From positions 1-64,000 of the forward strand of contig CALJES010000008.1 in assembly GCA_938074205.1 (NCBI GenBank): a DNA stretch of 64,000 nucleotides, read 5' to 3'. The position numbers and the translations under genes were made by a program. Source of the stretch: an uncultured bacterium. GTDB lineage: Bacteria > Armatimonadota > UBA5829. The first letter of the stretch is position 1, and the number at the start of each line of letters is the position of its first letter. This document shows, in pieces, positions 1 through 64,000 of the stretch. The notes under the pieces were generated by a model. That model did not search any database. It was given only the letters and a program-made list of their open reading frames with translations, and was not told where the DNA came from.

Positions 1-110
1 AGGTCGCTCACTCTGAGCTTAATGACCCACGCCGTGTCGAGAGCAGCAGAAGCTGCCGTCGCCAGTGCCACAAGCATGACGACTGAAAGAACGATAAGCC
101 TTTTCATCAT
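1..110 (-). CDS. Secreted protein, N-terminal fragment
   Basis: Partial gene running off the left edge of the window. The start codon at 110 follows a near-perfect Shine-Dalgarno (AGGAGGTGA) with short spacing; a second ATG follows immediately. The first residues are basic (MMKR), followed by a hydrophobic stretch rich in Leu, Val and Ala, and an Ala-Ser-Ala type cleavage site near residue 22. The protein is therefore probably exported by Sec. Only about 36 codons are visible, so no family can be assigned. It lies behind a near-consensus promoter at 364-392 and a leader of about 247 nt. Confidence 0.75.
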   Translation of the reverse strand, partial: MMKRLIVLSVVMLVALATAASAALDTAWVIKLRVSD

Positions 111-357
111 TTCACCTCCTCCTCTCTGCTTTAGAGATGCGACTGTTGATGTAGATTTGCCGCTCCTTCTTGTGCTCATCGATTCGCTGTCCCCTTTCTT
201 CTTTGAGTTTCAGGCGATGCGCCCACAGCATAACCTGCAAATTTCGTGCCAATCGCCCTTTCTCTCGCGGTGCACCACGCTACGGGAATCGCGGAGCACA
301 AGCTTCCAGACTAGCTGCAGTGGAGCACCCTCTCCGCCCATTTCGGGCTTCTTTCAC
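111..357 (-). promoter_or_regulatory. Long, apparently structured 5' leader RNA
   Basis: This is the predicted untranslated leader of the secreted-protein gene, between the transcription start near 357 and the start codon at 110. On the minus strand the first 45 nt can fold as a three-way junction. An outer stem GCAGUG/CACUGC encloses two hairpins, GCCC-GAAAU-GGGC and GGAG-AGGGUG-CUCC. Further downstream GGCGAU can pair with AUCGCC around a region holding small GCA/UGC hairpins. I could not match it to a riboswitch consensus that I know (TPP, cobalamin, GEMM, SAM, molybdenum cofactor). Its function is unknown. Confidence 0.4.
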
Positions 358-363
358 TGCTGG

Positions 364-392
364 ATTGTATCACCGCATTTCGACACCGTCAA
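364..392 (-). promoter_or_regulatory. Sigma-A type promoter of the secreted-protein gene
   Basis: On the minus strand TTGACG (392-387) is separated by exactly 17 bp from TACAAT (369-364). The predicted transcription start is near 357. An AT-rich 18-nt box lies just upstream at 403-420. Confidence 0.7.
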
Positions 393-768
393 CCCCAGGT
401 CTCAAAATCAGGTATTTTTACCTATATTGACCGTACCCCAGGGCACAGTGTTCCTAGAATGCGGCGGACTTGCCCGAAAGATACTCGGATCAAGCCCTAT
501 GATACGCCTCTCCCTCCACTACTAAGTTCGCTCGGTGCTCCTAACATAGCACACTTGTCAGAGCGCACTGAGCCTACATTTGCAATCTACCACCGAACCC
601 GCAATTAGTCAAGAGGTCGGACAAATTTTTTCTTGTGATTTTCGACGTTCACGGTAGTAGGTTTCCAAACACCGCAGCGGGCGCGAAGGTAACAGCATTA
701 AAAACGGGTAAGTACGTCTCGGTCGGAAACGCAGTGGAAGCATGATACCATTAAAGGGGGTCAGGGAT
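393..768. other. Intergenic region without recognisable gene
   Basis: About 375 bp between the minus-strand promoter and the MEMO1 gene. Open frames here are short, lack a ribosome binding site and show no family features. It contains the 18-nt AT-rich box at 403-420, whose near copy lies at 46001-46018. Near the right end is the Shine-Dalgarno of the MEMO1 gene (AAAGGGGG, 753-760). I see no tRNA-like fold and no convincing plus-strand promoter. Confidence 0.5.
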
Positions 769-1641
769 ATGATACGGCGGCCCGCTGTTGCTGGAATGTT
801 CTACGAAGCCAATGCGCAAGCTCTTCGACAGAGCATCACAGATTGTTTCTTGAGTTCGTTCGGGCCTCGCAAGCTTCCGCACCCCGTCGAACAAGGGGAA
901 AGACGAGTGATGGGGTTAGTTTGTCCGCACGCTGGCTACATGTATTCTGGTCCAGCAGCAGCCCATTCGTATGGCGTTCTAGCGGAAGACGGTATACCCG
1001 AGGTTGCCGTGATATTGGGACCCAACCACCACGGTCTAGGCGAGACAGTAGCGGTTAGTGCGGCAGAGAAGTGGGAGACCCCACTAGGACTGATAGAGGT
1101 GGACACGTTGACAGCGCGCGCGATAACAGAGTATTCCGCATACGCGCAGAAAGACGAGCTTGCTCATATACGAGAGCACTCGATAGAGGTCCAGATTCCT
1201 TTCCTGCAGTATATTGCGACAGTTGCTAACCGCAGCATCCGAATAGTACCGATAGCGATAGGTCACATGGGGTACTCGTCCGCTCGCACGCTCGTTGCAG
1301 ACCTGGGTCCTGCGATCGCTGAAGCGGTGGCTGAGAAGGATGCCGTCATAATCGCGAGTACAGACCTTACGCATTACGAATCGAAAGCAAGTGCACAGTT
1401 TAAGGATAATTTGGTACTGGAGCAGATTCTGAGCCTCGATTCGGAGGGTCTGCTGCGTATTGTGGAGGAGAATTCCGTATCGATGTGCGGCGCGACGGGC
1501 ACGGCAGTAATGCTAGCGACGTGCAAAGTATTGGGCGCAACATCGGCACGTCGGCTCGCTTATTACACTTCCGGCGATGTTACCGGCGACACTCGGCAGG
1601 TTGTTGGCTACGCGTCAGTGGCGGTATTCGGTCAGGATTAG
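769..1641 (+). CDS. MEMO1 family protein (AmmeMemoRadiSam system protein B)
   Basis: A 290-residue protein of the MEMO1 family, related in fold to extradiol dioxygenase class III (LigB). The start at 769 is preferred over the ATG at 742 because AAAGGGGG sits 8 nt upstream and the protein then begins MIRRPAVAGMFY, the usual family N-terminus. Family landmarks include CPHAGYMYSGP near residue 55, GPNHHGLG near 85, and EHSIEVQIPFLQ around 138-150, followed by the STDLTHYE segment near 203. In many bacteria MEMO1 is found with an AMMECR1 protein and a radical SAM enzyme; neither is in this window. The biochemical function in bacteria is not established. It is convergent with the TPR gene, 5 bp apart. 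Confidence 0.88.
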   Translation: MIRRPAVAGMFYEANAQALRQSITDCFLSSFGPRKLPHPVEQGERRVMGLVCPHAGYMYSGPAAAHSYGVLAEDGIPEVAVILGPNHHGLGETVAVSAAEKWETPLGLIEVDTLTARAITEYSAYAQKDELAHIREHSIEVQIPFLQYIATVANRSIRIVPIAIGHMGYSSARTLVADLGPAIAEAVAEKDAVIIASTDLTHYESKASAQFKDNLVLEQILSLDSEGLLRIVEENSVSMCGATGTAVMLATCKVLGATSARRLAYYTSGDVTGDTRQVVGYASVAVFGQD

Positions 1642-1646
1642 CCCCG

Positions 1647-3713
1647 TCACTCGGCAGAAGTAGGCTCGGCCATTTTCGCGCGGAGTGCCTCGAGAAAACC
1701 CGGGTGAACCCTTATACCTCGCATCTGAGCCTCGTGCACGTGGGTCCAAGCTTCCGCATAGCGTCCGAGGTCATAGAGCGCCAGCGCAAGGTTCACATGA
1801 GCTTCTGCAAGATCCGGCCGGATTCTCACGACACTTTCGAACTGGCGTGCTGCCTGCTCGGAATCACCCAGACTGAGAAGAAGTCGGCCCAGTTCGAAAC
1901 GCGAGACGGCGTCCGCAGGCTTGAGTTGGACGACGAAGCGATATTGATTAACCGCACCGCGGAAGTCGCCGGCTTGAGACAAAAGAGACGCTAACGTACG
2001 CCGGAATCGCACGTTGCTAGGGCAGAGCTCTACAGCTCGGGCAGAATTATCAAGAGCCCTTTTCAAATCGCGGGAGTGGGCGAGTGCGAGCGCAAGGTCG
2101 TTGTAAGCATCTGCGTAATCCGGCTTTATCTTAATTGCCTGGCGGAACGCGTCTGCGGCAGCTCGCCATTTTCTCTTTTTCAACAGCACGAGTCCGAGGT
2201 TGTAGTGCGTCTCAGCGATGCCTGGCGAGAGATTAACTGCTTGCAAGAAGCATGTGAGTGCCTCGTCGAGCTTTCCCTGCCGCATAAGTGCGGCACCCAA
2301 ACAAGTGTGGGCCGGAGAGTAACGAGGATTGGCCTCTATCGCCGCGCGAAAGTGGTACACGGCCTTCTTAGTGTCCCCTACTTGCTGGTATGCAATACCA
2401 AGATGTGTGTGAGCTAATGCATTGCGTTCCGTTACTCGTACGGCGTGTCCAAAGAGCGTGAAATCATTACGCCAGTATTTAACTTGCCGATGCGCCACAA
2501 GCCCTAAGGCGCAGATGACGACAACAGCCATACAAGCGAGCCTGGTGGGCGCATAACGCTGGGTGACACTGCTCAGAATGTCGGGCACTCCCCATGCAAC
2601 GATCATGAAGATGCCAATCAGAGGCACGTATGTGTACCTATCGGCCATTCCCTGCAGCCCAACCTGGACGATACCAATTACAGGCACAAGCGAAATCAAA
2701 TACCAAAACCAACCGACCGCAATGTACGGGCATCTGCGAACACTTTTCAATGAGGCAAAGCTGGCGGCTAACAGCAAGACTGCAGATGTGATAACTTGCC
2801 AGGTTGGAAGTGTATCTTCGGGATGAGGATAGAAAACTGCAAGCCGAGCGGGCCAGATCGCCTTTGTCAGGTACGCAGCGTACGACACAAGCGCGTTGGC
2901 AAAACGAACCCCAATCGGATAATAATCCAACCTCCCAACTGCTCCGCCGCGAAGTTGGGCGATATAGGTCACCACACACGAAGCACCAGCAAGAACGAAG
3001 AGAGGCAGTTTTTCAATCAGGAGGAAGCCAAGACCGCGACTACCAGACGATCCGAATCGCATTCTCCTGAGCGGCCACAAATCGAAGAGTATTAATATAA
3101 TAGGAAGCGAAACCAACATCGGCTTTGAAAGAAGCCCAAGAACATAAGCCCCCACAACGGCTAAATATCGAAACGAGGTCGGATTCCGAGCCCAGCGCAC
3201 GTATGCAAACATTGAAAGCATCCAGAATAGTGTTGAGAGCACGTCTTTGCGCTCAGAAACCCAAGCAACCGATTCCACATGCAGCGGGTGAACGGTGAAT
3301 AGCGCAGCGACAAGCGCGCTCCGCCAGCGACTGCCAGTCGCTGTTTCAAACAACAGGAAAAGAAGAATTGTATCAACGACGTGCAGAAGCAAGTTAGTCA
3401 GGTGCAGCAGACGAGCGCCGGACCGGTCGAAAGTGCGGTCAAGCTGGAGGGAAATCCAAGTAAGTGGGTGCCAATTGGATTCCGTAAACGTTGTGAAAGC
3501 CCAAGTAATATTAGCAAGCGATAGACCAGAACGCACGTGGGGATTGTTGGTGACATAGAAGTGATCGTCCAGATTCACCAAGCCGAAGTTTAGTACGGGC
3601 AAGTATATAGCCAGCGTGACTAGTGCCAAGGCTGCGCATATAGCCAGTCTACTGCTGAAGAAACCCAAACGGGTAGCCGTAACGTTGTCGCGATCTTCTG
3701 CCCTGTCTGTCAT
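1647..3713 (-). CDS. Polytopic membrane protein with C-terminal TPR repeats (glycosyltransferase-like)
   Basis: About 688 residues from the preferred ATG at 3713. The open frame continues to 3809, but the extra N-terminus looks non-conserved. The N-terminal two thirds is a multi-spanning membrane region. It begins with a hydrophobic helix followed by NFGLVNLDDHFYVTNNPHV, the pattern seen in PMT/ArnT-like (GT-C) membrane proteins, where the acidic pair sits in the first external loop. The motif HPLHVESVAWVSERKDVLS is also typical of this TPR-linked group. About seven tetratricopeptide repeats follow, from roughly residue 440 to the end. The group is common in Planctomycetes and Armatimonadota and is usually annotated only as a TPR protein; a role in glycan transfer is inference. 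No strong Shine-Dalgarno is visible, so the start is uncertain. Confidence 0.8.
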   Translation of the reverse strand: MTDRAEDRDNVTATRLGFFSSRLAICAALALVTLAIYLPVLNFGLVNLDDHFYVTNNPHVRSGLSLANITWAFTTFTESNWHPLTWISLQLDRTFDRSGARLLHLTNLLLHVVDTILLFLLFETATGSRWRSALVAALFTVHPLHVESVAWVSERKDVLSTLFWMLSMFAYVRWARNPTSFRYLAVVGAYVLGLLSKPMLVSLPIILILFDLWPLRRMRFGSSGSRGLGFLLIEKLPLFVLAGASCVVTYIAQLRGGAVGRLDYYPIGVRFANALVSYAAYLTKAIWPARLAVFYPHPEDTLPTWQVITSAVLLLAASFASLKSVRRCPYIAVGWFWYLISLVPVIGIVQVGLQGMADRYTYVPLIGIFMIVAWGVPDILSSVTQRYAPTRLACMAVVVICALGLVAHRQVKYWRNDFTLFGHAVRVTERNALAHTHLGIAYQQVGDTKKAVYHFRAAIEANPRYSPAHTCLGAALMRQGKLDEALTCFLQAVNLSPGIAETHYNLGLVLLKKRKWRAAADAFRQAIKIKPDYADAYNDLALALAHSRDLKRALDNSARAVELCPSNVRFRRTLASLLSQAGDFRGAVNQYRFVVQLKPADAVSRFELGRLLLSLGDSEQAARQFESVVRIRPDLAEAHVNLALALYDLGRYAEAWTHVHEAQMRGIRVHPGFLEALRAKMAEPTSAE

Positions 3714-3859
3714 TACACAAACGAGCGTCCTGCCTGACTGAACCTCGAGGAATCTGTGGTGCCCACTTGCCCGACGTTCTTGCCGGTAAAAACGTCCTAT
3801 CCCCGACAAGGATCGTGCTATCTTGGACTGTTGGATTAGTTCCGTGGTGGTCGAGAAAA

Positions 3860-3875
3860 TACCTGCCCGCAGGTA
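3860..3875. promoter_or_regulatory. Inverted repeat, possible operator
   Basis: A perfect 7-2-7 inverted repeat, TACCTGC-CC-GCAGGTA, lies in the gap between the divergent TPR gene and the uronate-isomerase-like gene. It could be an operator for a dimeric regulator. A single copy of this length can also occur by chance. Confidence 0.25.
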
Positions 3876-3988
3876 TGGGCATCGCTCATGAATAACTTTG
3901 GTACGGGCTGGAAGGCCAGTCTGCTTTTAAAATTGGGCAGAGTAATCCGTGGAGTCCAACATCGTGCACAGTCGAGGGGGTGGATAGT

Positions 3989-5233
3989 ATGGATTTGTTC
4001 CCGAGCCTGCTGGAGGAAATCGAGCAAATTCCTACAATTGATGTGCATACGCACATAACATTTGACAGTCCTGCAGCGTCTGATCTAGCTCAGATAGCAC
4101 TATACCATTTTATTACTTCTGAGTTGGAAGCAGCGGGTATCGACATAGCGAAGTTCGACACCTTGAGCCCGCATAAGAAACTATTGGAGGCATCGAGCGG
4201 TTTCGCCCGTATAAAGAACACCACTAGCTGCTGGTGCTTAGAACAAATACTGCGTGATTTGTTTGCTCTGCCCCTCCCCCACGAAAGCGATATACAAGAG
4301 GCTTCCAAACGCGTGGAGGAGTCAGCAGGCAGGGCGGATTGGACCGGTGAGGTGCTGAGGAAAGCTAACGTCTCAAGAGTTTTGGTGTGCGCAGATTGGA
4401 GAAAGCCCGTGCCATCAGGAGATAACTTGTTTGCTTTGGTTCTTCGAGTAGATAGCCTTGTAAACGAAGCCCATTCAGCTCGCACACTGGATCAGCTCAG
4501 CAATATCACAGGACAGCCGGTGTATGAGGCAGGAGATTTGAAAAAGGCTGTTGGCGAGCTTGTCGCGAACGCCAAGCATCAAGGGGCCGTCGCTCTCGGA
4601 GCAGCATTCGACCCCCAAACGGATTTTGTACCCGGAGATCGAACCGCAGCCGGAAGCGTACTTTCTTTGGCATTGTTGGGGCAGAAGATAACGCGCGAGG
4701 ACAGAAGGACTATACGTTCATACGTACTAGATATGGTATTGCAGTCTTGTGCTGAACACGGCATTCCGTTCCAGTTGATGCTAGGTATTCGGCACATCCC
4801 AAACTCAGAGCAGGCAATAACTGGTTATGAGGTTGGCAGCATAGCTATGTATGCCGATCTTTTCAAACGTCATAACAGGGTTGTTTTTGATGTACTTGTT
4901 TCTCATACCGTGCTTGCCGAGGAGCTTGCCGTTGTAGCCCGCAGCTGCCCAAACGTTGTTCTGTCAGGAGCGTGGTGGTATCTGGCTTTTCCAAACGCTA
5001 TTCGGAAAGTTCTGAGGCAACGAGTAGAGATGTTGCCTATGACTAAGTGCTGCGGCTTTTTTTCTGATGCGCAGTGCGTGGAGTGGATATATGGTAGAGC
5101 AAAGCTATTCAGGAGAGAACTTTCCATTACTCTTTCACAGTTGGTCTTTGAAGGGTACTTATCACACCAAACCGCGCTCCAACTAGCTCAACACTATCTT
5201 CTCGAGAACCCAAAGCGGGTATATAAATTGTGA
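3989..5233 (+). CDS. Uronate isomerase-like protein (amidohydrolase superfamily), divergent
   Basis: A 414-residue protein. The ATG at 3989 is 8 nt after GAGGGGG; an in-frame GTG at 3980 overlaps that site and is unlikely. The amidohydrolase HxH metal motif is DVHTHI (His20, His22). The C-terminal part matches the layout of glucuronate/uronate isomerase (UxaC): a GAWWY segment, then FFSDAQC where UxaC has TDSRS, then an FRREL segment like FRRIL. It is shorter than typical UxaC (about 470) and lacks the usual Arg of TDSRS. Substrate may therefore differ from D-glucuronate. No other uronate pathway genes are adjacent. The stop overlaps the mtaB start (TGATG), suggesting co-translation. Confidence 0.65.
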   Translation: MDLFPSLLEEIEQIPTIDVHTHITFDSPAASDLAQIALYHFITSELEAAGIDIAKFDTLSPHKKLLEASSGFARIKNTTSCWCLEQILRDLFALPLPHESDIQEASKRVEESAGRADWTGEVLRKANVSRVLVCADWRKPVPSGDNLFALVLRVDSLVNEAHSARTLDQLSNITGQPVYEAGDLKKAVGELVANAKHQGAVALGAAFDPQTDFVPGDRTAAGSVLSLALLGQKITREDRRTIRSYVLDMVLQSCAEHGIPFQLMLGIRHIPNSEQAITGYEVGSIAMYADLFKRHNRVVFDVLVSHTVLAEELAVVARSCPNVVLSGAWWYLAFPNAIRKVLRQRVEMLPMTKCCGFFSDAQCVEWIYGRAKLFRRELSITLSQLVFEGYLSHQTALQLAQHYLLENPKRVYKL

Positions 5234-6672
5234 TGCCGACAGCTGCTTACTATACACTGGGCTGCAAGGTAAATCAGTACGAAACGGAACAGATTCGCAC
5301 AGCACTGGAAAGCGCCGGATTTCGGACGGTGCCTTTCAGTTCGAAAGCTGACGTTTACGTTATAAACACGTGCGCCGTCACTGCCACGGCAGAATCAAAG
5401 TCGCGTGCCGCCATACGAAAGGCACATAGGCTCAACCCTGACGCATGCTTGGTAGTAACGGGCTGCTATGTTGAAATTCAGCCGAATGTTATCTCTGCAA
5501 TCGAGGGTGTGGACCTTGTGGTTGGGAATCGAGACAAGGCGACAATCGCGGACAGGATTATTAATCACTTTTGTTTGTGGAAAGGATCAGAAGTTGTCTT
5601 CGACGCCTTGATTACCAGACAAGCTAATAACAAGCAGTCTGGCCAAACGCTCCCTCGCACTCGGACACGAGCAGTGGTCAAGGTTCAAGACGGTTGCGAT
5701 CATTTTTGCTCGTACTGTATTGTGCCGTATGCTAGACCGGTTAGGCAATGCCGACCCTTGGAAGAGGTATTGGAGGAAGTCAGGCTGCTGGCTGATTACG
5801 GCTACAGGGAAGTTGTCCTGACCGGTATCAGGCTGGGATCATATAAGCACGGCGATCAAAGCCTGGCTGAGCTCGTAAAGCAAGCAGCCCAAATACAAGG
5901 TATCGAGAGGATCAGGCTGAGCTCCATTGAACCTTGGGAAATCGACGAACAGTTGATCGAAACATTCCAGCATCCGAAGGTTTGTCGGCATCTACATATT
6001 CCGCTTCAAAGCGGAGATAACGAGATCTTGGCGCTCATGAACAGGCCATACCGCGCGGAGGAGTATCTGTCGCTGGTGGAGGTGATTCGAGACAGTACTC
6101 CGGGTATTGGAATAACGACAGACGTCATTGTGGGTTTTCCTGGAGAAACGGAAAAGGCTTTTCGCAATACGTGTGAAACAGTTCGAAGTGCCGGTTTTTC
6201 GCGGCTGCACGTATTCAGGTATTCCCCACGCAGGCTGACGCCTGCTGCTGATTTGCCGAACCAAGTTCCCGAAGCTGTCAAGAAAGAGCGGGCTATGATT
6301 CTAGCAGAAATCGGTCGAGAATGCGCGAGGACTTTCGCCCAGCAATGGATAGGTGCAACTCTGCCGGTGCTGGCTGAAAATCGTCTCAGTATTTGCCACT
6401 GCGCGGAGTTCGCCGAGGAAGTTCTTATGAACAAGGGCTTAGTTTTGCTCAGAGGCTTTACCGATAATTACATTGAGGTAACGTTTGCGGGCAGACCGTC
6501 ATCTGCTGGCACCGTGGTCAGTGTGAGAATCACGGACGTAGAGGACAGCGGCAGAGCAGTCGGCACTGCAGAAGAATCGACTAGCAGGCAAGATTCGCGC
6601 ATAACAAGCAGCTTTGCTGCGTCCACAGCGCGGGAAGTAGTCACACAGAACAGCAGCCAGAAAGGAGGATGA
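5233..6672 (+). CDS. mtaB: tRNA t6A37 methylthiotransferase MtaB
   Basis: A 479-residue MiaB/MtaB-family radical SAM methylthiotransferase. It converts N6-threonylcarbamoyladenosine at position 37 of tRNA to its 2-methylthio form. The N-terminal UPF0004 domain carries cluster cysteines Cys11 (TLGCKVNQYE), Cys47 (NTCAVTATAE) and Cys78 (VTGCYVE). The radical SAM motif CDHFCSYC gives Cys155, Cys159 and Cys162. A C-terminal TRAM-like region follows. The TLGCKVNQYE start favours MtaB over MiaB or RimO. The ATG at 5233 overlaps the stop of the preceding gene. The last 40 residues are a Ser/Thr-rich, probably disordered tail. tsaE and tsaB, which help make the t6A substrate, lie 8 kb downstream. Confidence 0.9.
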   Translation: MPTAAYYTLGCKVNQYETEQIRTALESAGFRTVPFSSKADVYVINTCAVTATAESKSRAAIRKAHRLNPDACLVVTGCYVEIQPNVISAIEGVDLVVGNRDKATIADRIINHFCLWKGSEVVFDALITRQANNKQSGQTLPRTRTRAVVKVQDGCDHFCSYCIVPYARPVRQCRPLEEVLEEVRLLADYGYREVVLTGIRLGSYKHGDQSLAELVKQAAQIQGIERIRLSSIEPWEIDEQLIETFQHPKVCRHLHIPLQSGDNEILALMNRPYRAEEYLSLVEVIRDSTPGIGITTDVIVGFPGETEKAFRNTCETVRSAGFSRLHVFRYSPRRLTPAADLPNQVPEAVKKERAMILAEIGRECARTFAQQWIGATLPVLAENRLSICHCAEFAEEVLMNKGLVLLRGFTDNYIEVTFAGRPSSAGTVVSVRITDVEDSGRAVGTAEESTSRQDSRITSSFAASTAREVVTQNSSQKGG

Positions 6673-6675
6673 GAT

Positions 6676-7020
6676 TTGTCCGACTGTATATTCTGCAAAA
6701 TTGCCCAGAAAGAAATAGGTACTCTAATATACGAAGACGAGCTAGTGGCAGCTTTTGACGACGCTAACCCGCAAGCTCCGGTGCACGTTCTCATTGTGCC
6801 TAAGAAGCATATTGAGAAACTGCTCGACGTTACCCAAGACGAGGACAAGTTCCTATTGGGACACATACTCGTAATTGCGAATACAATCGCACGCGAGCGC
6901 AGTATTGCTGAGGCAGGATATAGGGTTGTTGTAAACTGCAATAGGGAGGCAGGCCAATCGGTCTGGCACTTGCATTTCCACTTGTTAGGCGGGCGCAAGA
7001 TGAGCTGGCCGCCTGGCTAA
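6676..7020 (+). CDS. HIT family protein (histidine triad nucleotide hydrolase)
   Basis: A 114-residue HINT-type protein that probably hydrolyses purine nucleoside phosphoramidates. The histidine triad HLHFHLLGG is at residues 98-106 (His98, His100, His102). An N-terminal Cys4-Cys7 pair (CIFC) matches the zinc ligands of many bacterial HINT proteins. Translation appears to start at TTG, 7 nt after AAAGGAGG; no better ATG is available. The gene begins 3 bp after mtaB and probably shares its transcript. Length is normal for the family. Confidence 0.93.
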   Translation: MSDCIFCKIAQKEIGTLIYEDELVAAFDDANPQAPVHVLIVPKKHIEKLLDVTQDEDKFLLGHILVIANTIARERSIAEAGYRVVVNCNREAGQSVWHLHFHLLGGRKMSWPPG

Positions 7021-7023
7021 CGA

Positions 7024-7053
7024 TTGACAATACGAGATTCCGAATCATATAAT
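7024..7053 (+). promoter_or_regulatory. Consensus sigma-A promoter for rpsU
   Basis: TTGACA (7024-7029) and TATAAT (7048-7053) are separated by 18 bp. Both hexamers match the consensus exactly. The predicted transcription start is near 7060, giving rpsU and the genes after it their own strong promoter and a leader of about 150 nt. Confidence 0.85.
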
Positions 7054-7059
7054 AGATTT

Positions 7060-7211
7060 CCGGTAATATTCGGCAAATGGCTAAAATCATCGTGGGTTCA
7101 GCGGATTTGGCTATGTAGCTACGCTTTCTGTGTAAGGTATAGCGGCGTGCCAATCCTCCCCCACCGAATAACGACATTGGCCATAGGCTTGCGATGGAGG
7201 AGGGATAATGA
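7060..7211 (+). promoter_or_regulatory. rpsU leader with potential Shine-Dalgarno-sequestering stem
   Basis: The leader ends in an extended Shine-Dalgarno (GGAGGAGGG, 7196-7204). About 40 nt upstream lies ATCCTCCCCCA (7153-7163), whose TCCTCC (7154-7159) is perfectly complementary to GGAGGA (7196-7201). The two could form a hairpin that hides the ribosome binding site. An ATG at 7208, 7 nt after GGAGG, opens an out-of-frame 10-codon ORF (7208-7240) that overlaps the true TTG start of rpsU at 7212. Confidence 0.45.
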
Positions 7212-7397
7212 TTGGCGCAAGTTCAGGTAAAGCCGAATGAAAGCCTTGACAGCGCTTTGAAGCGGTTCAAGAAAGTGCTTCAGCAGGCAGGTATTCTCAA
7301 GGAAGCCAAAGAGCATGAGCACTACGAAAAACCGTCCGATAAGCGCCGCAAGGCAGAAGCGACAAGACGCCGAAAGCTAGCGAAGAAACAACGCTAG
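7212..7397 (+). CDS. rpsU: 30S ribosomal protein bS21
   Basis: A 61-residue basic protein matching bS21. After the start comes AQVQVKPNESLDSALKRFKK, then a Lys/Arg-rich tail. bS21 binds near the 3' end of 16S rRNA and influences translation initiation. The start must be TTG at 7212, since the nearby ATG at 7208 is out of frame. It is followed 17 bp later by a GatB/YqeY protein gene; the rpsU-yqeY order is common in bacteria. Confidence 0.95.
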   Translation: MAQVQVKPNESLDSALKRFKKVLQQAGILKEAKEHEHYEKPSDKRRKAEATRRRKLAKKQR

Positions 7398-7414
7398 CGC
7401 GGCGGGGCTTTAGT

Positions 7415-7861
7415 ATGTCGCTCATTGAAAAGCTTCAAAACGATATGAAGCTTGCCCTGAAAAACAAGGATGAGTTGAGGTTATCAACCATCCGGCTTCT
7501 TCTGTCGTCGGTGAGCTATGCGCGCATCGAAAAAGGTAGGGAGCTCACCGACGACGAAGTTTGCCAAGTTCTAGCCAAGGCAGCGAAACAAAGGCGAGAA
7601 TCCATCGAAGCTGCTGAACGTGGCGGCAGGGACGATGTCGCTCAAAAAGAAAAAGCCGAACTAGCCATCATAAACGAGTATCTACCAACCCAGCTCAACG
7701 AATCCGAAATCGAAACGATAGCAAGGCGAATCGTTGACGAGGTCGGTGCTAAAGACCAGAAGGACCGCGGCAAGGTAATGGGAAGACTTATGCAGGAAAT
7801 CCGTGGCCGTGCCGACGGACGAATCGCCAGCGAAATAGTCGAAAGAATCTTGCGAGGATAG
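7415..7861 (+). CDS. GatB/YqeY domain-containing protein
   Basis: A 148-residue YqeY protein, related to the tail domain of the amidotransferase subunit GatB. It starts MSLIEKLQNDMKLALKNKD, has the KRRESIEAAERGGR-like helix near residue 55 and the EYLPTQLNE segment near residue 88, all typical. The family is thought to bind tRNA or act near glutaminyl/asparaginyl-tRNA supply, but its exact role is not established. It sits in the rpsU operon, 13 bp before pgpH. Confidence 0.92.
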   Translation: MSLIEKLQNDMKLALKNKDELRLSTIRLLLSSVSYARIEKGRELTDDEVCQVLAKAAKQRRESIEAAERGGRDDVAQKEKAELAIINEYLPTQLNESEIETIARRIVDEVGAKDQKDRGKVMGRLMQEIRGRADGRIASEIVERILRG

Positions 7862-7874
7862 CCTCGCCCCCACA

Positions 7875-10118
7875 ATGAAACCACGCTTACCTCTTCTCAA
7901 ACGACGCACCAAAGCCAAACCTGCCAAGAACAGCAGATACCAGTTCAACCTGCTGAGAATCGTTATTGCTACGCTGACGATCACCACACTGTCGTTCCTG
8001 CTGTCGATTCACATGCTGCCAAATAAAGTAACGCTTAAAGTAGGCGATGTTGCAACCGAAGACATAATTGCCCAGCGAACAGTGCGTTACGTGGATGCCA
8101 CGCAGACTGAACTTCGCAGGGCGCAAGCTGCAGCAAGTGCTGGCAGAGTATTTGATCCAGTGCCCAATGCTACAGACCAAGCGCTCGCAGCTCTTCGAAG
8201 CATCATTCGTATCATTGTGGCGGCTCGTCAGATTGAGGGTCTGAAGTCTGATGCTCAAGCTCTGAATGTAGTCAGGGAACGTGTGAGCCCACTTGTGGGC
8301 ACCCAGATTTCGGACGCCGTGCTCGTTTGTCTACTTTCCTGCGATACCGCCACACTGCAAGCAATTGAGCAAAAAACTACCCGCGTGGTAACCTCGGTTA
8401 TGAGCCAAGAAATAAAAGAGGACCCCGCCGACTTGCGAGCAGCTCGTAGGCACGCAGTATCGGAAGCACTAAAAGCCGCGTCTGAGCCCACTTTTCGACA
8501 AGTGATCGCGGAGCTCGCATCCGCTGTGATTCGTCCGAACCAGGTCTACAACGAGCAAAAAACTCTAGCCAGACAAGAACGCGCCAGGCGAGAGGTTCAG
8601 CCGTCGTACGCCATGATCACGCGCGGTGAAAAAGTTATCGCCAAGGGTGAAAAAGTTCTGCCAGAGCATATTGAAAAATTCGAAGCACTAGGACTTCGAA
8701 GGCCAAGGCTTCAACCTGAATCGGTCTTCGGAGTTACGCTGCTCGTTACCGTATCCGTTCTACTTGTAGCTACGCATTTGCGCAGATTCCATCCTGACGT
8801 CTATCACAACACCAAAGCTTTGATCCTTCTTTCGATACTGGTTCTAGCAAGCACGTTTGCGCTACGGGTAGGGGGCGGTCTGCTTGGGATTCAGTTGAGC
8901 CCTGCCCAAGTAGGTTATGTAGGTACATTGTGGGTAGTAGCGGCAGCAATGTTTATTGCTGTGCTTGTAGACCGCCAAGTGGCTGTGTTGGTAACTGCAT
9001 TGCTTTCTATTGTGCTAGCGACAGTACTCTCGAATGAGCTACGTTACGCTTCCGCGGCACTCATCACCGGACTTGTCGCGATTTATTGTGTTGCAGACAT
9101 AAAGGGACGACAGGATCTGCTGCGCACGTTAGGATGGATATCGGTGACTGGTGTGCTGCTTGTGTGGATTCACGGAAGTATTGCAGGTGACTCTGCCTCA
9201 GACATGGTAGCCGGAACATTTTGGGCGGGCATAGTGGTGCCATTCGTGGCAACCACTCTGTTCTTCTTCGGAACCGTGGCGCTCGAGCGACCGTTTGAGC
9301 GCGTTACGCATCTATCACTTCTCGAACTTGCCGATACCAACAGCCCACTGCTTAGACGTCTACTCATGGAAGCTCCTGGAACGTATACGCATTCTCTTGC
9401 AGTAGGACACCTCGCCGAAGGAGCAGCTGCAGCAATAGGTGCCGATACTTTGATCGCCAGGGTGGCTTCGTATTATCACGACATAGGAAAGCTGAGGCGG
9501 CCGCACTTTTTCATCGAAAACCAGCACGTGGAAAACGTTCATGATAGTATTAATCCCACACTGTCCACTATAGTTATCACAAGTCACGTTCGAGACGGAA
9601 TAGAAATAGCTAAGGAAAACCGTTTGCCGAAAATAGTACAGGACGTAATAGCGCAACACCACGGAACTTCTTTGGTACAGTACTTTTACAACCAGTTCAC
9701 AGATGAGCTTGACCTATCTACTCCAGTCGAACAGCAGTTCAGATACTCAGGACCCAAGCCTCAAACCAAGGAGGCAGCGATTGTAATGCTGGCGGATTCG
9801 GTAGAAGCTGCATCGCGCACTTTGGATAAGCCCAGCGTTGCTAAGATAGAGACGTTGGTAAACAGGGTGGTAGCAGACAAACTGCGTGATGGGCAACTGG
9901 ACGAATCTGAACTGACATTCCGAGAGGTCAGCAAAATAACAACGACCTTTGCGAAAGCTCTTACTAGCATAATGCATGCTAGGATAGAATATCCGGAGCC
10001 CGTACAAATTGGTGAAAGGAAGGGCAGTACAAACGCAGATTCTGATTCGGAACGAACAACATCGGAAAGTGAACACTCGGCGACTGAGGAAAACGGTTCG
10101 ACAGCTGCTCTCAGCTGA
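7875..10118 (+). CDS. 7TM-HD phosphohydrolase (PgpH-like, cyclic-di-AMP phosphodiesterase)
   Basis: A 747-residue membrane protein. Residues 1-60 carry a basic start and one transmembrane helix. An extracellular 7TMR-HDED domain extends to about residue 280. Seven hydrophobic helices follow (about 285-470), then a cytoplasmic HD domain with SYYHDIGKLRRPHFF near residue 540 and AQHHGT near 595. PgpH enzymes of this layout degrade cyclic-di-AMP. The final 35 residues are Ser/Thr/Glu-rich and overlap the start of ybeY by 110 bp. The gene order yqeY, pgpH, ybeY, dgkA, corC-like is conserved in many Gram-positive and related bacteria, which supports the assignment. Confidence 0.9.
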   Translation: MKPRLPLLKRRTKAKPAKNSRYQFNLLRIVIATLTITTLSFLLSIHMLPNKVTLKVGDVATEDIIAQRTVRYVDATQTELRRAQAAASAGRVFDPVPNATDQALAALRSIIRIIVAARQIEGLKSDAQALNVVRERVSPLVGTQISDAVLVCLLSCDTATLQAIEQKTTRVVTSVMSQEIKEDPADLRAARRHAVSEALKAASEPTFRQVIAELASAVIRPNQVYNEQKTLARQERARREVQPSYAMITRGEKVIAKGEKVLPEHIEKFEALGLRRPRLQPESVFGVTLLVTVSVLLVATHLRRFHPDVYHNTKALILLSILVLASTFALRVGGGLLGIQLSPAQVGYVGTLWVVAAAMFIAVLVDRQVAVLVTALLSIVLATVLSNELRYASAALITGLVAIYCVADIKGRQDLLRTLGWISVTGVLLVWIHGSIAGDSASDMVAGTFWAGIVVPFVATTLFFFGTVALERPFERVTHLSLLELADTNSPLLRRLLMEAPGTYTHSLAVGHLAEGAAAAIGADTLIARVASYYHDIGKLRRPHFFIENQHVENVHDSINPTLSTIVITSHVRDGIEIAKENRLPKIVQDVIAQHHGTSLVQYFYNQFTDELDLSTPVEQQFRYSGPKPQTKEAAIVMLADSVEAASRTLDKPSVAKIETLVNRVVADKLRDGQLDESELTFREVSKITTTFAKALTSIMHARIEYPEPVQIGERKGSTNADSDSERTTSESEHSATEENGSTAALS

Positions 10119-10461
10119 GAACTGCTCGGAAGATGTAGAGGTAAGTATTCTTCTTGTCGATGACGACACTATACGCGATCTGAACCGGCAGTATCGTGGA
10201 GTAGATGAGGCGACCGATGTGCTTGCTTTTTCTCAGTTAGAGGGTGAGGATTTTGGATCCGAAGGCGAGATTGTGATTGGGGATGTGGTCATCTCAGTAG
10301 ACACAGCAGCTCGCCAAGCTAAAGAACAGGGACACACGTTGGAAGAAGAACTGGACGTGCTAATTGCCCACGGATTGCTTCACTTATTGGGATACGACCA
10401 CGAAACGCCCGAAGACGAACGTAGAATGTTTGGCAGGCAACGGGAGATTTTGGGGAAGTGA
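10009..10461 (+). CDS. ybeY: Endoribonuclease YbeY (16S rRNA maturation)
   Basis: A 150-residue metalloprotein with the YbeY zinc motif HGLLHLLGYDH (His121, His125, His131). YbeY takes part in 16S rRNA 3'-end maturation and ribosome quality control. The core GVDEATDVLAFSQLEGE and GDVVISVDTA segments are typical. Possible starts are TTG at 10009 or GTG at 10012. No start codon lies between these and the conserved ILIRNEQ segment, so the gene must overlap the 3' end of pgpH by about 107-110 bp in another frame. The stop is 1 bp before the dgkA-PAP2 start. Confidence 0.92.
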   Translation: MVKGRAVQTQILIRNEQHRKVNTRRLRKTVRQLLSAENCSEDVEVSILLVDDDTIRDLNRQYRGVDEATDVLAFSQLEGEDFGSEGEIVIGDVVISVDTAARQAKEQGHTLEEELDVLIAHGLLHLLGYDHETPEDERRMFGRQREILGK

Positions 10462-10462
10462 A

Positions 10463-11173
10463 ATGAGATTTCTGAGAAACCCCCTAAACGGGTTCAAATA
10501 TGCGATAGAAGGCGTGGTGCACGTCCTGCGAACGCAACGGCACATGAGGTTTCATTTCCTCACGCTGCTGTTGGTATTGATAGTCAGCCTTATCTTCCAG
10601 CTATCCAGAACGGAAGTGATGGTGCTGTTGTTCACCATTACCCTAGTGCTGGTGGCTGAAATGTTCAACACGGCAATAGAGGCTGTTACAGACTTGGTTG
10701 TGCAGACCTACCATCCGCTGGCGAAATTCGCAAAGGATATCGCTGCTGGAGCGGTGTTGATCACAACAGTTAACGCGCTTGCGATAGGATTCTTACTGTT
10801 TTTGGGCGGTGGAAACCGCGGCCTCAAGGAAGAACTAGGTGTTCATCCGCCGGATGCGTTCACGGTCTTGGTAGTGGCGCTGATACTGGTGGCCACAATG
10901 GTAGTGCTGTGGAAAATAGCCGGTGGGAAGGGAAAGCTGTGGCGAGGTGGGATAATAAGCGGCCATGCAGCTCTAGGTTTTTTTCTAGCGACGACGATAC
11001 TTTTCATGTCAAAAAAGGTCATAGTGGGCGCGTTGGCATTTCTTTTGGCAGCGCTTGTGGCACAAAGTCGAGTGGAAGGAGGTATACACACCCTCGGGGA
11101 AGTCGTCACGGGTGCGCTACTGGCAACGGTAGTATCCTGTCTGGCGTATTATGTACTTGCGCCTGTGTTGTAA
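10463..11173 (+). CDS. Diacylglycerol kinase-PAP2 phosphatase fusion
   Basis: A 236-residue membrane protein joining two lipid enzymes. Residues 1-120 are a DgkA-type kinase with three membrane helices and the signature EMFNTAIEAVTDLV near residue 68. Residues 130-236 look like a PAP2 phosphatase, with SGHAALGF (about 172) and SRVEGGIHTLGEVVTG (about 196-212), which hold the histidine and arginine residues of the acid phosphatase site. DgkA in Gram-positive-type bacteria phosphorylates undecaprenol; a PAP2 partner would dephosphorylate lipid phosphates, so the fusion fits recycling of lipid carriers. The ATG at 10463 follows GGGGAAGTG and is preferred over the longer frame from 10364. Confidence 0.85.
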   Translation: MRFLRNPLNGFKYAIEGVVHVLRTQRHMRFHFLTLLLVLIVSLIFQLSRTEVMVLLFTITLVLVAEMFNTAIEAVTDLVVQTYHPLAKFAKDIAAGAVLITTVNALAIGFLLFLGGGNRGLKEELGVHPPDAFTVLVVALILVATMVVLWKIAGGKGKLWRGGIISGHAALGFFLATTILFMSKKVIVGALAFLLAALVAQSRVEGGIHTLGEVVTGALLATVVSCLAYYVLAPVL

Positions 11174-11188
11174 GAGGGTGGCAAGAAA

Positions 11189-12592
11189 GTGGACGAGGAT
11201 CCAAACCGTATACTGTTTCGCATCGCAGTTGTACTATTTCTCGTTCTGCTGAACGCGTTCTTCGCTGCAGCCGAGATAGCTCTAGTCTCTGTCAGAAGGA
11301 CACGTATTAAGCAGCTGATCGAGGAAGGCAACAAACGGGCTGAAGTCGTACAGAAGCTCTTGGAACATCCCACAAGCTTTATGGCGACTGTGCAGATAGG
11401 GGTTACACTTGTCGGATTCCTGGCTTCTGCGTATACAGCAGTTGGACTTGCGGGTATCCCCACTCAATGGCTTCAGTCTGTTGGGCTGGCAGAGCAAACA
11501 GCGCGCAGCATAGCCGTTTTTGTGATGACCTGTGTGATCGGGTTTGTGACGCTCGTGCTGGGCGAAATTGCACCAAAGAGCCTGGCAATGGTCCACGCGG
11601 AGAAGTTCGCGCTTGCACTTGGGGGACCAATTAACACGCTTTCTTTGATCGCCCTTCCGGTTGTTGCAGTCATCAGTTTCTTCAGTGATCTCGTGGTCAG
11701 ACCATTTGGCGCACACGTCAGGTTTTCGGCACCTATTCTCACCGAAGAAGAACTGCGAATGTTGCTTGAGGCCGGCGAGGAAGAGGGAGTGATAGAAGAA
11801 GAAGAAAAGGAGATGATCCACTCCATTTTCGACTTCTCCGATACTGTGGTTCGACAGGTCATGAAGCCGCGAACGGATATGAAAGCAGCACCTGTAACAA
11901 GCTCTCTAGATGACCTGTTGGATATAATCACGACAACAGGGCACTCCCGCATACCCATATACGAAGACAATATAGACAATATCGTAGGTGTGGTGCATGC
12001 CAAAGACCTTCTGCCGATCCTGCGGCAGCCCAGCAAGAGCTTTGACATAAAGGCGGTAATGCGAGAGGCATACTTTATTCCGGAAACCAAACCTGTCGAC
12101 GAACTGCTGGCGGACTTCAAGCGCGGAAATGTGCAGATGGCAATAGTGCGAGACGAATATGGCGGCACAGCTGGACTGGTTACTGTGGAAGATCTACTGG
12201 AAGAGATCGTAGGCGAAATCCGCGACGAATATGACATTGAGGAACCGCTGATCCAAATCATCGATGAGAATCACGCGATAGTAAACGCGCGCATGAGAGT
12301 GGACGAGCTTAACGAGCAGATGGGACTCAATATACCGGAAAGCGAAGAGTACGATACGATTGGAGGCTTTGTGTTCGACCTATTCGGACGCCAGCCGAAT
12401 GAGGCTGAAACTATCAGCTACGAAAATATCGACTTTATTGTCCGTGAAATCGAAAACGGTCGGCTGCGCACGATTGAAATCATACGCACCGACAAGCCTC
12501 CGCAGCCGGACCAGGAGAATGGAGTGACTAACGGTAAGGCAAAAACCAACGGTCAGAACAATAAAGCCCTTAACAGTAACAATAAGCGGTAG
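11189..12592 (+). CDS. CNNM/CorC family transporter-like protein (DUF21-CBS-CorC_HlyC)
   Basis: A 467-residue protein of the hemolysin C/CNNM group. It has an N-terminal DUF21 membrane domain (about 1-185, with GEIAPKSLAMV near 125), an acidic linker rich in Glu, a pair of CBS domains (about 215-335, including VMKPRTDM and GHSRIPIYEDN), and a C-terminal CorC_HlyC domain (about 350-430). Members are implicated in magnesium or cobalt export or resistance; haemolysin is a historical name. It starts at GTG 11189 after GAGGGTGG, 15 bp after the DgkA-PAP2 gene. The last 35 residues are Asn/Lys/Gln-rich. Confidence 0.9.
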   Translation: MDEDPNRILFRIAVVLFLVLLNAFFAAAEIALVSVRRTRIKQLIEEGNKRAEVVQKLLEHPTSFMATVQIGVTLVGFLASAYTAVGLAGIPTQWLQSVGLAEQTARSIAVFVMTCVIGFVTLVLGEIAPKSLAMVHAEKFALALGGPINTLSLIALPVVAVISFFSDLVVRPFGAHVRFSAPILTEEELRMLLEAGEEEGVIEEEEKEMIHSIFDFSDTVVRQVMKPRTDMKAAPVTSSLDDLLDIITTTGHSRIPIYEDNIDNIVGVVHAKDLLPILRQPSKSFDIKAVMREAYFIPETKPVDELLADFKRGNVQMAIVRDEYGGTAGLVTVEDLLEEIVGEIRDEYDIEEPLIQIIDENHAIVNARMRVDELNEQMGLNIPESEEYDTIGGFVFDLFGRQPNEAETISYENIDFIVREIENGRLRTIEIIRTDKPPQPDQENGVTNGKAKTNGQNNKALNSNNKR

Positions 12593-12665
12593 CACCCACA
12601 GCTCTGGGTCAGCCGAAGCGCGAGCAGCTAAATGCGTAAAAGAATTCCTCTTAAGTGTCCGCAAT

Positions 12666-13664
12666 ATGAAGCTCTCTAGGTTTGGAGGCGAAGATGCCCT
12701 AGTCAAGATCATTAGGGACAGGTTCGCTGCAATACCCGACACTAAGCTGGTTTTGAGTATCGGTGACGACGGTGCGCTCGTTGACATCGGCAGCGGATTC
12801 CTGGTTGTCACAACCGATCTTCTCGTAGAAAACACTCATTTTCGAATGGATATAAACGAACCCTACCTGCTCGGATGGAAGAGCGCAGCGGTAAATATCA
12901 GCGATGTAGCGGCTATGGGCGGCGAACCGACTTATTCTTTCGTGTCTATAGGTGTGCCTGATATTGATGTCGAGATTATCGAGAAGATTTACGAAGGCTT
13001 AGCGGATGCTAACGCAGCTTTTGGGAGCGCCATAGCAGGTGGCGATACGGTACTCAGCGAGACGGGCATCGTAATCAACGTAACACAGCTTGGCGTAGTA
13101 GAACCCGAGCTGGCTGCACAACGTTCTGGAGCAAGGGCTGGGGATGCTATAATCGTCACTAACACTTTGGGGGACTCCCTGGCGGGACTGCAGCTGCTTC
13201 TCAAGCTTGGTCTCAAAGAAGCCAGCCGCGCCAGTACCCACTGCGTGGAGAAACACCTTAAGCCAGAACCCAGGGTGAATGAGGCAAGAGCTGCCGTCGC
13301 GACGCGGAAGGTGCACGCGATGATGGACATATCCGATGGTCTTGCAGCGGACTTGCGCAGATTGTGCACCGCCTCGAACGTCGGTGCGCGTGTGTGGGCA
13401 CAAGCACTACCTTTATCCGACGAAATACATTTCGCGGCGGCAAGGCTAGACGCCGATCCTGTAGATCTGGCAGCGGCTGGAGGAGAAGACTACGAACTGC
13501 TAATAGCTTGTGCTTCAGAAGACGCGACCGTAATAGTCCAAGCGATAGAATCTGCAGGGTCAACTGCGAGCATTGTAGGACATACGACGGAAGAACCCGA
13601 AGTGCTGCTCGTGATGCCGGACGGAACAGAGTCCGAATTTCCCAAGGGATGGGAGCACTTCTAA
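12666..13664 (+). CDS. thiL: Thiamine-monophosphate kinase ThiL
   Basis: A 332-residue ThiL, which phosphorylates thiamine monophosphate to the active diphosphate. The N-terminal segment SIGDDGALVD followed by TTDLLVENTHFR is the family signature for ATP and magnesium binding. Later segments WKSAAVNISDVAAMGG, ISDGLAADL and GGEDYELL are all present. No clear Shine-Dalgarno precedes the ATG. thiM lies far away at 47-48 kb, and I see no TPP riboswitch near either gene. The next gene begins 14 bp downstream. Confidence 0.95.
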   Translation: MKLSRFGGEDALVKIIRDRFAAIPDTKLVLSIGDDGALVDIGSGFLVVTTDLLVENTHFRMDINEPYLLGWKSAAVNISDVAAMGGEPTYSFVSIGVPDIDVEIIEKIYEGLADANAAFGSAIAGGDTVLSETGIVINVTQLGVVEPELAAQRSGARAGDAIIVTNTLGDSLAGLQLLLKLGLKEASRASTHCVEKHLKPEPRVNEARAAVATRKVHAMMDISDGLAADLRRLCTASNVGARVWAQALPLSDEIHFAAARLDADPVDLAAAGGEDYELLIACASEDATVIVQAIESAGSTASIVGHTTEEPEVLLVMPDGTESEFPKGWEHF

Positions 13665-13678
13665 GTGGGTGTGCAGGG

Positions 13679-14167
13679 ATGGATAAATACATACAACAGG
13701 TGAGATTAACCTCACATAGCCCTGAGGAAACTGTGATTATTGGAGAGCAGTTGGGAAGGTTGCTTATCGAGGGAGATGTAATTGCACTTTACGGGGACCT
13801 CGGCACGGGCAAGACTGTTCTGGCAAAAGGAATCGCTCGAGGAGTAGGTATTCAGGACACGGTTCATAGTCCGACGTTCACCCTGGTGCACGAGTACATG
13901 GGTCCGCTGGCGCTTTATCACATTGACCTTTACAGGATTGACGAATCAGAAATCGAATCTCTAGGTTTAGACGAGTATATGGAGTCTGGAGGCGTAGTGG
14001 TAGTTGAATGGGCTGAAAAGATGAAAGTTCTACTGCCCACTGAGAGAATTGACATCACCCTTAGAAAGACAAACGAGTCTACCAGAGAGATTGTCATCAC
14101 CGGTCAAGGCGCTAGGGTTGAAACGATTATCAGAGGGCTTGTATCCAATGCTGATGCTTGCGTTTGA
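13679..14167 (+). CDS. tsaE: tRNA threonylcarbamoyladenosine biosynthesis ATPase TsaE
   Basis: A 162-residue P-loop ATPase with Walker A GDLGTGKT at residues 39-46 and the family segments SPTFTLVHEY and YHIDLYRI. TsaE works with TsaB and TsaD to make the t6A modification of tRNA position 37. The ATG at 13679 is chosen because the longer open frame upstream lies inside thiL. The 3' end overlaps tsaB by 20 bp, so the two are probably translationally coupled. Confidence 0.93.
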   Translation: MDKYIQQVRLTSHSPEETVIIGEQLGRLLIEGDVIALYGDLGTGKTVLAKGIARGVGIQDTVHSPTFTLVHEYMGPLALYHIDLYRIDESEIESLGLDEYMESGGVVVVEWAEKMKVLLPTERIDITLRKTNESTREIVITGQGARVETIIRGLVSNADACV

Positions 14168-14867
14168 CACCTCCGGTGAAGTATGCACAATTGCAGTTGG
14201 ACGCGACGGTGCTGTCGAGGCTGAGTATAGATTCTATCACAAGATGAATTTGCTAAGACGCCTGCTTCCGAACATTGAACATACACTCTCGGATACGAGC
14301 TACCGAATTTCAGATGTGGAAGCCATTATTGTCGGCGTGGGTCCGGGTTCGTTTACCGGACTCAGAATAGGTGTGACAATTGCTAAGTCACTCGCTTACA
14401 GTTTGGAAAAGCCCATTTATGGAGTAGGAAGTCTGGATGCCTTGGCGTGGAGTGTTGCGCCGGCTGGCACTCAGTTCATATGCCCGATGACTCACGCCCG
14501 AGCGGACGAGGTCTACTGGACGTTAACCGACACTTCCACAGCTGAGAATGTTGCCGAATATAAAGTGAATTCCATCCATGAAGTTCTGGACACCATCGCC
14601 ACTAGGAATGCCACAGTATACTTTTGCGGGAGCGCTGCACTGCGCCACGCAGAAACCATCAAAAGTTGCCTGGGCGCGTTAGCCACGGTAGGCAATTCCG
14701 GAACCTCACACCCATCTGCATGGGGATTGCTGACACTTGGTATGCGCTGCATCCAAAAAGGAGAGCCCGACGATCCGCTCACGCTCGCGCCCCTGTATGT
14801 ACGAAAGCCCACACCAGTCGTTCGTCTTGAATCCGGAGAGCTCAAGACGCGTGGGGTTATACGGTAG
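14148..14867 (+). CDS. tsaB: tRNA threonylcarbamoyladenosine biosynthesis protein TsaB
   Basis: A 239-residue ASKHA-fold protein. It begins MLMLAFDTSGEVCTIAV and has the diagnostic GVGPGSFTGLRIGVTIAKSL segment near residue 65. TsaB partners with TsaD (not in this window) and TsaE in t6A synthesis. The ATG at 14148 has AGAGGGC about 10 nt upstream, inside tsaE. The C-terminal part is less conserved, as usual. mtaB at 5.2 kb acts on the tRNA product of this pathway. Confidence 0.92.
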   Translation: MLMLAFDTSGEVCTIAVGRDGAVEAEYRFYHKMNLLRRLLPNIEHTLSDTSYRISDVEAIIVGVGPGSFTGLRIGVTIAKSLAYSLEKPIYGVGSLDALAWSVAPAGTQFICPMTHARADEVYWTLTDTSTAENVAEYKVNSIHEVLDTIATRNATVYFCGSAALRHAETIKSCLGALATVGNSGTSHPSAWGLLTLGMRCIQKGEPDDPLTLAPLYVRKPTPVVRLESGELKTRGVIR

Positions 14868-14899
14868 TAGAGCTCTGAACTCCACGAAGGATTATACGA

Positions 14900-15949
14900 T
14901 TGGGCAAAATGCTAACCATTGATGGAAGCTTTGGCGAAGGCGGCGGGCAGATTTTGAGAACAACTCTGTCGCTCGCGGCTTTGACAGGCACTGCGGTGAC
15001 AATAGAAAACATTAGAGCTCGCCGCGAGAAGCCAGGGCTTCGACCCCAGCATCTGACGTGCGCTCTGGCAACGGCAGAAATCTGCGGGGGCAGCCTTGAT
15101 GGTGCAGATGTCGGTTCAATGCGGATAATCTTCCGCCCTGGTAAGACCAAGCCGGGATACCACGAGTTCGACGTGTCCAAAATCCGAGCCTCAGCGGGAT
15201 CAGCAAACCTCATTTTTCAGACGATACTATGGCCGTTGGCATTCGCAGGCAAACGCAGTAGGATCGTGATAAAGGGAGGTACACACGTGCCCTTCTCGCC
15301 TACATCGGATTACATCACTCGAACATTCCTACCAGCCGTGAGCCGGATGGGAGTCGTATGCAAATATGAGATGGTGCGTGCAGGTTACTACCCCATCGGC
15401 GGCGGAGAAATAATTGTTGAGATTCTGCCAATCGACTCGCTGCAGGCGGTTTCGCTGGTCGGCCCTACCTCACGACCGCGTATAGAACTGGTGTCAGCGG
15501 TTTCGAACCTGCATCGTTCCATCGCCGAACGGCAATTGAACACTGGGCTCGCTCAACTGCGAGAACTGGGGATCACCCCAGATCGCGCCGAGCTTTTTTA
15601 TTATCCGTCGCCCGGCAAGGGCACACTGTTCTTCATTGATGCAAAGTCAGACGGTTCGATCGGCGGTTTTCAGGCTCTGGGCGAACCGAGAAAAAGTGCA
15701 GAAGACGTGGCGAAAGAAGCCTGTGAAATTTTCGAAGCCTACTATGAGTCCTACACAGCTCTTGACAAGCACCTGTCGGACCAGCTCATCATACCGATAG
15801 CACTGGCAGAAGGATTTTCACAGTTTACTACGTGCGAAGTTACGCAACATCTTCTCACCAATATTTCCGTGGTCGAGCAGCTTTTGGGAACTCGTTTCGA
15901 AGTGTCGGGTCAGTTAGGGAGGCCCGGAACCGTCCGGCGCGTCGGATAA
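14900..15949 (+). CDS. rtcA: RNA 3'-terminal phosphate cyclase
   Basis: A 349-residue RtcA, which converts RNA 3'-phosphate ends to 2',3'-cyclic phosphates using ATP. The family start GSFGEGGGQILRTTLSLAAL is at residues 9-28, followed by ARREKPGLRPQHL. Near the C-terminus HLSDQLIIPIALA and TQHLLTNI appear; the His of HLLTNI (about 317) corresponds to the adenylated histidine. The TTG at 14900 lies 8 nt after GAAGGA; an ATG at 14909 is the alternative. It has no RtcB neighbour, and no sigma-54 regulator RtcR is adjacent, unlike the E. coli arrangement. Confidence 0.93.
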   Translation: MGKMLTIDGSFGEGGGQILRTTLSLAALTGTAVTIENIRARREKPGLRPQHLTCALATAEICGGSLDGADVGSMRIIFRPGKTKPGYHEFDVSKIRASAGSANLIFQTILWPLAFAGKRSRIVIKGGTHVPFSPTSDYITRTFLPAVSRMGVVCKYEMVRAGYYPIGGGEIIVEILPIDSLQAVSLVGPTSRPRIELVSAVSNLHRSIAERQLNTGLAQLRELGITPDRAELFYYPSPGKGTLFFIDAKSDGSIGGFQALGEPRKSAEDVAKEACEIFEAYYESYTALDKHLSDQLIIPIALAEGFSQFTTCEVTQHLLTNISVVEQLLGTRFEVSGQLGRPGTVRRVG

Positions 15950-16010
15950 AGAGCTTAAGTTGTACAGCGACAAGTTGCCCAGCAAGCGGTCGGTCGTACG
16001 AGATGGGCTA

Positions 16011-17078
16011 CTAAGGTTTGGACGTTCTCAACAGGTATAAGAAGAACGGCGCGCCCAGCATGGCCGTCACCACTCCCACCGGCAGCCCGCTTGGAGGCAA
16101 AATCGCCCGAGATGCGAGATCGGCAAGAACTGTAAGCGTTCCACCTGCAAGAGCCGCTGACAATATCAAGACCCGGTGATCGGAACCGAAGATTTTGCGA
16201 CAGATGTGCGGCACAACCAGCCCCACAAAACCGATTATGCCACTGGTGGATACCGCTACCGCCGTCACGAGCGAAGATATGGAAATGATTATTGCTTTCA
16301 GGTTTTCCGCCTCAACACCGAGATGTTGCGCGGACTCCTCGCCCGTCGAAAACAGGTTCAAATCGCGCGCAAAGCCGGAAAGTACCGCAAGTCCAAATAA
16401 TGCAAAGGGAAAGGCTACTCGGACGTAGCCCCAGGGGTCAGGTGCATCGAATGAACCCAGCAGCCAAGCGATAATTTTTGCCTGAGCTTCTGCCGGATCG
16501 CCTGCTGCAAGCGCTAGAATAAAACTGAGAAGTGCCCAGAGGAAAGAACCGACCACTATCCCAGCAAGCAGGAATGAATGTATTGAAACCCTACCTGATG
16601 AACGGGCGAGTGCGTAGACAAGTAACATCGCTGCGGCTGCGAACACGAATGAGACAACCGGTACTCCGTACCCTCCTGCAACGGTCTGCAAGCCCACCAA
16701 GGTGGCTATCCCCGCACCCAAAGCTGCGCCAGATGAGACGCCCACAGTATAGGGATCAGCCAACGGATTCAGCAGCAAGCCCTGAAGTGCAGTTCCAGCC
16801 ATTGCCAGCATACTACCGACTAGCACAGCCAGGAGCGCGCGAGGCATCCTGATATCCTGAACAATGGTGCGATCCAATTCTGGCACGCGTTCTGCAAACC
16901 AATCTGGAACCATTGGAAAAGATGCCAACCCAATCCTGACTACATTCAAGAAAGATATGTTCCGTTCACCGTAAGCGACATCAAATGTCAGAGAGAAAAC
17001 CAAAACAGGCAAGAGTACAGAACACGCCACGAGCAGACGTTTCGCGATCCCACCTTTGTATGCTAGCAAACCCATCAT
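16011..17078 (-). CDS. FecCD/BtuC family ABC transporter permease (iron-siderophore or cobalamin type)
   Basis: A 355-residue inner-membrane permease with about ten hydrophobic segments. Family landmarks include RMPRALLAVLVGSMLAMAG, GLLLNPLADPYTVGVSSGAALGA and GIIGFVGLVVPHICRKIFG, typical of BtuC/FhuB/FecCD permeases for ferric siderophores, heme or cobalamin. The expected ATPase and binding protein genes are not adjacent on either side. The start ATG-ATG at 17078 has no Shine-Dalgarno but lies 7 nt after a TATACT box, so the mRNA may be leaderless. It is convergent with rtcA. Confidence 0.9.
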   Translation of the reverse strand: MMGLLAYKGGIAKRLLVACSVLLPVLVFSLTFDVAYGERNISFLNVVRIGLASFPMVPDWFAERVPELDRTIVQDIRMPRALLAVLVGSMLAMAGTALQGLLLNPLADPYTVGVSSGAALGAGIATLVGLQTVAGGYGVPVVSFVFAAAAMLLVYALARSSGRVSIHSFLLAGIVVGSFLWALLSFILALAAGDPAEAQAKIIAWLLGSFDAPDPWGYVRVAFPFALFGLAVLSGFARDLNLFSTGEESAQHLGVEAENLKAIIISISSLVTAVAVSTSGIIGFVGLVVPHICRKIFGSDHRVLILSAALAGGTLTVLADLASRAILPPSGLPVGVVTAMLGAPFFLYLLRTSKP

Positions 17079-17085
17079 ACCGAGA

Positions 17086-17115
17086 AGTATAACGCAGTCC
17101 TACAGGCAGTATCAA
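17086..17115 (-). promoter_or_regulatory. Promoter of the FecCD permease, probably giving leaderless mRNA
   Basis: On the minus strand TTGATA (17115-17110) and TATACT (17091-17086) are 18 bp apart. The start codon begins 7 nt after the -10 box, exactly where transcription would start. No Shine-Dalgarno exists in this space. Confidence 0.65.
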
Positions 17116-17152
17116 TGCGAACGGAAACGGCCAAATCTAAACCGCCGCGTTC

Positions 17153-17181
17153 TTGACACGGCGCAATGCTGATGGTACAAT
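17153..17181 (+). promoter_or_regulatory. Near-consensus sigma-A promoter for hrcA
   Basis: TTGACA (17153-17158) and TACAAT (17176-17181) are separated by exactly 17 bp. Transcription should start near 17188, which excludes the in-frame ATG at 17166 and supports the hrcA start at 17250. I find no CIRCE element (TTAGCACTC-N9-GAGTGCTAA) here. Confidence 0.85.
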
Positions 17182-17249
17182 GGGATTGGAGCAGTTTGCC
17201 TCACTGCATATCATCTGCGAAACGATGTGTTGCAACGATTGTAACGAGC

Positions 17250-18296
17250 ATGCTGCGTCTACATCCGCTTGATCAGAGAAAGCAAAAAATCTTGAAAGCT
17301 GTCGTCGACGAGTATGTCTCGACGGCAGAGCCTGTGGGCTCGCATTTGATTGCGGGCAGGCACCAATTGGGGGTTAGATCAGCCACCATCAGGAACGAGA
17401 TGGCTGAGCTATCGGAAATGGGCTATCTGCGTCAGCCTCATACCTCAGCTGGCAGAATACCGTCCGATTTGGGTTATAGGTTCTATGTTGATCGGTTGAT
17501 GGATGCTGCTGTCCTACCTTATGCCGAAGCCCAACGCGCGCGACGGCTTCTTGCCCTTCGCACGGCAGAGGTTGAACTCCTCTTGGAACACACATGCCGA
17601 ATACTTTCCGACCTAGCACGATATACGTCAGTTGCTAGTCAGCCGAAAGTCAAGGAGGCGGTAGTTCGGCATGTAAGCGTGGTAAGAGTCGGGCGCAATA
17701 AGGTGCTCGCTGTCATTGTTCTTGATAATGGACGTGCGATCCACGGGATCCTTGATGTCCCGCAGGAATCTCACGCACTCGATACTGTCAAGACTACTAA
17801 CTACCTAAGAGCAAAGTTAAGTGGTTCTGAGGTTTCGACTCTCTCTGCAGAATCGTTTGAAGAAGATCCAGAAGCTCCTCGTGATGCAACTGCCCTAGCA
17901 AAGCAAATTATCAAGCTCATAATTGATCAAGCGGAGGCTGAGGAAGAAGCGGATATTCATTTCGGCGGCACTAGTTACATGATGCAGCAGCCCGAATTCA
18001 AGAACCCGGAACGGCTGGAAGCTGTCCTTTCGATACTCGATCAGAAGCGGGCTCTTTATAAGCTGTTTTCATCGGTTATGGGACCTGAGGTCACAGTGCT
18101 CATAGGCCGGGAGAATCCTGTTGAAGAGATGGTTGAATGCAGCTTTGTGGGTGCCAAATATCGGATCGGCGGCAAGATCGCAGGAACTGTCGGCGTGATG
18201 GGACCCACTAGAATGGACTATCGACGAGCTATAAGTGCGGTTGAGTCGGTGGCCCGCAATCTGGAAACATTGCTGAACGGACTGAGTGCTCTATAA
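17250..18296 (+). CDS. hrcA: Heat-inducible transcription repressor HrcA
   Basis: A 348-residue repressor that binds CIRCE operators in front of groE and dnaK operons in many bacteria. It starts with an N-terminal winged helix (LDQRKQKILKAVVDEYVST, then AEPVGSH and SATIRNEMAELSEMGYL), followed by the family segment TSAGRIPSDLGYRFYVD near residue 70. The C-terminal dimerization/GAF-like region includes IGRENPVEEM. The start at 17250 is downstream of the promoter at 17153-17181. The usual partners grpE, dnaK and dnaJ are not next to it; a cytochrome gene follows. Confidence 0.93.
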   Translation: MLRLHPLDQRKQKILKAVVDEYVSTAEPVGSHLIAGRHQLGVRSATIRNEMAELSEMGYLRQPHTSAGRIPSDLGYRFYVDRLMDAAVLPYAEAQRARRLLALRTAEVELLLEHTCRILSDLARYTSVASQPKVKEAVVRHVSVVRVGRNKVLAVIVLDNGRAIHGILDVPQESHALDTVKTTNYLRAKLSGSEVSTLSAESFEEDPEAPRDATALAKQIIKLIIDQAEAEEEADIHFGGTSYMMQQPEFKNPERLEAVLSILDQKRALYKLFSSVMGPEVTVLIGRENPVEEMVECSFVGAKYRIGGKIAGTVGVMGPTRMDYRRAISAVESVARNLETLLNGLSAL

Positions 18297-18435
18297 AATT
18301 ATAGCATGTCGGACTCAGTTTTCCCTGCAATACCTATCGAATCGAGAAGTATAAGTAAAAAGCTAAGAGACGGCGTGGGGCCTGCGTCTACGATGTGGTA
18401 GAGGCTTTACATTCTTAGACGGAGGAGAAAAGGTT

Positions 18436-19398
18436 TTGAACAGCAGATTTCGATTTCTTGGGCTCGTAGCACTGCTCTTGCTGATAGCATGGACTGGAAC
18501 GATAAGCGTGTCAGCGAAAAGAGCAGCAAAATACGTAGGAAGCGAAGACTGCGCGGTATGCCATGAGGACACACATCCCGAAATCATTAAAGCTCATGCG
18601 AAAACACTGCACAGCCAGGCTATGTTTGATGTCGAAAAGAATCCGAAATCAATAGTCGCGACGTTCACTCCGGACGCTCCGATAAAGAAGTCAGATATAA
18701 AATATGTTCTTGGCTCTGGCAAGGTTTACCAGAATTACCTCGACAAGAATTTCAAAGTTCTTCCTGCAAAGTGGCTGGTTAAGGAAAAGAAGTGGGTGAA
18801 GCAGCAGCCGGTAGACGGGCTCACGCAATGCGTTGGCTGTCACGTTACTAATTTCGACCCTGCAATAAAGAAATGGACAGAGTTGGGAGTAGGCTGTGAG
18901 GCGTGTCACGGCCCCGGTGCAGTTCACGCCGACAGTCAGGATCCCAAAGACATAATTAACCCGAAAAACCTGAACCAAAAGCGGCTAAATATGGTCTGTG
19001 GACAGTGCCACGCTGTAGGAACCGACCCATCCGGCAAGTACGCATATTCGCCTACTTTCGTACCGGGCGACGATTTGAGCAAGCATTTTAAGCTGACGGA
19101 TGCGGGACCAGGAGCAGCCAACTCGCAATACAATACTTTCCTGGAAAGCAAGCATGAAGCAGGTGGGCAAAAGTGCACTTCATGTCACGAGCCCCATGGT
19201 GTAAACGCAAAAGGTCCAAAGCAGTTACGATCCTCGGTGAACGACTTGTGTCTGGCCTGCCATACTATGAAGCTGGGAGACACAGATGCGGTTAAAGATT
19301 TGAAATCGCACGCCCCGAATGCTGCTCCTGACGCTACCTGCGCATCCTGCCACATGGAAGGTAATTCCCACGCGTTTAAGAAGGCGAGTAGCAATTAG
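18436..19398 (+). CDS. Periplasmic seven-heme cytochrome c (c554-like)
   Basis: A 320-residue exported multiheme protein. The start is TTG, about 9 nt after GGAGGAG. An N-terminal signal peptide (about 1-27) is followed by KYVGSEDCAVCHE, typical of the cytochrome c554/c-prime family. Seven CxxCH heme motifs are visible: CAVCH, CVGCH, CEACH, CGQCH, CTSCH, CLACH and CASCH. It probably carries electrons in the periplasm; donor and acceptor are unknown. No cytochrome maturation or terminal reductase genes are adjacent. The quinol-linked NapH/NapG-like protein at 52.7 kb is the only other obvious redox membrane component in the window. Confidence 0.88.
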   Translation: MNSRFRFLGLVALLLLIAWTGTISVSAKRAAKYVGSEDCAVCHEDTHPEIIKAHAKTLHSQAMFDVEKNPKSIVATFTPDAPIKKSDIKYVLGSGKVYQNYLDKNFKVLPAKWLVKEKKWVKQQPVDGLTQCVGCHVTNFDPAIKKWTELGVGCEACHGPGAVHADSQDPKDIINPKNLNQKRLNMVCGQCHAVGTDPSGKYAYSPTFVPGDDLSKHFKLTDAGPGAANSQYNTFLESKHEAGGQKCTSCHEPHGVNAKGPKQLRSSVNDLCLACHTMKLGDTDAVKDLKSHAPNAAPDATCASCHMEGNSHAFKKASSN

Positions 19399-19404
19399 GC
19401 TACA

Positions 19405-20229
19405 CTAGCCGAAACGACCTGTTACGTAATCCTCAGTACGCTTGTCCCTTGGGCGGGTGAATATCTGAGCTGACTCGCCAAATTCTATAAGCTCGCCCAT
19501 TAAAAAGAACCCGGTGTAGTCCGACACCCTGGATGCTTGCTGCATATTGTGTGTAACAATCACTATAGTGTAGTCCTGTTTAAGTGAGTGCATCAACTCT
19601 TCTATTCGGCTTGTGGAGATGGGATCGAGTGCTGAGCAAGGTTCGTCCATCAGAAGTATCTCCGGCTCCACTGCGAGAGCCCGAGCTATACAAAGTCTCT
19701 GCTGCTGCCCGCCGGAGAGATCCAGGGCTGATTTGTGGAGGTCGTCCTTCACCTCATCCCAAAGCGCAGCCCGTACCAAACTATGCTCTACGATATCCGC
19801 CAGATCGGACTTTCTCCTTACACCGTGAATACGAGGCCCATATGCTACATTCTCAAATATGGACTTTGGAAATGGGTTTGGCTGTTGAAAAACCATACCC
19901 ACTCGTTTACGAAGTAATACCACGTCTACATCGGCATCATAGATATTCTTGCCGTCTAATAATATTCGGCCCGTGGTGCGCGTCCCCGGTATCAGGTCGT
20001 TCATTCGATTCATACATCTCAGAAAGGTAGACTTACCGCACCCAGATGGCCCTATCAGTGCAGTAATGGCACATCCAGGGATAGATACGCTTATGTTGCG
20101 CAAGGCGTGGAATGTTCCGTAATACACATTCAGATTCTCGACCTGCACTTTTCCGCAAAGGCACTCATTCACAGCCACGCATTCCCCAAAAGATTTAGAT
20201 TCCATAACAAGACTCGGCGTGCTTACCAA
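19405..20229 (-). CDS. pstB: Phosphate ABC transporter ATP-binding protein PstB
   Basis: A 274-residue ATPase of the high-affinity phosphate transporter. Walker A is GPSGCGKST, the signature is LSGGQQQR, Walker B is ILLMDEP, and the PstB-specific [20 protein letters not shown] stretch is present. The TTG start at 20229 follows GGAGGG with 7-8 nt spacing and overlaps the pstA stop by 7 nt. Starting at the ATG 20205 would shorten it by eight residues. The first 25 residues precede the usual PstB start. It is the last gene of the operon; no phoU follows. Confidence 0.96.
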
Positions 20230-21071
20230 GACTTAGCCCTCCTAAACCTAGCTCTTATGATAGCTGCAACCAGGTTCATGCCCGTAACCAATAGGAGCAG
20301 CGTTAAAGCGGTTCCCCACTGCACTTTCTGTGGGGCGTCAAACATCTCAGTAGCGACCACGTACAGGTGATAAGGCAGAGCCATACAGTCGTCAAGAGGG
20401 GAACTTGGCAATTTTGGCAAATAGAACGCTGCGGCAGTGAACATAATAGGAGCTGTCTCACCTGCCGCGCGCCCGACACCGATTACGACACCGGTGATTA
20501 TACCGGCAGCAGCGTTGGGGAGTACCACCTGCCAAATGGTTTGCCACTTGGTTGCACCAAGCGCGAAACTGCCGTCACGAAACGACTTCGGCACACTTTG
20601 CAGAGCTTCTTCAGCTGCCGCAATTACAACCGGCAAGACAAGCACCGCAAGCGTGAGCGAGCCGGCAAGAATGCTTTTGCCTAGGTGCATCAACAACACA
20701 AAGAGACCGTAGCCAAAAAGTCCATAAACCACAGAAGGTACGCCTGCTAGGTTGACTATAGCCAACTTTACGACACGCCTAATAGCATTTTGGGGAGCAT
20801 ATTCCGTGAGGTATATTGCTGCCAATATGCCTATCGGCACTGCGAAAATGAGCGTCCCCGCTACCAGATAAAGCGTGCCCACAATGGCAGGCATTATTCC
20901 GCCCTCGCGCATACCGTTCCTGGGCATTTCCGTCAAGAAAGACCAATTGATGGCAGATGATCCCTTCGCCACTAGGAACCCTATTATTGCAAGAGCGGGC
21001 ACGATGACAACCAAGGACGCAAGCGTCATGGTCACAAAAGCAAGTTTTTCTGTTCGCGCTCGGGAGATCAT
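20223..21071 (-). CDS. pstA: Phosphate ABC transporter permease PstA
   Basis: A 282-residue inner-membrane permease with six predicted helices. The EAA-loop region reads [18 protein letters not shown], followed by [12 protein letters not shown], which is diagnostic of PstA. The start ATG overlaps the pstC stop (ATGA), so translation is probably coupled. It forms the phosphate channel with PstC and is driven by PstB. Confidence 0.96.
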
Positions 21072-22033
21072 TCTCTGCTTAATCTTCCTCGCCTCAAGAC
21101 AATGTCAGCGCACATATTTATTGCGAAGCTGATGACGAAAAGAGTGAGACCTATTGCAAAAAGCGCATGATAGTGGTTCGATCCTTGCACAGTCTCACCC
21201 ATGTCCGAAGCAATAGTAGCTGTCATAGTTCTAACGGGACCCAGGAAAAAGTTTATTACGTCTTGCACACCTTTGGGCAGCACTGATGCGTTACCTGTAA
21301 CCATAAGCACAGCCATAGTCTCGCCGATTGCCCTACCCATTCCAAGCAGACAGGCAGCGGTAATGCCGCTCTTTGCGGACGGGATTACAACCTTGAGTAT
21401 GGTTTCCCACTTGGTAGCTCCCAATGCGAGCGAACCGTTAACGTATGATTTCGGAACAGCAGTAATTGCATCTTCTGATACAGAAATTATCGTAGGCATA
21501 GACATAAATGCGAGCGTCACAGCGCCTGTTAAGGCCGTAAGTCCGGTAGGGAGTTCGAACAAGTTTTGCACAACCGGCGCCAATATCGTTAGCCCTATAA
21601 ACCCTATTACAACCGAAGGGATACCCGCAAGCAATTCCACAGTTACCTTCAAAATGCTTCTGACAGCCAGCGGAGCAACCTCCGCAATGTAAACGGCGCA
21701 AGTAATGCCTATTGGGACGGCAACAACGAGAGCGCCGAATGTTACGAAGAACGATCCTACTAAAAGCGGTAATATGCCGAAGATCTCGAATTCGGGCTGC
21801 CAAGAAGAGCCGGTCAAAAACTTTGCTGCACTCTCTTTGCGAAATATCGGAACCGCATCCTTTGCAAGAAACACAAATATGAGAAAAAGCACTACTATGG
21901 CAGTTATGCCGCTTACACTCACAAGGCGTGACGCAAAGACATCCCTCGCTTTGGCCCGTTTTTCGTAGCGACTCAAGCTCTCTAGTACGATCCCTTGACT
22001 GCTCGCTTTTGCAGTAGAAGCCAAATGTATCAC
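21068..22033 (-). CDS. pstC: Phosphate ABC transporter permease PstC
   Basis: A 321-residue permease with six predicted helices. The coupling segment is ALGATKWETILKVVIPSA followed by GMGRAIGETMAV. The GTG start at 22033 follows GAAGGG by about 6 nt. The N-terminal 30 residues are hydrophilic and face the cytoplasm. It lies downstream of a strong terminator at 22112-22140, so its level depends on read-through from pstS or on a weak internal promoter. Confidence 0.95.
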   Translation of the reverse strand: MIHLASTAKASSQGIVLESLSRYEKRAKARDVFASRLVSVSGITAIVVLFLIFVFLAKDAVPIFRKESAAKFLTGSSWQPEFEIFGILPLLVGSFFVTFGALVVAVPIGITCAVYIAEVAPLAVRSILKVTVELLAGIPSVVIGFIGLTILAPVVQNLFELPTGLTALTGAVTLAFMSMPTIISVSEDAITAVPKSYVNGSLALGATKWETILKVVIPSAKSGITAACLLGMGRAIGETMAVLMVTGNASVLPKGVQDVINFFLGPVRTMTATIASDMGETVQGSNHYHALFAIGLTLFVISFAINMCADIVLRRGRLSRE

Positions 22034-22111
22034 CGAACCCTTCGTAAAATCCCATTAGTAATCATAGACCCTGCAGTTTACAGGAAGCTGACAATGAGAC
22101 TGCATTGAAAT

Positions 22112-22140
22112 AAAAAGGCGGCTGGCAGTATCCAGCCGCC
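22112..22140 (-). terminator. Rho-independent terminator between pstS and pstC
   Basis: On the minus strand a perfect 9-bp stem, GGCGGCTGG/CCAGCCGCC with a 6-nt loop, is followed directly by TTTTTA. It starts about 20 bp after the pstS stop. Partial termination here would give more binding protein than permease from one promoter. Confidence 0.9.
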
Positions 22141-22160
22141 TAGAGTAAACTAGTTGGGAT

Positions 22161-23015
22161 CTACTTCACAGGCATGTAACCAGACTTACTGACCAGTGAC
22201 TGACCCTCGCTGCTCAGACAAAAGTCTATGAAATCTTTAGCCAATCCGCTCGGCTTACCAGCAGTGTACATATACAAGTATCGGAACAGAGGATAAGAAC
22301 CGTTGGCCACATTCTCATCGGTCGGCAGGATACCTGGTTGACCCTTCTGCCTAGAAACCGATATCACCTTTAGCTTGCCTTTCTCGGACATGTCCCACGC
22401 GTAAGCCATACCTACATAGCCTATCGCGCTCTTTGATTGTGCTACTGTCTGCGCCACCGCAGCATTTGTAGCTTGGCTGAGCATATCGCTTCGATAGGCG
22501 GCACCGCCGAGGACAGCTTCCTGAAAGAAACCGTAAGTGCCGGAAGCTGAATCACGACCTACAACCACTATATCGGCTTTGCTGTCTCCGCCTACCTGGT
22601 CCCAGGTTCTGATTTTCCCGGAGTAAATATCCTTGATCTGTGCCATAGTCAGATTCTTGACGTTGTTCGAAGGATGAACCACTATTGCCAAGCCGTCCTT
22701 TGCACATTTAAACGCCGTCAATTTGATGTTTCTCTGGCGCGCCGATGCTATCTCCTTAGCCTTAGCCTCACGCGACGAGTTGGCGATGTCGCAAGTTCCG
22801 TTCAGCAGGCTGCTCAGACCAACTCCACTACCGCCCCCGGTCACAGAAACCGATACTTGTGGGTGCTTTTTCATAAAGGCTTCGGCCCATATTTGGGAAA
22901 GGGGCAGAACAGTTGTAGAACCCGCGATTTTCAGGTTCCCACGCGGTGCGGCAGCTGCCGCCACGAACGTTATTCCGAACAGACAGAGAACGCACCACAA
23001 AATAGTTTTCTTCAT
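22161..23015 (-). CDS. pstS: Periplasmic phosphate-binding protein PstS
   Basis: A 284-residue binding protein. The start at 23015 follows GGAGGG (6 nt), and the signal peptide is KKTILWCVLCLFGITF, cleaved after AAAAA. The phosphate-binding loops GSTTVLPLSQ, TGGGSGVG and GRDSASGTYGFF are visible. There is no lipobox Cys at the cleavage site, so it is probably soluble in the periplasm. It lies 38 bp after the SLH porin gene and before the terminator. Confidence 0.95.
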   Translation of the reverse strand: MKKTILWCVLCLFGITFVAAAAAPRGNLKIAGSTTVLPLSQIWAEAFMKKHPQVSVSVTGGGSGVGLSSLLNGTCDIANSSREAKAKEIASARQRNIKLTAFKCAKDGLAIVVHPSNNVKNLTMAQIKDIYSGKIRTWDQVGGDSKADIVVVGRDSASGTYGFFQEAVLGGAAYRSDMLSQATNAAVAQTVAQSKSAIGYVGMAYAWDMSEKGKLKVISVSRQKGQPGILPTDENVANGSYPLFRYLYMYTAGKPSGLAKDFIDFCLSSEGQSLVSKSGYMPVK

Positions 23016-23053
23016 TTCGTCCCTCCATAAATGTTGGTTTCTTAGCAGCTGTA

Positions 23054-24541
23054 TCAGTAGTTCGTTATCCACTCGCATACGAGGTTGTTGTTCTTGAATT
23101 CTTCCTTCTCCTCATCGTTGATCTGATAAAAGACCTTAAGTCGGGTCTTGTCATCAAGATAGCGTATCAAGCCGAGATTCCAAGCGCTGCGCCTGCCGTA
23201 TTTGGTATACTTGGGATCTTCAGACATCGTTTCCCACCGTGCAACAAATGTGGTGTTCCTTATAAAGTTGTAAGCCAGCTGAGCCCAACCGCCTGATATC
23301 CGATCTCGAAGAGCTGCAGTGTTACCAATTCCGTCGGTTCCCTCACCAGTTATCCATTCAGCCTTTATTGAGACGTTGTTGATGCCGTAGTACTGGAAGT
23401 CGGCACCAAAGCGAGTCTTTCGATCTTCATTCTGCTGGTACAGCGCGCCTTTGTCGTCTACGATACCCTTACCCAAGAATCCAGAAACTCCGAACTCCCA
23501 GTCGCCGACAGCCGCACGCAAACCACCGACCAAAGCTTTTTTGTTATTGGGGCACTTGAACTTTGTCTCCACGCCGTTGAAAACGCCTAACTTAAAAACT
23601 AGCGTTCCGCGAGGAATCAAAGGGTGACTGAACATAAATCCGCGGTCCCTTTCCCCTGGGAACAGTCGCTGGACTATTAGAGGTCTTTCTGGACATTCGC
23701 GCACACCTGAGGACTCCACCACCGAATACCCAAACGGCCACTTCATCTGACCCATAGAAATCATTGGGCCCAGCATAGGGTCGCCTGCGAAAGCATATTC
23801 AAGATAAGCATCCTTAATCGAAACGGACGGACCGGAATCACCCTTTGCGCCTTGTCCGGCGTCGAGCTGAACAACTACAGAGCTATTATTTGTCGGCTTA
23901 CCGGTGATTTTTAGCCGAGCACGTCGAATACTGAAGTTGTCGGTCGGTTCACTGCCAGCATCGGACTTGTCGGGATCATTTCTGAATAGGTTGAACCGGG
24001 CTTGGACATATCCGCTCGCCGTAACCTTCTTAAGCTTAGAAATATCCGACTTGACCGCTTCAAACGCACCTTCAGGATCAGTAACTATGCCCTCAAGGTT
24101 CTCTAACCTGGTTTCCACCCGCTCCAACGCGGTTTCAATCTTGTCCAAACGGGTGCCAATAACTACAAGCTCGGGCTTGAACTCATCTATGAGCTTCTGA
24201 AGCTTCTCTAGGTCGGCGCTGTCTATCTTGGCTTGAGCTTCAGGTTTGGACGGCGTAGCTGTTTCCTGAGAAGTAACCGGCAACTGAGGGCGACTTTCCA
24301 AAGCCTCGATTCTTGCGGAGAAGTCATCAATAATTCGCTTTATGAGGACCGCTATTTCGTATCGGGTCATTGCACGCTTGCCCAAGAAGCTGCCATCTGG
24401 ATAACCCTCGAAATACCCTTTTTCGATCAAACTTCTGACCGCATCGTACGCCCAATGTTCGAGAGGGACATCCTGGGGTGTCTGTGCATGTGCCAGAGTC
24501 GCACACGCCATTAAGAGAAGGATTGTCAAGATCTTTTTCAA
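23054..24541 (-). CDS. SLH-domain outer-membrane porin, probably for phosphate
   Basis: A 495-residue exported protein. The true start is probably TTG at 24541, with AAGGAGG about 7 nt upstream; the ATG at 24547 abuts the Shine-Dalgarno. A signal peptide (1-19) is followed by one SLH domain (about 23-75: DVPLEHWAYDAV, GYPDGSF, MTRYEIAVLI). A predicted coiled coil follows (about 95-160, heptads rich in Leu, Glu, Lys), then a beta-barrel resembling the OprO/OprP porin family to the C-terminus. SLH porins tether the outer membrane to the cell wall in Cyanobacteria, Deinococcota, Negativicutes and Armatimonadota. Leading the pst genes, it is inferred to admit phosphate. Confidence 0.85.
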   Translation of the reverse strand: MKKILTILLLMACATLAHAQTPQDVPLEHWAYDAVRSLIEKGYFEGYPDGSFLGKRAMTRYEIAVLIKRIIDDFSARIEALESRPQLPVTSQETATPSKPEAQAKIDSADLEKLQKLIDEFKPELVVIGTRLDKIETALERVETRLENLEGIVTDPEGAFEAVKSDISKLKKVTASGYVQARFNLFRNDPDKSDAGSEPTDNFSIRRARLKITGKPTNNSSVVVQLDAGQGAKGDSGPSVSIKDAYLEYAFAGDPMLGPMISMGQMKWPFGYSVVESSGVRECPERPLIVQRLFPGERDRGFMFSHPLIPRGTLVFKLGVFNGVETKFKCPNNKKALVGGLRAAVGDWEFGVSGFLGKGIVDDKGALYQQNEDRKTRFGADFQYYGINNVSIKAEWITGEGTDGIGNTAALRDRISGGWAQLAYNFIRNTTFVARWETMSEDPKYTKYGRRSAWNLGLIRYLDDKTRLKVFYQINDEEKEEFKNNNLVCEWITNY

Positions 24542-24756
24542 CTCCATACCTCCTTACTATATTTTTTGTTGTTCCGAACTTTCCCAACTACCGTCCCACT
24601 TCAAAATACCTGCCTAGGATTCGGAAGATGGTACGTTCCGACTTGCCGCAAATAGTTTATCCCTCCATTCTTACAAGCACCTGACACATGTAATGCCGTC
24701 TGATTAAAAGGGCGTATTTATGCGTAAGCCGCAGGAGGACTAAAACGTAAGGCAAA
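24542..24756. other. Divergent intergenic region, porin side
   Basis: This is the left part of the 324-bp gap between the porin/pst operon and phoB. It holds the porin Shine-Dalgarno (AAGGAGG near 24549-24555 on the minus strand) and a possible minus-strand -10 (TATAGT, 24561-24556), but no convincing -35. I see no second Pho-type repeat on this side. The porin operon may use the shared array at 24757-24795. Confidence 0.4.
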
Positions 24757-24810
24757 TTAACCTTGGCCAAACTTTCAGCAAACAATCATTTAACAAAAGC
24801 TCGCTATAAT
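24757..24810 (+). promoter_or_regulatory. Probable Pho box and promoter of phoB
   Basis: Four hexamers occur at an exact 11-bp period: TTAACC (24757), CAAACT (24768), CAAACA (24779) and TTAACA (24790). They are followed 9 bp later by TATAAT (24805-24810). No usual -35 is present, and the last repeat takes its place. This layout matches promoters activated by PhoB/PhoP dimers bound to tandem 11-bp units. The divergent SLH-porin/pst operon could share the array. Confidence 0.65.
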
Positions 24811-24865
24811 TCAGGTTGAAACAAACGAAAGTGTTCTATAAGTAAGAAAGGACTGGTGGTCGGCC

Positions 24866-25555
24866 GTGAGTGCTAGAATTGCTGTGGTCGAAGACGATAC
24901 GGACATTGCGAAATTGATGCAGCATACGCTGGAATCGCATGGATACCGCGTTAGTCTCTATGAAGATGGCTTAGTTGCCCTTGAGGGAATAAGGAAAAAT
25001 CCTCCCGATCTGATCCTACTGGACATTATGCTGCCTGGCCTCGACGGCAAAGACATTTGCCGTCTGCTGCGACGCGAACTGGACATTCCCATTATTATGG
25101 TCAGCGCACGCACAAGCGAGGTCGACAAGGTAATCGGGCTCGAGGTTGGCGCGGACGATTACATCACGAAGCCTTTCGGCATGCTCGAACTAGTAGCGAG
25201 AGTCAGGTCCGCCTTAAGGAGAGCCTCGGGTGAAACCAAAATAAAAGAAGATGTGCTGAGGGGTGGTAATGTCACGCTTGATAGAGCCAGGCACACCGTG
25301 TTTGTCGGCAACAGACAGGTAGAACTTAGACCTAAAGAGTTTGCACTTCTTGAGGTGTTGCTGGCGAACAGGGGCAAGGTGCTAAGCAGGGAATTTCTCC
25401 TGCAGCACGTATGGGGAGAAACGGAGTATATTGATTATGGCACGGTCGACGTGCACATTCGCAGACTCCGAGAAAAAATTGAGAGGGACCCAAATAACCC
25501 TAAGTGCGTAGTGACCGTCCGCGGTTTCGGCTACAAGTTCGCACCTGAAGATTAA
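24866..25555 (+). CDS. PhoB/OmpR-family response regulator
   Basis: A 229-residue two-component regulator. The receiver domain has the acidic pair Glu9-Asp10-Asp11, phosphoacceptor Asp53 (LILLDIMLPG), Thr/Ser switch and Lys in YITKPFG. A C-terminal winged helix follows with ELRPKEFALLEVLL and VDVHIRRLREKIE. GTG start at 24866. It is divergent from the pst operon and has a Pho-box-like promoter, so it is probably the phosphate regulator (phoB/phoP). No sensor kinase gene follows; the next gene is on the other strand. Confidence 0.88.
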   Translation: MSARIAVVEDDTDIAKLMQHTLESHGYRVSLYEDGLVALEGIRKNPPDLILLDIMLPGLDGKDICRLLRRELDIPIIMVSARTSEVDKVIGLEVGADDYITKPFGMLELVARVRSALRRASGETKIKEDVLRGGNVTLDRARHTVFVGNRQVELRPKEFALLEVLLANRGKVLSREFLLQHVWGETEYIDYGTVDVHIRRLREKIERDPNNPKCVVTVRGFGYKFAPED

Positions 25556-25633
25556 CTAGCAGCCCCGGCAGTGAGTAAGTCTGCGATAGGACTGCCCCAA
25601 AGAGCCAGCTCGCACCGCGTCGGACAGTACAGT

Positions 25634-26362
25634 TCAAGCGATTATTCCGCCCGGAAAACGCTCCATAACAGCCGGATCGTGACCAGGTAGCACGATGTCG
25701 CCTTCCTTCTTTAAGCGTTCCAACGCTGCGCAGCATTCGTCGAGATCAGCAGCTCGAATAGGAATGTTTTCTTCCAAGTTGCGGAATTTAAATGCAACAT
25801 CGCCTGCCAAAACCACTGTACCCTTTTGCGTTTCTATCGCAATACCCTGGCTGCACTCCGAATGGCACCCCAGATGGAACGTGCGGATCCCAGGCAGAAC
25901 TTCTTCGTCTTCAACTAAACGCAAGCTGTCAGGCCAGCGGCTCGCGAGGGCAACCATTATGTCCTTTGGTATACCTCCCGGAAGCGCTGACAGAAAGCCT
26001 CGCCTATTCACCACGAGCTGCGCGTTGGGAAACAAATCATAGAAGCCGATGTGGTCTATGTGCAAATGAGTAAGTAAAACGTGCGAAACGTCCTTAGGAT
26101 CAACTCCGACGGAGGCCAGTAGTTCGGGAGTTCTTTCGCCGGGGGCCTGAACCACGCCACCTGGAACATATTCGGCTGTTGCCTTGTTGAACTCCTCTAG
26201 CTCTTTCGGCCCCGTGTCCACGATGATCGGGCGTTCTGCACCTTCGATTAGCCATATGTAGAGGTAGAACTTGCTTGGCGTCTCATCCCAGACGTCGCCA
26301 TACGTAATGTAGTTTCGAACCATACATTCGCCGCATTTCAGAGCGCGGACGTGATAAGTCAT
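25634..26362 (-). CDS. Metallo-beta-lactamase fold hydrolase, N-acyl homoserine lactonase-like
   Basis: A 242-residue protein with the zinc motif HLHIDH (His99, His101, Asp103, His104), a later His in HLGCHSECSQG, an Asp in LAGDVAF and a terminal His in LPGHDP. The order and the short length match AiiA/AttM-type lactonases, which open the ring of acyl homoserine lactones. AAGGAG lies 9 nt before the ATG. There is no signal peptide, so it is cytoplasmic. No luxI or luxR homologue is in the window. Other lactone or ester substrates are equally possible. Confidence 0.75.
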   Translation of the reverse strand: MTYHVRALKCGECMVRNYITYGDVWDETPSKFYLYIWLIEGAERPIIVDTGPKELEEFNKATAEYVPGGVVQAPGERTPELLASVGVDPKDVSHVLLTHLHIDHIGFYDLFPNAQLVVNRRGFLSALPGGIPKDIMVALASRWPDSLRLVEDEEVLPGIRTFHLGCHSECSQGIAIETQKGTVVLAGDVAFKFRNLEENIPIRAADLDECCAALERLKKEGDIVLPGHDPAVMERFPGGIIA

Positions 26363-26648
26363 CCTGTTAATCTCCTTGTCATTGCTTGTCTCATGATGCT
26401 AGCATACCCGCTGTTTTGAATGCAAGTTTGCAAACAAGATCGCACCGCGGATTCGGGACCCACGCGGACGCTGATCCCATCTCACGAGAGCAAAACAGAG
26501 GGACAAACGGATCCGCACAAAGAGATTGCTTGACACACTAGGGCTCAAGATCCTTTTGCGTTACTGGGGAGAATTATATGTTGCTTAAACAATCGCTAGC
26601 TGGCAAAAAGAACCGATTCCAGAGGCGGGATATGTTTTTGCCCGATGC

Positions 26649-28562
26649 TTAGGCAACATCAGTAGCCAAGCGAAAATCCAGGGCACACGCACCTCGGCTG
26701 AACGTTATAACAGTGCGCTGATTCTCTACCGAAGACAGGGCTTTATCCAAGTTGGCAAGCTGCTCTGCGGCAGAGTCGTGTTCGAAAGTCCCAGGTTCGT
26801 AGTAGCGCAAAGCGTCCGTAAGTATCTGCCGATAGTCGTCGAAGTTACCAGGTTTGGAGTAGTACTCTCGATCCAAATAATGGCACATTTCCTCGGAATA
26901 TTTCTCGCGGACGAGAATAGACACGCATCCGCCTTTCCCCGCACCCGTAAGTTTGCCCCCTAAATAGCCGGGACCTCGCCGCGCAATATCCAGCAGCCTG
27001 TCCAACTGTGCATTGGAAACACGAAAGTCAAAACAAAGGGCGTGTTGAAGACGGTCTACAAGGTCACCAACTCTTAATCTGTATTGGTCATACTCCTCTG
27101 AATCGGGCGATATCTCGCCCGATTGGACCCTCGCTTCTGCTTCTAAAAAGATTCTCTCCAGCTCTCGACCTATTATGTTTTCCTGATGGAAAAACCGTGC
27201 AGTAGTGCGCAGGTGGTATCCGCCGATTGCGCGTTTCGGCTTGGTGTAGAGTTGTTCAATAGTAGCACGGTCTTTGCCAAGAATTCTGCCAGCCTCGTCT
27301 GGCGTTAGTTTTATGGGCAGCAACAGGATAAGTTCGTCAATGGCTTCGTTCGGTATGCCGAGAATTGTTTCGTCCAAACTACCAAACTTCCGGTAGTTTG
27401 ACTCTATTTTCTTCCAATATTCCGGATGGGATTCCAGAAGAGGTGTTCTGGCCGCTGGTGTGAAGCCAAATTTGTTGTATACAAGCTTCCCAAGCCAACC
27501 TTCGCCTGACGCGGCACCCTGCTTTTGTGCTTCCCTCACCGCCGCAATTATAAGTTTCATTATCTCGTCGCCTATTTCCATCCAGCCCTTGCGCATATTG
27601 AAGCTTTGATTGCCAGTGAGAGATTTGTTTACTTCCCACAGAGAGTTTGCCAAGACCACGTGTACCCCGCGAAGAAACGGCAGTGGGGTCGACTCCAACA
27701 CCGACTTCGAATGGCGATTATAGAGAACCATATTCGGCCCGTTCATCAAGATAGTCGTTTGGTCGTTTGCTCCCCCGTGAGTGCCAACATACCACTCCGC
27801 TTCGCCGAGCATAGAACAGACCTGAGATTTAGTCCAAGGAGGTAGTAGATCGCAATTGCACAGATACATTGCCAGGAACCCAAGGACCACTACAGCTGAC
27901 GAGGAGCTGGTTCCCGCTCTAAAAGGAGCTGTTGCCGGACCAAATGTTAAATCCGCGCCGCTGAGCGACTTACCTTTCATTTCCCACATAGCGCGCAAAT
28001 AAGAACACAGAACATAGTTGACCCAGTTGCCCTGAGGTCGTCCGCAGTGCGGATATATTTTCGTACGGTTGTCCCAGTTATCGTCTAGCACACCTCCATA
28101 CTGGACCCACGGCTGTCCGGCAAATCGCTCAAACTCCGAGCTGATGGACACCTGCTCAGGTGGAAATAGGGGGTTGAAATTAGCACAGTTCAGAATATCG
28201 TCTTCACGCGGCGAGACAGCTACCAATATGTCACCGTCGATGGTCGTCGACATGTGATCGCCGGCACACATATCGAGGTATTCAAGAAAAGCATTAAGAC
28301 GTCCTGGAGCTCGGATAACGTAGGTCGGCTTGTCACCGATGCGCTCCATGTGCAGTCTGATAGTCTGCGCCACCCTCTCGCGCTGACGCGCCAGGTACTC
28401 CGGACTGGTATTCGCGTATATCTGCTCCCCCAGATACTTGTCAAACGCGCTGCTTCTCGATTCGAGAACGTTGAGTATCTCGCGGGGCGAGATAGGTGAA
28501 GCCTCGATTCTGTACACATTGGGATCAGAGCTTACAGCGGTGTGTTTGGTAGACTTTGTCAT
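26649..28562 (-). CDS. GHMP kinase, galactokinase-like
   Basis: A 637-residue sugar kinase of the GHMP superfamily. Motif 1 reads RAPGRLNAFLEYLD (from about residue 84), the ATP loop RAGTSSSSAVVVLG lies near residue 215, and motif 3 GGKLTGAGKGGC is near residue 535. Motif 1 differs from classic galactokinase (GEHTDYNGG), and the protein is far longer than galactokinase (about 390). It may act on another sugar such as L-arabinose, fucose or galacturonate. The start has no Shine-Dalgarno but lies just after a promoter-like -10, so it may be leaderless. The 286 bp between it and the lactonase gene hold no recognisable gene. Confidence 0.78.
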   Translation of the reverse strand: MTKSTKHTAVSSDPNVYRIEASPISPREILNVLESRSSAFDKYLGEQIYANTSPEYLARQRERVAQTIRLHMERIGDKPTYVIRAPGRLNAFLEYLDMCAGDHMSTTIDGDILVAVSPREDDILNCANFNPLFPPEQVSISSEFERFAGQPWVQYGGVLDDNWDNRTKIYPHCGRPQGNWVNYVLCSYLRAMWEMKGKSLSGADLTFGPATAPFRAGTSSSSAVVVLGFLAMYLCNCDLLPPWTKSQVCSMLGEAEWYVGTHGGANDQTTILMNGPNMVLYNRHSKSVLESTPLPFLRGVHVVLANSLWEVNKSLTGNQSFNMRKGWMEIGDEIMKLIIAAVREAQKQGAASGEGWLGKLVYNKFGFTPAARTPLLESHPEYWKKIESNYRKFGSLDETILGIPNEAIDELILLLPIKLTPDEAGRILGKDRATIEQLYTKPKRAIGGYHLRTTARFFHQENIIGRELERIFLEAEARVQSGEISPDSEEYDQYRLRVGDLVDRLQHALCFDFRVSNAQLDRLLDIARRGPGYLGGKLTGAGKGGCVSILVREKYSEEMCHYLDREYYSKPGNFDDYRQILTDALRYYEPGTFEHDSAAEQLANLDKALSSVENQRTVITFSRGACALDFRLATDVA

Positions 28563-28568
28563 AGCTAT

Positions 28569-28598
28569 AGCTTACGCAAGCGTAGGTTGTGCAGTCAA
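28569..28598 (-). promoter_or_regulatory. Possible promoter of the galactokinase-like gene
   Basis: On the minus strand TTGACT (28598-28593) lies 18 bp from TAAGCT (28574-28569), a weak -10. The ATG follows 6 nt later with no Shine-Dalgarno, consistent with a leaderless transcript. Confidence 0.35.
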
Positions 28599-28630
28599 GC
28601 ATCGCGACTGCATCGCTGTGGTTCGCAGCC

Positions 28631-28659
28631 TTGACAGCGCGCAGAAGCATGACTAGAAT
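28631..28659 (+). promoter_or_regulatory. Promoter of the polysaccharide export operon
   Basis: TTGACA (28631-28636) and TAGAAT (28654-28659) are 17 bp apart. The predicted start near 28666 gives a 42-nt leader to the TTG start of the Wzz-like gene. Confidence 0.75.
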
Positions 28660-28707
28660 CTTCTTGCCTCGACACTATGCGGACAAGACTAGAGGGCAGT
28701 TTCACTA

Positions 28708-29820
28708 TTGGAAGAGCGAGAAGCACACAAATCTCACGATCTAAATCCGGTTCGATCATTGCTTCCCCTTATACTTAGATGGCGGCTGGTTATCTTATGT
28801 ACGTTCATTGGAGCAACTTGCGGCCTTGTAGTTTCTCTACTTCTGCCACGAATATATGAGTCTCGAGCCACGCTGTTCCCGCAGCAGTCGCGCAGCCTCA
28901 CGTCGCTCTTGAGTCAACTCCCTACACCACTCAACACAAGCGTTACGCCCTCAAGTTACTACACGTCACTGCTGAAAAGTGATACGTTGTTGATCCGAAC
29001 AATGAAAAAGCTGAAGCTGCTGCAGAACCGGCAGTTCACGAACGGGGAACGCATAGATCTAAGCCGGGCCATCCGGCGCTTGCGGAAAGCAGTGAACATT
29101 AAGGAAAATCGCGATGGATCAGTGAGCATTGTTGTAAGAGCAAGAAGCCCCTACCTAGCGGCTCAGATAGCCAACACTATGCTCGATTTGCTGGGTGGAC
29201 TGGTGCAGACTGCTTCCAAGAGCAAAGTCGCGTTTATTTCCCAGAAATTGCGGGACACTGCGGATGAACTTCGCCAAGCCGAGGACGAAATGAAGCGCTT
29301 CCTGGAAACCAACGACATTGCCGCCATCGATGAACAAAGCAAGGCAATAATTCAAGAATTATCCGAACTCGACGGTCGTCTGCTGGCTGTCGATGTAGAA
29401 CTCCAGGAGGTTTCCAGCCGGCTTCAAAACGCTGGTGACTTGGAATCGCTGGTTGAGGATGAGGTGCGAAAGAGAGCCCTTGAGTCGAGCAGAGAATTAA
29501 TAGTAAACCGCAAATCGGTACTTCAGGACCGGCTCTCCTCGCTTCCTCGAGTTGCAACCGAATACGGCAGGTTGAAACGGCGAGTTGAACTACTCAATCA
29601 AACCTACAGTCTTCTGACTCAGCAATATCAGTTAGAGCGGATCACGCAGCAGGGTGAGGGCGGGGATTACCAGGTGATTGATAGGGCTAGGCCAGACAAG
29701 CAAAAAGTCGCGCCGAGAACCGTGTTGAATACTGCCCTCGGTGGCCTCATAGGGTTAATTGCTGCGGTTGTAGCCGCAAGCCTATTAGCATCTATCGACA
29801 CTGGCAGGAGGGCTCAGTGA
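28708..29820 (+). CDS. Wzz/GumC-like polysaccharide chain-length determinant
   Basis: A 370-residue inner-membrane protein. A first transmembrane helix (about 25-50, LVILCTFIGATCGLVVSLLL) is followed by the Wzz domain, a long periplasmic coiled-coil region (about 165-300, including a GNVR-like PRVATEYGRLKRRVELLNQTY segment near residue 290), and a second membrane helix near the C-terminus (about 340-362), after the typical ARPDKQKVAPRT motif. There is no cytoplasmic tyrosine kinase domain. It starts at TTG 28708 after AGAGGG. Its stop overlaps the start of the SLBB gene (TGATG), so the pair is coupled. Confidence 0.88.
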   Translation: MEEREAHKSHDLNPVRSLLPLILRWRLVILCTFIGATCGLVVSLLLPRIYESRATLFPQQSRSLTSLLSQLPTPLNTSVTPSSYYTSLLKSDTLLIRTMKKLKLLQNRQFTNGERIDLSRAIRRLRKAVNIKENRDGSVSIVVRARSPYLAAQIANTMLDLLGGLVQTASKSKVAFISQKLRDTADELRQAEDEMKRFLETNDIAAIDEQSKAIIQELSELDGRLLAVDVELQEVSSRLQNAGDLESLVEDEVRKRALESSRELIVNRKSVLQDRLSSLPRVATEYGRLKRRVELLNQTYSLLTQQYQLERITQQGEGGDYQVIDRARPDKQKVAPRTVLNTALGGLIGLIAAVVAASLLASIDTGRRAQ

Positions 29821-32800
29821 TGGTGGTAGTAGATATGCGCGCAAGATTGGTCTCGTGCTTGATTGCCCTGCTGATAGCGTCAGGTCCCGTTCAGTCTCAA
29901 ACGGAAAGCTACAACCAACGCAGCGAATCACGTGGACTGTTGTCCACCATACTACGGAGCGTTCAGACAACACAGAGTGGTTCCTCATCCAGCAGCACTG
30001 CCCAGGGTTCACAGACGCTGAATCAGCAGCGCGTCGGTGTAGTTATGCAGAGCACGGAAGCCGAGCGAGTGCGCGAGGCTGAAAGCCGCACGCAGTCGCA
30101 GTTGCTCGTCATCAGCCAGGCTATTGAGCAGATAGAGCAGCGGTTGCGTGATATGCGAAGACATGTCGAACCTCCGCCGCGATGGGATATAGAGCGACTC
30201 GAGCAGGATATTAATGCTACTAGACAAGAGCTGGCTACAATTTCGGTTGCAGGTCTTTCTCCTCTGGCGGAGGCGCAGCGCACCTCTCTGAGCGATCGGA
30301 TATACGAGCTAGAGGTAAGCTTGGAGATTGCAAAACGCCGCTGGGGCGGCGCATGGTCAGTGTTCGGCCAAGATTACTTTGCAACATCGGCTCTGTTATC
30401 CACTAGCGAACAACACCGTGCCCCGGCGAGCTACCGGATTAAAATTGGAGACAAGCTCCGAGTTACTGTGACGAGTCGCCTGGGGCAGCAGGCTGAGTAC
30501 CAACCCGTTGTAAATCCTTCGGGCGACATTCACATCCCTGGAGCTGGGACTGTGCGAGCCGCCGGCAGGACGTGCGAGGAGTTGAGGAGTGCCATTTCCT
30601 CGAGAATCAGCACCCGGTTCAAACAACTCAAAGTTGAGGTCACGCTGGAATCGCTTGCTGCAGTGCTGGTTCAAGTAGCAGGTGACGTTGCGAAGCCCGG
30701 CACGTACCTGCTGGGCGGCATGCCGACAGTGCTATCTGCCCTTCAAGCGGCAGGTGGACCCACAAAGTCTGGCACGTTCCGAAGGATAGCCTTAGTGCGA
30801 GAAGGTGAACCACGGCGCGTAGTAGATTTGTATGAGTTCTTGCTGAAAGGGGACAAGCAACAAGATGTTCTGCTGAAAGATGGTGATCTGGTTTTCGTTC
30901 CACCGGTCGGGCCTACCATCGTCGTGGAAGGGGAAGTATTTAGGCCAGCTCGTTACGAGCCGGATTTCCCGCTTACGCTGACCGACGCGCTTAAGATGGC
31001 CGGTGGTGTGAAACCGTCCGGCTACCTGCAGACGGTGCAGGTGGAACGGGTAGAGAATGGTGAGTATAGGATTCTATTGGACGAACCTGTAAGCGCAGAG
31101 GGGCGATCTACGTTTACTCTTAAGCCGGGTGATCTAGTCACCGTGAAATCTATAAGACCGGATAGGATCAACCAGGTCACCATCGATGGACCAGTGTGCG
31201 CACCCGGCATGTATGGTTACACCAAAGGAATGCGCGTCACAGATCTGATTAGGTTAGCGCAGGGATTGGACCCGCACAAGGAAGTTTTTTTAGGCAGAGC
31301 AGACATCCTCAGAACCGATCCTCTCAAAGGCACAGAGATCGTAACAATCAATCTGGAACGAGCACTGGCTGACGACCCTAACCATAACATCGAACTGCGA
31401 AAGCTGGATCGTTTGTTTCTGTATGAACCGGACCAGGTGTTGTTCCGGCCGCGTTTAGTAACCGTGCAAGGAGCAGTTGCAAAGCCGGGCGTTTACAAGC
31501 GAACTGAAAACATGCGCATTGCCGATGCTATTGCTGCTGCAGGCGGTCTGCTTCCGGAAGCATACTTGGATAGGGCAGATATTATTAGACACGCACCTGA
31601 CGGATCCTCTGAACTTGTGCGAGTAGATTTAAAGCAGGCAATGGCAGGGGATCCGATTGCGAACGTGCTACTGCAAGACCGTGACGAGATAACGATTTAT
31701 GCTCATGCGGACGTAAGGTGGTCAGATAGAACTGTGCGGATCGAGGGTGCGGTTCAAAGACCAGGCGTTTATGTTCGGTCGAACAATATGCGGGTTAGCG
31801 ACCTCATACTGGCAGCAGGTGGCCTCTTACCGGAGGCGGGAGACAGAGCTGAAATAGGCCGTACTAAGCCAGGCGGCAAGAGCGAGGTGATAACCGTTGC
31901 CTTGCGGGATACGAAGCCCGAAGCGCCGGAAGATGTTATCCTCCAGGATAGAGACGTAGTAACCATCCCCGCGGTTAATCCTTCGCTTAGAACCCCTGAG
32001 GTTGTGTTCATTATGGGTGAGGTTGCAAGGCCTGGTCCGTACGTACTGGCGAGTAGAAACGAGAGGCTGGTGGATATTATTAAACGAGCCGGAGGCTTGA
32101 CGCAAAGTGCGGATCCGCGCGGACTGCTATTCCTTCGCCAGAAGGAGAACTTTGAAAACTCGCAGCAGCAGAGTGACGCGGACTTGATTCTTCAGAAATC
32201 GCGGGCTTTCGCCGACAAGCAGTTCCTTACCCACTTAGCAAAATTGGGTATAGGTTTGCCGGGGCAATTCATACAAGCTGTGCAGGCGGCCACTGAGAAA
32301 CTCGCCAAACCAGCCGAGGTAGTTCCCGAGGAGAAGCTACAGAAGGATATCACGCTATTTGGCGTGGCAGGTTCGGAAGCCTTACCTGCTCCTGTAGAAA
32401 CTGAGGCTGAGCGAGTTGGCATCGAGCAACCCAAGGCAGCAGCCGCATTGATTAGCGAGGCTGAAGCCGAAAAAGGGCAGACAGCCCTCGGTCCAAAAGT
32501 TTCGGAACCTGAGCAGGAAACATTAGCCGGTTTCAAAGGCCGCCAAGAGCTTGCTGCTCTCATAAATAGCACTCGGATATCCATCGACCTCAATAAGGCG
32601 ATGCGCGACCCGGAAAGTGCAGACAACATTCCGCTGCGCCACGGTGATCAGATTTTCATACCTCGCGTCACGAACGTTGTAACTGTAATCGGTGCAGTTT
32701 TGCATCCGCATTCGTTCGCTGTCGAACCGGGAAAGAGTGTTGATTACTGCATCCAAAAGTGCGGCGGGTTTGCTCAAGATGCAGCAAAGGGTAACGTGGT

Positions 32801-32984
32801 AGTCGTTCGTTCCAACGGCGACGCGCTGCCAAAGGATAAGGTGAGATCTGTTGAGCCGGGAGACATGATCGTCGTACCCACCACAGGGCTCATAGATACA
32901 GCGAAGAAGTGGGAGAGACTAGGCTCAGTCACGAAGGTTTTGACCGAGATACTGAGCTCCGCGTATATACTAACCAAACTGTAA
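29820..32984 (+). CDS. Polysaccharide export protein with seven SLBB domains (Wza-like)
   Basis: A 1054-residue exported protein, much longer than Wza (about 380). A signal peptide covers about 1-26. A coiled-coil region extends to about residue 180. The Poly_export domain (YRIKIGDKLRVTVTSRLG, about 205-280) is followed by six consecutive SLBB domains (each beginning V-x-G-x-V-x-x-P-G-x-Y), a charged Ala/Glu/Lys-rich insert (about 780-930), and a seventh SLBB (GAVLHPHSF, about 965). SLBB repeats form ring-shaped export channels for capsule and exopolysaccharide. ATG 29820 is favoured over GTG 29817 by its 8-nt spacing from GGAGGG. Confidence 0.87.
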   Translation: MVVVDMRARLVSCLIALLIASGPVQSQTESYNQRSESRGLLSTILRSVQTTQSGSSSSSTAQGSQTLNQQRVGVVMQSTEAERVREAESRTQSQLLVISQAIEQIEQRLRDMRRHVEPPPRWDIERLEQDINATRQELATISVAGLSPLAEAQRTSLSDRIYELEVSLEIAKRRWGGAWSVFGQDYFATSALLSTSEQHRAPASYRIKIGDKLRVTVTSRLGQQAEYQPVVNPSGDIHIPGAGTVRAAGRTCEELRSAISSRISTRFKQLKVEVTLESLAAVLVQVAGDVAKPGTYLLGGMPTVLSALQAAGGPTKSGTFRRIALVREGEPRRVVDLYEFLLKGDKQQDVLLKDGDLVFVPPVGPTIVVEGEVFRPARYEPDFPLTLTDALKMAGGVKPSGYLQTVQVERVENGEYRILLDEPVSAEGRSTFTLKPGDLVTVKSIRPDRINQVTIDGPVCAPGMYGYTKGMRVTDLIRLAQGLDPHKEVFLGRADILRTDPLKGTEIVTINLERALADDPNHNIELRKLDRLFLYEPDQVLFRPRLVTVQGAVAKPGVYKRTENMRIADAIAAAGGLLPEAYLDRADIIRHAPDGSSELVRVDLKQAMAGDPIANVLLQDRDEITIYAHADVRWSDRTVRIEGAVQRPGVYVRSNNMRVSDLILAAGGLLPEAGDRAEIGRTKPGGKSEVITVALRDTKPEAPEDVILQDRDVVTIPAVNPSLRTPEVVFIMGEVARPGPYVLASRNERLVDIIKRAGGLTQSADPRGLLFLRQKENFENSQQQSDADLILQKSRAFADKQFLTHLAKLGIGLPGQFIQAVQAATEKLAKPAEVVPEEKLQKDITLFGVAGSEALPAPVETEAERVGIEQPKAAAALISEAEAEKGQTALGPKVSEPEQETLAGFKGRQELAALINSTRISIDLNKAMRDPESADNIPLRHGDQIFIPRVTNVVTVIGAVLHPHSFAVEPGKSVDYCIQKCGGFAQDAAKGNVVVVRSNGDALPKDKVRSVEPGDMIVVPTTGLIDTAKKWERLGSVTKVLTEILSSAYILTKL

Positions 32985-33006
32985 GGTCACCAATGTGTAA
33001 GCACAT

Positions 33007-33894
33007 CTAGCGGTCTCTCGCTGCTATTAGCGCGGCACCTATCAGGAGTTGCGTAGAGGTTGGAACACGCTGTGACAGGCTAACCCCAACCAAAGGACCT
33101 GACCGATTGTTGTAACCTACTAAGATCGTGAGCGTGCCGAACCTTCCGCAGGGACGCCAAGCTATTGCCTCATTCATTTGGAAGCCGTCATATTCCACCA
33201 AAGCGTTTACGTGCTCGTCAAGCGGCATTGAAACTCCACCGAATGGTCGGTTAAGGAACCGGCCAGAGCCATAGCCAATAGTAACATGTAGAAGCTTGTC
33301 CGCAACTGGGTAAGACTTGGTTGCCACCGCATAGAAAGCCTTTGCCGCACCAGTGGATTCCTCTTTGTCGAGTAAATCCTGAGCGCCAAATGCAAAAGCT
33401 GGTCGCGATCCTCCTTCCTCAAGTATTTGAACCTGGAAGCTCAAAGCCTTGCTCTCTCGGAAGACGAGGCTGCTGACCTGCATCGCGCTGAAGTATACTC
33501 TCGGAAATGTGCCAAAGCCGGCACCGAACAAGCCTGTACCGTTTGAGAGAGCTCCGCTGAATTCGCTGATGTGGTTGCCTCTAAAAACAGCGAAGCCGCA
33601 ATAATTAGCGCCCGGCGTATGTGCTATGGGTATGTTTGCCTGAATGGCACCGTATCCGTCAGGCTCACCCCGAGAGTTTAACGCAATGCCCCCGCCCGGC
33701 AGCGGGGCAACGTTGACGTACTGTGTCGAAGGGGTCTTCCCGGCCGATGCGGTGGCGGTAATGGCGCACGAGGCGATTAACAAGTAGATAATCAAGCCGG
33801 CTCTCCATTGGTCGCAGAACAGAAAGAACGCAAATCGTGATCTCAATCGCTCATCCCCTGGAACGGCGGGCTTCCCCTGAAGCTCACCGAGCAT
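33007..33894 (-). CDS. Probable outer-membrane YjbH-like exopolysaccharide protein
   Basis: Up to 295 residues. A hydrophobic export segment (IIYLLIASCAITATASA, about 35-50) is preceded by a long hydrophilic stretch, so the start may be internal, e.g. TTG 33846. The mature part is rich in Gly and aromatic residues, alternating as in a beta-barrel, with GYGSGRF and FQVQILEE segments resembling YjbH-type proteins linked to exopolysaccharide loci. It is convergent with the SLBB export gene, 22 bp away, which fits that role. Family assignment is tentative. A near-consensus promoter lies directly upstream. Confidence 0.55.
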   Translation of the reverse strand: MLGELQGKPAVPGDERLRSRFAFFLFCDQWRAGLIIYLLIASCAITATASAGKTPSTQYVNVAPLPGGGIALNSRGEPDGYGAIQANIPIAHTPGANYCGFAVFRGNHISEFSGALSNGTGLFGAGFGTFPRVYFSAMQVSSLVFRESKALSFQVQILEEGGSRPAFAFGAQDLLDKEESTGAAKAFYAVATKSYPVADKLLHVTIGYGSGRFLNRPFGGVSMPLDEHVNALVEYDGFQMNEAIAWRPCGRFGTLTILVGYNNRSGPLVGVSLSQRVPTSTQLLIGAALIAARDR

Positions 33895-33904
33895 TGACTA
33901 CCAA

Positions 33905-33933
33905 ATTCTAAGAGAGGCGCACCCCGAAGTCAA
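33905..33933 (-). promoter_or_regulatory. Promoter of the YjbH-like gene
   Basis: On the minus strand TTGACT (33933-33928) and TAGAAT (33910-33905) are 17 bp apart. Transcription would start near 33898, only about 4 nt before the ATG at 33894. Either the mRNA is nearly leaderless or an internal start is used. Confidence 0.7.
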
Positions 33934-33981
33934 CAGCGAGAAGGCGAATAGCCCTCACGGGCCCTAAGCATCAGTGCAAGA

Positions 33982-36237
33982 CTATGGCGGTGGGATGATG
34001 AGGTCACAAGCCGCACTTGCTTTGATCCAATACGCACGCCAGGGGAGCATTTCGTCGGCAACACCCGGGGTTATTGACGAATCATAGACCAGATAGTAGG
34101 ATCCAGTTCGCGGGTCCTGCGGATCTTGTTGCCAGCCCCAGGCATACCCCGGGACGAGGTCCGAAGCGTTGCGCAAGGTTTTAACTACTCCATCAGTCGT
34201 CCTCACACGAAAGCCTGTCAGGCTCCACTTGACCGGGTTGATGAAAGGCGTTCCTACCAGGTTCCAGCCCTTCTTTAGTGAAATGACAGCAGGCCTGTCT
34301 TGAGGCGGAATTGTTCCACACGGGCTCGCCAAGTTTTCGAAATATGCCCAGAAACCGCGACCGGGCGTTGCCTCCACCGGATCAAACCAAGTTAACCTGT
34401 CCGGATATATAGCGTACTTGTTGCTTTCGGGCAGGTACGTCAGCCAGTAGTTTGCAGAAAACCCGATTTCTTTCTTCGGATCCGTCTCATCTGGGATAAT
34501 CGGCAGAGAAACCATAGAAAGCCCTAGCCATCCATCTCCCGGCACAGCGTTCTCGACGAAAGTGACGCATATTTCCGCACTGCCCGAGTTGCCAGCTTCA
34601 TCCTGTGCACAAACGGTGATGTGATTCTCTCCTGGTTCCAGATGTATTGCCGGAGTTGACCAAGTCATCCCATCAAACCTGCATACTCCGGTTTCTCCGG
34701 TGATACTGTTATGCCACTTGATCTGCGTGATGGTCGAGTTGTCTTGGGCTGTGCCCGCAAGGATCACGAAATCGCAGTTTCTAGCACATTCTGTCGCCGC
34801 CGTGGGTTTTGTGATTTTAACACTGGGCGCCTTAGAATCATAAAAGATCTTAATTTCGTCACTACCTCTATTCCCCGCCGCATCCACGGCAGTCACAGTG
34901 ATAGTGTTCTCGCCAACCATAAGCGCAATCGCATCCGCAGTCCAACTCTCAGTGCCTACGCAACTACCAGATACACCCGAACTAGAAGACCAACTCACAG
35001 CTACAACACCTACATCATCAGTAGCAGTACCCGCCAAGCTCACAACGGGCCTGTTCGTCGTGTAGCTGCCACCAGTCGTCGGCTGAGTTATCACAACTGT
35101 AGGAGCAGTGGTGTCCGGCTGCTCCACTTGCTCCGGTGAATACGTAACTAAAAGCTGTGCACTACCTCTATTACCCGCCGCATCCACGGCAGTCACAGTG
35201 ATAGTGTTCTCGCCAACCATAAGCGCAATCGCGTCCGCAGTCCAACTCTCAGTGCCTACACAACTACCAGATACACCCGAACTAGAAGACCAACTCACAG
35301 CTACAACACCTACATCATCAGTAGCAGTACCCGCTAGGCTAATAGTGGGCTGATCGGTTTCGTAACTAGAATCAGTTGTCGGGCTTGTGATTGCAACGAC
35401 AGGTATGTTCGGATCCACGTACAACACTGTGCAAGTGTCCGAGGCTGTGCGTCCAGACGAGTCAGTTGCGGTTACAGTGACAACATTCGCTCCCAAAGAA
35501 AGATTAACATTATCTGCAATCCAGTTTGTCGTACCCGTGCAGGTTCCTGATCTGCCCTTATCTGTTCGCCACTCTACTTTTGTTATGTTAAGTCCACCTG
35601 ATGCCGTCCCGCCCAAAGTCAGCGTTGGCTTTGTGACGGTGAAGGACGCCTCACTACTGGGAGCTGTGATGACAACGCTAGGCGGTTCTGGTATGGTTAC
35701 GGTCAGCTGAGCTTGACTGGTCTGACTAGGGTCAAAGTTCGAAGCCGCAGTGACGATGATGTTATCATTTGACGTGGCGTTTGACGGAACGCTTACCCTA
35801 GCAAAGCAAGGACTGTATCCGTCGGCAACTATGAGCCCGGCCACAGAGATCACTGTTTGCTCCATCGGCTGGTGGATACCGTCGGCGTTGTCATCGTAAA
35901 CAATTGCAGTAGGCCAACCGTTTGATGAAGTTGACGAAAGCGAGAACGCGTCTATTCCGTTTCCTGTGTTTACAATCCTCATAGGTATGTAGTAGTCGTC
36001 GCCCGGAGTGGCAGAACTCGAATTGGTTCCGGTTTCTATCAGGACACCTCCAACCTGCTCCACAGTTAGGGTAAGTCTCACAGGACCTGAGTCGTAAAGT
36101 CTGCCTTCTCCGTCAGCGTAGATCGCTTGTGCGACCACTTGAAATTGAGTACCGGCGGGCAGGCCAACTCCACCGGCGGGTACTACTGTCAGCACCATCA
36201 GGGGTAAGACCACAATGGCTATTGCCGAACTACGCAT
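33982..36237 (-). CDS. Secreted multi-domain protein with Ig-like repeats
   Basis: A 751-residue protein. The N-terminus is MRSSAIAIVVLPLMVLTVVPAGG, a signal peptide. An N-terminal domain (about 30-185) resembles DUF11/alpha-galactosidase NEW3-type beta-sandwiches. At least four Ig-like modules of about 90-100 residues follow (about 187-560), each starting V-x-I-T-x-P-T and ending TVTAVDAAGNRGS-like. Two are nearly identical at DNA level. The C-terminal 170 residues hold two GWLGLSMVSLP / GWNLVGTPF segments, a layout often seen at the ends of Armatimonadota secreted proteins. Probably a surface or matrix protein; no catalytic motif is seen. Confidence 0.75.
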   Translation of the reverse strand: MRSSAIAIVVLPLMVLTVVPAGGVGLPAGTQFQVVAQAIYADGEGRLYDSGPVRLTLTVEQVGGVLIETGTNSSSATPGDDYYIPMRIVNTGNGIDAFSLSSTSSNGWPTAIVYDDNADGIHQPMEQTVISVAGLIVADGYSPCFARVSVPSNATSNDNIIVTAASNFDPSQTSQAQLTVTIPEPPSVVITAPSSEASFTVTKPTLTLGGTASGGLNITKVEWRTDKGRSGTCTGTTNWIADNVNLSLGANVVTVTATDSSGRTASDTCTVLYVDPNIPVVAITSPTTDSSYETDQPTISLAGTATDDVGVVAVSWSSSSGVSGSCVGTESWTADAIALMVGENTITVTAVDAAGNRGSAQLLVTYSPEQVEQPDTTAPTVVITQPTTGGSYTTNRPVVSLAGTATDDVGVVAVSWSSSSGVSGSCVGTESWTADAIALMVGENTITVTAVDAAGNRGSDEIKIFYDSKAPSVKITKPTAATECARNCDFVILAGTAQDNSTITQIKWHNSITGETGVCRFDGMTWSTPAIHLEPGENHITVCAQDEAGNSGSAEICVTFVENAVPGDGWLGLSMVSLPIIPDETDPKKEIGFSANYWLTYLPESNKYAIYPDRLTWFDPVEATPGRGFWAYFENLASPCGTIPPQDRPAVISLKKGWNLVGTPFINPVKWSLTGFRVRTTDGVVKTLRNASDLVPGYAWGWQQDPQDPRTGSYYLVYDSSITPGVADEMLPWRAYWIKASAACDLIIPPP
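34861..35040 (-). repeat. Tandem Ig-module repeat, copy 1
   Basis: This 180-bp segment matches 35161-35340 at 175 of 180 positions (5 differences, about 97%), offset by exactly 300 bp. It encodes most of one Ig-like module. The high DNA identity indicates recent duplication or gene conversion. Confidence 0.95.
35161..35340 (-). repeat. Tandem Ig-module repeat, copy 2
   Basis: Second copy of the 180-bp repeat at 34861-35040. The 120 bp between copies encode the less similar start of the next module. The period of 300 bp equals 100 codons and keeps the reading frame. Confidence 0.95.
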
Positions 36238-36505
36238 GAGATCCCACCAAGACTAGAGAATTGCTCGCTGAAGATACGCAGCCTCGTGGCCGCCAAACAA
36301 GTTGTGCCGCTTCTCCGGCCGCCAGCGACCTGTAATTCATGCGGGTTCTGTCAAGATTGCCGGCTAATTGGAAGTGGGGGACTATGCGCAAGTTGGTACA
36401 AAAATTCAGGTAGAAAGAACAGGTCGATAGGCACGAGTATTGCCCATTTGTAGGTGGAGCGATCGCCCAGAACAACCATCATCAACGTGGAGCGGGAGTG
36501 GAAAA

Positions 36506-37447
36506 ATGACTAAGAAAACAGCACTATCAATACTGATTGCGTTGACAGGTGTCTTGCTTGGCACTGCAGCCGCTGGTTACGACTTTTGGGGTATTACAGT
36601 AGGCAGTGAGCTTTATGACGGATCAGCGCAGTTAACCTTCGATGGAGTTGCAAATTCGGGAGTTCAGTATACCGTTGGCGGATACAAGTACACCCGTGTT
36701 GACAATAAGTGGCTGGGACCATTTCCGGCAGCGGCTCCGGGGGAAGGATTTCTTGCTAGTCGCAGATCCGATGCGCAAGGTCTGTTTTTTAGGGCAGAAC
36801 CTGACGTTGCTAGGTTCGTTATCATAACGGGAGCCGCTCAGTATGGCCTTCCTGCACCAGAGGTCGGAACGGGAAGCCGCCTTTTTGGACCCGGCGACCT
36901 GATGATAACCACTGGCGGCAAGACCTATGGTATCGGTCTACGCTTGAGCGGCCTCCTGTGGGCTGTAGATCCGTCCACGAGCAATCCCGATTACCAGATA
37001 TGGCACGGAGCACAGGTCGATAGCATTTATGCCCGCGATACCGGATCGGTTGGAAGGGTCGAGCTGAACCCACGTTGGGATCGTGCCGGCCACAGCACAC
37101 TAGATCCCAATTCTGAGATGGCTTCGGCGTTCTTCGTAACCGGTAGTGGAACGCTTGTTGGTTCTGCCGACGTCAGGTTTGAACAAACGGGTATTTCGCT
37201 CGGCGGCGCGAATGTATTCGCATACCACATCTCAGTTCCATGGAGCACTCTCGGGTTGAACCCAACTAACTGCGAGTTCACGGCGTCGTGGAGACCAGAT
37301 TGCGGAAACGACATACTAAAAGCAGAGTTCAGTGTGACACCAACTGTTAACTCCACAGTGCCGGAGCCATCCGCCGCAGCGGGACTTGTCAGCGGATTTG
37401 CAGGTTTATTAGCCAGCTGTGCGAAGAAAAAGCATTGGCACCTTTAA
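36506..37447 (+). CDS. PEP-CTERM sorting domain protein
   Basis: A 313-residue exported protein. The ATG at 36506 follows GGGAGTGG, giving the signal peptide KKTALSILIALTGVLLGTAAA. The C-terminus is VPEPSAAAGLVSGFAGLLA followed by SCAKKKH: a PEP motif, a hydrophobic helix and a basic end. This is the exosortase sorting signal, cleaved at the outer face of the inner membrane. The middle region is Gly- and Thr-rich with no recognised catalytic domain. No exosortase gene is in the window. Its stop overlaps the stop of the convergent pseudopilin gene by 4 bp. Confidence 0.8.
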   Translation: MTKKTALSILIALTGVLLGTAAAGYDFWGITVGSELYDGSAQLTFDGVANSGVQYTVGGYKYTRVDNKWLGPFPAAAPGEGFLASRRSDAQGLFFRAEPDVARFVIITGAAQYGLPAPEVGTGSRLFGPGDLMITTGGKTYGIGLRLSGLLWAVDPSTSNPDYQIWHGAQVDSIYARDTGSVGRVELNPRWDRAGHSTLDPNSEMASAFFVTGSGTLVGSADVRFEQTGISLGGANVFAYHISVPWSTLGLNPTNCEFTASWRPDCGNDILKAEFSVTPTVNSTVPEPSAAAGLVSGFAGLLASCAKKKHWHL

Positions 37448-38247
37448 GGTCCCACGAGCTTCGGGAACTTATTACGAAATCGCCTCTTATCAACATACCA
37501 CTCATACATCTCGCTCCACGATGCAAGCTGCGTGAGCCCGTTCCAACGAGCAGGTTCACGCAGCACAACGTGGCCATCACAATACAGATAGTTATTCCGC
37601 CTGCCGTGCCACGGAGAACCCGAACCTATGGTATGAAGTACTCCTGGGCGAAAGCCTTTCACCCAGGTCCAATTTGCACAACGGTATATGTAGAAAACTT
37701 GGTCCTCAGTATATGCGACATCTTCGAACTCGCGCGTGCGCTGCATACCCTCAAAGAGGAGAATGGTCTTGTGCGGCTCGCATATGTTAGATGTGTGAAT
37801 GCCACATAGGTGCTTTATACAGTCTGGGTACTCCATGTCCGGAATTGGTTGAGGCTGACTCGGTGAATAGCAAGTTCTCAAATAGCTATTCATAGAGTAA
37901 CTCCTGGGCGGAAATCTACCATGCCACTCCCTAAGTAAGGGACAGCACCACACGCTGCGCAGACCCCTCTGTTTGACATAAGGATACAAACCGCCATTGC
38001 CGCTTTGCGACCAGTAGCTGCGGTCGCCGACTAAACCGCCTGGTGATGGCCAGTAGCCGTTCCAATCTGACTCATATTGTTGAAACGCTTTACCCAACTG
38101 CCGCAGGTTAGAGGCGCATTGAGTACTATAGGAGGCCTCGCGTATGCGGGACAACACAGGCATAAACAGGGCCATAACTACAAGAAGCGCGGCAATTACT
38201 ATCATTATCTCGATGAGTGTAAAGCCTCGATGATAAATTTTCATCAT
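37444..38247 (-). CDS. Type II secretion/type IV pilin-like pseudopilin
   Basis: A 267-residue protein with a prepilin peptidase site, RGFTLIEIMIVIAALLVVMA (Gly8-Phe9 cleavage, Glu at +5). The C-terminal half carries the LYCDGHVVLREP segment near residue 215, a form of the H-X9-DG motif that defines the large pseudopilin-like families of Planctomycetes and Armatimonadota. GGTGAG precedes an ATG-ATG start. Such genes are often multicopy and next to genes for surface or carbohydrate-active proteins, as here. The assembly machinery is not in this window. Confidence 0.85.
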   Translation of the reverse strand: MMKIYHRGFTLIEIMIVIAALLVVMALFMPVLSRIREASYSTQCASNLRQLGKAFQQYESDWNGYWPSPGGLVGDRSYWSQSGNGGLYPYVKQRGLRSVWCCPLLREWHGRFPPRSYSMNSYLRTCYSPSQPQPIPDMEYPDCIKHLCGIHTSNICEPHKTILLFEGMQRTREFEDVAYTEDQVFYIYRCANWTWVKGFRPGVLHTIGSGSPWHGRRNNYLYCDGHVVLREPARWNGLTQLASWSEMYEWYVDKRRFRNKFPKLVGP

Positions 38248-38337
38248 ATTATCTCACCAGCTACAAACCTTTCCCAAACGGTTTGACGACAAACTTGCTG
38301 TAAGTGTAATACAAACGGGATTCTAAGTCAAACGCTT

Positions 38338-38781
38338 GTGCGACGGCGATTACCTTTTCAGGACTGGTCTCCTGCAACAGAAACTACCTCTCCGATTGGT
38401 TTCGACATGCAAATCGGCGATTATCTGACCGATTATTACTTATGGAAGTTGGGAACCTATTACACTGTGCCTGCGTCTATTAGCGATGGTTACGGTAGAA
38501 GGGAGGCGGTTGATGTGGCTGAGAAGTTCGGCGACATCCTGGCAACTCCCGATACCTGCGAGGACATAGAGCAATACGACAACACCATACTGGATGCAAT
38601 CGATGTAGAACCGAACGACTCTGAGAAAGGCTCGGAATCGGACAAGAATTGGCAAGAGATCGAGGAAAGATTTGCCCGGTATGAGCGTAACTACAGAATC
38701 CGCAGGATAAGGGAGCTGACCAAGGCTCCTCTGCTCACAAATAACAAGGGTAGAGGGAGGCGCAAGAAGGTAGTGGCGTAG
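38338..38781 (+). CDS. Small charged protein of unknown function
   Basis: An open frame of 147 codons from GTG 38338, or 124 from ATG 38407. I do not recognise a family. The product is acidic in the middle (Asp/Glu-rich, about 75-110) and basic at the end (RGRRKK), without signal peptide or membrane helix. No Shine-Dalgarno is clear at either start. In favour of a real gene are a possible promoter upstream (TTGACG at 38283, TAATAC at 38307, 18-bp spacer) and a long perfect hairpin 32 bp after the stop. It could be a DNA- or RNA-binding or regulatory protein, but this is a guess from charge only. Confidence 0.5.
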   Translation: MRRRLPFQDWSPATETTSPIGFDMQIGDYLTDYYLWKLGTYYTVPASISDGYGRREAVDVAEKFGDILATPDTCEDIEQYDNTILDAIDVEPNDSEKGSESDKNWQEIEERFARYERNYRIRRIRELTKAPLLTNNKGRGRRKKVVA

Positions 38782-38813
38782 GCTCCTCTTGCGCAGTTGT
38801 AACAATATTTAAG

Positions 38814-38847
38814 GAAAGCTGAGCTGTCGGGTAGCAGCTCAGCTTTC
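38814..38847 (+). terminator. Strong hairpin, probable terminator
   Basis: A perfect 13-bp stem (GAAAGCTGAGCTG/CAGCTCAGCTTTC) with an 8-nt loop lies 32 bp after the small unknown gene and before the end of the convergent DUF4091 gene. The U-tract is short on both strands (TTTC on plus), so efficiency is uncertain. It may serve both genes. Confidence 0.65.
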
Positions 38848-38912
38848 TGGCATCCTCAGTGCAATTGCGACACAGGTTTCTCCCACCAGCTAAACCTTCA
38901 CATGACAACAGC

Positions 38913-40589
38913 CTAGTTGACAAGAGCACTGATCATTTTTTCTCTAATGGAACGAAACTCATCTGGATCAAGCGTGTAGTCCGTCGCGGTCCGGACTACG
39001 GAAGTTGCGATCTCGTGCGCGAGATTTGGGTTGCGTGTCTCGAGAAGCTTTAGTAGTTCATAGTCCTCGATACCATCTCGCATTGCTTCGAATCTGATCG
39101 AGCTTAGCGGCCCTCTTGGACCAGGATAGACTATATGAGTATCACCTGGAGGCAAATAGTTGCCAACTCCCAATTCTGGCTCCAGGTCTTTGAACGGATC
39201 GCCTTGCCAGTAGTTCAGCCCCCAATGCAGGTAGCCACTGACACCATACCTGAAGTTCATCCAATGAATCAACCGCACATCCAATAGAGGATAGTCGATA
39301 AATCGATTCATATACTTTCCGCGCGGTGCCAGGCATGTGTAGAACCAGACTTCCTCACCCGAACGTTGGCGATCTCTAAAGAATTGCTGCTCGCGCTCAA
39401 AGAGGTCAGTGAGTGGCACCCATACGTCTATAGACCCTGCGATTTCGGTGCACAAACTGGCGTCTATAAGTTTCAATTTTGGTGCGTATTGACGTAAGTA
39501 CGAGGCAAGTTTTTTGTAGCTCTCGGCGTTGATTGGTATAGGTTCATCGCAAAGGTGCTGGAAGTAAATGTCGATCCAGCCCTTTTCTTCGAGGTGTTTT
39601 TGTAAAGCTGGTAGGAAGCGCGACAGAAACTCTTTTTCTTCCTCAGACGATACCTTAATATGAGGTTTTGGCTTAAGATTACCATCACTCGCGTAGATAT
39701 CGGGCAAATATGCATCGAAGTCCGGCTGTTCCCAATCACTCCTTCCGCCCAGGTGACCGCCCTCGATGTATCCGATTACACCCGCTTTCTTAAACAGCTC
39801 GACCCAGCGGTCGAACTTGCTGAAGTCCCACTCGATGTTTCCGGCAGCATCCTCTTGCCCCGTGATAAGCTCCATTATCGGAGTGATGACCACATTTTGT
39901 CTATGCTCAGCCATCATCCGCGCCCATGCCTCTACAATCTTCCAGTGCGTGTCATTCCATGATCCGAGGGTTGCCGACCTGCAGAACTTGTTGGGGTTGA
40001 ACCAATTAGTAACTTTGAGCGTGCGGCTTTCTGGCAGTGTTACGGGGCGAACGTTGATTTCCAGCGGCACTGTGCTAGTGAAACCATCTGCGCAGATATT
40101 AACCTGCGATTTGTATACACCGGGGCGACAATCGGGCGGCACGTACACGGTTAACCACACAGGTTGGTTCTTGCCTGTTTGCACGTTTACTGCAGCAGCA
40201 CTAAGTAACGGATCCGGAAGCTCAACAGGTGCCTTGGCGACTACCTTTCCAGGCGGCTCTGGGGTACCCTTCTCTACTGGTACGTATCCTACAAAGTGGG
40301 CCTCTACTCGAGGCTTGGACCCATCGGCGCCGTATACCTTCCCCACGTCAACCGCAAGCTTCTCGACGTCTCGATTGGCAGTAACGACGATTTGCGCAGA
40401 TTCGTATTCATTACGCACTGCATTGATGTGGACGATGCCAGTTGCATGGACTGGCGGTGGGGTATCCAAAAGCACTTTGACAAGTGGATCTGCAACCCAG
40501 GTTGTGATAACAGTTTCGTCTGGCATTGCATAGTTCCTCGTAAGGCCCAGTGACAAAATCGCAAGTGCAAGGAACTTGTTCACCCGCAT
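38913..40589 (-). CDS. Secreted DUF4091 protein (probable glycoside hydrolase)
   Basis: A 558-residue exported protein. The start MRVNKFLALAILSLGLTRNYA is a signal peptide. An N-terminal beta-sandwich (about 30-190) is followed by a TIM-barrel-like domain (about 195-460) with YFQHLCDEPIPINAESY near residue 345, whose acidic residues could be catalytic. The DUF4091 domain near the C-terminus carries WMNFRYGVSGYLHWGLNYW. DUF4091 proteins are usually annotated as putative glycoside hydrolases; no substrate is known for this one. The start is 6 bp after the stop of the upstream secreted-protein gene, so they are probably one operon. Confidence 0.78.
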   Translation of the reverse strand: MRVNKFLALAILSLGLTRNYAMPDETVITTWVADPLVKVLLDTPPPVHATGIVHINAVRNEYESAQIVVTANRDVEKLAVDVGKVYGADGSKPRVEAHFVGYVPVEKGTPEPPGKVVAKAPVELPDPLLSAAAVNVQTGKNQPVWLTVYVPPDCRPGVYKSQVNICADGFTSTVPLEINVRPVTLPESRTLKVTNWFNPNKFCRSATLGSWNDTHWKIVEAWARMMAEHRQNVVITPIMELITGQEDAAGNIEWDFSKFDRWVELFKKAGVIGYIEGGHLGGRSDWEQPDFDAYLPDIYASDGNLKPKPHIKVSSEEEKEFLSRFLPALQKHLEEKGWIDIYFQHLCDEPIPINAESYKKLASYLRQYAPKLKLIDASLCTEIAGSIDVWVPLTDLFEREQQFFRDRQRSGEEVWFYTCLAPRGKYMNRFIDYPLLDVRLIHWMNFRYGVSGYLHWGLNYWQGDPFKDLEPELGVGNYLPPGDTHIVYPGPRGPLSSIRFEAMRDGIEDYELLKLLETRNPNLAHEIATSVVRTATDYTLDPDEFRSIREKMISALVN

Positions 40590-40595
40590 TACAAC

Positions 40596-42764
40596 CTACT
40601 CCGTCAGTATAACTGGTAAGAAAAGTCGCGGGTCTTTGTTCAATCCTAAACCACCGCCCCATTCAGCACCGGCATTTTCATCTAGTTTTACAAGGATCGA
40701 CATCGCAAAAAAAGAGTCCTTGGTCGGCTGAATGGGTTGAAGCTCTGTCCATGGAATTGCTGCTTCGTAGACACTGCCTTTCTCGCCTGTTCGCAACACA
40801 AACTTGGCGCTCTTTACTATGGCTCCTTTGCCGGACGGAGCTTGATTCCGTCTTACGACTGGACCTGTGCGTTTGTCAACAAATAACTCGAATTCATAGT
40901 CGTCATCACGATATCCGCCGCTGGCAGCGCGTGCGCCGTCTATCAGCGGATCGACTCCAATAAGCATGCTAGCTACTGCGGACTTGGCTGTTACCTCGGT
41001 CGGCGTTGAGAGCTCGACAGCAATAAAAAGATGCGATTCGTCGTAAGTCAACACACCCTTACCGAGTGGTTGTCTGTCTCCTGTTGATACCAAGGTGAAT
41101 GAACCAATACCCTCCTGCCAATCTTCGAGGGTTCCGTCCACGGCTATCGTTGTTGAGGTTTTTCGTAGCAGCAGAGGTACATCAACTGCTTGCCACTCCT
41201 TAGCTTTTCCGGCAACATCTACAAATATGGCATAATGGCCTGCTGGAATGTCCTTGTCAGCCGACACGTTGAATGCGAAACCTTCTAACCCAAGGGGATC
41301 GATCTTGGTAGCGAACTCAGTGGGCCTCACCTTGATACCCTTGTATGGATCTAAGGTGATCTTGCCCTCAAAAAGATCCCGCGTGTGATTGATAACACTC
41401 ATTCCTACTTGTTCGCCGGCTTCTTTGCGGGGGTCGAGAATCAGTCTAAATGGAAGGATTGTTATCTCGTACTGTGGGGTGGGAATCATTGAAAGCCAGG
41501 CGTCGACAGAATACGAACTGCCTGCCAGGGAGTAGGCGACGGTGCAAACAAGCGTGACCTGGCGCCCGGCGCATTCTTTAGGCAACGTTATGGTGAATGT
41601 CGAAGCACTGGTGCCGCCAGGCGCGACTGCAGTAGGCACTTGGCCATCCGGCTTCGACTCTACTGCCATATCGCTGTCGCCCCTCAGTTTGATGCTGATA
41701 TCGTCGATCTTTATCTCCGTTTGCGTTTCGTTATTCAAGGTGAGCACCAGCTTGTAAGGAGTCTCAGTAACGTAGTTGAATATAGGATCTTCAGCAGTAA
41801 GTTGCGCGGTAAGTGTAACCGCAGGAATACTGGACGGGATTGCAGTCAGAAAATCGGCCGATGGAATCTTAGGGAGGTAGAATACCTCACCCAGTAACCA
41901 TTCCGGATCGTATATGTCGCGGTCAGTTAGGATGTTTCTGACATCGCTTTGAAATACTTGCCTCAATGTCTGCCAGGAAACGGAACTGTCGGCGCTTGTG
42001 ACACATCCGCCAAGAATGAGTAGCTTCTTGCTCTCGTCACCGTTCCTGACTAGTTCTCGACGAGCGGCAATTACCTGGAACATGTCGACGGGTTCGCAAG
42101 GATTAGTCACGGCAGGGATTGCTACCGCATCGAAGTTGCCTTTTGCTCCTGCGTGGTACACCTTGGCTACAGCATTCCCACCCGTTCCCGACGACTGCTC
42201 AGCGATAATTGTAGAACCAGGCATCACCGACTTAGCAGCAGCGTATACACGTTTCAGCGCTTCTACAGACTCCTGTTGCGTATAGAACTCTACCTGCTCC
42301 GGCGTTAGTTCTACGCGGTAGACAAAGTGCTTTACCCCAAAAGACCCAACGTGCTTAACTAACTCTCGCACAAAAGACTCCACAAGTCTTCCATAAGCCT
42401 CGGGGTTGCTGGACCTGATCTTGTTTGCCCAAGAATTCCGGAGGTCAATGCGCACTATTCGCGTCTTGGTACTCTTTGCGGCGGGGTGATTGTCGAAACA
42501 GCTGAAGTCGTATTTCGGCGGACTGTCGCCCGGGTCACTGGGAAGACATTTCTCCCAATTCACAGTAATCATCACTGCGGTGGCTGGGCTTTTTTCGTAA
42601 TGTGAAGCAATTTCCAGAGTAGGAAACTCATTATCTGACACACTAAGAGCAAACAGCTTTCCGGAATCAGTTATTGAGACAGATTGGGTAGTAGTTGCAC
42701 CGCAAAACGAAGCAGCTGTGACGAGCAGGACCGTAACTCCGAACCAATACTGTACTCCTCGCAA
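40596..42764 (-). CDS. Large secreted protein with C-terminal CBM9/DOMON-like domain
   Basis: A 722-residue exported protein. TTG at 42764, 8 nt after GGGAGG, is preferred over the longer frame because it begins MRGVQYWFGVTVLLVTAASF, a good signal peptide. Residues 30-340 resemble a TIM-barrel region (IDLRNSWANK, GSTIIAEQSSG, DAVAIPAVTNPCEP) without a clear catalytic pair. Two beta-sandwich segments follow (about 340-560). The last 160 residues are a CBM9-like domain (VDGTLEDWQEG, LTYDESHLFIAVEL, DDYEFELFVD). It may bind and act on polysaccharide. It precedes DUF4091 in the same direction. The 247 bp upstream hold no gene that I can see. Confidence 0.65.
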   Translation of the reverse strand: MRGVQYWFGVTVLLVTAASFCGATTTQSVSITDSGKLFALSVSDNEFPTLEIASHYEKSPATAVMITVNWEKCLPSDPGDSPPKYDFSCFDNHPAAKSTKTRIVRIDLRNSWANKIRSSNPEAYGRLVESFVRELVKHVGSFGVKHFVYRVELTPEQVEFYTQQESVEALKRVYAAAKSVMPGSTIIAEQSSGTGGNAVAKVYHAGAKGNFDAVAIPAVTNPCEPVDMFQVIAARRELVRNGDESKKLLILGGCVTSADSSVSWQTLRQVFQSDVRNILTDRDIYDPEWLLGEVFYLPKIPSADFLTAIPSSIPAVTLTAQLTAEDPIFNYVTETPYKLVLTLNNETQTEIKIDDISIKLRGDSDMAVESKPDGQVPTAVAPGGTSASTFTITLPKECAGRQVTLVCTVAYSLAGSSYSVDAWLSMIPTPQYEITILPFRLILDPRKEAGEQVGMSVINHTRDLFEGKITLDPYKGIKVRPTEFATKIDPLGLEGFAFNVSADKDIPAGHYAIFVDVAGKAKEWQAVDVPLLLRKTSTTIAVDGTLEDWQEGIGSFTLVSTGDRQPLGKGVLTYDESHLFIAVELSTPTEVTAKSAVASMLIGVDPLIDGARAASGGYRDDDYEFELFVDKRTGPVVRRNQAPSGKGAIVKSAKFVLRTGEKGSVYEAAIPWTELQPIQPTKDSFFAMSILVKLDENAGAEWGGGLGLNKDPRLFLPVILTE

Positions 42765-43011
42765 CTCTCCTACCTCCCAAATCTCGAAATTGTAGGCGCG
42801 ACTTATTGTACCACAAGTATTATGCGCGATAGCGCTTTCGACGCACAAGTATGCTCGGATTAGAATAATTTTACTGGAAATCGCTGAAAGTGCGATGGTT
42901 ATGAGTCAGCTCTGATCCAGAAGTCCACTCACCAATATCGGTAAGGATGCACTGTTCAGTAAGCTGTTTACTGCCGAAAGCTACCATGGTGCACTTGGAT
43001 ATTTCGTGTGC

Positions 43012-43845
43012 CTAGCGCAGCTTTGGCACCAATCCCAGTATTCTCTGCAACCTGCTCATGAAATCGGTTGTTTTTGCGGAACATTTGCCAGTGATGAGAG
43101 AGTTTCGAACGCTCTCGATAGAGATGTACTCCGTGTGAATGATGGTGTAGCAACTTCCGATAGCTCCCGAGTAGTGTGCGTCGCTACCACCTATTTTGGC
43201 GACGTGAGCTAAGTGCGGATTGCGAGCCAGTGCTCTGTTTAGTGTTGAGAGCTTCAGATCAAACACGGAACCACACTCGATCTCGACCGCGTCAAAAGGC
43301 GCGTCAAAAACGGCATCTCGTATACCAGTGGAGTGATAGGGGTGGACAGCGATCGCAAGTCCGCCGGCTTCGTGTATAGCGTTCACGGTTTCCGCTGGCG
43401 TAAGCTTCTCCGGTAAATCCCCTGTTACGAACAGCGCACCAATATGCCCGACTGTCGAGTTCAATTCCACTCCGGGAATAACCAGAAAACTCTCAGGTAA
43501 CAGGCCACGATGTTTGAGCTCATTTGCACAGCGAACAGTTTCCAGCGCCCCTTCTACGTGGTGATGATCCATGACCGCAATTGCTGCCAACCCCCGTGCT
43601 GAGGCTCCTAAAAGAATGTCTTCCGGACGAGATATGCTGCAGTGGGAATAAACCGTGTGTACGTGAAAATCTATGGCAAAGTGCCCTGGAGGCACTTCGA
43701 TCTTCGGCTCGCCGGCAATTCGCAGCAGGCTGTTAACAAGCCGGTCCCAGCCCCCAAACCACCAATGACCAGAACGATTTGCGGGTTTCGATGGGACAAT
43801 CGTGGGTTTCTTCGAACTAGGCGGCTGTATAAGGGCGACAGTCAT
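43012..43845 (-). CDS. PHP-domain metal-dependent phosphoesterase
   Basis: A 277-residue protein. The PHP domain begins at about residue 57 with FHVHTVYSHCS (His61, His63, His68), then MDHHHVEGAL, PGVELNS, AVHPYHS and GGSDAHY near the end, giving the full set of metal ligands. Related enzymes (YciV/RnaM-like) act as 3',5'-nucleotidases or oligoribonuclease-like enzymes; the substrate here is unknown. The first 50 residues are Pro/Ser/Lys-rich and not part of the domain. No Shine-Dalgarno is clear. It follows capD by 80 bp on the same strand. Confidence 0.85.
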   Translation of the reverse strand: MTVALIQPPSSKKPTIVPSKPANRSGHWWFGGWDRLVNSLLRIAGEPKIEVPPGHFAIDFHVHTVYSHCSISRPEDILLGASARGLAAIAVMDHHHVEGALETVRCANELKHRGLLPESFLVIPGVELNSTVGHIGALFVTGDLPEKLTPAETVNAIHEAGGLAIAVHPYHSTGIRDAVFDAPFDAVEIECGSVFDLKLSTLNRALARNPHLAHVAKIGGSDAHYSGAIGSCYTIIHTEYISIESVRNSLITGKCSAKTTDFMSRLQRILGLVPKLR

Positions 43846-43925
43846 ATAAAGACGGAGTCTATGAGTCGAATTATATCCATTATAGTCGACAGGGCCCTGA
43901 AGGCATTAAACTACGGACAGGTGAC

Positions 43926-45866
43926 CTATACTCGTGCGGCAGTGTCAATAACCCTAGCAGCCTGAGTACTACGCGAGAATTCGGGGACAACCTGCTCCAG
44001 AAGCTCACGCATGGCAAGCTCATCACCCCGGCTGACAATCTGCCTGATATGTCGCAAAAGATCCATAACCTCATCGGGGCCCAAATCAACCGGCCTCCGA
44101 ACAACCGATAGACCCTCGCAGAATCCCGGTTCAATTATCTCGTCATCGGCGGCGAGCCTCTCGTGCAGCTTCTCTCCCGGCCTCGAACCCGTGAATACTA
44201 TTTCAATGTCTTTTCCAGGCTCGAATCCGCAGAGCCTTATCATATCTTCTGCTAAGTCCAAGATCCTAACAGGCTCGCCCATATCGAGGGCATAAAGCTC
44301 ACCGGATTTTCCTAAAGCCCCAGCCTGCAATATCAGCTGTACAGCCTCCGGGATTGACATAAAGTATCGCGTCATCTCAGGGTGGGTAACGGTTACAGGT
44401 CCGCCTTTTCTTATTTGTTCATAAAAAATAGGTACAACACTGCCGCGACTACCCAAGACGTTGCCGAAACGCACTGTGATATAGGCGGTGTTTCTATACC
44501 TTGCGACCATAGTTCGTACTACGCGCTCGCACAGCCATTTGGTAGCTCCCATAACACTTGAGGGATACACTGCTTTGTCGGACGATATTAGCACAAACTT
44601 CTCTACCCCGTAGCGGCCAGATGCCTCTGCGACTATACTAGTTCCCAGAACGTTATTCTGAGCCGCCTCAATTACATTAGCCTCCATAATTGGCACGTGC
44701 TTGTGAGCCGCCGTGTGTACCACTATATCAGGTCTATGTGCCTGAAAAACCTGATTCATCCGTATTTCGTCGGCAACTGAAGCTATGACCATACAAAGGC
44801 GGTCCACCATTTCCGGATACTTTTCCTTAAGTTCCAGATAAATCTGATTAATGGAATTCTCGCCGTGGCCAAGCAGAATTAGCGCTGCGGGATTGTGGGC
44901 GATTACTTGACGACATACTTCTGATCCTATGGAACCACCGGCTCCTGTGACCATAATCCTTTTGCCACTCAGGAAGCCCCCAACCTGGGCAGTGTTGAGT
45001 TCGACAGGGGGTCTTCGGAGCAAGTCTTCTACGCGGATATCTTCGATATGTGGATGTGCCTTGCCGTTGAGCACATCCTGAACTGCTGGGATTACGCGCA
45101 CGGGAACTCTGCGCCGCCGGCACTCCATGACGTATTCTTTTATCGTCTTGCCATCTGCCCCCGGTAGGGCAATCAGAACTTCGTCGACCGCTCGGTCATT
45201 GAGCAAATCGTATAGCTTGCTCATAGGACCGAGAACGCGCACATCTCGAATGTATACACCCTGCTTGTGAGGTGCATCATCTAGGAAACCTATTACCTGG
45301 TAGGAAGATCCGAGTTCCTCCTTCAGAACGCTAAGCAGACGAACCCCGCTTGCCCCACCTCCGAGGATCACAACGCGTTTAGGTTTGACGTCCTGTCCGA
45401 GAAGCTTCAATGCTTTCTTGCCGTGCAATCTACCCAAGCTCAGCAGTCTTAGAATGATCCGAACGCCTCCAACAAGCAGAATGCTCGTCATCCAGAGGAT
45501 TACGTAAACTGAAGTTCTGAGGAAAACTTGGTCGACGATGGTCTGAATTGCAATCATCGCTCCCACCCCGAGGGTGCATCCGATTATGACCCCTTGAGCG
45601 ACGTCAAGGCTTGCGAAGCGCCAGGCATACTGATAAAGCCTAAAAGCTGAAAATATCGCAATATATGCAACCAAACTGGCCGCGACGCTTGTGGCTCGGG
45701 GAGAAAGATACAGGCTTAGAATTTGCCGGATTGGGAGATTATCGTACCTAAGAATAAGGGCAAGAATGAGCGCAGCGGAAAGCGCTAGTAAATCGCAGAA
45801 AACCAGAAGCACAAGCGCGACCGGCAACCTCTTACGACCCCGTAACCCACGTAACACACAGTCCAT
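43926..45866 (-). CDS. CapD/WbpM-family nucleotide-sugar 4,6-dehydratase
   Basis: A 646-residue membrane-bound enzyme. Four hydrophobic helices (about 10-125) are followed by a CoA-binding-like Rossmann domain (VVILGGGASGVRLLSVL, near 165) and a short-chain dehydrogenase domain (RIMVTGAGGSIGSEV, near 300). The catalytic segment is SSDKAVYPSSVMGATK, in which Met replaces the usual Tyr, as in inverting/non-inverting UDP-GlcNAc 4,6-dehydratases of the PglF/WbpM/CapD group. The product is a precursor of 2,4-dideoxy or amino sugars for surface glycans. GGAGGTGA is upstream with long spacing. A strong promoter lies at 45975-46003. Confidence 0.9.
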   Translation of the reverse strand: MDCVLRGLRGRKRLPVALVLLVFCDLLALSAALILALILRYDNLPIRQILSLYLSPRATSVAASLVAYIAIFSAFRLYQYAWRFASLDVAQGVIIGCTLGVGAMIAIQTIVDQVFLRTSVYVILWMTSILLVGGVRIILRLLSLGRLHGKKALKLLGQDVKPKRVVILGGGASGVRLLSVLKEELGSSYQVIGFLDDAPHKQGVYIRDVRVLGPMSKLYDLLNDRAVDEVLIALPGADGKTIKEYVMECRRRRVPVRVIPAVQDVLNGKAHPHIEDIRVEDLLRRPPVELNTAQVGGFLSGKRIMVTGAGGSIGSEVCRQVIAHNPAALILLGHGENSINQIYLELKEKYPEMVDRLCMVIASVADEIRMNQVFQAHRPDIVVHTAAHKHVPIMEANVIEAAQNNVLGTSIVAEASGRYGVEKFVLISSDKAVYPSSVMGATKWLCERVVRTMVARYRNTAYITVRFGNVLGSRGSVVPIFYEQIRKGGPVTVTHPEMTRYFMSIPEAVQLILQAGALGKSGELYALDMGEPVRILDLAEDMIRLCGFEPGKDIEIVFTGSRPGEKLHERLAADDEIIEPGFCEGLSVVRRPVDLGPDEVMDLLRHIRQIVSRGDELAMRELLEQVVPEFSRSTQAARVIDTAARV

Positions 45867-45974
45867 CCTGGTTGAACTTCACCTCCGTATCAAGCTTGCA
45901 CCGCGGGGCCGGTGGACAACCCGAATTTGGTTTGCCCTGGCCGAAAACCTATTTATGTAAGTCGGACGAGGGTT

Positions 45975-46003
45975 ATTCTAACATTAGGCTTACATACTGT
46001 CAA
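45975..46003 (-). promoter_or_regulatory. Promoter of the capD-type gene
   Basis: On the minus strand TTGACA (46003-45998) and TAGAAT (45980-45975) are 17 bp apart. An AT-rich box upstream (46001-46018) is nearly identical to one at 403-420. The predicted leader is about 100 nt. Confidence 0.8.
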
Positions 46004-46144
46004 AATCAGATATTTTTAATATTTCTTCTCCTATTGGGTCAATCAATGCAAGGCGCTAAATAGGAGCCCCGGCGTTTAGTCACTTCGATGGGCAGTTTCT
46101 AAAACGCTCAGCCTGACCTGACGTAGCTCACCAGAAACGTGTGA

Positions 46145-47344
46145 TTACCCAGTCTGTTCGCCGCAGTCTGGAGTAGGCCATCGCCTGACTAGGAGTTTGA
46201 AAACTACGCAGCCGACAAGAAAGGCGGCGCCCACGAATATGAACACAGCCGGGACGCCGTATGCCGCCGACATTCTCGCAGCGATCAGTGGAGCTATAAA
46301 TCCGCCCAGTGTGCCTGCAGCCTGCTGGATACCGTATGCACGTCCCCGAAAACTTTCCTCAACCCGCGTAATCGTCAATCCCGATATTGACGGTGCGAGG
46401 GCTGAAGTAAAGATGGAAGTTACGAAATACGCCAGTCCGAACGGAACAATGGCGCGCGAAAAAGCAAGCAAGAGCGTGAGAACACCGGCTGCCGCTAGGC
46501 CCAGAGTTATTGATTTCTCATATCCCCACCTCTCGCCCAAACCCGTCCACCATCGAGCCGTGAGTATAAAGGCAATAGCAGGAAGTGAGAAGACTGCTCC
46601 CACGATCCAGTCAGGGCTACTCCCGTTTAGAGACTTGAGGTAGAGAGTTAGGTAGGGACTGATTGCCGAAGCGAACATCCAAACGAAGGTTACAGCGAAA
46701 AGCAAAGACACCTGAACGGGCGAGCGCAGAGCGGTGAAAAGGTCTTCTATTATACTGGTTGGTTTCCCGGGATCAACCTTGTTTGGCTCTTCGACAAATG
46801 CGGCGACGATCAAGGTTGATAGCAGCACTGCTGCGCCAGAAATCTGCATAGTTGCCGGGTAACCGAAGAGAGAAGAGAGGAATCCGCCCAGCGCTGGTCC
46901 TGCAATAAGGCCGACGTTCGCAGCCGCCTGCGCAGTCGCTACATATTGAGGCGCAATTTCTTCCGGAGTATTGGTGGCTATCAGAGCGTAGGAACCGGGT
47001 ATGAACCCCGTGAGTGCACCGTTCAAAAACCTGAGTAGGGCTAGCTGCCAAGGGGCTCTGCATACACTCATCGCGAAATATACGAACGCAAGACAAAAAC
47101 CGGCTCGGAGTATCATCGGCTTTCGCCCATAGGTGTCTGCAAGTTTTCCCCACAGCGGCTGAAAAACCATGCTGCCAAGAGACTGCACGGCGAACGTTAC
47201 TCCAACCCAGTATGGCAACGCTTGCTTGGAAACCCCCATCTGCTTTATAAACAGAGGCAGGAATGGGATTACGAGGTACCAACTCATGGAGGCGAGGCAT
47301 ACAGTCGTAGACAGTATGTAGATATTCTTACGGTAGTAAGGCAT
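46145..47344 (-). CDS. MFS transporter (drug:H+ antiporter-like)
   Basis: A 399-residue membrane protein with twelve predicted helices. The loop 2-3 motif reads GKLADTYGRKPMIL, close to the major facilitator motif A (GxLaDrxGrkxxl), and GxxxGPALGG near residue 145 resembles motif C of drug/H+ antiporters. Substrate cannot be read from sequence. It lies 88 bp after thiM on the same strand and may be co-transcribed, which would allow a role in thiamine-precursor transport, though this is only context. The region between has TAAACT and a small CTGAC-TGC-GTCAG hairpin but no Shine-Dalgarno. Confidence 0.88.
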   Translation of the reverse strand: MPYYRKNIYILSTTVCLASMSWYLVIPFLPLFIKQMGVSKQALPYWVGVTFAVQSLGSMVFQPLWGKLADTYGRKPMILRAGFCLAFVYFAMSVCRAPWQLALLRFLNGALTGFIPGSYALIATNTPEEIAPQYVATAQAAANVGLIAGPALGGFLSSLFGYPATMQISGAAVLLSTLIVAAFVEEPNKVDPGKPTSIIEDLFTALRSPVQVSLLFAVTFVWMFASAISPYLTLYLKSLNGSSPDWIVGAVFSLPAIAFILTARWWTGLGERWGYEKSITLGLAAAGVLTLLLAFSRAIVPFGLAYFVTSIFTSALAPSISGLTITRVEESFRGRAYGIQQAAGTLGGFIAPLIAARMSAAYGVPAVFIFVGAAFLVGCVVFKLLVRRWPTPDCGEQTG

Positions 47345-47432
47345 GAAACAATCTGACGCAGTCAGGGGATCGAAAACAGTTTACCACAACCTGGTAATGC
47401 CTTGCCAATCGCCAGGTTGCTCACGCGCTGCG

Positions 47433-48251
47433 TCACCGACCAACGTCCGATACGTCGATTTTGGCAGCCGAGTATATATCATCCTCGGTAAGTGAGTGAA
47501 GCGCGTTGTATAGCTCGACGTGAAAAGTTCCCGGCCGATCCCCTGATGCAGACGCAGCGATTTCACCGGCGATTCCAAATGCTGTCAGCCCTGCAATGGA
47601 GGCGGCGAATGGATCTGTCTGGACAGCGGCGAACGCTCCGACTACGGCCGTAGACATGCATCCTGTTCCGACAACTTTTGCAAGCAACGGGTGGCCGTTT
47701 GCGATACTCGCAAGCCTGCTGCCGTCGCAAACGAAGTCTATAGGTCCTGTCAGTGCAGCAGTGCAGCCGTATGTTTCCGCCAAAGCAAGAGCAACTCGTT
47801 CCGGTGAGTTATCCGCGGCAATCGACTCCACGCCGCGCACTTCCGAAGCAATCCCCACAAGAGACGCCACCTCAGCAAGGTTTCCTCTTACTATGGCAAC
47901 GCGGAGTTCTGATAGAAGCCTTCTGCAGGATTCGGTTCTAAGGCGCGTTGCGCCAGCCCCAACCGGATCAAGTATCACGGGTATACCTTTCTTGTTCGCG
48001 GCTTTGCCGGCTGCGACCATTGCATCGATCCACTCTGGCGAGAGCGTGCCTATGTTGAGAACCAACGAATCGGCAATACTTACCATCTCTTGGACCTCTT
48101 CTGCCGCGTGGGACATTACTGGCAAAGCGCCAATGCACAGTATGGCGTTAGCAGTCTCGTTCATTACCACGTAGTTTGTGATGTTGTGAACGAGAGGCCT
48201 TCTTCGGCGGATTAGTTTGAGATCCTCTGCTATGTCACTCAGGATTTGCAA
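47433..48251 (-). CDS. thiM: Hydroxyethylthiazole kinase ThiM
   Basis: A 272-residue kinase that salvages 4-methyl-5-hydroxyethylthiazole for thiamine synthesis. The family landmarks are RPLVHNITNYVVMNETANAI near residue 18, PVMSHAAEEV, LNIGTL, PVILDPVGAGATRLR near 93, and KVVGTGCMSTAVVGAF near 190. The Asn-Ile-Thr-Asn and GTGC segments are the active-site elements. Start TTG at 48251 lies 6 nt after GGAGGT. No thiE or thiD is adjacent and no TPP riboswitch is seen in the 80 bp upstream. Confidence 0.94.
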   Translation of the reverse strand: MQILSDIAEDLKLIRRRRPLVHNITNYVVMNETANAILCIGALPVMSHAAEEVQEMVSIADSLVLNIGTLSPEWIDAMVAAGKAANKKGIPVILDPVGAGATRLRTESCRRLLSELRVAIVRGNLAEVASLVGIASEVRGVESIAADNSPERVALALAETYGCTAALTGPIDFVCDGSRLASIANGHPLLAKVVGTGCMSTAVVGAFAAVQTDPFAASIAGLTAFGIAGEIAASASGDRPGTFHVELYNALHSLTEDDIYSAAKIDVSDVGR

Positions 48252-48273
48252 CAGTTACCTCCGGAGACAATAC

Positions 48274-48301
48274 TTGTGCCAACGTCTAGTTATGATAGAA
48301 T
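48274..48301 (+). promoter_or_regulatory. Possible promoter of the CBM9-like gene
   Basis: TTGTGC (48274-48279) and TAGAAT (48296-48301) are 16 bp apart. The predicted start near 48308 gives a leader of about 27 nt. Confidence 0.45.
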
Positions 48302-48334
48302 GTTCCACACCTGGTAATCAATAAGAGGTTGCTA

Positions 48335-49051
48335 ATGATAGTGCCCATTCTACTTACTGCGGTCCTTGCCCAGCAACAGGCTCCGCCCGTTTACGTCTGC
48401 CCATTTGTTGAAAAGGCGCCAGCTATAGACGGCAAGCTTGACGATGAAGCTTGGCAGATCGCTCCGCGGGTGGAATTGGTAGAGGCAGTTACCGGCGGGA
48501 AGTGCACAAAACCGACAACGGCTCGCCTATGCTGGGACGAGAATTACCTTTTCATCGGATTCGAAAGCGTCGACACCGACATCTGGGGTACGATGAACCA
48601 ACGCGACGATCTCATATACCGCGAAGAAGTAGTCGAGGCGTTTATAGACCCAGAATGCAGTCTGCACCACTACTTCGAGTTCAACGTAAGTCCGAGAAAC
48701 GTTGTTTTTGATGCTTACATAGTAAACCCAGATGGAATTGGTCCAGGTGAGGGCACCGATTTCGGCTGGAACTGCGAGGGTGTGAAAACTGAAGTGTTGG
48801 TAGATGGTACAATCGATGATCGCACCGATTTGGACCGAGGATGGACCGCAGAGATCGCGATCCCTTTCAAGTCACTAGGCAAGACGAAGCCGAGGGCAGG
48901 AGAAAGGTGGCGGCTAAATCTCTTCCGGATAGATTTGTCACCGCCACCGAAGGAGTTTCAGGCCTGGTCTCCACCGCTGTTTGATCCACCGCGGTTTCAC
49001 GTGCCAAAGCGATTTGGCACGCTTTTCTTCTCAAAGTGCCCTCAGATTTAA
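48335..49051 (+). CDS. CBM9-like carbohydrate-binding protein
   Basis: A 238-residue protein. ATG 48335 is 7 nt from AGAGG, better placed than TTG 48329. A short hydrophobic N-terminus (IVPILLTAVLA) may be a signal peptide. Nearly the whole protein is one carbohydrate-binding family 9-like domain: APAIDGKLDDEAWQ, LCWDENYLFIGFES, EVVEAFIDPE, and a C-terminal WRLNLFRIDLSPPPKEF. Such stand-alone domains are found beside secreted glycoside hydrolases. Stop codons of this gene and the convergent 671-residue gene overlap by 4 bp. Confidence 0.82.
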   Translation: MIVPILLTAVLAQQQAPPVYVCPFVEKAPAIDGKLDDEAWQIAPRVELVEAVTGGKCTKPTTARLCWDENYLFIGFESVDTDIWGTMNQRDDLIYREEVVEAFIDPECSLHHYFEFNVSPRNVVFDAYIVNPDGIGPGEGTDFGWNCEGVKTEVLVDGTIDDRTDLDRGWTAEIAIPFKSLGKTKPRAGERWRLNLFRIDLSPPPKEFQAWSPPLFDPPRFHVPKRFGTLFFSKCPQI

Positions 49052-51063
49052 TAAGAACGCAGGTCTGCGTAGCTGCGAATTCTTATCTGCCGCCTATTGC
49101 CAGGGTATCCGACAGGAATACTGCCTTCGACCACGCCGCATACACTTACCTTAGCACCAACGTTCACAGGAATATTGATGTCGGGGCACTTTACTAAAAC
49201 ACCTTTTTTGCCAGTCGGGTCAATCACGCCGCTTCCATCGTCCACCCAGATGGTGTCATTCACCTTTGCTGTTACTTTACCAGCTATTCGCACTAGCAAA
49301 CCGATATTGTTTAGGCCAATTCCGCCTACCACGCCCGGAACAAGAGAGCCAGCAGGACCGCCGCCCACTGAAGAGCATTTCAATCCCAAAGGTCTCACAC
49401 TTGCTTGCCCGGTCTTAGATATGACAGCAGAAGAGATTTGCCGTTCTGACGGAATTCCGTTCAACACCCGCGTCGTCACGTTTCCCTGAACCGTAACCAA
49501 GTCTCCCACCGATATGCCTGAAACAGCCGTAGCTACTCTAATCCCTGCTGCCCTATCAAGATCTTGAACATACGTAAAGCCTTGGCTCAGTGAAGTGTAC
49601 GTAACCACCTTATTGGTCAAACTGACCCATGTGTTGTCGCTTAGCTGCTTGGCTTCAAAGCAGGTAAGCCGGTGTGGCTTTGCACTAACATATGCTGGTG
49701 CAGAATAGTTCGGTATCGAATCGTGAGCGAATGCTGCGAAATAATAAGTAGTACCGTTGGTCAACCCAGTAACTAAACACGAACCCGTAGAGCCAGGTTC
49801 ACCGCTGTAGTCTCCGACAAGCGTCCCGTCAGTAGGACTGTTGGGATAGGAACCTACCTTCATCCGTATCATAGTCCCCTGAAAATCGGGATCAGGAGGA
49901 TTTGTCCAGTTAAGTCGGACTGATCCATCGCCTTCTGCAGCAGACAGTGCAGTTACTGGCTGCGGGGGGAAAACGTCCGGAGCGCTTGTTACGTAGTGAA
50001 TTCGGCTCGAATTATAATCCAGTACTACGTGAACGTTCCCGAAAACATCTTCGACTACATCGGGCCAACCCTGCCATACAGTTTCGGGTGTTGCCCGCTC
50101 CGGTGTTGACCAGCTGGAGCCGTTCCATCGGCGATAACCGATGGTCTTCCCACCGGGCCATTGAAAGACTAAATGGGCGTTTCCGTTCCGTGCATCTAAG
50201 TTAGGATAGTGTCCGTCGTTTAGATAGGTTAGCGTCGTCCAAGTATTGCCGCCGTCCTTGGAACAGGTCCACTTGAGAACCGCATTAGAAAGCTGGTCGA
50301 AAGTCACAACAACAATGTCGGTTGCCGAAACAGCGGCAACCTTGCCATAAGCAAAGAAATTTGTAGTGGTACCTATTACTTTCTGCGGTAGCCACGTAGA
50401 GCCGTTGAATTTCCGGTAATAAACAGCGGTGTTAGTCTCCCAGGTTACGTGAACCGTGTTGTCTGGAGCAATGGAAATATCCGGGCGATGGTAATACGGA
50501 TTATCACAGGTGCCTAAATATGTTTCTGGCGACCATGTCCCGTTCCAAACTCGGTGGTATACGTCGCGGTTCTTCGTGTATACTAGGTGCATACGACCTA
50601 GAGAGTCAACACCTAACCTTGCGTAGTCTTCATCGATCGTGTCAGTATAGGTGAACTGAGTTACAACCCAACCAGTTGAGTATCTGACCGCCTCAAACAA
50701 GTCTGTCTTGCCGCCCAAACCTGTGCCGGCGTAAAACATATGAGGTCTGCCTTGCGGATCTTGAATAATGTCTGGCCTTTCGGACCACGGAACGCTGACC
50801 GTTTCCACAGGTCCCCATATACCATTGGATGAACGCTCCCTGTAGAACAACCGCCAATCAGGAAACTTCCGACGCCAGACAACTAGGATTCTCCCATCCG
50901 AAGCGGCGGCTATCCTTGGAATGGAAGTTTCACTATCGCTTGGCGGGGAGATGGCAACTGGCTGCGTCCATTGGTATGCCGCGGTTTGAGCAGTCAACAT
51001 AAGTGGAAAAAGTGTGGTAAGAAGAAGCAATAACACGAAGCTCATGGATCTCCTTATCTGCAT
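49048..51063 (-). CDS. Secreted protein with BNR/sialidase-like propeller, Fn3 and OB-like domains
   Basis: A 671-residue exported protein. Two starts are good: ATG 51063 and ATG 51045, the latter 5 nt after AAGGAGA. A signal peptide (SFVLLLLLTTLFPLMLTAQ) is followed by a propeller-like region (about 30-370) with repeated W-x-x-P, DGRILVVWR and NVHVVLDY strands. A fibronectin type III domain lies at about 375-470 (VTALSAAEGDGSVRLNW, GLTNGTTYYFAAFAHD). The C-terminal OB-like domain (about 480-670) resembles that of the GH at 56515-59190. No Asp-box catalytic set is certain. It may bind or cleave glycans. Confidence 0.7.
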   Translation of the reverse strand: MQIRRSMSFVLLLLLTTLFPLMLTAQTAAYQWTQPVAISPPSDSETSIPRIAAASDGRILVVWRRKFPDWRLFYRERSSNGIWGPVETVSVPWSERPDIIQDPQGRPHMFYAGTGLGGKTDLFEAVRYSTGWVVTQFTYTDTIDEDYARLGVDSLGRMHLVYTKNRDVYHRVWNGTWSPETYLGTCDNPYYHRPDISIAPDNTVHVTWETNTAVYYRKFNGSTWLPQKVIGTTTNFFAYGKVAAVSATDIVVVTFDQLSNAVLKWTCSKDGGNTWTTLTYLNDGHYPNLDARNGNAHLVFQWPGGKTIGYRRWNGSSWSTPERATPETVWQGWPDVVEDVFGNVHVVLDYNSSRIHYVTSAPDVFPPQPVTALSAAEGDGSVRLNWTNPPDPDFQGTMIRMKVGSYPNSPTDGTLVGDYSGEPGSTGSCLVTGLTNGTTYYFAAFAHDSIPNYSAPAYVSAKPHRLTCFEAKQLSDNTWVSLTNKVVTYTSLSQGFTYVQDLDRAAGIRVATAVSGISVGDLVTVQGNVTTRVLNGIPSERQISSAVISKTGQASVRPLGLKCSSVGGGPAGSLVPGVVGGIGLNNIGLLVRIAGKVTAKVNDTIWVDDGSGVIDPTGKKGVLVKCPDINIPVNVGAKVSVCGVVEGSIPVGYPGNRRQIRIRSYADLRSY

Positions 51064-51109
51064 ATGCGGGGCTCTCCTTTCTATAACGTTTTATTTCTTC
51101 CATATTCGT

Positions 51110-51138
51110 AATTTAGTTTATAGTTCATAACTTGTCAA
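51110..51138 (-). promoter_or_regulatory. Promoter of the 671-residue secreted-protein gene
   Basis: On the minus strand TTGACA (51138-51133) and TAAATT (51115-51110) are 17 bp apart, in an AT-rich region. The leader would be about 40 nt. Confidence 0.7.
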
Positions 51139-51171
51139 CTATACCAAAACTACGTTAACTGATATGTTATG

Positions 51172-51200
51172 TTGATATATTCTGGCGGGTCTCGTAGAAT
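51172..51200 (+). promoter_or_regulatory. Promoter of the DUF6599-DUF362-ferredoxin operon
   Basis: TTGATA (51172-51177) and TAGAAT (51195-51200) are 17 bp apart. Transcription should begin near 51207, leaving a 44-nt leader. It lies back to back with the minus-strand promoter at 51110-51138, 33 bp away. Confidence 0.7.
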
Positions 51201-51250
51201 GGAAATATGCTACGGGAACATATGACGAACCACTCATCGGAGGGTGCCAA

Positions 51251-51757
51251 TTGAAACGACTCCTGCTCCTACTTTTGTTGGGAATTACAGGGATGTTAAC
51301 TGCCGCAGAAGTTCCTCTTGTCCAAAAGCTGCTGCCGGCCGCTAATGCAGTCAAGGGATTCAAAACGGTGCCTGGGTCGTTGGTTTATGCCAAGGGCGAT
51401 GAGCTGTCGAAAATCTACGATGGCGGATACGAGCTTTATACAAAAAATGGGGTTATCGACGCGGCTCGTCAAATGTATGAGCGCGACAAGGACTACGTCG
51501 AAGTGACAGTGCACACAATGAAGTCTGAAAAGGCAGCGGCCGATTTCCTGAAGTACTGGCAAAAGGAAAACAACGTCAAGTCTGCGAGCAAATCCTCCGG
51601 AACCACTTTCTTTGTAGTCACAAAACCGAACGTAACCCTCTATTTTGTGAAACGTCAATACTTCGGTACCGTGTCTGCGTTCTACGCTCAGGATCGGGCG
51701 AAAAAAGATGTGACTATGTTCAGTGATGCTATCTCGAAGCTGATACCAAGTCGGTAA
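51251..51757 (+). CDS. Exported DUF6599-like protein
   Basis: A 168-residue exported protein with TTG start, about 6 nt after GGAGGG. The signal peptide is KRLLLLLLLGITGMLTAAE. The mature part has KTVPGSLVYAKGDELSKIYDGGYELYTKNGV and a DYVEVTVHTMKSEKAAADFL segment, which fit the DUF6599 pattern; this family is of unknown function and is often encoded next to DUF362 and polyferredoxin genes, as here. No cysteines or metal motifs are visible in the mature part. It is the first gene of a three-gene operon. Confidence 0.6.
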   Translation: MKRLLLLLLLGITGMLTAAEVPLVQKLLPAANAVKGFKTVPGSLVYAKGDELSKIYDGGYELYTKNGVIDAARQMYERDKDYVEVTVHTMKSEKAAADFLKYWQKENNVKSASKSSGTTFFVVTKPNVTLYFVKRQYFGTVSAFYAQDRAKKDVTMFSDAISKLIPSR

Positions 51758-51776
51758 TCTTTGTGAGGACGTTAAT

Positions 51777-52703
51777 ATGAAGATATTCAGCAGACGCGAA
51801 TTTTTGGAAGTTGTTGCCGCTTTAGGAGCATCTTTATTCGTCAGCGGGTGCAGCAAAAACGGTCAGGCAGGTCTTGGTGCATCCAAACCAAGAAAGCCAA
51901 AGCTGTCGGTGGATGGAATAGTTGTTGCCTCGGGAAAGGGCCCATCGAAGAATACGCAGGCAGCCATCGAAGCCATAGGCGGGATTGACAAGTTCGTAAG
52001 GAAGGGCGACTTCGTAGTTATAAAACCCAATATCGCTTGGAATCGGCCTCCTGAATCCGCAGCGACAACAAACCCCGAAGTGGTCGCGCAACTTGTGCAA
52101 CTATGTAAAGCCGCAGGAGCGGGCAGGGTTGTGGTGATGGATCACGTTATCGACAGACCTGCTGAAGCGGTGCTCGGTCTTACCGGTATTAGAGAAGCTG
52201 TGGAGAAAGCCGGCGGTGAAGTGAAAGCAGTTCAGCAGGAATCCGACTATCGCACCATCGAGATTCCGAAGGGAAAGCTGCTGACATCGGACACTCTGGC
52301 AAAGGACATCATTGAAGCGGACGTTTTCATAAACGTTCCTGTTGCCAAGACTCACTCCGCCACCAGGCTTACTCTAGGGCTTAAGAACTTGATGGGCTGC
52401 AATTGGGATCGACAGGCTTGGCATCAAAGTGCGTCGCTTGAACAATGCATAGCCGACTACGCAACCGCCGTACGGGCTGACCTGACAGTCCTAGACGCTA
52501 CCCGTATTCTGCTTACTAACGGACCAAAGGGACCTGGTCGGACCCGCGAAGTGGACAAAGTGATTGTCGGGACTGATCCGGTCGCAGTAGATGCGTACGG
52601 GGCGACGCTCTTCGGACTCAAACCTAAGGATGTAGCTCACATACTAATCGCGGCACAGATGGGTATTGGGAATATAAACCCGGCGGTTGCCAAGGCTGTG
52701 TAA
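51777..52703 (+). CDS. Tat-exported DUF362 lipoprotein
   Basis: A 308-residue protein. The N-terminus SRREFLEVVAALGASLFVSGC combines a twin-arginine motif (RREFL) with a lipobox (SGC, Cys22), so it is probably folded in the cytoplasm and anchored outside the inner membrane. The DUF362 domain begins with the segment FVVIKPNIAWNRPPE and has VAKTHSATRLTLGLKNLMG near residue 185. DUF362 proteins often bind a metal or act with 4Fe-4S proteins; this copy has almost no further Cys. Starts 19 bp after the preceding gene, and is followed by a quinol-type polyferredoxin. Confidence 0.85.
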   Translation: MKIFSRREFLEVVAALGASLFVSGCSKNGQAGLGASKPRKPKLSVDGIVVASGKGPSKNTQAAIEAIGGIDKFVRKGDFVVIKPNIAWNRPPESAATTNPEVVAQLVQLCKAAGAGRVVVMDHVIDRPAEAVLGLTGIREAVEKAGGEVKAVQQESDYRTIEIPKGKLLTSDTLAKDIIEADVFINVPVAKTHSATRLTLGLKNLMGCNWDRQAWHQSASLEQCIADYATAVRADLTVLDATRILLTNGPKGPGRTREVDKVIVGTDPVAVDAYGATLFGLKPKDVAHILIAAQMGIGNINPAVAKAV

Positions 52704-52715
52704 GGTGTGCCGCCG

Positions 52716-54341
52716 ATGAGCCAGCGAGTATCCCAGTTCGTCTCCATGAAATATCTGCGCCGATTGGTGCAGATTCTTTCACTAGTTACCTTCGTGTATT
52801 TGTTTCTCCTCACGGTCGGCCAATATGACCCGCTCACGAAACGCATAGCGCTGCTGTCGAAGGCCCCTGTGGACACTTACTTTCGGATCGACCCTCTGGC
52901 TGGGTTGACTGTGATGCTTTCAACTAGACAAATCGTGCCGGTGATGCTGATTTATGCACTGCCTGTGGTAGTGCTTACGGTGCTTGCGGGAAGGTTTTTT
53001 TGCGGGTGGATCTGCCCACTCGGCGTTTGCCTGGATATTGCCGACAAGGTATTCTTTAGAGGCGCCCAGCGGCCGCGCCGAGGAGGTACCGCAGATCGAA
53101 CTAAGACCAGGCAACTGAAGTATTATTTGCTGATCGTAATACTGAGCGCTTCTCTATTCGGCGGACAGATTGCATATTTAGCTGACCCGATAACCATCCT
53201 CACCCGCGCGTTTACGTTTGTACTGTTTCCGGTAGCGCAATTGGGGCTACGCTCGTTCAGTCAGTGGGATTTGATCGAACAAAGATTGAGCTTTTTAACT
53301 GCAAGCCTGTTGATTCCACGCGACGTTCAATATTTCTTCCGTCTGAACTTCCTATCCGCCTTGGTGCTTATTGTCGTCATTTCCCTGAACTCGATCTCGC
53401 GGCGCTACTGGTGTAGGAATCTTTGCCCGCTTGGTGCGCTGCTGGCCTTTGTTTCAAAAATATCTATGATAAGAAGGCAGGTCGGCGGCAGGTGCAACAG
53501 CTGCGCAAAATGCGTTTCAGAATGCAAGATGGGCGCAATTTATGATAACCCACGGGAGTATCAAGCTACGGAGTGCATATACTGCTATGACTGCACTCAG
53601 GTGTGTCCTACGCTAGCGACGAAAATCGTGCCTTCACTGCGGGCTGAGGGATATCGGTCGACTTTGAATCTTCGACGCAGACACGTGTTACAGGCTCTAG
53701 GTTCAGGGCTCTTGCTGGCTATTCTCGCGCGGACTAACGCAGCGGCAAAGACAAGTCGCACCGGAGGGGTCAAGACTTCCAGCGAGTTTCTGATTCGGCC
53801 GCCTGGGGCTTTGCCGGAGGAAGAATTCCTGAACAGGTGTATTCGCTGCAGCGAGTGTATGAAGGTTTGCCCAACCGGAGGGCTTCAGCCTGCCATTGCT
53901 GAGGCGGGTCTCGCAGGACTTTGGACTCCAGTTCTTATCCCCCGGTTGGGTGAATGCACACAAAACTGCAACCTGTGTTCGCAAGTATGTTCCTCACAGG
54001 CGATACAACCGTTCGAAATCTCCGAAAAGTCACACATCTACATTGGACGGGCCGTTATTGACAGGTCTCAATGCATAGCTTGGAACTCGGATCGCAAGTG
54101 TCTGGTTTGCGATGAGCACTGCTCGTACCACGCTATCTACTGGAAAGAAGTTGACGGAGTAAAACGGCCATTTGTTAATGAGTACAAGTGCGTCGGATGC
54201 GGGATATGTGAAAATGCATGCCCAATTCAACCCCATTCCGCGATAAGAGTTTATTCTTTCGGCGACAGGCGAAGCTGGACACGCGAACAACAAAAAGTCT
54301 TCTTCGAACTGGGGGCTAAAACTGAGCCGCCCAATCAGTGA
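52716..54341 (+). CDS. Membrane polyferredoxin, NapH-NapG-like fusion
   Basis: About 541 residues. ATG 52716 (8 nt after AGGTG) is preferred to GTG 52707. The N-terminal half is NapH/NosR-like: membrane helices, FFCGWICPLGVCLD near residue 95, RYWCRNLCPLGALL near 230, then two 4Fe-4S motifs (CNSCAKCVSEC, CIYCYDCTQVCP). An internal RRRHVLQALGSGLLLAIL segment near 325 looks like a Tat signal of NapG, and the rest holds four more cluster motifs, including CIRCSECMKVCP, CNLCSQVC and CVGCGICENACP. Six clusters in total are inferred. It probably moves electrons from quinol to the periplasm, likely to the DUF362 and DUF6599 partners. Confidence 0.85.
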   Translation: MSQRVSQFVSMKYLRRLVQILSLVTFVYLFLLTVGQYDPLTKRIALLSKAPVDTYFRIDPLAGLTVMLSTRQIVPVMLIYALPVVVLTVLAGRFFCGWICPLGVCLDIADKVFFRGAQRPRRGGTADRTKTRQLKYYLLIVILSASLFGGQIAYLADPITILTRAFTFVLFPVAQLGLRSFSQWDLIEQRLSFLTASLLIPRDVQYFFRLNFLSALVLIVVISLNSISRRYWCRNLCPLGALLAFVSKISMIRRQVGGRCNSCAKCVSECKMGAIYDNPREYQATECIYCYDCTQVCPTLATKIVPSLRAEGYRSTLNLRRRHVLQALGSGLLLAILARTNAAAKTSRTGGVKTSSEFLIRPPGALPEEEFLNRCIRCSECMKVCPTGGLQPAIAEAGLAGLWTPVLIPRLGECTQNCNLCSQVCSSQAIQPFEISEKSHIYIGRAVIDRSQCIAWNSDRKCLVCDEHCSYHAIYWKEVDGVKRPFVNEYKCVGCGICENACPIQPHSAIRVYSFGDRRSWTREQQKVFFELGAKTEPPNQ

Positions 54342-54387
54342 TTGTTGCTCGAAAACCAACGAAGTAATCGATTGCGGAGTAATCAAG

Positions 54388-55332
54388 GTGAGTGAGTTTC
54401 TCGTTACCGGGGGAGCAGGATTCATTGGAAGCCATGTAGTCGAGCTACTGGTCAGCGAGGGCCATGACGTTCGGGTGTTCGATAACTTTTCCACAGGAAC
54501 GCTAGATAATCTTGCAACTGTAAAAAACGATATAGATGTGATTCGCGGCGATGTCAGGGACCTCGCGGCGTTGGAGTCAAGTACGAAAGGTGTCGACTAT
54601 GTGCTGCATTTGGCAGCGGAGGTGTCTGTAGTAAAGTCTCTCGAAGAACCTCAGTACGTAAACGAGGTCAACGTAACGGGGACGCTCAATGTCCTGATCG
54701 CTTCCAAGAAAAACTCTGTAAAGCGTGTAGTGATGTCCTCGTCATGTGCTATCTATGGCGACACTGGTAAGGTAAAGCAAAGCGAGGACACGATTCCTGC
54801 ACCGCTATCCCCATATGGTGCGTCGAAGATCGCCGGGGAATATTATATGTCGGTCTTTCACACAGTCTATAGTGTGGAAACGGTAAGACTTCGCTATTTC
54901 AACGTCTTCGGGCCGCGCCAGAATCCGGCCTCGCAATATGCGGCAGTAATACCTAAGTTCATCGACCGGATACTCAGAGGTCAGGACATTCACATATACG
55001 GTGATGGTGAGCAAACCCGCGACTTTGTATACGTGGAGAATGTCGCACGTGCCAATTATTTGGCTTGTAAGGCTGCCGGTGCAGTCGGAGGGGCTTTCAA
55101 CATAGCCAGTGAGAAAAGCATAACTGTTAACGAGCTTGCCCAACGCTTGGCAGCGCTGTCAAGCAAGGAAGTGCGAATAGTCCACGATCCTCCCATAGTC
55201 GGCGAGGTGCGGTATTCCCACAGCGATATATCGCGCGCAAGAAAAGTGCTGGGCTACGAACCGTTGGTGGGATTTGAGGAAGGTCTAAAGCGCACTTTTC
55301 AGTATTTCGCAGCCAAGGCCAGGCCGGTCTGA
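54388..55332 (+). CDS. NAD-dependent sugar epimerase/dehydratase (GalE-like)
   Basis: A 314-residue extended short-chain dehydrogenase. The NAD-binding motif GGAGFIGSHVVELL is at residues 7-20. The catalytic set is SSSCAIYG followed by PYGASK (Tyr-X3-Lys). Segments RYFNVFGPRQNP and QTRDFVYVENVA fit UDP-sugar 4-epimerases. It may make UDP-galactose or UDP-xylose type precursors for the surface polysaccharides encoded in this window. Start is GTG 54388 with GGAG 9 nt upstream. Its 3' end overlaps the convergent dipeptide epimerase gene by 48 bp. Confidence 0.88.
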   Translation: MSEFLVTGGAGFIGSHVVELLVSEGHDVRVFDNFSTGTLDNLATVKNDIDVIRGDVRDLAALESSTKGVDYVLHLAAEVSVVKSLEEPQYVNEVNVTGTLNVLIASKKNSVKRVVMSSSCAIYGDTGKVKQSEDTIPAPLSPYGASKIAGEYYMSVFHTVYSVETVRLRYFNVFGPRQNPASQYAAVIPKFIDRILRGQDIHIYGDGEQTRDFVYVENVARANYLACKAAGAVGGAFNIASEKSITVNELAQRLAALSSKEVRIVHDPPIVGEVRYSHSDISRARKVLGYEPLVGFEEGLKRTFQYFAAKARPV

Positions 55333-56358
55333 TACGCGCAGCGTTGGACCGTGACGCTCCACGCCTCCCTTAACCGGTTGGTTTGCTATCAAAAGGTCTG
55401 AATCCAGATCGAATACGGTAAATGCGCCAGTGCCGCAAGCTATGTGAGCAGCCGCCGATTGACCGATTTTGGATTCCAGCATACAGCCGAACATCAGGCC
55501 AAGCCCTGCTGCTCGGCAGATAGATTTTATCTCCAACGCGCCGACCATACCGGCCTTCTGGATTTTCACATTCACGCCGTTGGCGGCTCCACATCGGACA
55601 ATGTCTATTACGTCGGCAGGTGTCTGGGCTGCCTCATCAGCAAACACTGGAACGCCTGCGTGTTCTGCCACGTACCGCATACCTTCCAGATCACTTGCGT
55701 GGACGGGTTGTTCAACTAGTTGCACCTGAATCCCAACGCTTTGCAGCTTTCTAACGAAATCGACCGCCTGTTGAGGCTCGAACCCCTGGTTAGCATCGAT
55801 GTTAAACACGCACTGCGGAGCGGCCTCTGCCGTTCTTCGCACACGCTCCAAATCTTCAGCCTGATCTTTGCCAACCTTCACCTTGAACTGCCGAAAGCCT
55901 TTGGCTGCGAGCTCAGTTGCGAGCTCAGCTGCATGCTCTGGCGGGCATATAGGTATCGTGACATCGGTCTCGATTCGAATAGCGGCACCGCCAAGAAAAG
56001 CATACATCGGGACGCGAAGGACCTTGCAGAAGGCATCCAGTATTGCCATTTCCACCCCCGCCCTGGCAGATTTCCCATAGGGAAGGATTTCGGCGAGCTT
56101 TCGGGACGCAAGCCGATATTCGTTAAGCGGTGCTCCCGTCAGAGCCTCGGCAGCGGCCGCCACGTCATGCTGCACGGACTCGATGTTCTCGCCGGTAACG
56201 TACTTCACCGGTGTCGCTTCACCATAGCCTATGACATCGCCGGATACAAGCTCAACTACCACTGTTGGCGAGGTGGTGGCACGTCGCTGGGCGGTCTCAA
56301 ATGGCTCTCGAAGGGGGAGATCGACACTGTGGGCGCTTATTCTCTCGATACGATGCAT
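55285..56358 (-). CDS. Dipeptide epimerase (enolase superfamily)
   Basis: A 357-residue enolase-superfamily enzyme, closest in layout to L-Ala-D/L-Glu epimerase, which recycles murein peptides. The catalytic KxK is in FKVKVGKD near residue 161; metal ligands are in FNIDANQGF (Asp), QLVEQPV (Glu) and VFADEAA (Asp); the second lysine is in NVKIQKAGMVG. The C-terminal GLGCEI is typical. Other dipeptides, or muconate-type substrates, cannot be excluded. The start ATG at 56358 has no Shine-Dalgarno but lies 6 nt after a perfect TATAAT, so it may be leaderless. Confidence 0.85.
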   Translation of the reverse strand: MHRIERISAHSVDLPLREPFETAQRRATTSPTVVVELVSGDVIGYGEATPVKYVTGENIESVQHDVAAAAEALTGAPLNEYRLASRKLAEILPYGKSARAGVEMAILDAFCKVLRVPMYAFLGGAAIRIETDVTIPICPPEHAAELATELAAKGFRQFKVKVGKDQAEDLERVRRTAEAAPQCVFNIDANQGFEPQQAVDFVRKLQSVGIQVQLVEQPVHASDLEGMRYVAEHAGVPVFADEAAQTPADVIDIVRCGAANGVNVKIQKAGMVGALEIKSICRAAGLGLMFGCMLESKIGQSAAAHIACGTGAFTVFDLDSDLLIANQPVKGGVERHGPTLRVSDRPGLGCEILKSAL

Positions 56359-56364
56359 AATGCA

Positions 56365-56370
56365 ATTATA
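56365..56370 (-). promoter_or_regulatory. -10 box of the dipeptide epimerase gene
   Basis: A perfect TATAAT on the minus strand lies 6 nt before the ATG, with no Shine-Dalgarno between. No convincing -35 is seen 16-18 bp upstream. The position would make a leaderless mRNA. Confidence 0.5.
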
Positions 56371-56423
56371 GCAGACTTTGAGTCGGCGTGCGTTGGTGTA
56401 GACGAACAGTGAGTCCAGTAGGG

Positions 56424-56452
56424 TTGTTCCAGACAGTTGGTTATGGTATACT
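56424..56452 (+). promoter_or_regulatory. Promoter of the glycoside hydrolase gene at 56515
   Basis: TTGTTC (56424-56429) and TATACT (56447-56452) are 17 bp apart. The start near 56459 leaves a leader of about 56 nt ending in GAGGTGAT. Confidence 0.65.
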
Positions 56453-56514
56453 CAAATTCGAGCAAAGAGATTTTGGCATAAGAAGATATTGTCACGGGTT
56501 CGAGGTGATTACAT

Positions 56515-59190
56515 ATGCTAAATGCCGCGAGTTATCTTGTTCGGTTCTTAGGAATTCTTGTTTGGATCGGGGCTGGGACATTTCTGAGCACCTCGGGATA
56601 TGCTTCAGTGCCGGTGGTGGAGGTGTATCCCACACTGAGCGCGAATCCAGTTGTCGCAGACGGAACTACTATCTATGCAGTCAGCACCTCGGTATCAGAT
56701 GCCAGCGGCTACGATCACATAATCTGCGTACGTGTGCTGTTTAACTTCACGGAAGCGGGCGGGGATCCCAATAAGGGACGTGGTTATATGGCGTGGGGAA
56801 CGTCAGACGCCACTATAACAAAATATGGCGGCACTTGGGTGCTTGACAACGCAGTTAATGGTGGGCGTTGGGGGTACAACACGAGCGCCTGGGGCGGCGT
56901 AACCTACATAACCCCTATATCCTGCAGCGTTTCCAATAGTGGAAAGGCGAGCGGAGGCAAAGGGTCGCGAACTATAACGTGGACGTTCAAGGCACTTCCC
57001 GCTTGGGCAGCTAACCCGCTTACAAACGACGCAGACATATGGGCGGAGGAAGCCGGCGGAGTAAAAATCGGCTGGGCTGACAATCCCTATGAGTTCGACG
57101 TCGTGGCGTCACCCTGTACTACGCAAGCAGCTGTGCCCAGATCTCCTCTCGTGTCTGAACCGACAGTCGACACTGTGAAGGTCGCAATCAATCCTGAGGA
57201 TTCTAGCGACGACCTATTCTGTATCCGTATATCTCCGGCTTACGATGGCAAGAACTATGTCCAGGCGGACGGTAGCCTTGGTCCTGCTCCGTGTTGGCAA
57301 ACCAAAGATGCTTGGCGAACCACCACAGTAAAGGGTCTTGCAGGAAGTATGACTTACAGCTTCAAAGCCAGAGCTTGGAATCCGTCACCAGGAGTGTGTC
57401 CCTCCCAATTTGGAGAACCGGCCGTGATTGCAACCTTAATGGCCAGTCACACAATAGATACTAACTTAGCAGGGAAGCCCATGTACAAAGGGGTTGTGGG
57501 CAATGCAACACACTACGGTTTCGGTCCTCAAATTTGGGCGAAAACCTGGGATGTGCTGTATGATACCTGCGCTAGAGGGATCGCGGGCGGATTGGACGCC
57601 GACACGTATAACTGGAAAGATCTTTCGGGACAGGGCGTAGGACATACAGGGGTTCCTGGTCCTAATGTGCACACGACGCTAGAGTGGATGAGGCTGATTC
57701 GAGATCACCGATCTATACCACTGGTAACAGCCAATGTCAGAGGAATTGGTCCGCTTTCTGCCTCAGGGTACGGCCGGTTCTACTATACGGATACGAGCAT
57801 AGAAACTCTCAAGCAGTTAGCAGCCGATTGGGTGCGTTACATAAACTTTATTTTGCCCACCTATCGCCAAGGCGACGTGCTACCCCCGGAGGACCAAGCG
57901 ATTCTCGATTCAATCAACTGGGGCACAAAGCCCAAACTTCTCGATAGAGGAGAGCCCTCGACGCCTAAAGTGATCTACTGGGAGATCGGAAACGAGCCGG
58001 AAGTACCTTTGCCCTGGTCGACCCCGAACGTGCCCAGGTATAGTCTTGACGGTCCTACGTATGCAGCCCGTTACAAAGAGCTTGCTCAGGCGATGCTGGC
58101 TGTGGATCCGGAAATAAAACTGGGGCCCTGCATGCTGGCTCCAAATCCAAGTCTGGCAACACTCGATGCAGTGCTTGCGGACCACAGCATACCTGTCGAT
58201 TTCATAGCATACCATCCTTACGGACCATTGAGAACCTACGCGAACAACTATGGCGACAGTCCGTCAAGTGCAGAGGCTGGTCTGCGCTACATCAAAGCGC
58301 AACAGCAAGCCGTATATTCGAACGTCATCGCGAGCATCCTGCGCAATGGACGCAGCCCTCAGAACATAGCGCTCATGGTGAGCGAGTATAATCCCAGTAG
58401 CTGGGAGTGGGAGGGTAGTACTGAAATTAGGCGCGTTTCACAGGCGCTCGGATTGGCGGAGACTCTATTCACCTTTGCGGATCTTGGCATTTTCGCAGCA
58501 AATTACTGGAGTTACCCGGCTTGGTGTGTCGACGGCACCGAAACGCCGCAGTACAAAGTTTTCAAGATGGCGCTGAAGTACTGGGGCGAGCGTTTGATAG
58601 ATAGCTACTCAGACGGTCTAAATCTGCGACTTTATACTACGTGGAATTCCCAGACTCAGGAACTGTGCATTTGGTGCCTGAATTTTTCTAATGATTTCGA
58701 TAAGCCCATTCGAATAGAACTACAGGGTTTTGGGCAAGCGAGCCGTATACTGCAACTGCGCTTGCAGAACCTCAACGGGGTTACAAGCTTATTCGACCGA
58801 AACGACCCCCCAGCCACCTCCCCGCCGCTCGTTGACTGGGTGACGACAGACCTCACAGGCAGCATCTCGCCGGCGGAATTTGTTACGACGCTCCCACGGG
58901 CTACCATAACCCTATTCGTATTTCGTAAAGCAACACCGTTATCTGACATTAGAACCAAGCGGGATGGAGATTGCGTTGGGGTTGCGAACGCTTTGGTGAG
59001 TGGTGTTTTCGCAGACTGTTTCTACCTTACAACGGACGACCGCACTTGCGGGTTACGTGTTGTAGGGCCGATGCAGAACGTGCGCATTGGTTCCAGAGTC
59101 AGCGTTGCAGGAACACTAGAGACAAACGCTGATGGGGAGCGTCAGATCCGAGCCGATTCGGTGGTCATTGTCGGTAGCGCTCAGACCTAA
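56515..59190 (+). CDS. Secreted glycoside hydrolase, TIM-barrel type, with OB-like C-terminal domain
   Basis: An 891-residue exported protein. The N-terminal segment includes a signal peptide (about 1-30). Residues 30-210 form a beta-rich domain, and 210-305 look like a fibronectin-type domain. The catalytic (beta/alpha)8 barrel (about 320-680) has VIYWEIGNEPEV with Glu494 as probable acid/base and LMVSEYNPSSW with Glu624 as probable nucleophile, the clan GH-A arrangement (GH39, GH51 or GH79-like). A beta-sandwich follows, and the last 80 residues (about 805-890) form an OB-like domain also present in the protein at 49048-51063. Likely substrates are arabinoxylan or similar, but family is not certain. 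Confidence 0.75.
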   Translation: MLNAASYLVRFLGILVWIGAGTFLSTSGYASVPVVEVYPTLSANPVVADGTTIYAVSTSVSDASGYDHIICVRVLFNFTEAGGDPNKGRGYMAWGTSDATITKYGGTWVLDNAVNGGRWGYNTSAWGGVTYITPISCSVSNSGKASGGKGSRTITWTFKALPAWAANPLTNDADIWAEEAGGVKIGWADNPYEFDVVASPCTTQAAVPRSPLVSEPTVDTVKVAINPEDSSDDLFCIRISPAYDGKNYVQADGSLGPAPCWQTKDAWRTTTVKGLAGSMTYSFKARAWNPSPGVCPSQFGEPAVIATLMASHTIDTNLAGKPMYKGVVGNATHYGFGPQIWAKTWDVLYDTCARGIAGGLDADTYNWKDLSGQGVGHTGVPGPNVHTTLEWMRLIRDHRSIPLVTANVRGIGPLSASGYGRFYYTDTSIETLKQLAADWVRYINFILPTYRQGDVLPPEDQAILDSINWGTKPKLLDRGEPSTPKVIYWEIGNEPEVPLPWSTPNVPRYSLDGPTYAARYKELAQAMLAVDPEIKLGPCMLAPNPSLATLDAVLADHSIPVDFIAYHPYGPLRTYANNYGDSPSSAEAGLRYIKAQQQAVYSNVIASILRNGRSPQNIALMVSEYNPSSWEWEGSTEIRRVSQALGLAETLFTFADLGIFAANYWSYPAWCVDGTETPQYKVFKMALKYWGERLIDSYSDGLNLRLYTTWNSQTQELCIWCLNFSNDFDKPIRIELQGFGQASRILQLRLQNLNGVTSLFDRNDPPATSPPLVDWVTTDLTGSISPAEFVTTLPRATITLFVFRKATPLSDIRTKRDGDCVGVANALVSGVFADCFYLTTDDRTCGLRVVGPMQNVRIGSRVSVAGTLETNADGERQIRADSVVIVGSAQT

Positions 59191-59291
59191 GAAGACCCTA
59201 CATTGAACTTTACTGTGAATCTCTTTGGGAGTATCATTTCACGTTTCCGAACAGAAGAAACCGGCGTGTATGTTGTTTTTGAGAGGTAGCG

Positions 59292-61019
59292 ATGCTTACG
59301 TTCGATGACATCTGCCGTTTTGAACCTGTAATGATCTTCACGGACCCGTCTGACGCTCCAGAAGCGCGAATCAGTGTGATTAGAGAATGCGAGCTTGAGC
59401 GTATCCGCACGCGGCTGACAAATGAAGGAAGCAGAGCAGTTCGAATACGCGAAATCATTCTTGGTGACTTTGAACACGGTCTTCCGGGCAATACAAAGAT
59501 CTATGGTGAAGGCTTCACCCACATCAGCCTAACTGCCGGAACCATTGCGCATCCTGTAAACGTGGGAAACTATTCGGATCGGGACCACTACAAATTGCCC
59601 GGCAAGGAAGGTGCGACGACCGTATACTGGATGCTTATGTTGTCGCCCCCGAGCGCTGAGCATCTACTTATGGGATTCTATACGGCGTTCAACTATACGT
59701 GCAAGTTTCACCTTACGCCGGATAGAGTTCAGATCGTTGTCGAATGCGAGGATATTGCAATCGACCCTGGCGAGGTATGGTACCTGGAAGACTTTGTTTT
59801 TCTTACCGGCTCTGATAGAGAACAGGTGTTGAACAAGTTCGCAGACTTCTTGCGAGAGGGTTTTCGGCCGGACGGATTGCCCGAGAAACCGCCGACCGGG
59901 TGGTGCTCCTGGTACTGCTTTGGTCCCAGTGTAACTGCTGAGAACGTGCTCTCGAACCTTGAATTCATATCCAAGAACCTGCCGGAGCTTCGGTACATTC
60001 AGATTGACGACGGCTATCAAGCTGCGATAGGCGACTGGTTGGAATCTGGGAAAGCATTCGGCGGGAATATACAACGCGTTATAGCTGAGATCCGCGATCG
60101 CGGCTTCGAGCCTGCCATCTGGTTGGCACCTTTCGTCGCCCAAGAGGATTCGCGGTTGTTCCGAGAGCATCCTGACTGGTTTGTGAAGGACGATGAGGGA
60201 TTGCCACTTCGCTCAGATCGGGTGACATTCGGGGGATGGTCTTCAGGACCTTGGTATGCACTGGACGGCACGCACCCTGCGGTTCAGTCCCATTTCGTGA
60301 AGCTTTTCAACACTCTAAGATTCGAGTGGGGCATCAAGTATTTCAAGCTGGACGCATGCTTTTGGGGCGCAATGCACGGGTGTCGACGTTGGGATCCGAA
60401 ATCGACGCGCATTCGCGCTTACAGAATGGGTATGAGGGCAATACAAAGGGGGTCGGACTGGAGTTTCCTCCTGGCCGGCAACCATCCTTTGTGGCCATCA
60501 ATGGGTATATTCCAGGCCAATCGAACGTCCAACGACATCGGGCGGTCATGGCAGAGTTTCCGAGAAACAGCTCGGCAGAACTTGATGCGCTCATGGATGA
60601 ATGGAAAGGTGTGGTGGAACGACCCGGACTGTGTCGTCCTGTCAGGCGATCTCACAGACGACGAATTCCGATTCCACGCTACAGCAGTTTACGCATCGGG
60701 CGGTTCGTTGCTCTCAGGTGACGATTTGCCTAGGCTGTCGCCTGAAAAGCTGAAGATGCTACGGAAAATGCTTCCCCCCACCGGGCGCGCCGCGAACTTT
60801 TCGGACGACTCACTCGAGATAGGCAGAACTGATCTGGGCAACAAGGAAATGATCTGCCTATTTAACTGGGCTGATCAACCTAAGGATTTTGCATGCAAAC
60901 TCAAGCAGACATCAGTTGTAAGGGATTTCTGGACGGACGAAAACTTGGGCAGGTTGACCTCGATCAATGTACGGTTGCCGGCACATTCGGCTCGATTGCT
61001 GGAGTGCATACCTGGCTGA
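59292..61019 (+). CDS. Alpha-galactosidase (GH36-like)
   Basis: A 575-residue enzyme without signal peptide. The start follows GAGAGGT by 4-5 nt. An N-terminal beta-supersandwich (about 1-190) precedes the barrel with GWCSWYCFGPSVTAENVL near 208 and YIQIDDGYQ near 237. The GH36/GH27 nucleophile is Asp354 (YFKLDACFWG), and the likely acid/base is one of Asp477-Asp478 (LLSGDDLPRL). It removes alpha-linked galactose from oligosaccharides such as melibiose and raffinose. It follows the GH gene by 101 bp. The GHMP kinase, GalE-like and mutarotase-like proteins nearby would process released galactose. Confidence 0.88.
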   Translation: MLTFDDICRFEPVMIFTDPSDAPEARISVIRECELERIRTRLTNEGSRAVRIREIILGDFEHGLPGNTKIYGEGFTHISLTAGTIAHPVNVGNYSDRDHYKLPGKEGATTVYWMLMLSPPSAEHLLMGFYTAFNYTCKFHLTPDRVQIVVECEDIAIDPGEVWYLEDFVFLTGSDREQVLNKFADFLREGFRPDGLPEKPPTGWCSWYCFGPSVTAENVLSNLEFISKNLPELRYIQIDDGYQAAIGDWLESGKAFGGNIQRVIAEIRDRGFEPAIWLAPFVAQEDSRLFREHPDWFVKDDEGLPLRSDRVTFGGWSSGPWYALDGTHPAVQSHFVKLFNTLRFEWGIKYFKLDACFWGAMHGCRRWDPKSTRIRAYRMGMRAIQRGSDWSFLLAGNHPLWPSMGIFQANRTSNDIGRSWQSFRETARQNLMRSWMNGKVWWNDPDCVVLSGDLTDDEFRFHATAVYASGGSLLSGDDLPRLSPEKLKMLRKMLPPTGRAANFSDDSLEIGRTDLGNKEMICLFNWADQPKDFACKLKQTSVVRDFWTDENLGRLTSINVRLPAHSARLLECIPG

Positions 61020-61067
61020 GGCAGCGCAGTGTGGGAGGCGGGAGACAAGTTCCGCTTCGTCGAAAGC

Positions 61068-61955
61068 TCAGCAATCATAGTGGCCGACAAGTGAGGGAGA
61101 ACCCGGGTCGTGTTCAAAGGCCTTCACGGCCGAGCCGGTTGCGTAACAGTATGTGCATCCGTGGCGGCAGGTATCATACACTCCGATGTCTTTACTAACC
61201 ACACACCGGCAGGCTTTTCTCTGTCCTGGATCCTTCTGGTGAGTAACCTCGATACCAAATATGCGGCCTATGAGTTGATCGTCTATACACTTGCCCGGTT
61301 GCACGCCCAAAGTGGCCATGTCTACTTCCTCTGCACAGCTCACCAGTTCTATGCCGTGCCGCCGCGCAGAAGCGGCTATGGATTGCACCATTTCGGCAAA
61401 CCCCGGTTCGGTTTCCGGGTGAGATAAGTAATGGAATCCGTCTGCGCGCAAGCGGTCTAGGCGAAGTGCTACCGATTTGTAGTCGTCCATCAAACTTATT
61501 ATCGCGCGTTTTACGTACCCTTCGAGAGCACCGCCCAGCCGTTCGAAATTTACAGTGTGGTATTCGAACGGGGTGTGATTGCTCAAGATGACCGGATCAT
61601 ACCGCCAAATGACACGTTCAGGCCCGATAGCTTGTGCAAGTTTGCGGAATGCCAAGATTGCTTGTTCGGATGTGGGCGCGTGCGGCTCCAGAAAGCGCGG
61701 GTATCCGGTGAGCGTGAAGAGGAAGTAGTATCGGAAGCCTCGAACATCAAGCTCGTGCAGATACTCCATCATTGGCAGAGGGTAGCGCGTCCAGAAAACT
61801 ATTACGTCGACGTCTTGTTGTCTAAGCGAGACTCGCGTTACCTGCTGAGGGTTGAAAGGGTTAGGGACGCAGCAGTAGCCCTCACGAACTCGATTTATGA
61901 ACCACTCCGCGTAAAATGCTGGAATATCTGTTCTGCGGCTGGCGCTAACGATCAC
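61068..61955 (-). CDS. DUF1848 protein with radical-SAM-like cysteine motif
   Basis: A 295-residue protein of family DUF1848. The start at GTG 61955 gives the family N-terminus MIVSASRRTDIPAFY; the longer frame upstream lies inside the mutarotase-like gene. The end holds CRHGCTYCYA, a Cys-X3-Cys-X2-Cys pattern like radical SAM enzymes but at the C-terminus, preceded by CRCVVSKDIGVYDT. Function is unknown; a photolyase-like or radical SAM role has been suggested for the family by fold. It overlaps the upstream gene by 4 bp (GTGA), so translation is coupled. It ends 48 bp from the convergent GH36 gene. Confidence 0.82.
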   Translation of the reverse strand: MIVSASRRTDIPAFYAEWFINRVREGYCCVPNPFNPQQVTRVSLRQQDVDVIVFWTRYPLPMMEYLHELDVRGFRYYFLFTLTGYPRFLEPHAPTSEQAILAFRKLAQAIGPERVIWRYDPVILSNHTPFEYHTVNFERLGGALEGYVKRAIISLMDDYKSVALRLDRLRADGFHYLSHPETEPGFAEMVQSIAASARRHGIELVSCAEEVDMATLGVQPGKCIDDQLIGRIFGIEVTHQKDPGQRKACRCVVSKDIGVYDTCRHGCTYCYATGSAVKAFEHDPGSPSLVGHYDC

Positions 61956-63049
61956 GCCGGAATCACCCTGCCTTGCTCCACCTTTGTTACGCGGCTTATT
62001 CCGGAATACGCAATTGCTTTTAGATAAGTCGTCATGCGCTGGCCAGGCTCTAAAGTCTTCTGAGTGCCCTCTTGTATTACACGCGTCAGCCCAAATTGGG
62101 GATAGCTCGACCACGGTTCGAGGGCGCAGTTATAGGTGCGTCCATACCAGGGCCAACCGGTTCCTCCGCCGAACACTTGCCAGAACCACACGTAGGGGAA
62201 AGTTGCCAGGTCCCACTCTAGGGCGAATCCCACTTTTCTGACTGTGTCGGTCAGTGCGTACCATCCTTCTTCTACGTCCAGAAAACACAGCTCATCACTT
62301 CCCTTGCACTGCGGTGGGGGTATTCGGCTTCCGTCAACAACCTCACCCCATCTGGTAACCATTTTCGGCCAGTCGAAGACCTGCCCCCGTTCGAACCTCC
62401 GGTTTTCGTCTTCCGGGAAGGAGTGCACTGCTATTCGCCGGGCGCGTATGTCGACGATACAGTTCTCATTGAGAAATGGGGCGCCGAAGGTTGGGTGATG
62501 ACCCCACATAAAATCGATGAGTTCCTCCGAACAGTTAGTAATTGTCTCATCAATATGAAGAATGGGCTCACCTTCGCTTAGGGTCAGACGTTTCTCAATG
62601 ACCAAGGGACTCTTCAACAACCGGCAAGTGAGCTTCACTATAACTTCTTCCGGTTCGTCGCGTTCAATGGTGCACTTCCAGGGCAAATTCCACACTTCCC
62701 CGTGGTGTCCATATAGGGCATTCTTATAATTGCAGCCCTCACCACCCGAGGGAGCAATTTCTTGCCAGCCTCCCTCGTAGAAGTCCATGAAATTGCCCTC
62801 TGGCGAGGACATCGTGGGAACGTACAGCGCCCTCTCGCACAGACCTTGTGGGGTGCGCCACATGAAATCTATGTCGTAAGGCTTGTAGAGAAACGACCAT
62901 ATGTCGGATCCTTTTTCGGGCAGAATCTCTATCCTCAGCAATTCGTTTTCCAGGACCAGTAGCGTCCAACCCTTGTATGTGTAGCGGTCCGATATTCGGC
63001 AGCCGAAATTGCGTTCGTAGGTGTATCTTTCAAGACCGCGATATGGCAT
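61952..63049 (-). CDS. Galactose mutarotase-like protein (aldose 1-epimerase fold)
   Basis: A 365-residue cytoplasmic protein. GGGAGG is 9 nt before the ATG. The N-terminal LVLENELLRIEILPEKGSDI segment and the later DETITNCSEELIDFMWGHHPTFG (near residue 175) fit the aldose 1-epimerase/DUF4432 fold, with His-His as possible catalytic residues and Glu in ALEPWSSYP near the end. It probably interconverts or binds sugar anomers, consistent with the adjacent alpha-galactosidase, though family members vary in activity. The stop overlaps the start of DUF1848. Confidence 0.75.
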   Translation of the reverse strand: MPYRGLERYTYERNFGCRISDRYTYKGWTLLVLENELLRIEILPEKGSDIWSFLYKPYDIDFMWRTPQGLCERALYVPTMSSPEGNFMDFYEGGWQEIAPSGGEGCNYKNALYGHHGEVWNLPWKCTIERDEPEEVIVKLTCRLLKSPLVIEKRLTLSEGEPILHIDETITNCSEELIDFMWGHHPTFGAPFLNENCIVDIRARRIAVHSFPEDENRRFERGQVFDWPKMVTRWGEVVDGSRIPPPQCKGSDELCFLDVEEGWYALTDTVRKVGFALEWDLATFPYVWFWQVFGGGTGWPWYGRTYNCALEPWSSYPQFGLTRVIQEGTQKTLEPGQRMTTYLKAIAYSGISRVTKVEQGRVIPA

Positions 63050-63292
63050 ATTAGTCTTCCTCCCAGGTGCAGCGTCGGTTTTGGCGGCGAGAAAGAACTA
63101 AAATCAGCTTTCGCCGAACGGAGAATAAACACCTGCAAGAGCAATGGACGATGGGCATGCGCGGAACTCGCCGCAGGATCTCTGTGAATGGCTCTGCTGA
63201 GTCACTTTCTTTCCTGCAGGAACAAAGGGGATAGACGAATAATGCACGATATGATCAAAACCATATTTGAGGTGAAAGGAGGCGCGAGTGCA

Positions 63293-63997
63293 GTGTTAAA
63301 ACGTTTATCGATTCTAACTGCCATATCTGTCTTAATCGTGTGGTGTCCCTCGACTGGTGCACAGGCTGCGGAGCTGTTCAAGAGGGACGAGGCGATACCC
63401 GCCGACGCAATAGTGCTTTTTGATGGCAAGGACTTGTCTGAGTGGCAATCTTGTGATGGAAGTCCCGCCAATTGGAAAGTTGAGAACGGCTATATGATAG
63501 CAGGCGGTGGTGATATCTGCAGTAAGCAGGTTTTCAAGGACTGTCAGCTTCACGTAGAGTTTTGGATTCCTCTAATGCCCGATGCGCGTGGCCAGGGCAG
63601 GGGCAACAGCGGGGTATTTCTACAAGGTTGGAACTATGAGGTTCAAATACTCGACTCTTACGGTCTGACACCCGGGGCAAGTGACTGCGGTGCCATATAT
63701 AGCATCGCGCCGCCGATGGTCAACGCGTGCAGACCGCCGGAGCATTGGCAGACGTACGATATCTTCTTCCACGCGGCCAGGTTCGACGAAAGCGGAAAGA
63801 AGATTGCCAACGCGCGGATGTCAGTGCTACAAAACGGTGTTTGGATTCACGAGAACGTTGAAATTCCTCGCCCAACACCTGGAGCTTCAATGAGCGATCC
63901 GAAGGAGCCTGGACCCATTCGACTACAAGACCACGGCTGTCCCGTGCGATTCCGAAACATATGGGTCCGACCTTTGGTGCAACCTGAAAAGAACTAG
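63293..63997 (+). CDS. Secreted DUF1080 protein (3-keto-disaccharide hydrolase family)
   Basis: A 234-residue exported protein. Start GTG 63293, after AAAGGAGG (10 nt), gives the signal peptide LKRLSILTAISVLIVWC; longer frames from 63188 or 63243 lack a comparable site. The single domain is DUF1080: IVLFDGKDLSEWQ, WKVENGYMIAGGGDI, DCQLHVEFWIP, GNSGVFLQGWNYEVQILDSYG, and the terminal IRLQDHGCPVRFRNIWV. The family has a concanavalin-like fold; some members cleave 3-keto-glucosides. The stop is 3 bp from the window end. The 243 bp between it and the mutarotase-like gene hold no recognisable gene. Confidence 0.85.
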   Translation: MLKRLSILTAISVLIVWCPSTGAQAAELFKRDEAIPADAIVLFDGKDLSEWQSCDGSPANWKVENGYMIAGGGDICSKQVFKDCQLHVEFWIPLMPDARGQGRGNSGVFLQGWNYEVQILDSYGLTPGASDCGAIYSIAPPMVNACRPPEHWQTYDIFFHAARFDESGKKIANARMSVLQNGVWIHENVEIPRPTPGASMSDPKEPGPIRLQDHGCPVRFRNIWVRPLVQPEKN

Positions 63998-64000
63998 ATT

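Follow-up and report, generated by a model that had tools for sequence, protein, structure and literature searches.

A NapH-NapG-type fused polyferredoxin is paired with a twin-arginine DUF362 protein of predicted LarA fold

Which protein works with a membrane polyferredoxin that joins NapH-like and NapG-like halves in a single chain, and which way would electrons flow between them? The question is raised by three co-directional genes (A, B and C) at positions 51251-54341 of the window, the stretch of 64,000 nucleotides from an Armatimonadota genome that was analysed. A sequence-only reading had described them as a three-gene redox cluster, and all three open reading frames were located there on the + strand, separated by gaps of 19 bases (A-B) and 3 bases (B-C). 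The features discussed below are as follows.

51251-51757, + strand: A, exported DUF6599-like protein, 168 aa, TTG start, predicted PknH/TiME/RseB-like domain
51777-52703, + strand: B, DUF362 protein, 308 aa, ATG start, Tat lipoprotein, predicted LarA fold
51777-51851, + strand: signal of B read from the sequence, with arginines at residues 6-7, a hydrophobic stretch and a lipobox ending at C25
52353-52424, + strand: DUF362 signature of B (H193, K203, H216), in the order of LarA H174, K184, H200
52707-54341, + strand: C, NapH-NapG-type fused polyferredoxin, 544 aa, GTG start (an in-frame ATG at 52716 is a possible alternative)
53001-53018, + strand: first CX3CP motif of C, C99-P104 (C99 and C103 in 134/134)
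53412-53429, + strand: second CX3CP motif of C, C236-P241 (C236 and C240 in 134/134)
53493-53606, + strand: two-cluster ferredoxin segment of C, C263-C300, expected to be cytoplasmic (side inferred from NapH)
53673-53750, + strand: internal twin-arginine segment and Tat-type transmembrane helix of C, R323-K348, arranged as described in PMC5449189
53838-54221, + strand: NapG-like four-cluster region of C, C378-C505, expected to be periplasmic (side inferred)
54388-55332, + strand: NAD-dependent epimerase/dehydratase, 46 bases downstream of C

The last of these genes is possibly co-transcribed with A-B-C. It neighbours C in 5 of 134 loci (window counted), which places it outside the conserved module. 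The 134 loci comprise the window, 60 stretches (taken from 90 matches in 85 genomes) and 73 named loci; 80 of 551 confirmed named loci were kept, and seven of the 80 were then dropped as duplicates of other stretches.

The NapH/MauN model matched residues 16-172 of C (E 3.2e-27) and the NapG model residues 323-515 (E 4.2e-21), at 95.7 and 75.3 bits that do not reach the curated cut-offs of 213.05 (TIGR02163) and 269 (NF007012), while Pfam assigned Fer4-type domains only. The NapG-like half carries four [4Fe-4S] motifs. A frameshift or assembly artefact behind the fusion was ruled out, C being one open reading frame in 134 loci, and the fusion was found in 85 of 201 Armatimonadota genomes. Of the 28 motif cysteines, C273 is conserved in 120 of the 134 aligned proteins and each of the other 27 in at least 133. 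The twin-arginine lies in the internal RRRHVLQALGSG segment (residues 323-334); among the 134 aligned homologues position 325 is always arginine, and position 324 is arginine in 126 and lysine in 8. The helix that follows is less hydrophobic than the first transmembrane helix in 117 of 133 proteins, on the Kyte-Doolittle scale where Tooke et al. used dGapp (PMC5449189), and at least two lysine or arginine residues stand behind it in 121 of 133. A weaker Tat helix followed by positive charges fits the mechanism proposed by those authors. The claim of a NapH-NapG-type fusion with an internal Tat-like motif is thus borne out, and its reading as a fused electron conduit suits the sequence of C.

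What travels with C was examined by co-occurrence and by gene linkage. Of the 201 genomes, 80 have both B and C and 110 have neither, while 5 carry only C and 6 only B (cut-offs E 1e-20 for C and E 1e-50 for B; these are plain counts, uncorrected for shared ancestry). Three of the C-only genomes (G094, G191, G122) hold truncated pieces of B and one B-only genome (G114) has a piece of C immediately after B, leaving two C-only (G194, G196) and five B-only exceptions. Within the window's own family, five genomes have both genes and ten have neither. In 110 of the 134 loci B precedes C by no more than 1.5 kb, and in 103 the gap is at most 200 bases; elsewhere it is downstream of C (6 loci), further off (3) or absent from the stretch (15). 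One of the 15 stretches (L128) begins at a contig end. Of ten examined genomes in which C has no B nearby, eight encode a twin-arginine DUF362 protein of this type elsewhere; the other two hold the truncated piece of G122 and, in G200, a DUF362 match at E 3.3e-81.

Gene A behaves differently. Using a threshold of E 1e-5 within 5 kb, A was linked to C in 35 of 134 loci (38 were listed, three of them duplicate records), in varying order, and explaining this distribution on the tree takes 13 changes or more. These results indicate that the core consists of two genes, B and C, and rule out the three-gene unit as core; the order proposed for all three therefore holds for B-C and not for A. The assignment of A itself is likewise qualified: a Sec-type signal peptide was read in about the first 20 residues and supports export, while the match of A to DUF6599 (PF20244) scored 15.9 bits, under the Pfam cut-off of 27. 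A homologue at the same gene position (locus L077), linked to A by iterated profile, matches DUF6599 at E 8e-41 and 140.1 bits, and in locus L121 a DUF6599 domain is fused onto the C-terminal end of C. Structure prediction gives A a PknH/TiME/RseB-like domain, and A may be an optional periplasmic accessory subunit. No mention of DUF6599 was found in open-licence PMC papers.

The identification of B as a Tat-lipoprotein of the DUF362 family is borne out for the window's protein, which has the twin-arginine, the lipobox and a match to PF04015 at E 3.4e-55 (187.7 bits; Pfam cut-off 24). No other family, Lar_N (PF09861) included, was reported for B by Pfam at E 0.1 or better. Alignments covered the 115 of 119 B proteins with at least 270 aa. 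Arginine is found at position 6 in 115/115 and at position 7 in 114/115, and the RRx-hydrophobic pattern in 112/115; the lipobox is present in only 17/115.

The predicted structure of B (pLDDT 89) resembles LarA. Structural comparison with LarA gave a VIA Z of 19.3 over 209 residues (rmsd 2.7), the match at rank 12, an uncharacterised Thermotoga protein (4nar), still gave Z 16.0, and clearly different folds reached Z 5.7 at best. The best 18 PDB matches returned by Foldseek were all LarA, malate racemase or LarA-like proteins. Pfam clan CL0471 unites DUF362 with DUF2088 (PMC11770544). At the level of sequence, the DUF362 profile retrieved no LarA from PDB sequences at E 1, and hhalign of DUF362 against LarA gave a probability of 0.4%, a non-significant result in which the short alignment pairs the same three residues. 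Those residues in LarA (H174, K184 and H200) and their roles are taken from PMC11770544. The His-x9-Lys...His order of LarA occurs in 113/115 B proteins, the first spacing being identical and the second 2-5 residues shorter across the family, and an arginine at R90, a candidate counterpart of LarA R75, in 99/115; no conserved histidine matching LarA H108 was seen in the aligned proteins. These counts come from pattern searches, since MAFFT scatters H216 over several columns with 59/115 in one. By order, spacing and the non-significant profile alignment, H193, K203 and H216 are candidate equivalents of the three LarA residues. DUF362 paralogues that lack a Tat signal carry the KxH-x9-K signature too, which therefore does not single out the conduit partner. 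While the sequence-only reading spoke of two partners of unknown function, both can now be given predicted folds.

If B is built like LarA, it could be a true racemase or epimerase that uses nickel-pincer nucleotide and leaves the cytoplasm together with this cofactor, whose active redox state C would maintain. The predicted fold and the Lys/His/His signature of B agree with this idea, as does the presence of LarC in 77/85 C-positive versus 65/116 C-negative genomes (odds ratio 7.6). However, once the 33 genomes of one family (f16) are set aside the enrichment falls to an odds ratio of 2.7 (p 0.03), and we no longer count it as support. Moreover, the alignment of B reaches residues 33-268 alone of the 425-residue LarA, and LarB, LarC and LarE gave no match over cut-off in the window's genome (G000). 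The same three proteins were under cut-off in three other C-positive genomes (G119, G162, G190), the four being 95-99% complete and their B proteins retaining the Lys/His/His signature. This explanation is accordingly very improbable, and nickel-pincer nucleotide as an obligatory cofactor is ruled out for the window's genome. Because the B-C pair persists without LarB, LarC and LarE, we think that the pocket of B holds something else in this organism. Four further LarC-negative, C-positive genomes are 55-80% complete and say little. Haem-copper oxidase was also less frequent with C (39/85 C-positive versus 81/116 C-negative genomes); this anti-correlation was dropped as evidence, since it reached p 0.13 without family f16.

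The domain composition of C, NapH plus NapG, would suit a quinol dehydrogenase serving periplasmic nitrate reductase. NapA was detected in none of the 201 genomes at E 1e-100, a threshold at which the E. coli positive control was found and weaker relatives would not show. Service to NapA is therefore unlikely, nitrate respiration through NapA was set aside, and we regard this reading of C as extremely improbable. A gene of the menaquinone route (PF02621, E 1e-50) is present in the window's genome.

Taken together, these observations are consistent with a model, to which we give roughly even chances, in which C and B link the (mena)quinone pool to a Tat-exported enzyme by moving electrons through the cytoplasmic membrane. 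By analogy, the NapH half of C would exchange electrons with menaquinol, and the NapG half would be exported by the Tat system, as experiment has shown for a relative. The NapG half would then reduce or re-oxidise B, which may perform hydride or electron transfer on an extracytoplasmic substrate in a pocket marked by H193, K203 and H216.

Electrons could also flow the other way: B would oxidise a substrate outside the cytoplasm, such as a 2-hydroxy acid, and the electrons would run inward through C to the quinone pool. LarA chemistry does begin with removal of a hydride from a 2-hydroxy acid (PMC11770544), but the discussion of PMC5449189 presents NapGH as a quinol dehydrogenase, and we hold inward flow to be fairly improbable.

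A different purpose for the same wire would be maturation or repair: instead of carrying a steady respiratory flux, C and B would provide the electrons with which another exported enzyme has its cofactor loaded or reactivated. NosR, CcoG and MauMN have maturation- or repair-type roles, and the NosR and CcoG models also match C, with scores far under their cut-offs. The window's genome has a single full-length copy of C, which would suit such a function. Eight neighbour-cluster examples annotated by Pfam (histidine kinase, dUTPase, amidase, phosphoglycerate mutase, two aldo/keto reductases and two without a family) contain no recurring reductase family, as a maturation system would allow, but no recurring client enzyme either. 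Many of the opposite-strand neighbour clusters look like shadow ORFs and were left aside. Furthermore, aldo/keto reductase partners with a ferredoxin tail of their own look like enzymes. We treat maturation or repair as unlikely, if still worth weighing.

The ferredoxin-tailed partners come from Bacteroidota, where in two records a related polyferredoxin is paired with a twin-arginine aldo/keto reductase bearing a C-terminal Fer4 domain (two of the three examined among the 63 matching records of the plasmid collection). On the tree, the aldo/keto-paired polyferredoxin groups with a DUF362-paired one. This second pairing suggests a general rule, that conduits of this type serve exported hydride-transfer enzymes. 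In its broadest form, put forward tentatively and as something that may well prove wrong, internal-Tat polyferredoxins would be a general membrane power supply for such Tat-exported enzymes: LarA-fold DUF362 proteins in many phyla, with a cofactor other than nickel-pincer nucleotide and possibly new, and ferredoxin-tailed aldo/keto reductases in Bacteroidota. If true, cells could perform nicotinamide-type chemistry outside the cytoplasm and keep it connected to the quinone pool. Pfam continues to list DUF362 as a "domain of unknown function". The near one-to-one pairing of B with C, the predicted LarA fold, the Lys/His/His signature and the lack of the LarA cofactor pathway in some hosts together argue, in a way that can be tested, for an extracytoplasmic redox system that has gone unrecognised. 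In Parabacteroides distasonis, where gene deletion should be feasible, the B-C pair is annotated (NZ_OY725750.1).

Several known systems invite comparison. NosR, CcoG/RdxA/FixG and MauMN are membrane CX3CP ferredoxins tied to exported enzymes, and their partner genes differ from those of C. NapGH of periplasmic nitrate respiration shares the cluster motifs and expected topology of C, but consists of two polypeptides instead of one, and no NapA was detected in the phylum sample at E 1e-100. B resembles the LarA superfamily in predicted fold, His-Lys-His order and first spacing; unlike LarA, it has a twin-arginine signal and 308 aa, shows no Lar_N match, aligns no further than residue 268 of LarA's 425, and occurs in some genomes without nickel-pincer-nucleotide biosynthesis genes. 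The closest known system to C is described by Tooke et al. (2017, eLife; PMC5449189), who reported from several phyla a polyferredoxin class with dual Sec/Tat targeting and tested it with PFD of the delta proteobacterium MLMS-1 (Q1NSB0). PFD, like C, joins NapH and NapG in one chain whose internal twin-arginine motif precedes the fifth transmembrane helix, and its Tat helix is weakly hydrophobic and followed by positive charges (PMC5449189). The suggestion of an undescribed system fails for the fusion and its internal Tat segment and may hold for the partnership with B. That paper concerns assembly and targeting, and its main text contains neither "DUF362" nor "operon" (PMC5449189). In open-licence PMC papers, no pairing of a polyferredoxin with DUF362 was found, nor one with an aldo/keto reductase, a name whose slashed spelling may escape the search. 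The wire, C, is already known and the novelty lies in the B-C partnership; to the work of Tooke et al. the present analysis adds B as partner, the DUF6599 protein as accessory and the aldo/keto reductase as an alternative.

The cluster comprises three genes of a 3.02 Mb genome (97.88% complete):

51251-51757, forward strand: A, open reading frame for an exported DUF6599-like protein
51777-52703, forward strand: B, open reading frame for a twin-arginine DUF362 lipoprotein, 19 bases after A
52707-54341, forward strand: C, open reading frame for a NapH-NapG-type fused polyferredoxin, 3 bases after B

The gene 5′ of A lies on the opposite strand, and a sugar-nucleotide epimerase gene is located 46 bases 3′ of C, a neighbour seen at 5 of 134 loci (window included). 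The products are overall those named by the sequence-only reading, except that A itself falls under the Pfam cut-off for DUF6599; a homologue of A in the same gene position clears it. Among the matches listed, the closest named records for C were Armatimonadota MAGs. The architecture of C is kept across many phyla: 134 aligned proteins share two CX3CP motifs, a two-cluster ferredoxin, an internal twin-arginine helix and four more [4Fe-4S] motifs. Position 325 is arginine in all 134, and position 324 is arginine in 126 and lysine in 8.

A same-strand DUF362 gene lies no more than 1.5 kb upstream of C at 110 of the 134 loci, with a gap of at most 200 bases in 103; six loci have it downstream and three at a greater distance, and it is not seen at 15, one of which (L128) starts at a contig end. 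Within a 201-genome sample of the phylum, C was found in 85 genomes (E 1e-20 or better) and a profile of B proteins matched in 86 (E 1e-50). Both were present in 80, C only in 5, B only in 6 and neither in 110, giving a Fisher value of 4e-42 that is merely descriptive because the genomes are related. The window's own family had both in five genomes and neither in ten; its own genome (G000) has one full-length C match plus two short, weak ones. Several exceptions involve truncation: pieces of B lie beside C in G094 and G191, G122 holds a B piece, and in G114 a piece of C follows B. The C-only G194 and G196 and the B-only G137, G142, G164, G172 and G189 remain exceptions. Ten genomes having C without DUF362 nearby were tested, and eight encode a twin-arginine DUF362 of B type elsewhere; the others are G122, with its truncated piece, and G200, with a DUF362 match that is a candidate for this type.

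Two DUF362 genes occupy C's strand at 23 of the 119 loci with DUF362 (L040-L046, L049 and others), the second encoding a diverged Tat-type paralogue of ~330 aa. Separately, at eight loci with no DUF362 close to C (L064, L065, L068, L069, L071, L091, L092, L102) one gene family lies directly upstream of the polyferredoxin; the member scanned, from L071, is a dUTPase.

A DUF6599-like gene is linked to C in 35/134 loci, in the orders A-B-C, B-C-A-B′ and C-A-B, and one MAG encodes polyferredoxin and C-terminal DUF6599 (residues 548-736, E 7e-27) as a single 825-aa open reading frame (L121:5959-8433). The C-terminal end of C, where this domain is carried, is expected to be periplasmic. Structures similar to the predicted model of A (pLDDT 92) include the extracellular domain of PknH (Z 15.1), TiME (12.9) and RseB (10.0), and we infer that A is an optional periplasmic accessory subunit.

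A search of plasmid records yielded Bacteroidota loci, of which three were read. In two of them, the gene after the polyferredoxin, which again has an internal RR segment, encodes a twin-arginine aldo/keto reductase whose C-terminal part is a 4Fe-4S domain. The third comes from the same Parabacteroides strain as one of the two, and there the polyferredoxin follows a DUF362 gene carrying the His/Lys/His signature described below. The four polyferredoxins formed one group when a tree was built with FastTree (local support 100, with a tool warning of long branches there), suggesting a partner change inside one lineage. At 10 Armatimonadota loci, a gene for a twin-arginine protein follows C at a distance of 2 to 8 kb, and the one scanned matched aldo/keto reductase (E 2e-7); this may be linkage without function. 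Two Parabacteroides distasonis records carry a plasmid label but may be contigs of the chromosome: L231 encodes FtsK, and L232 encodes tgt and an LptF/LptG permease.

The AlphaFold2 model of B (mean pLDDT 89) was compared with the PDB using Foldseek, and the 18 best matches were LarA, malate racemase or LarA-like enzymes. VIA-align gave Z 19.3 to Isosphaera LarA (209 residues, rmsd 2.7); an uncharacterised protein from Thermotoga (4nar) reached 16.0, and the highest value for a clearly different fold was 5.7. DUF362 and DUF2088 belong to the same Pfam clan (PMC11770544). The motif His-x9-Lys, with a further His 11 to 14 residues on, occurs in 113 of 115 full-length B proteins. LarA uses H174 in catalysis, K184 to bind the nickel-pincer nucleotide and H200 to ligate nickel (PMC11770544); order and first spacing are identical in B, and a profile alignment, not significant by itself, places these residues opposite each other. 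The signature was also found in DUF362 paralogues lacking a Tat signal. B aligns to LarA residues 33-268 of 425, and the remainder of LarA is therefore missing. G000 holds eight DUF362 matches, including one (L202) with two ferredoxin motifs and no Tat signal seen.

LarC was detected in 77 of the 85 C-positive genomes. Four C-positive genomes that are 95-99% complete (G000, G119, G162, G190) had no LarC match and matched LarB and LarE solely below cut-off, and their B keeps the signature. G135, of the same genus as G000, encodes LarC, LarB and LarE side by side (C152:952-3800), which makes loss of the three genes from G000 probable; a gap in the assembly is a less likely cause across four genomes. 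B is therefore not assigned as a LarA enzyme; it has a predicted LarA fold and may use related chemistry. Elsewhere LarC is split into two separate pieces covering roughly model positions 1-236 and 234-375. They are widely separated in G022, a genome of one contig (C1:3233253-3233969 and C1:656941-657399), and lie on different contigs in G007, G155 and G163.

NapA was found in 0/201 genomes at E 1e-100, so the role of NapGH in nitrate respiration is unlikely to apply to C. G000 carries a gene matching PF02621, a family of the menaquinone route, and haem-copper oxidase gave no match there at E 1e-20. On the simplest interpretation, C would be a conduit carrying electrons from menaquinol to the exported B, and A would be an accessory; C may instead serve in maturation, a role also raised by the sequence-only reading.

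No report was found in the open-licence literature searched of the DUF362-polyferredoxin pairing and its near one-to-one co-occurrence, of its persistence without nickel-pincer genes, or of the aldo/keto reductase as an alternative partner. Already known are the fusion with its internal Tat segment, as well as the DUF362 family and the clan it shares with LarA. In 2017, Tooke et al. (PMC5449189) described this polyferredoxin class as a NapH-NapG fusion, and their reporter fusions to the MLMS-1 protein showed Tat-dependent export; 'DUF362' and 'operon' are absent from the paper's main text. The fusion with an internal Tat-like motif noticed in the window is thus real, as seen in the 134 aligned proteins, though already described there. 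The hand-over mechanism in that paper combines low hydrophobicity with positive charges. The Tat helix of C has a lower hydrophobicity than helix 1 in 117/133 proteins, and two or more positive charges come after it in 121/133. Common to C and the polyferredoxin of Tooke et al. are the NapH-NapG fusion, the internal twin-arginine motif, a weakly hydrophobic Tat helix and the charges after it.
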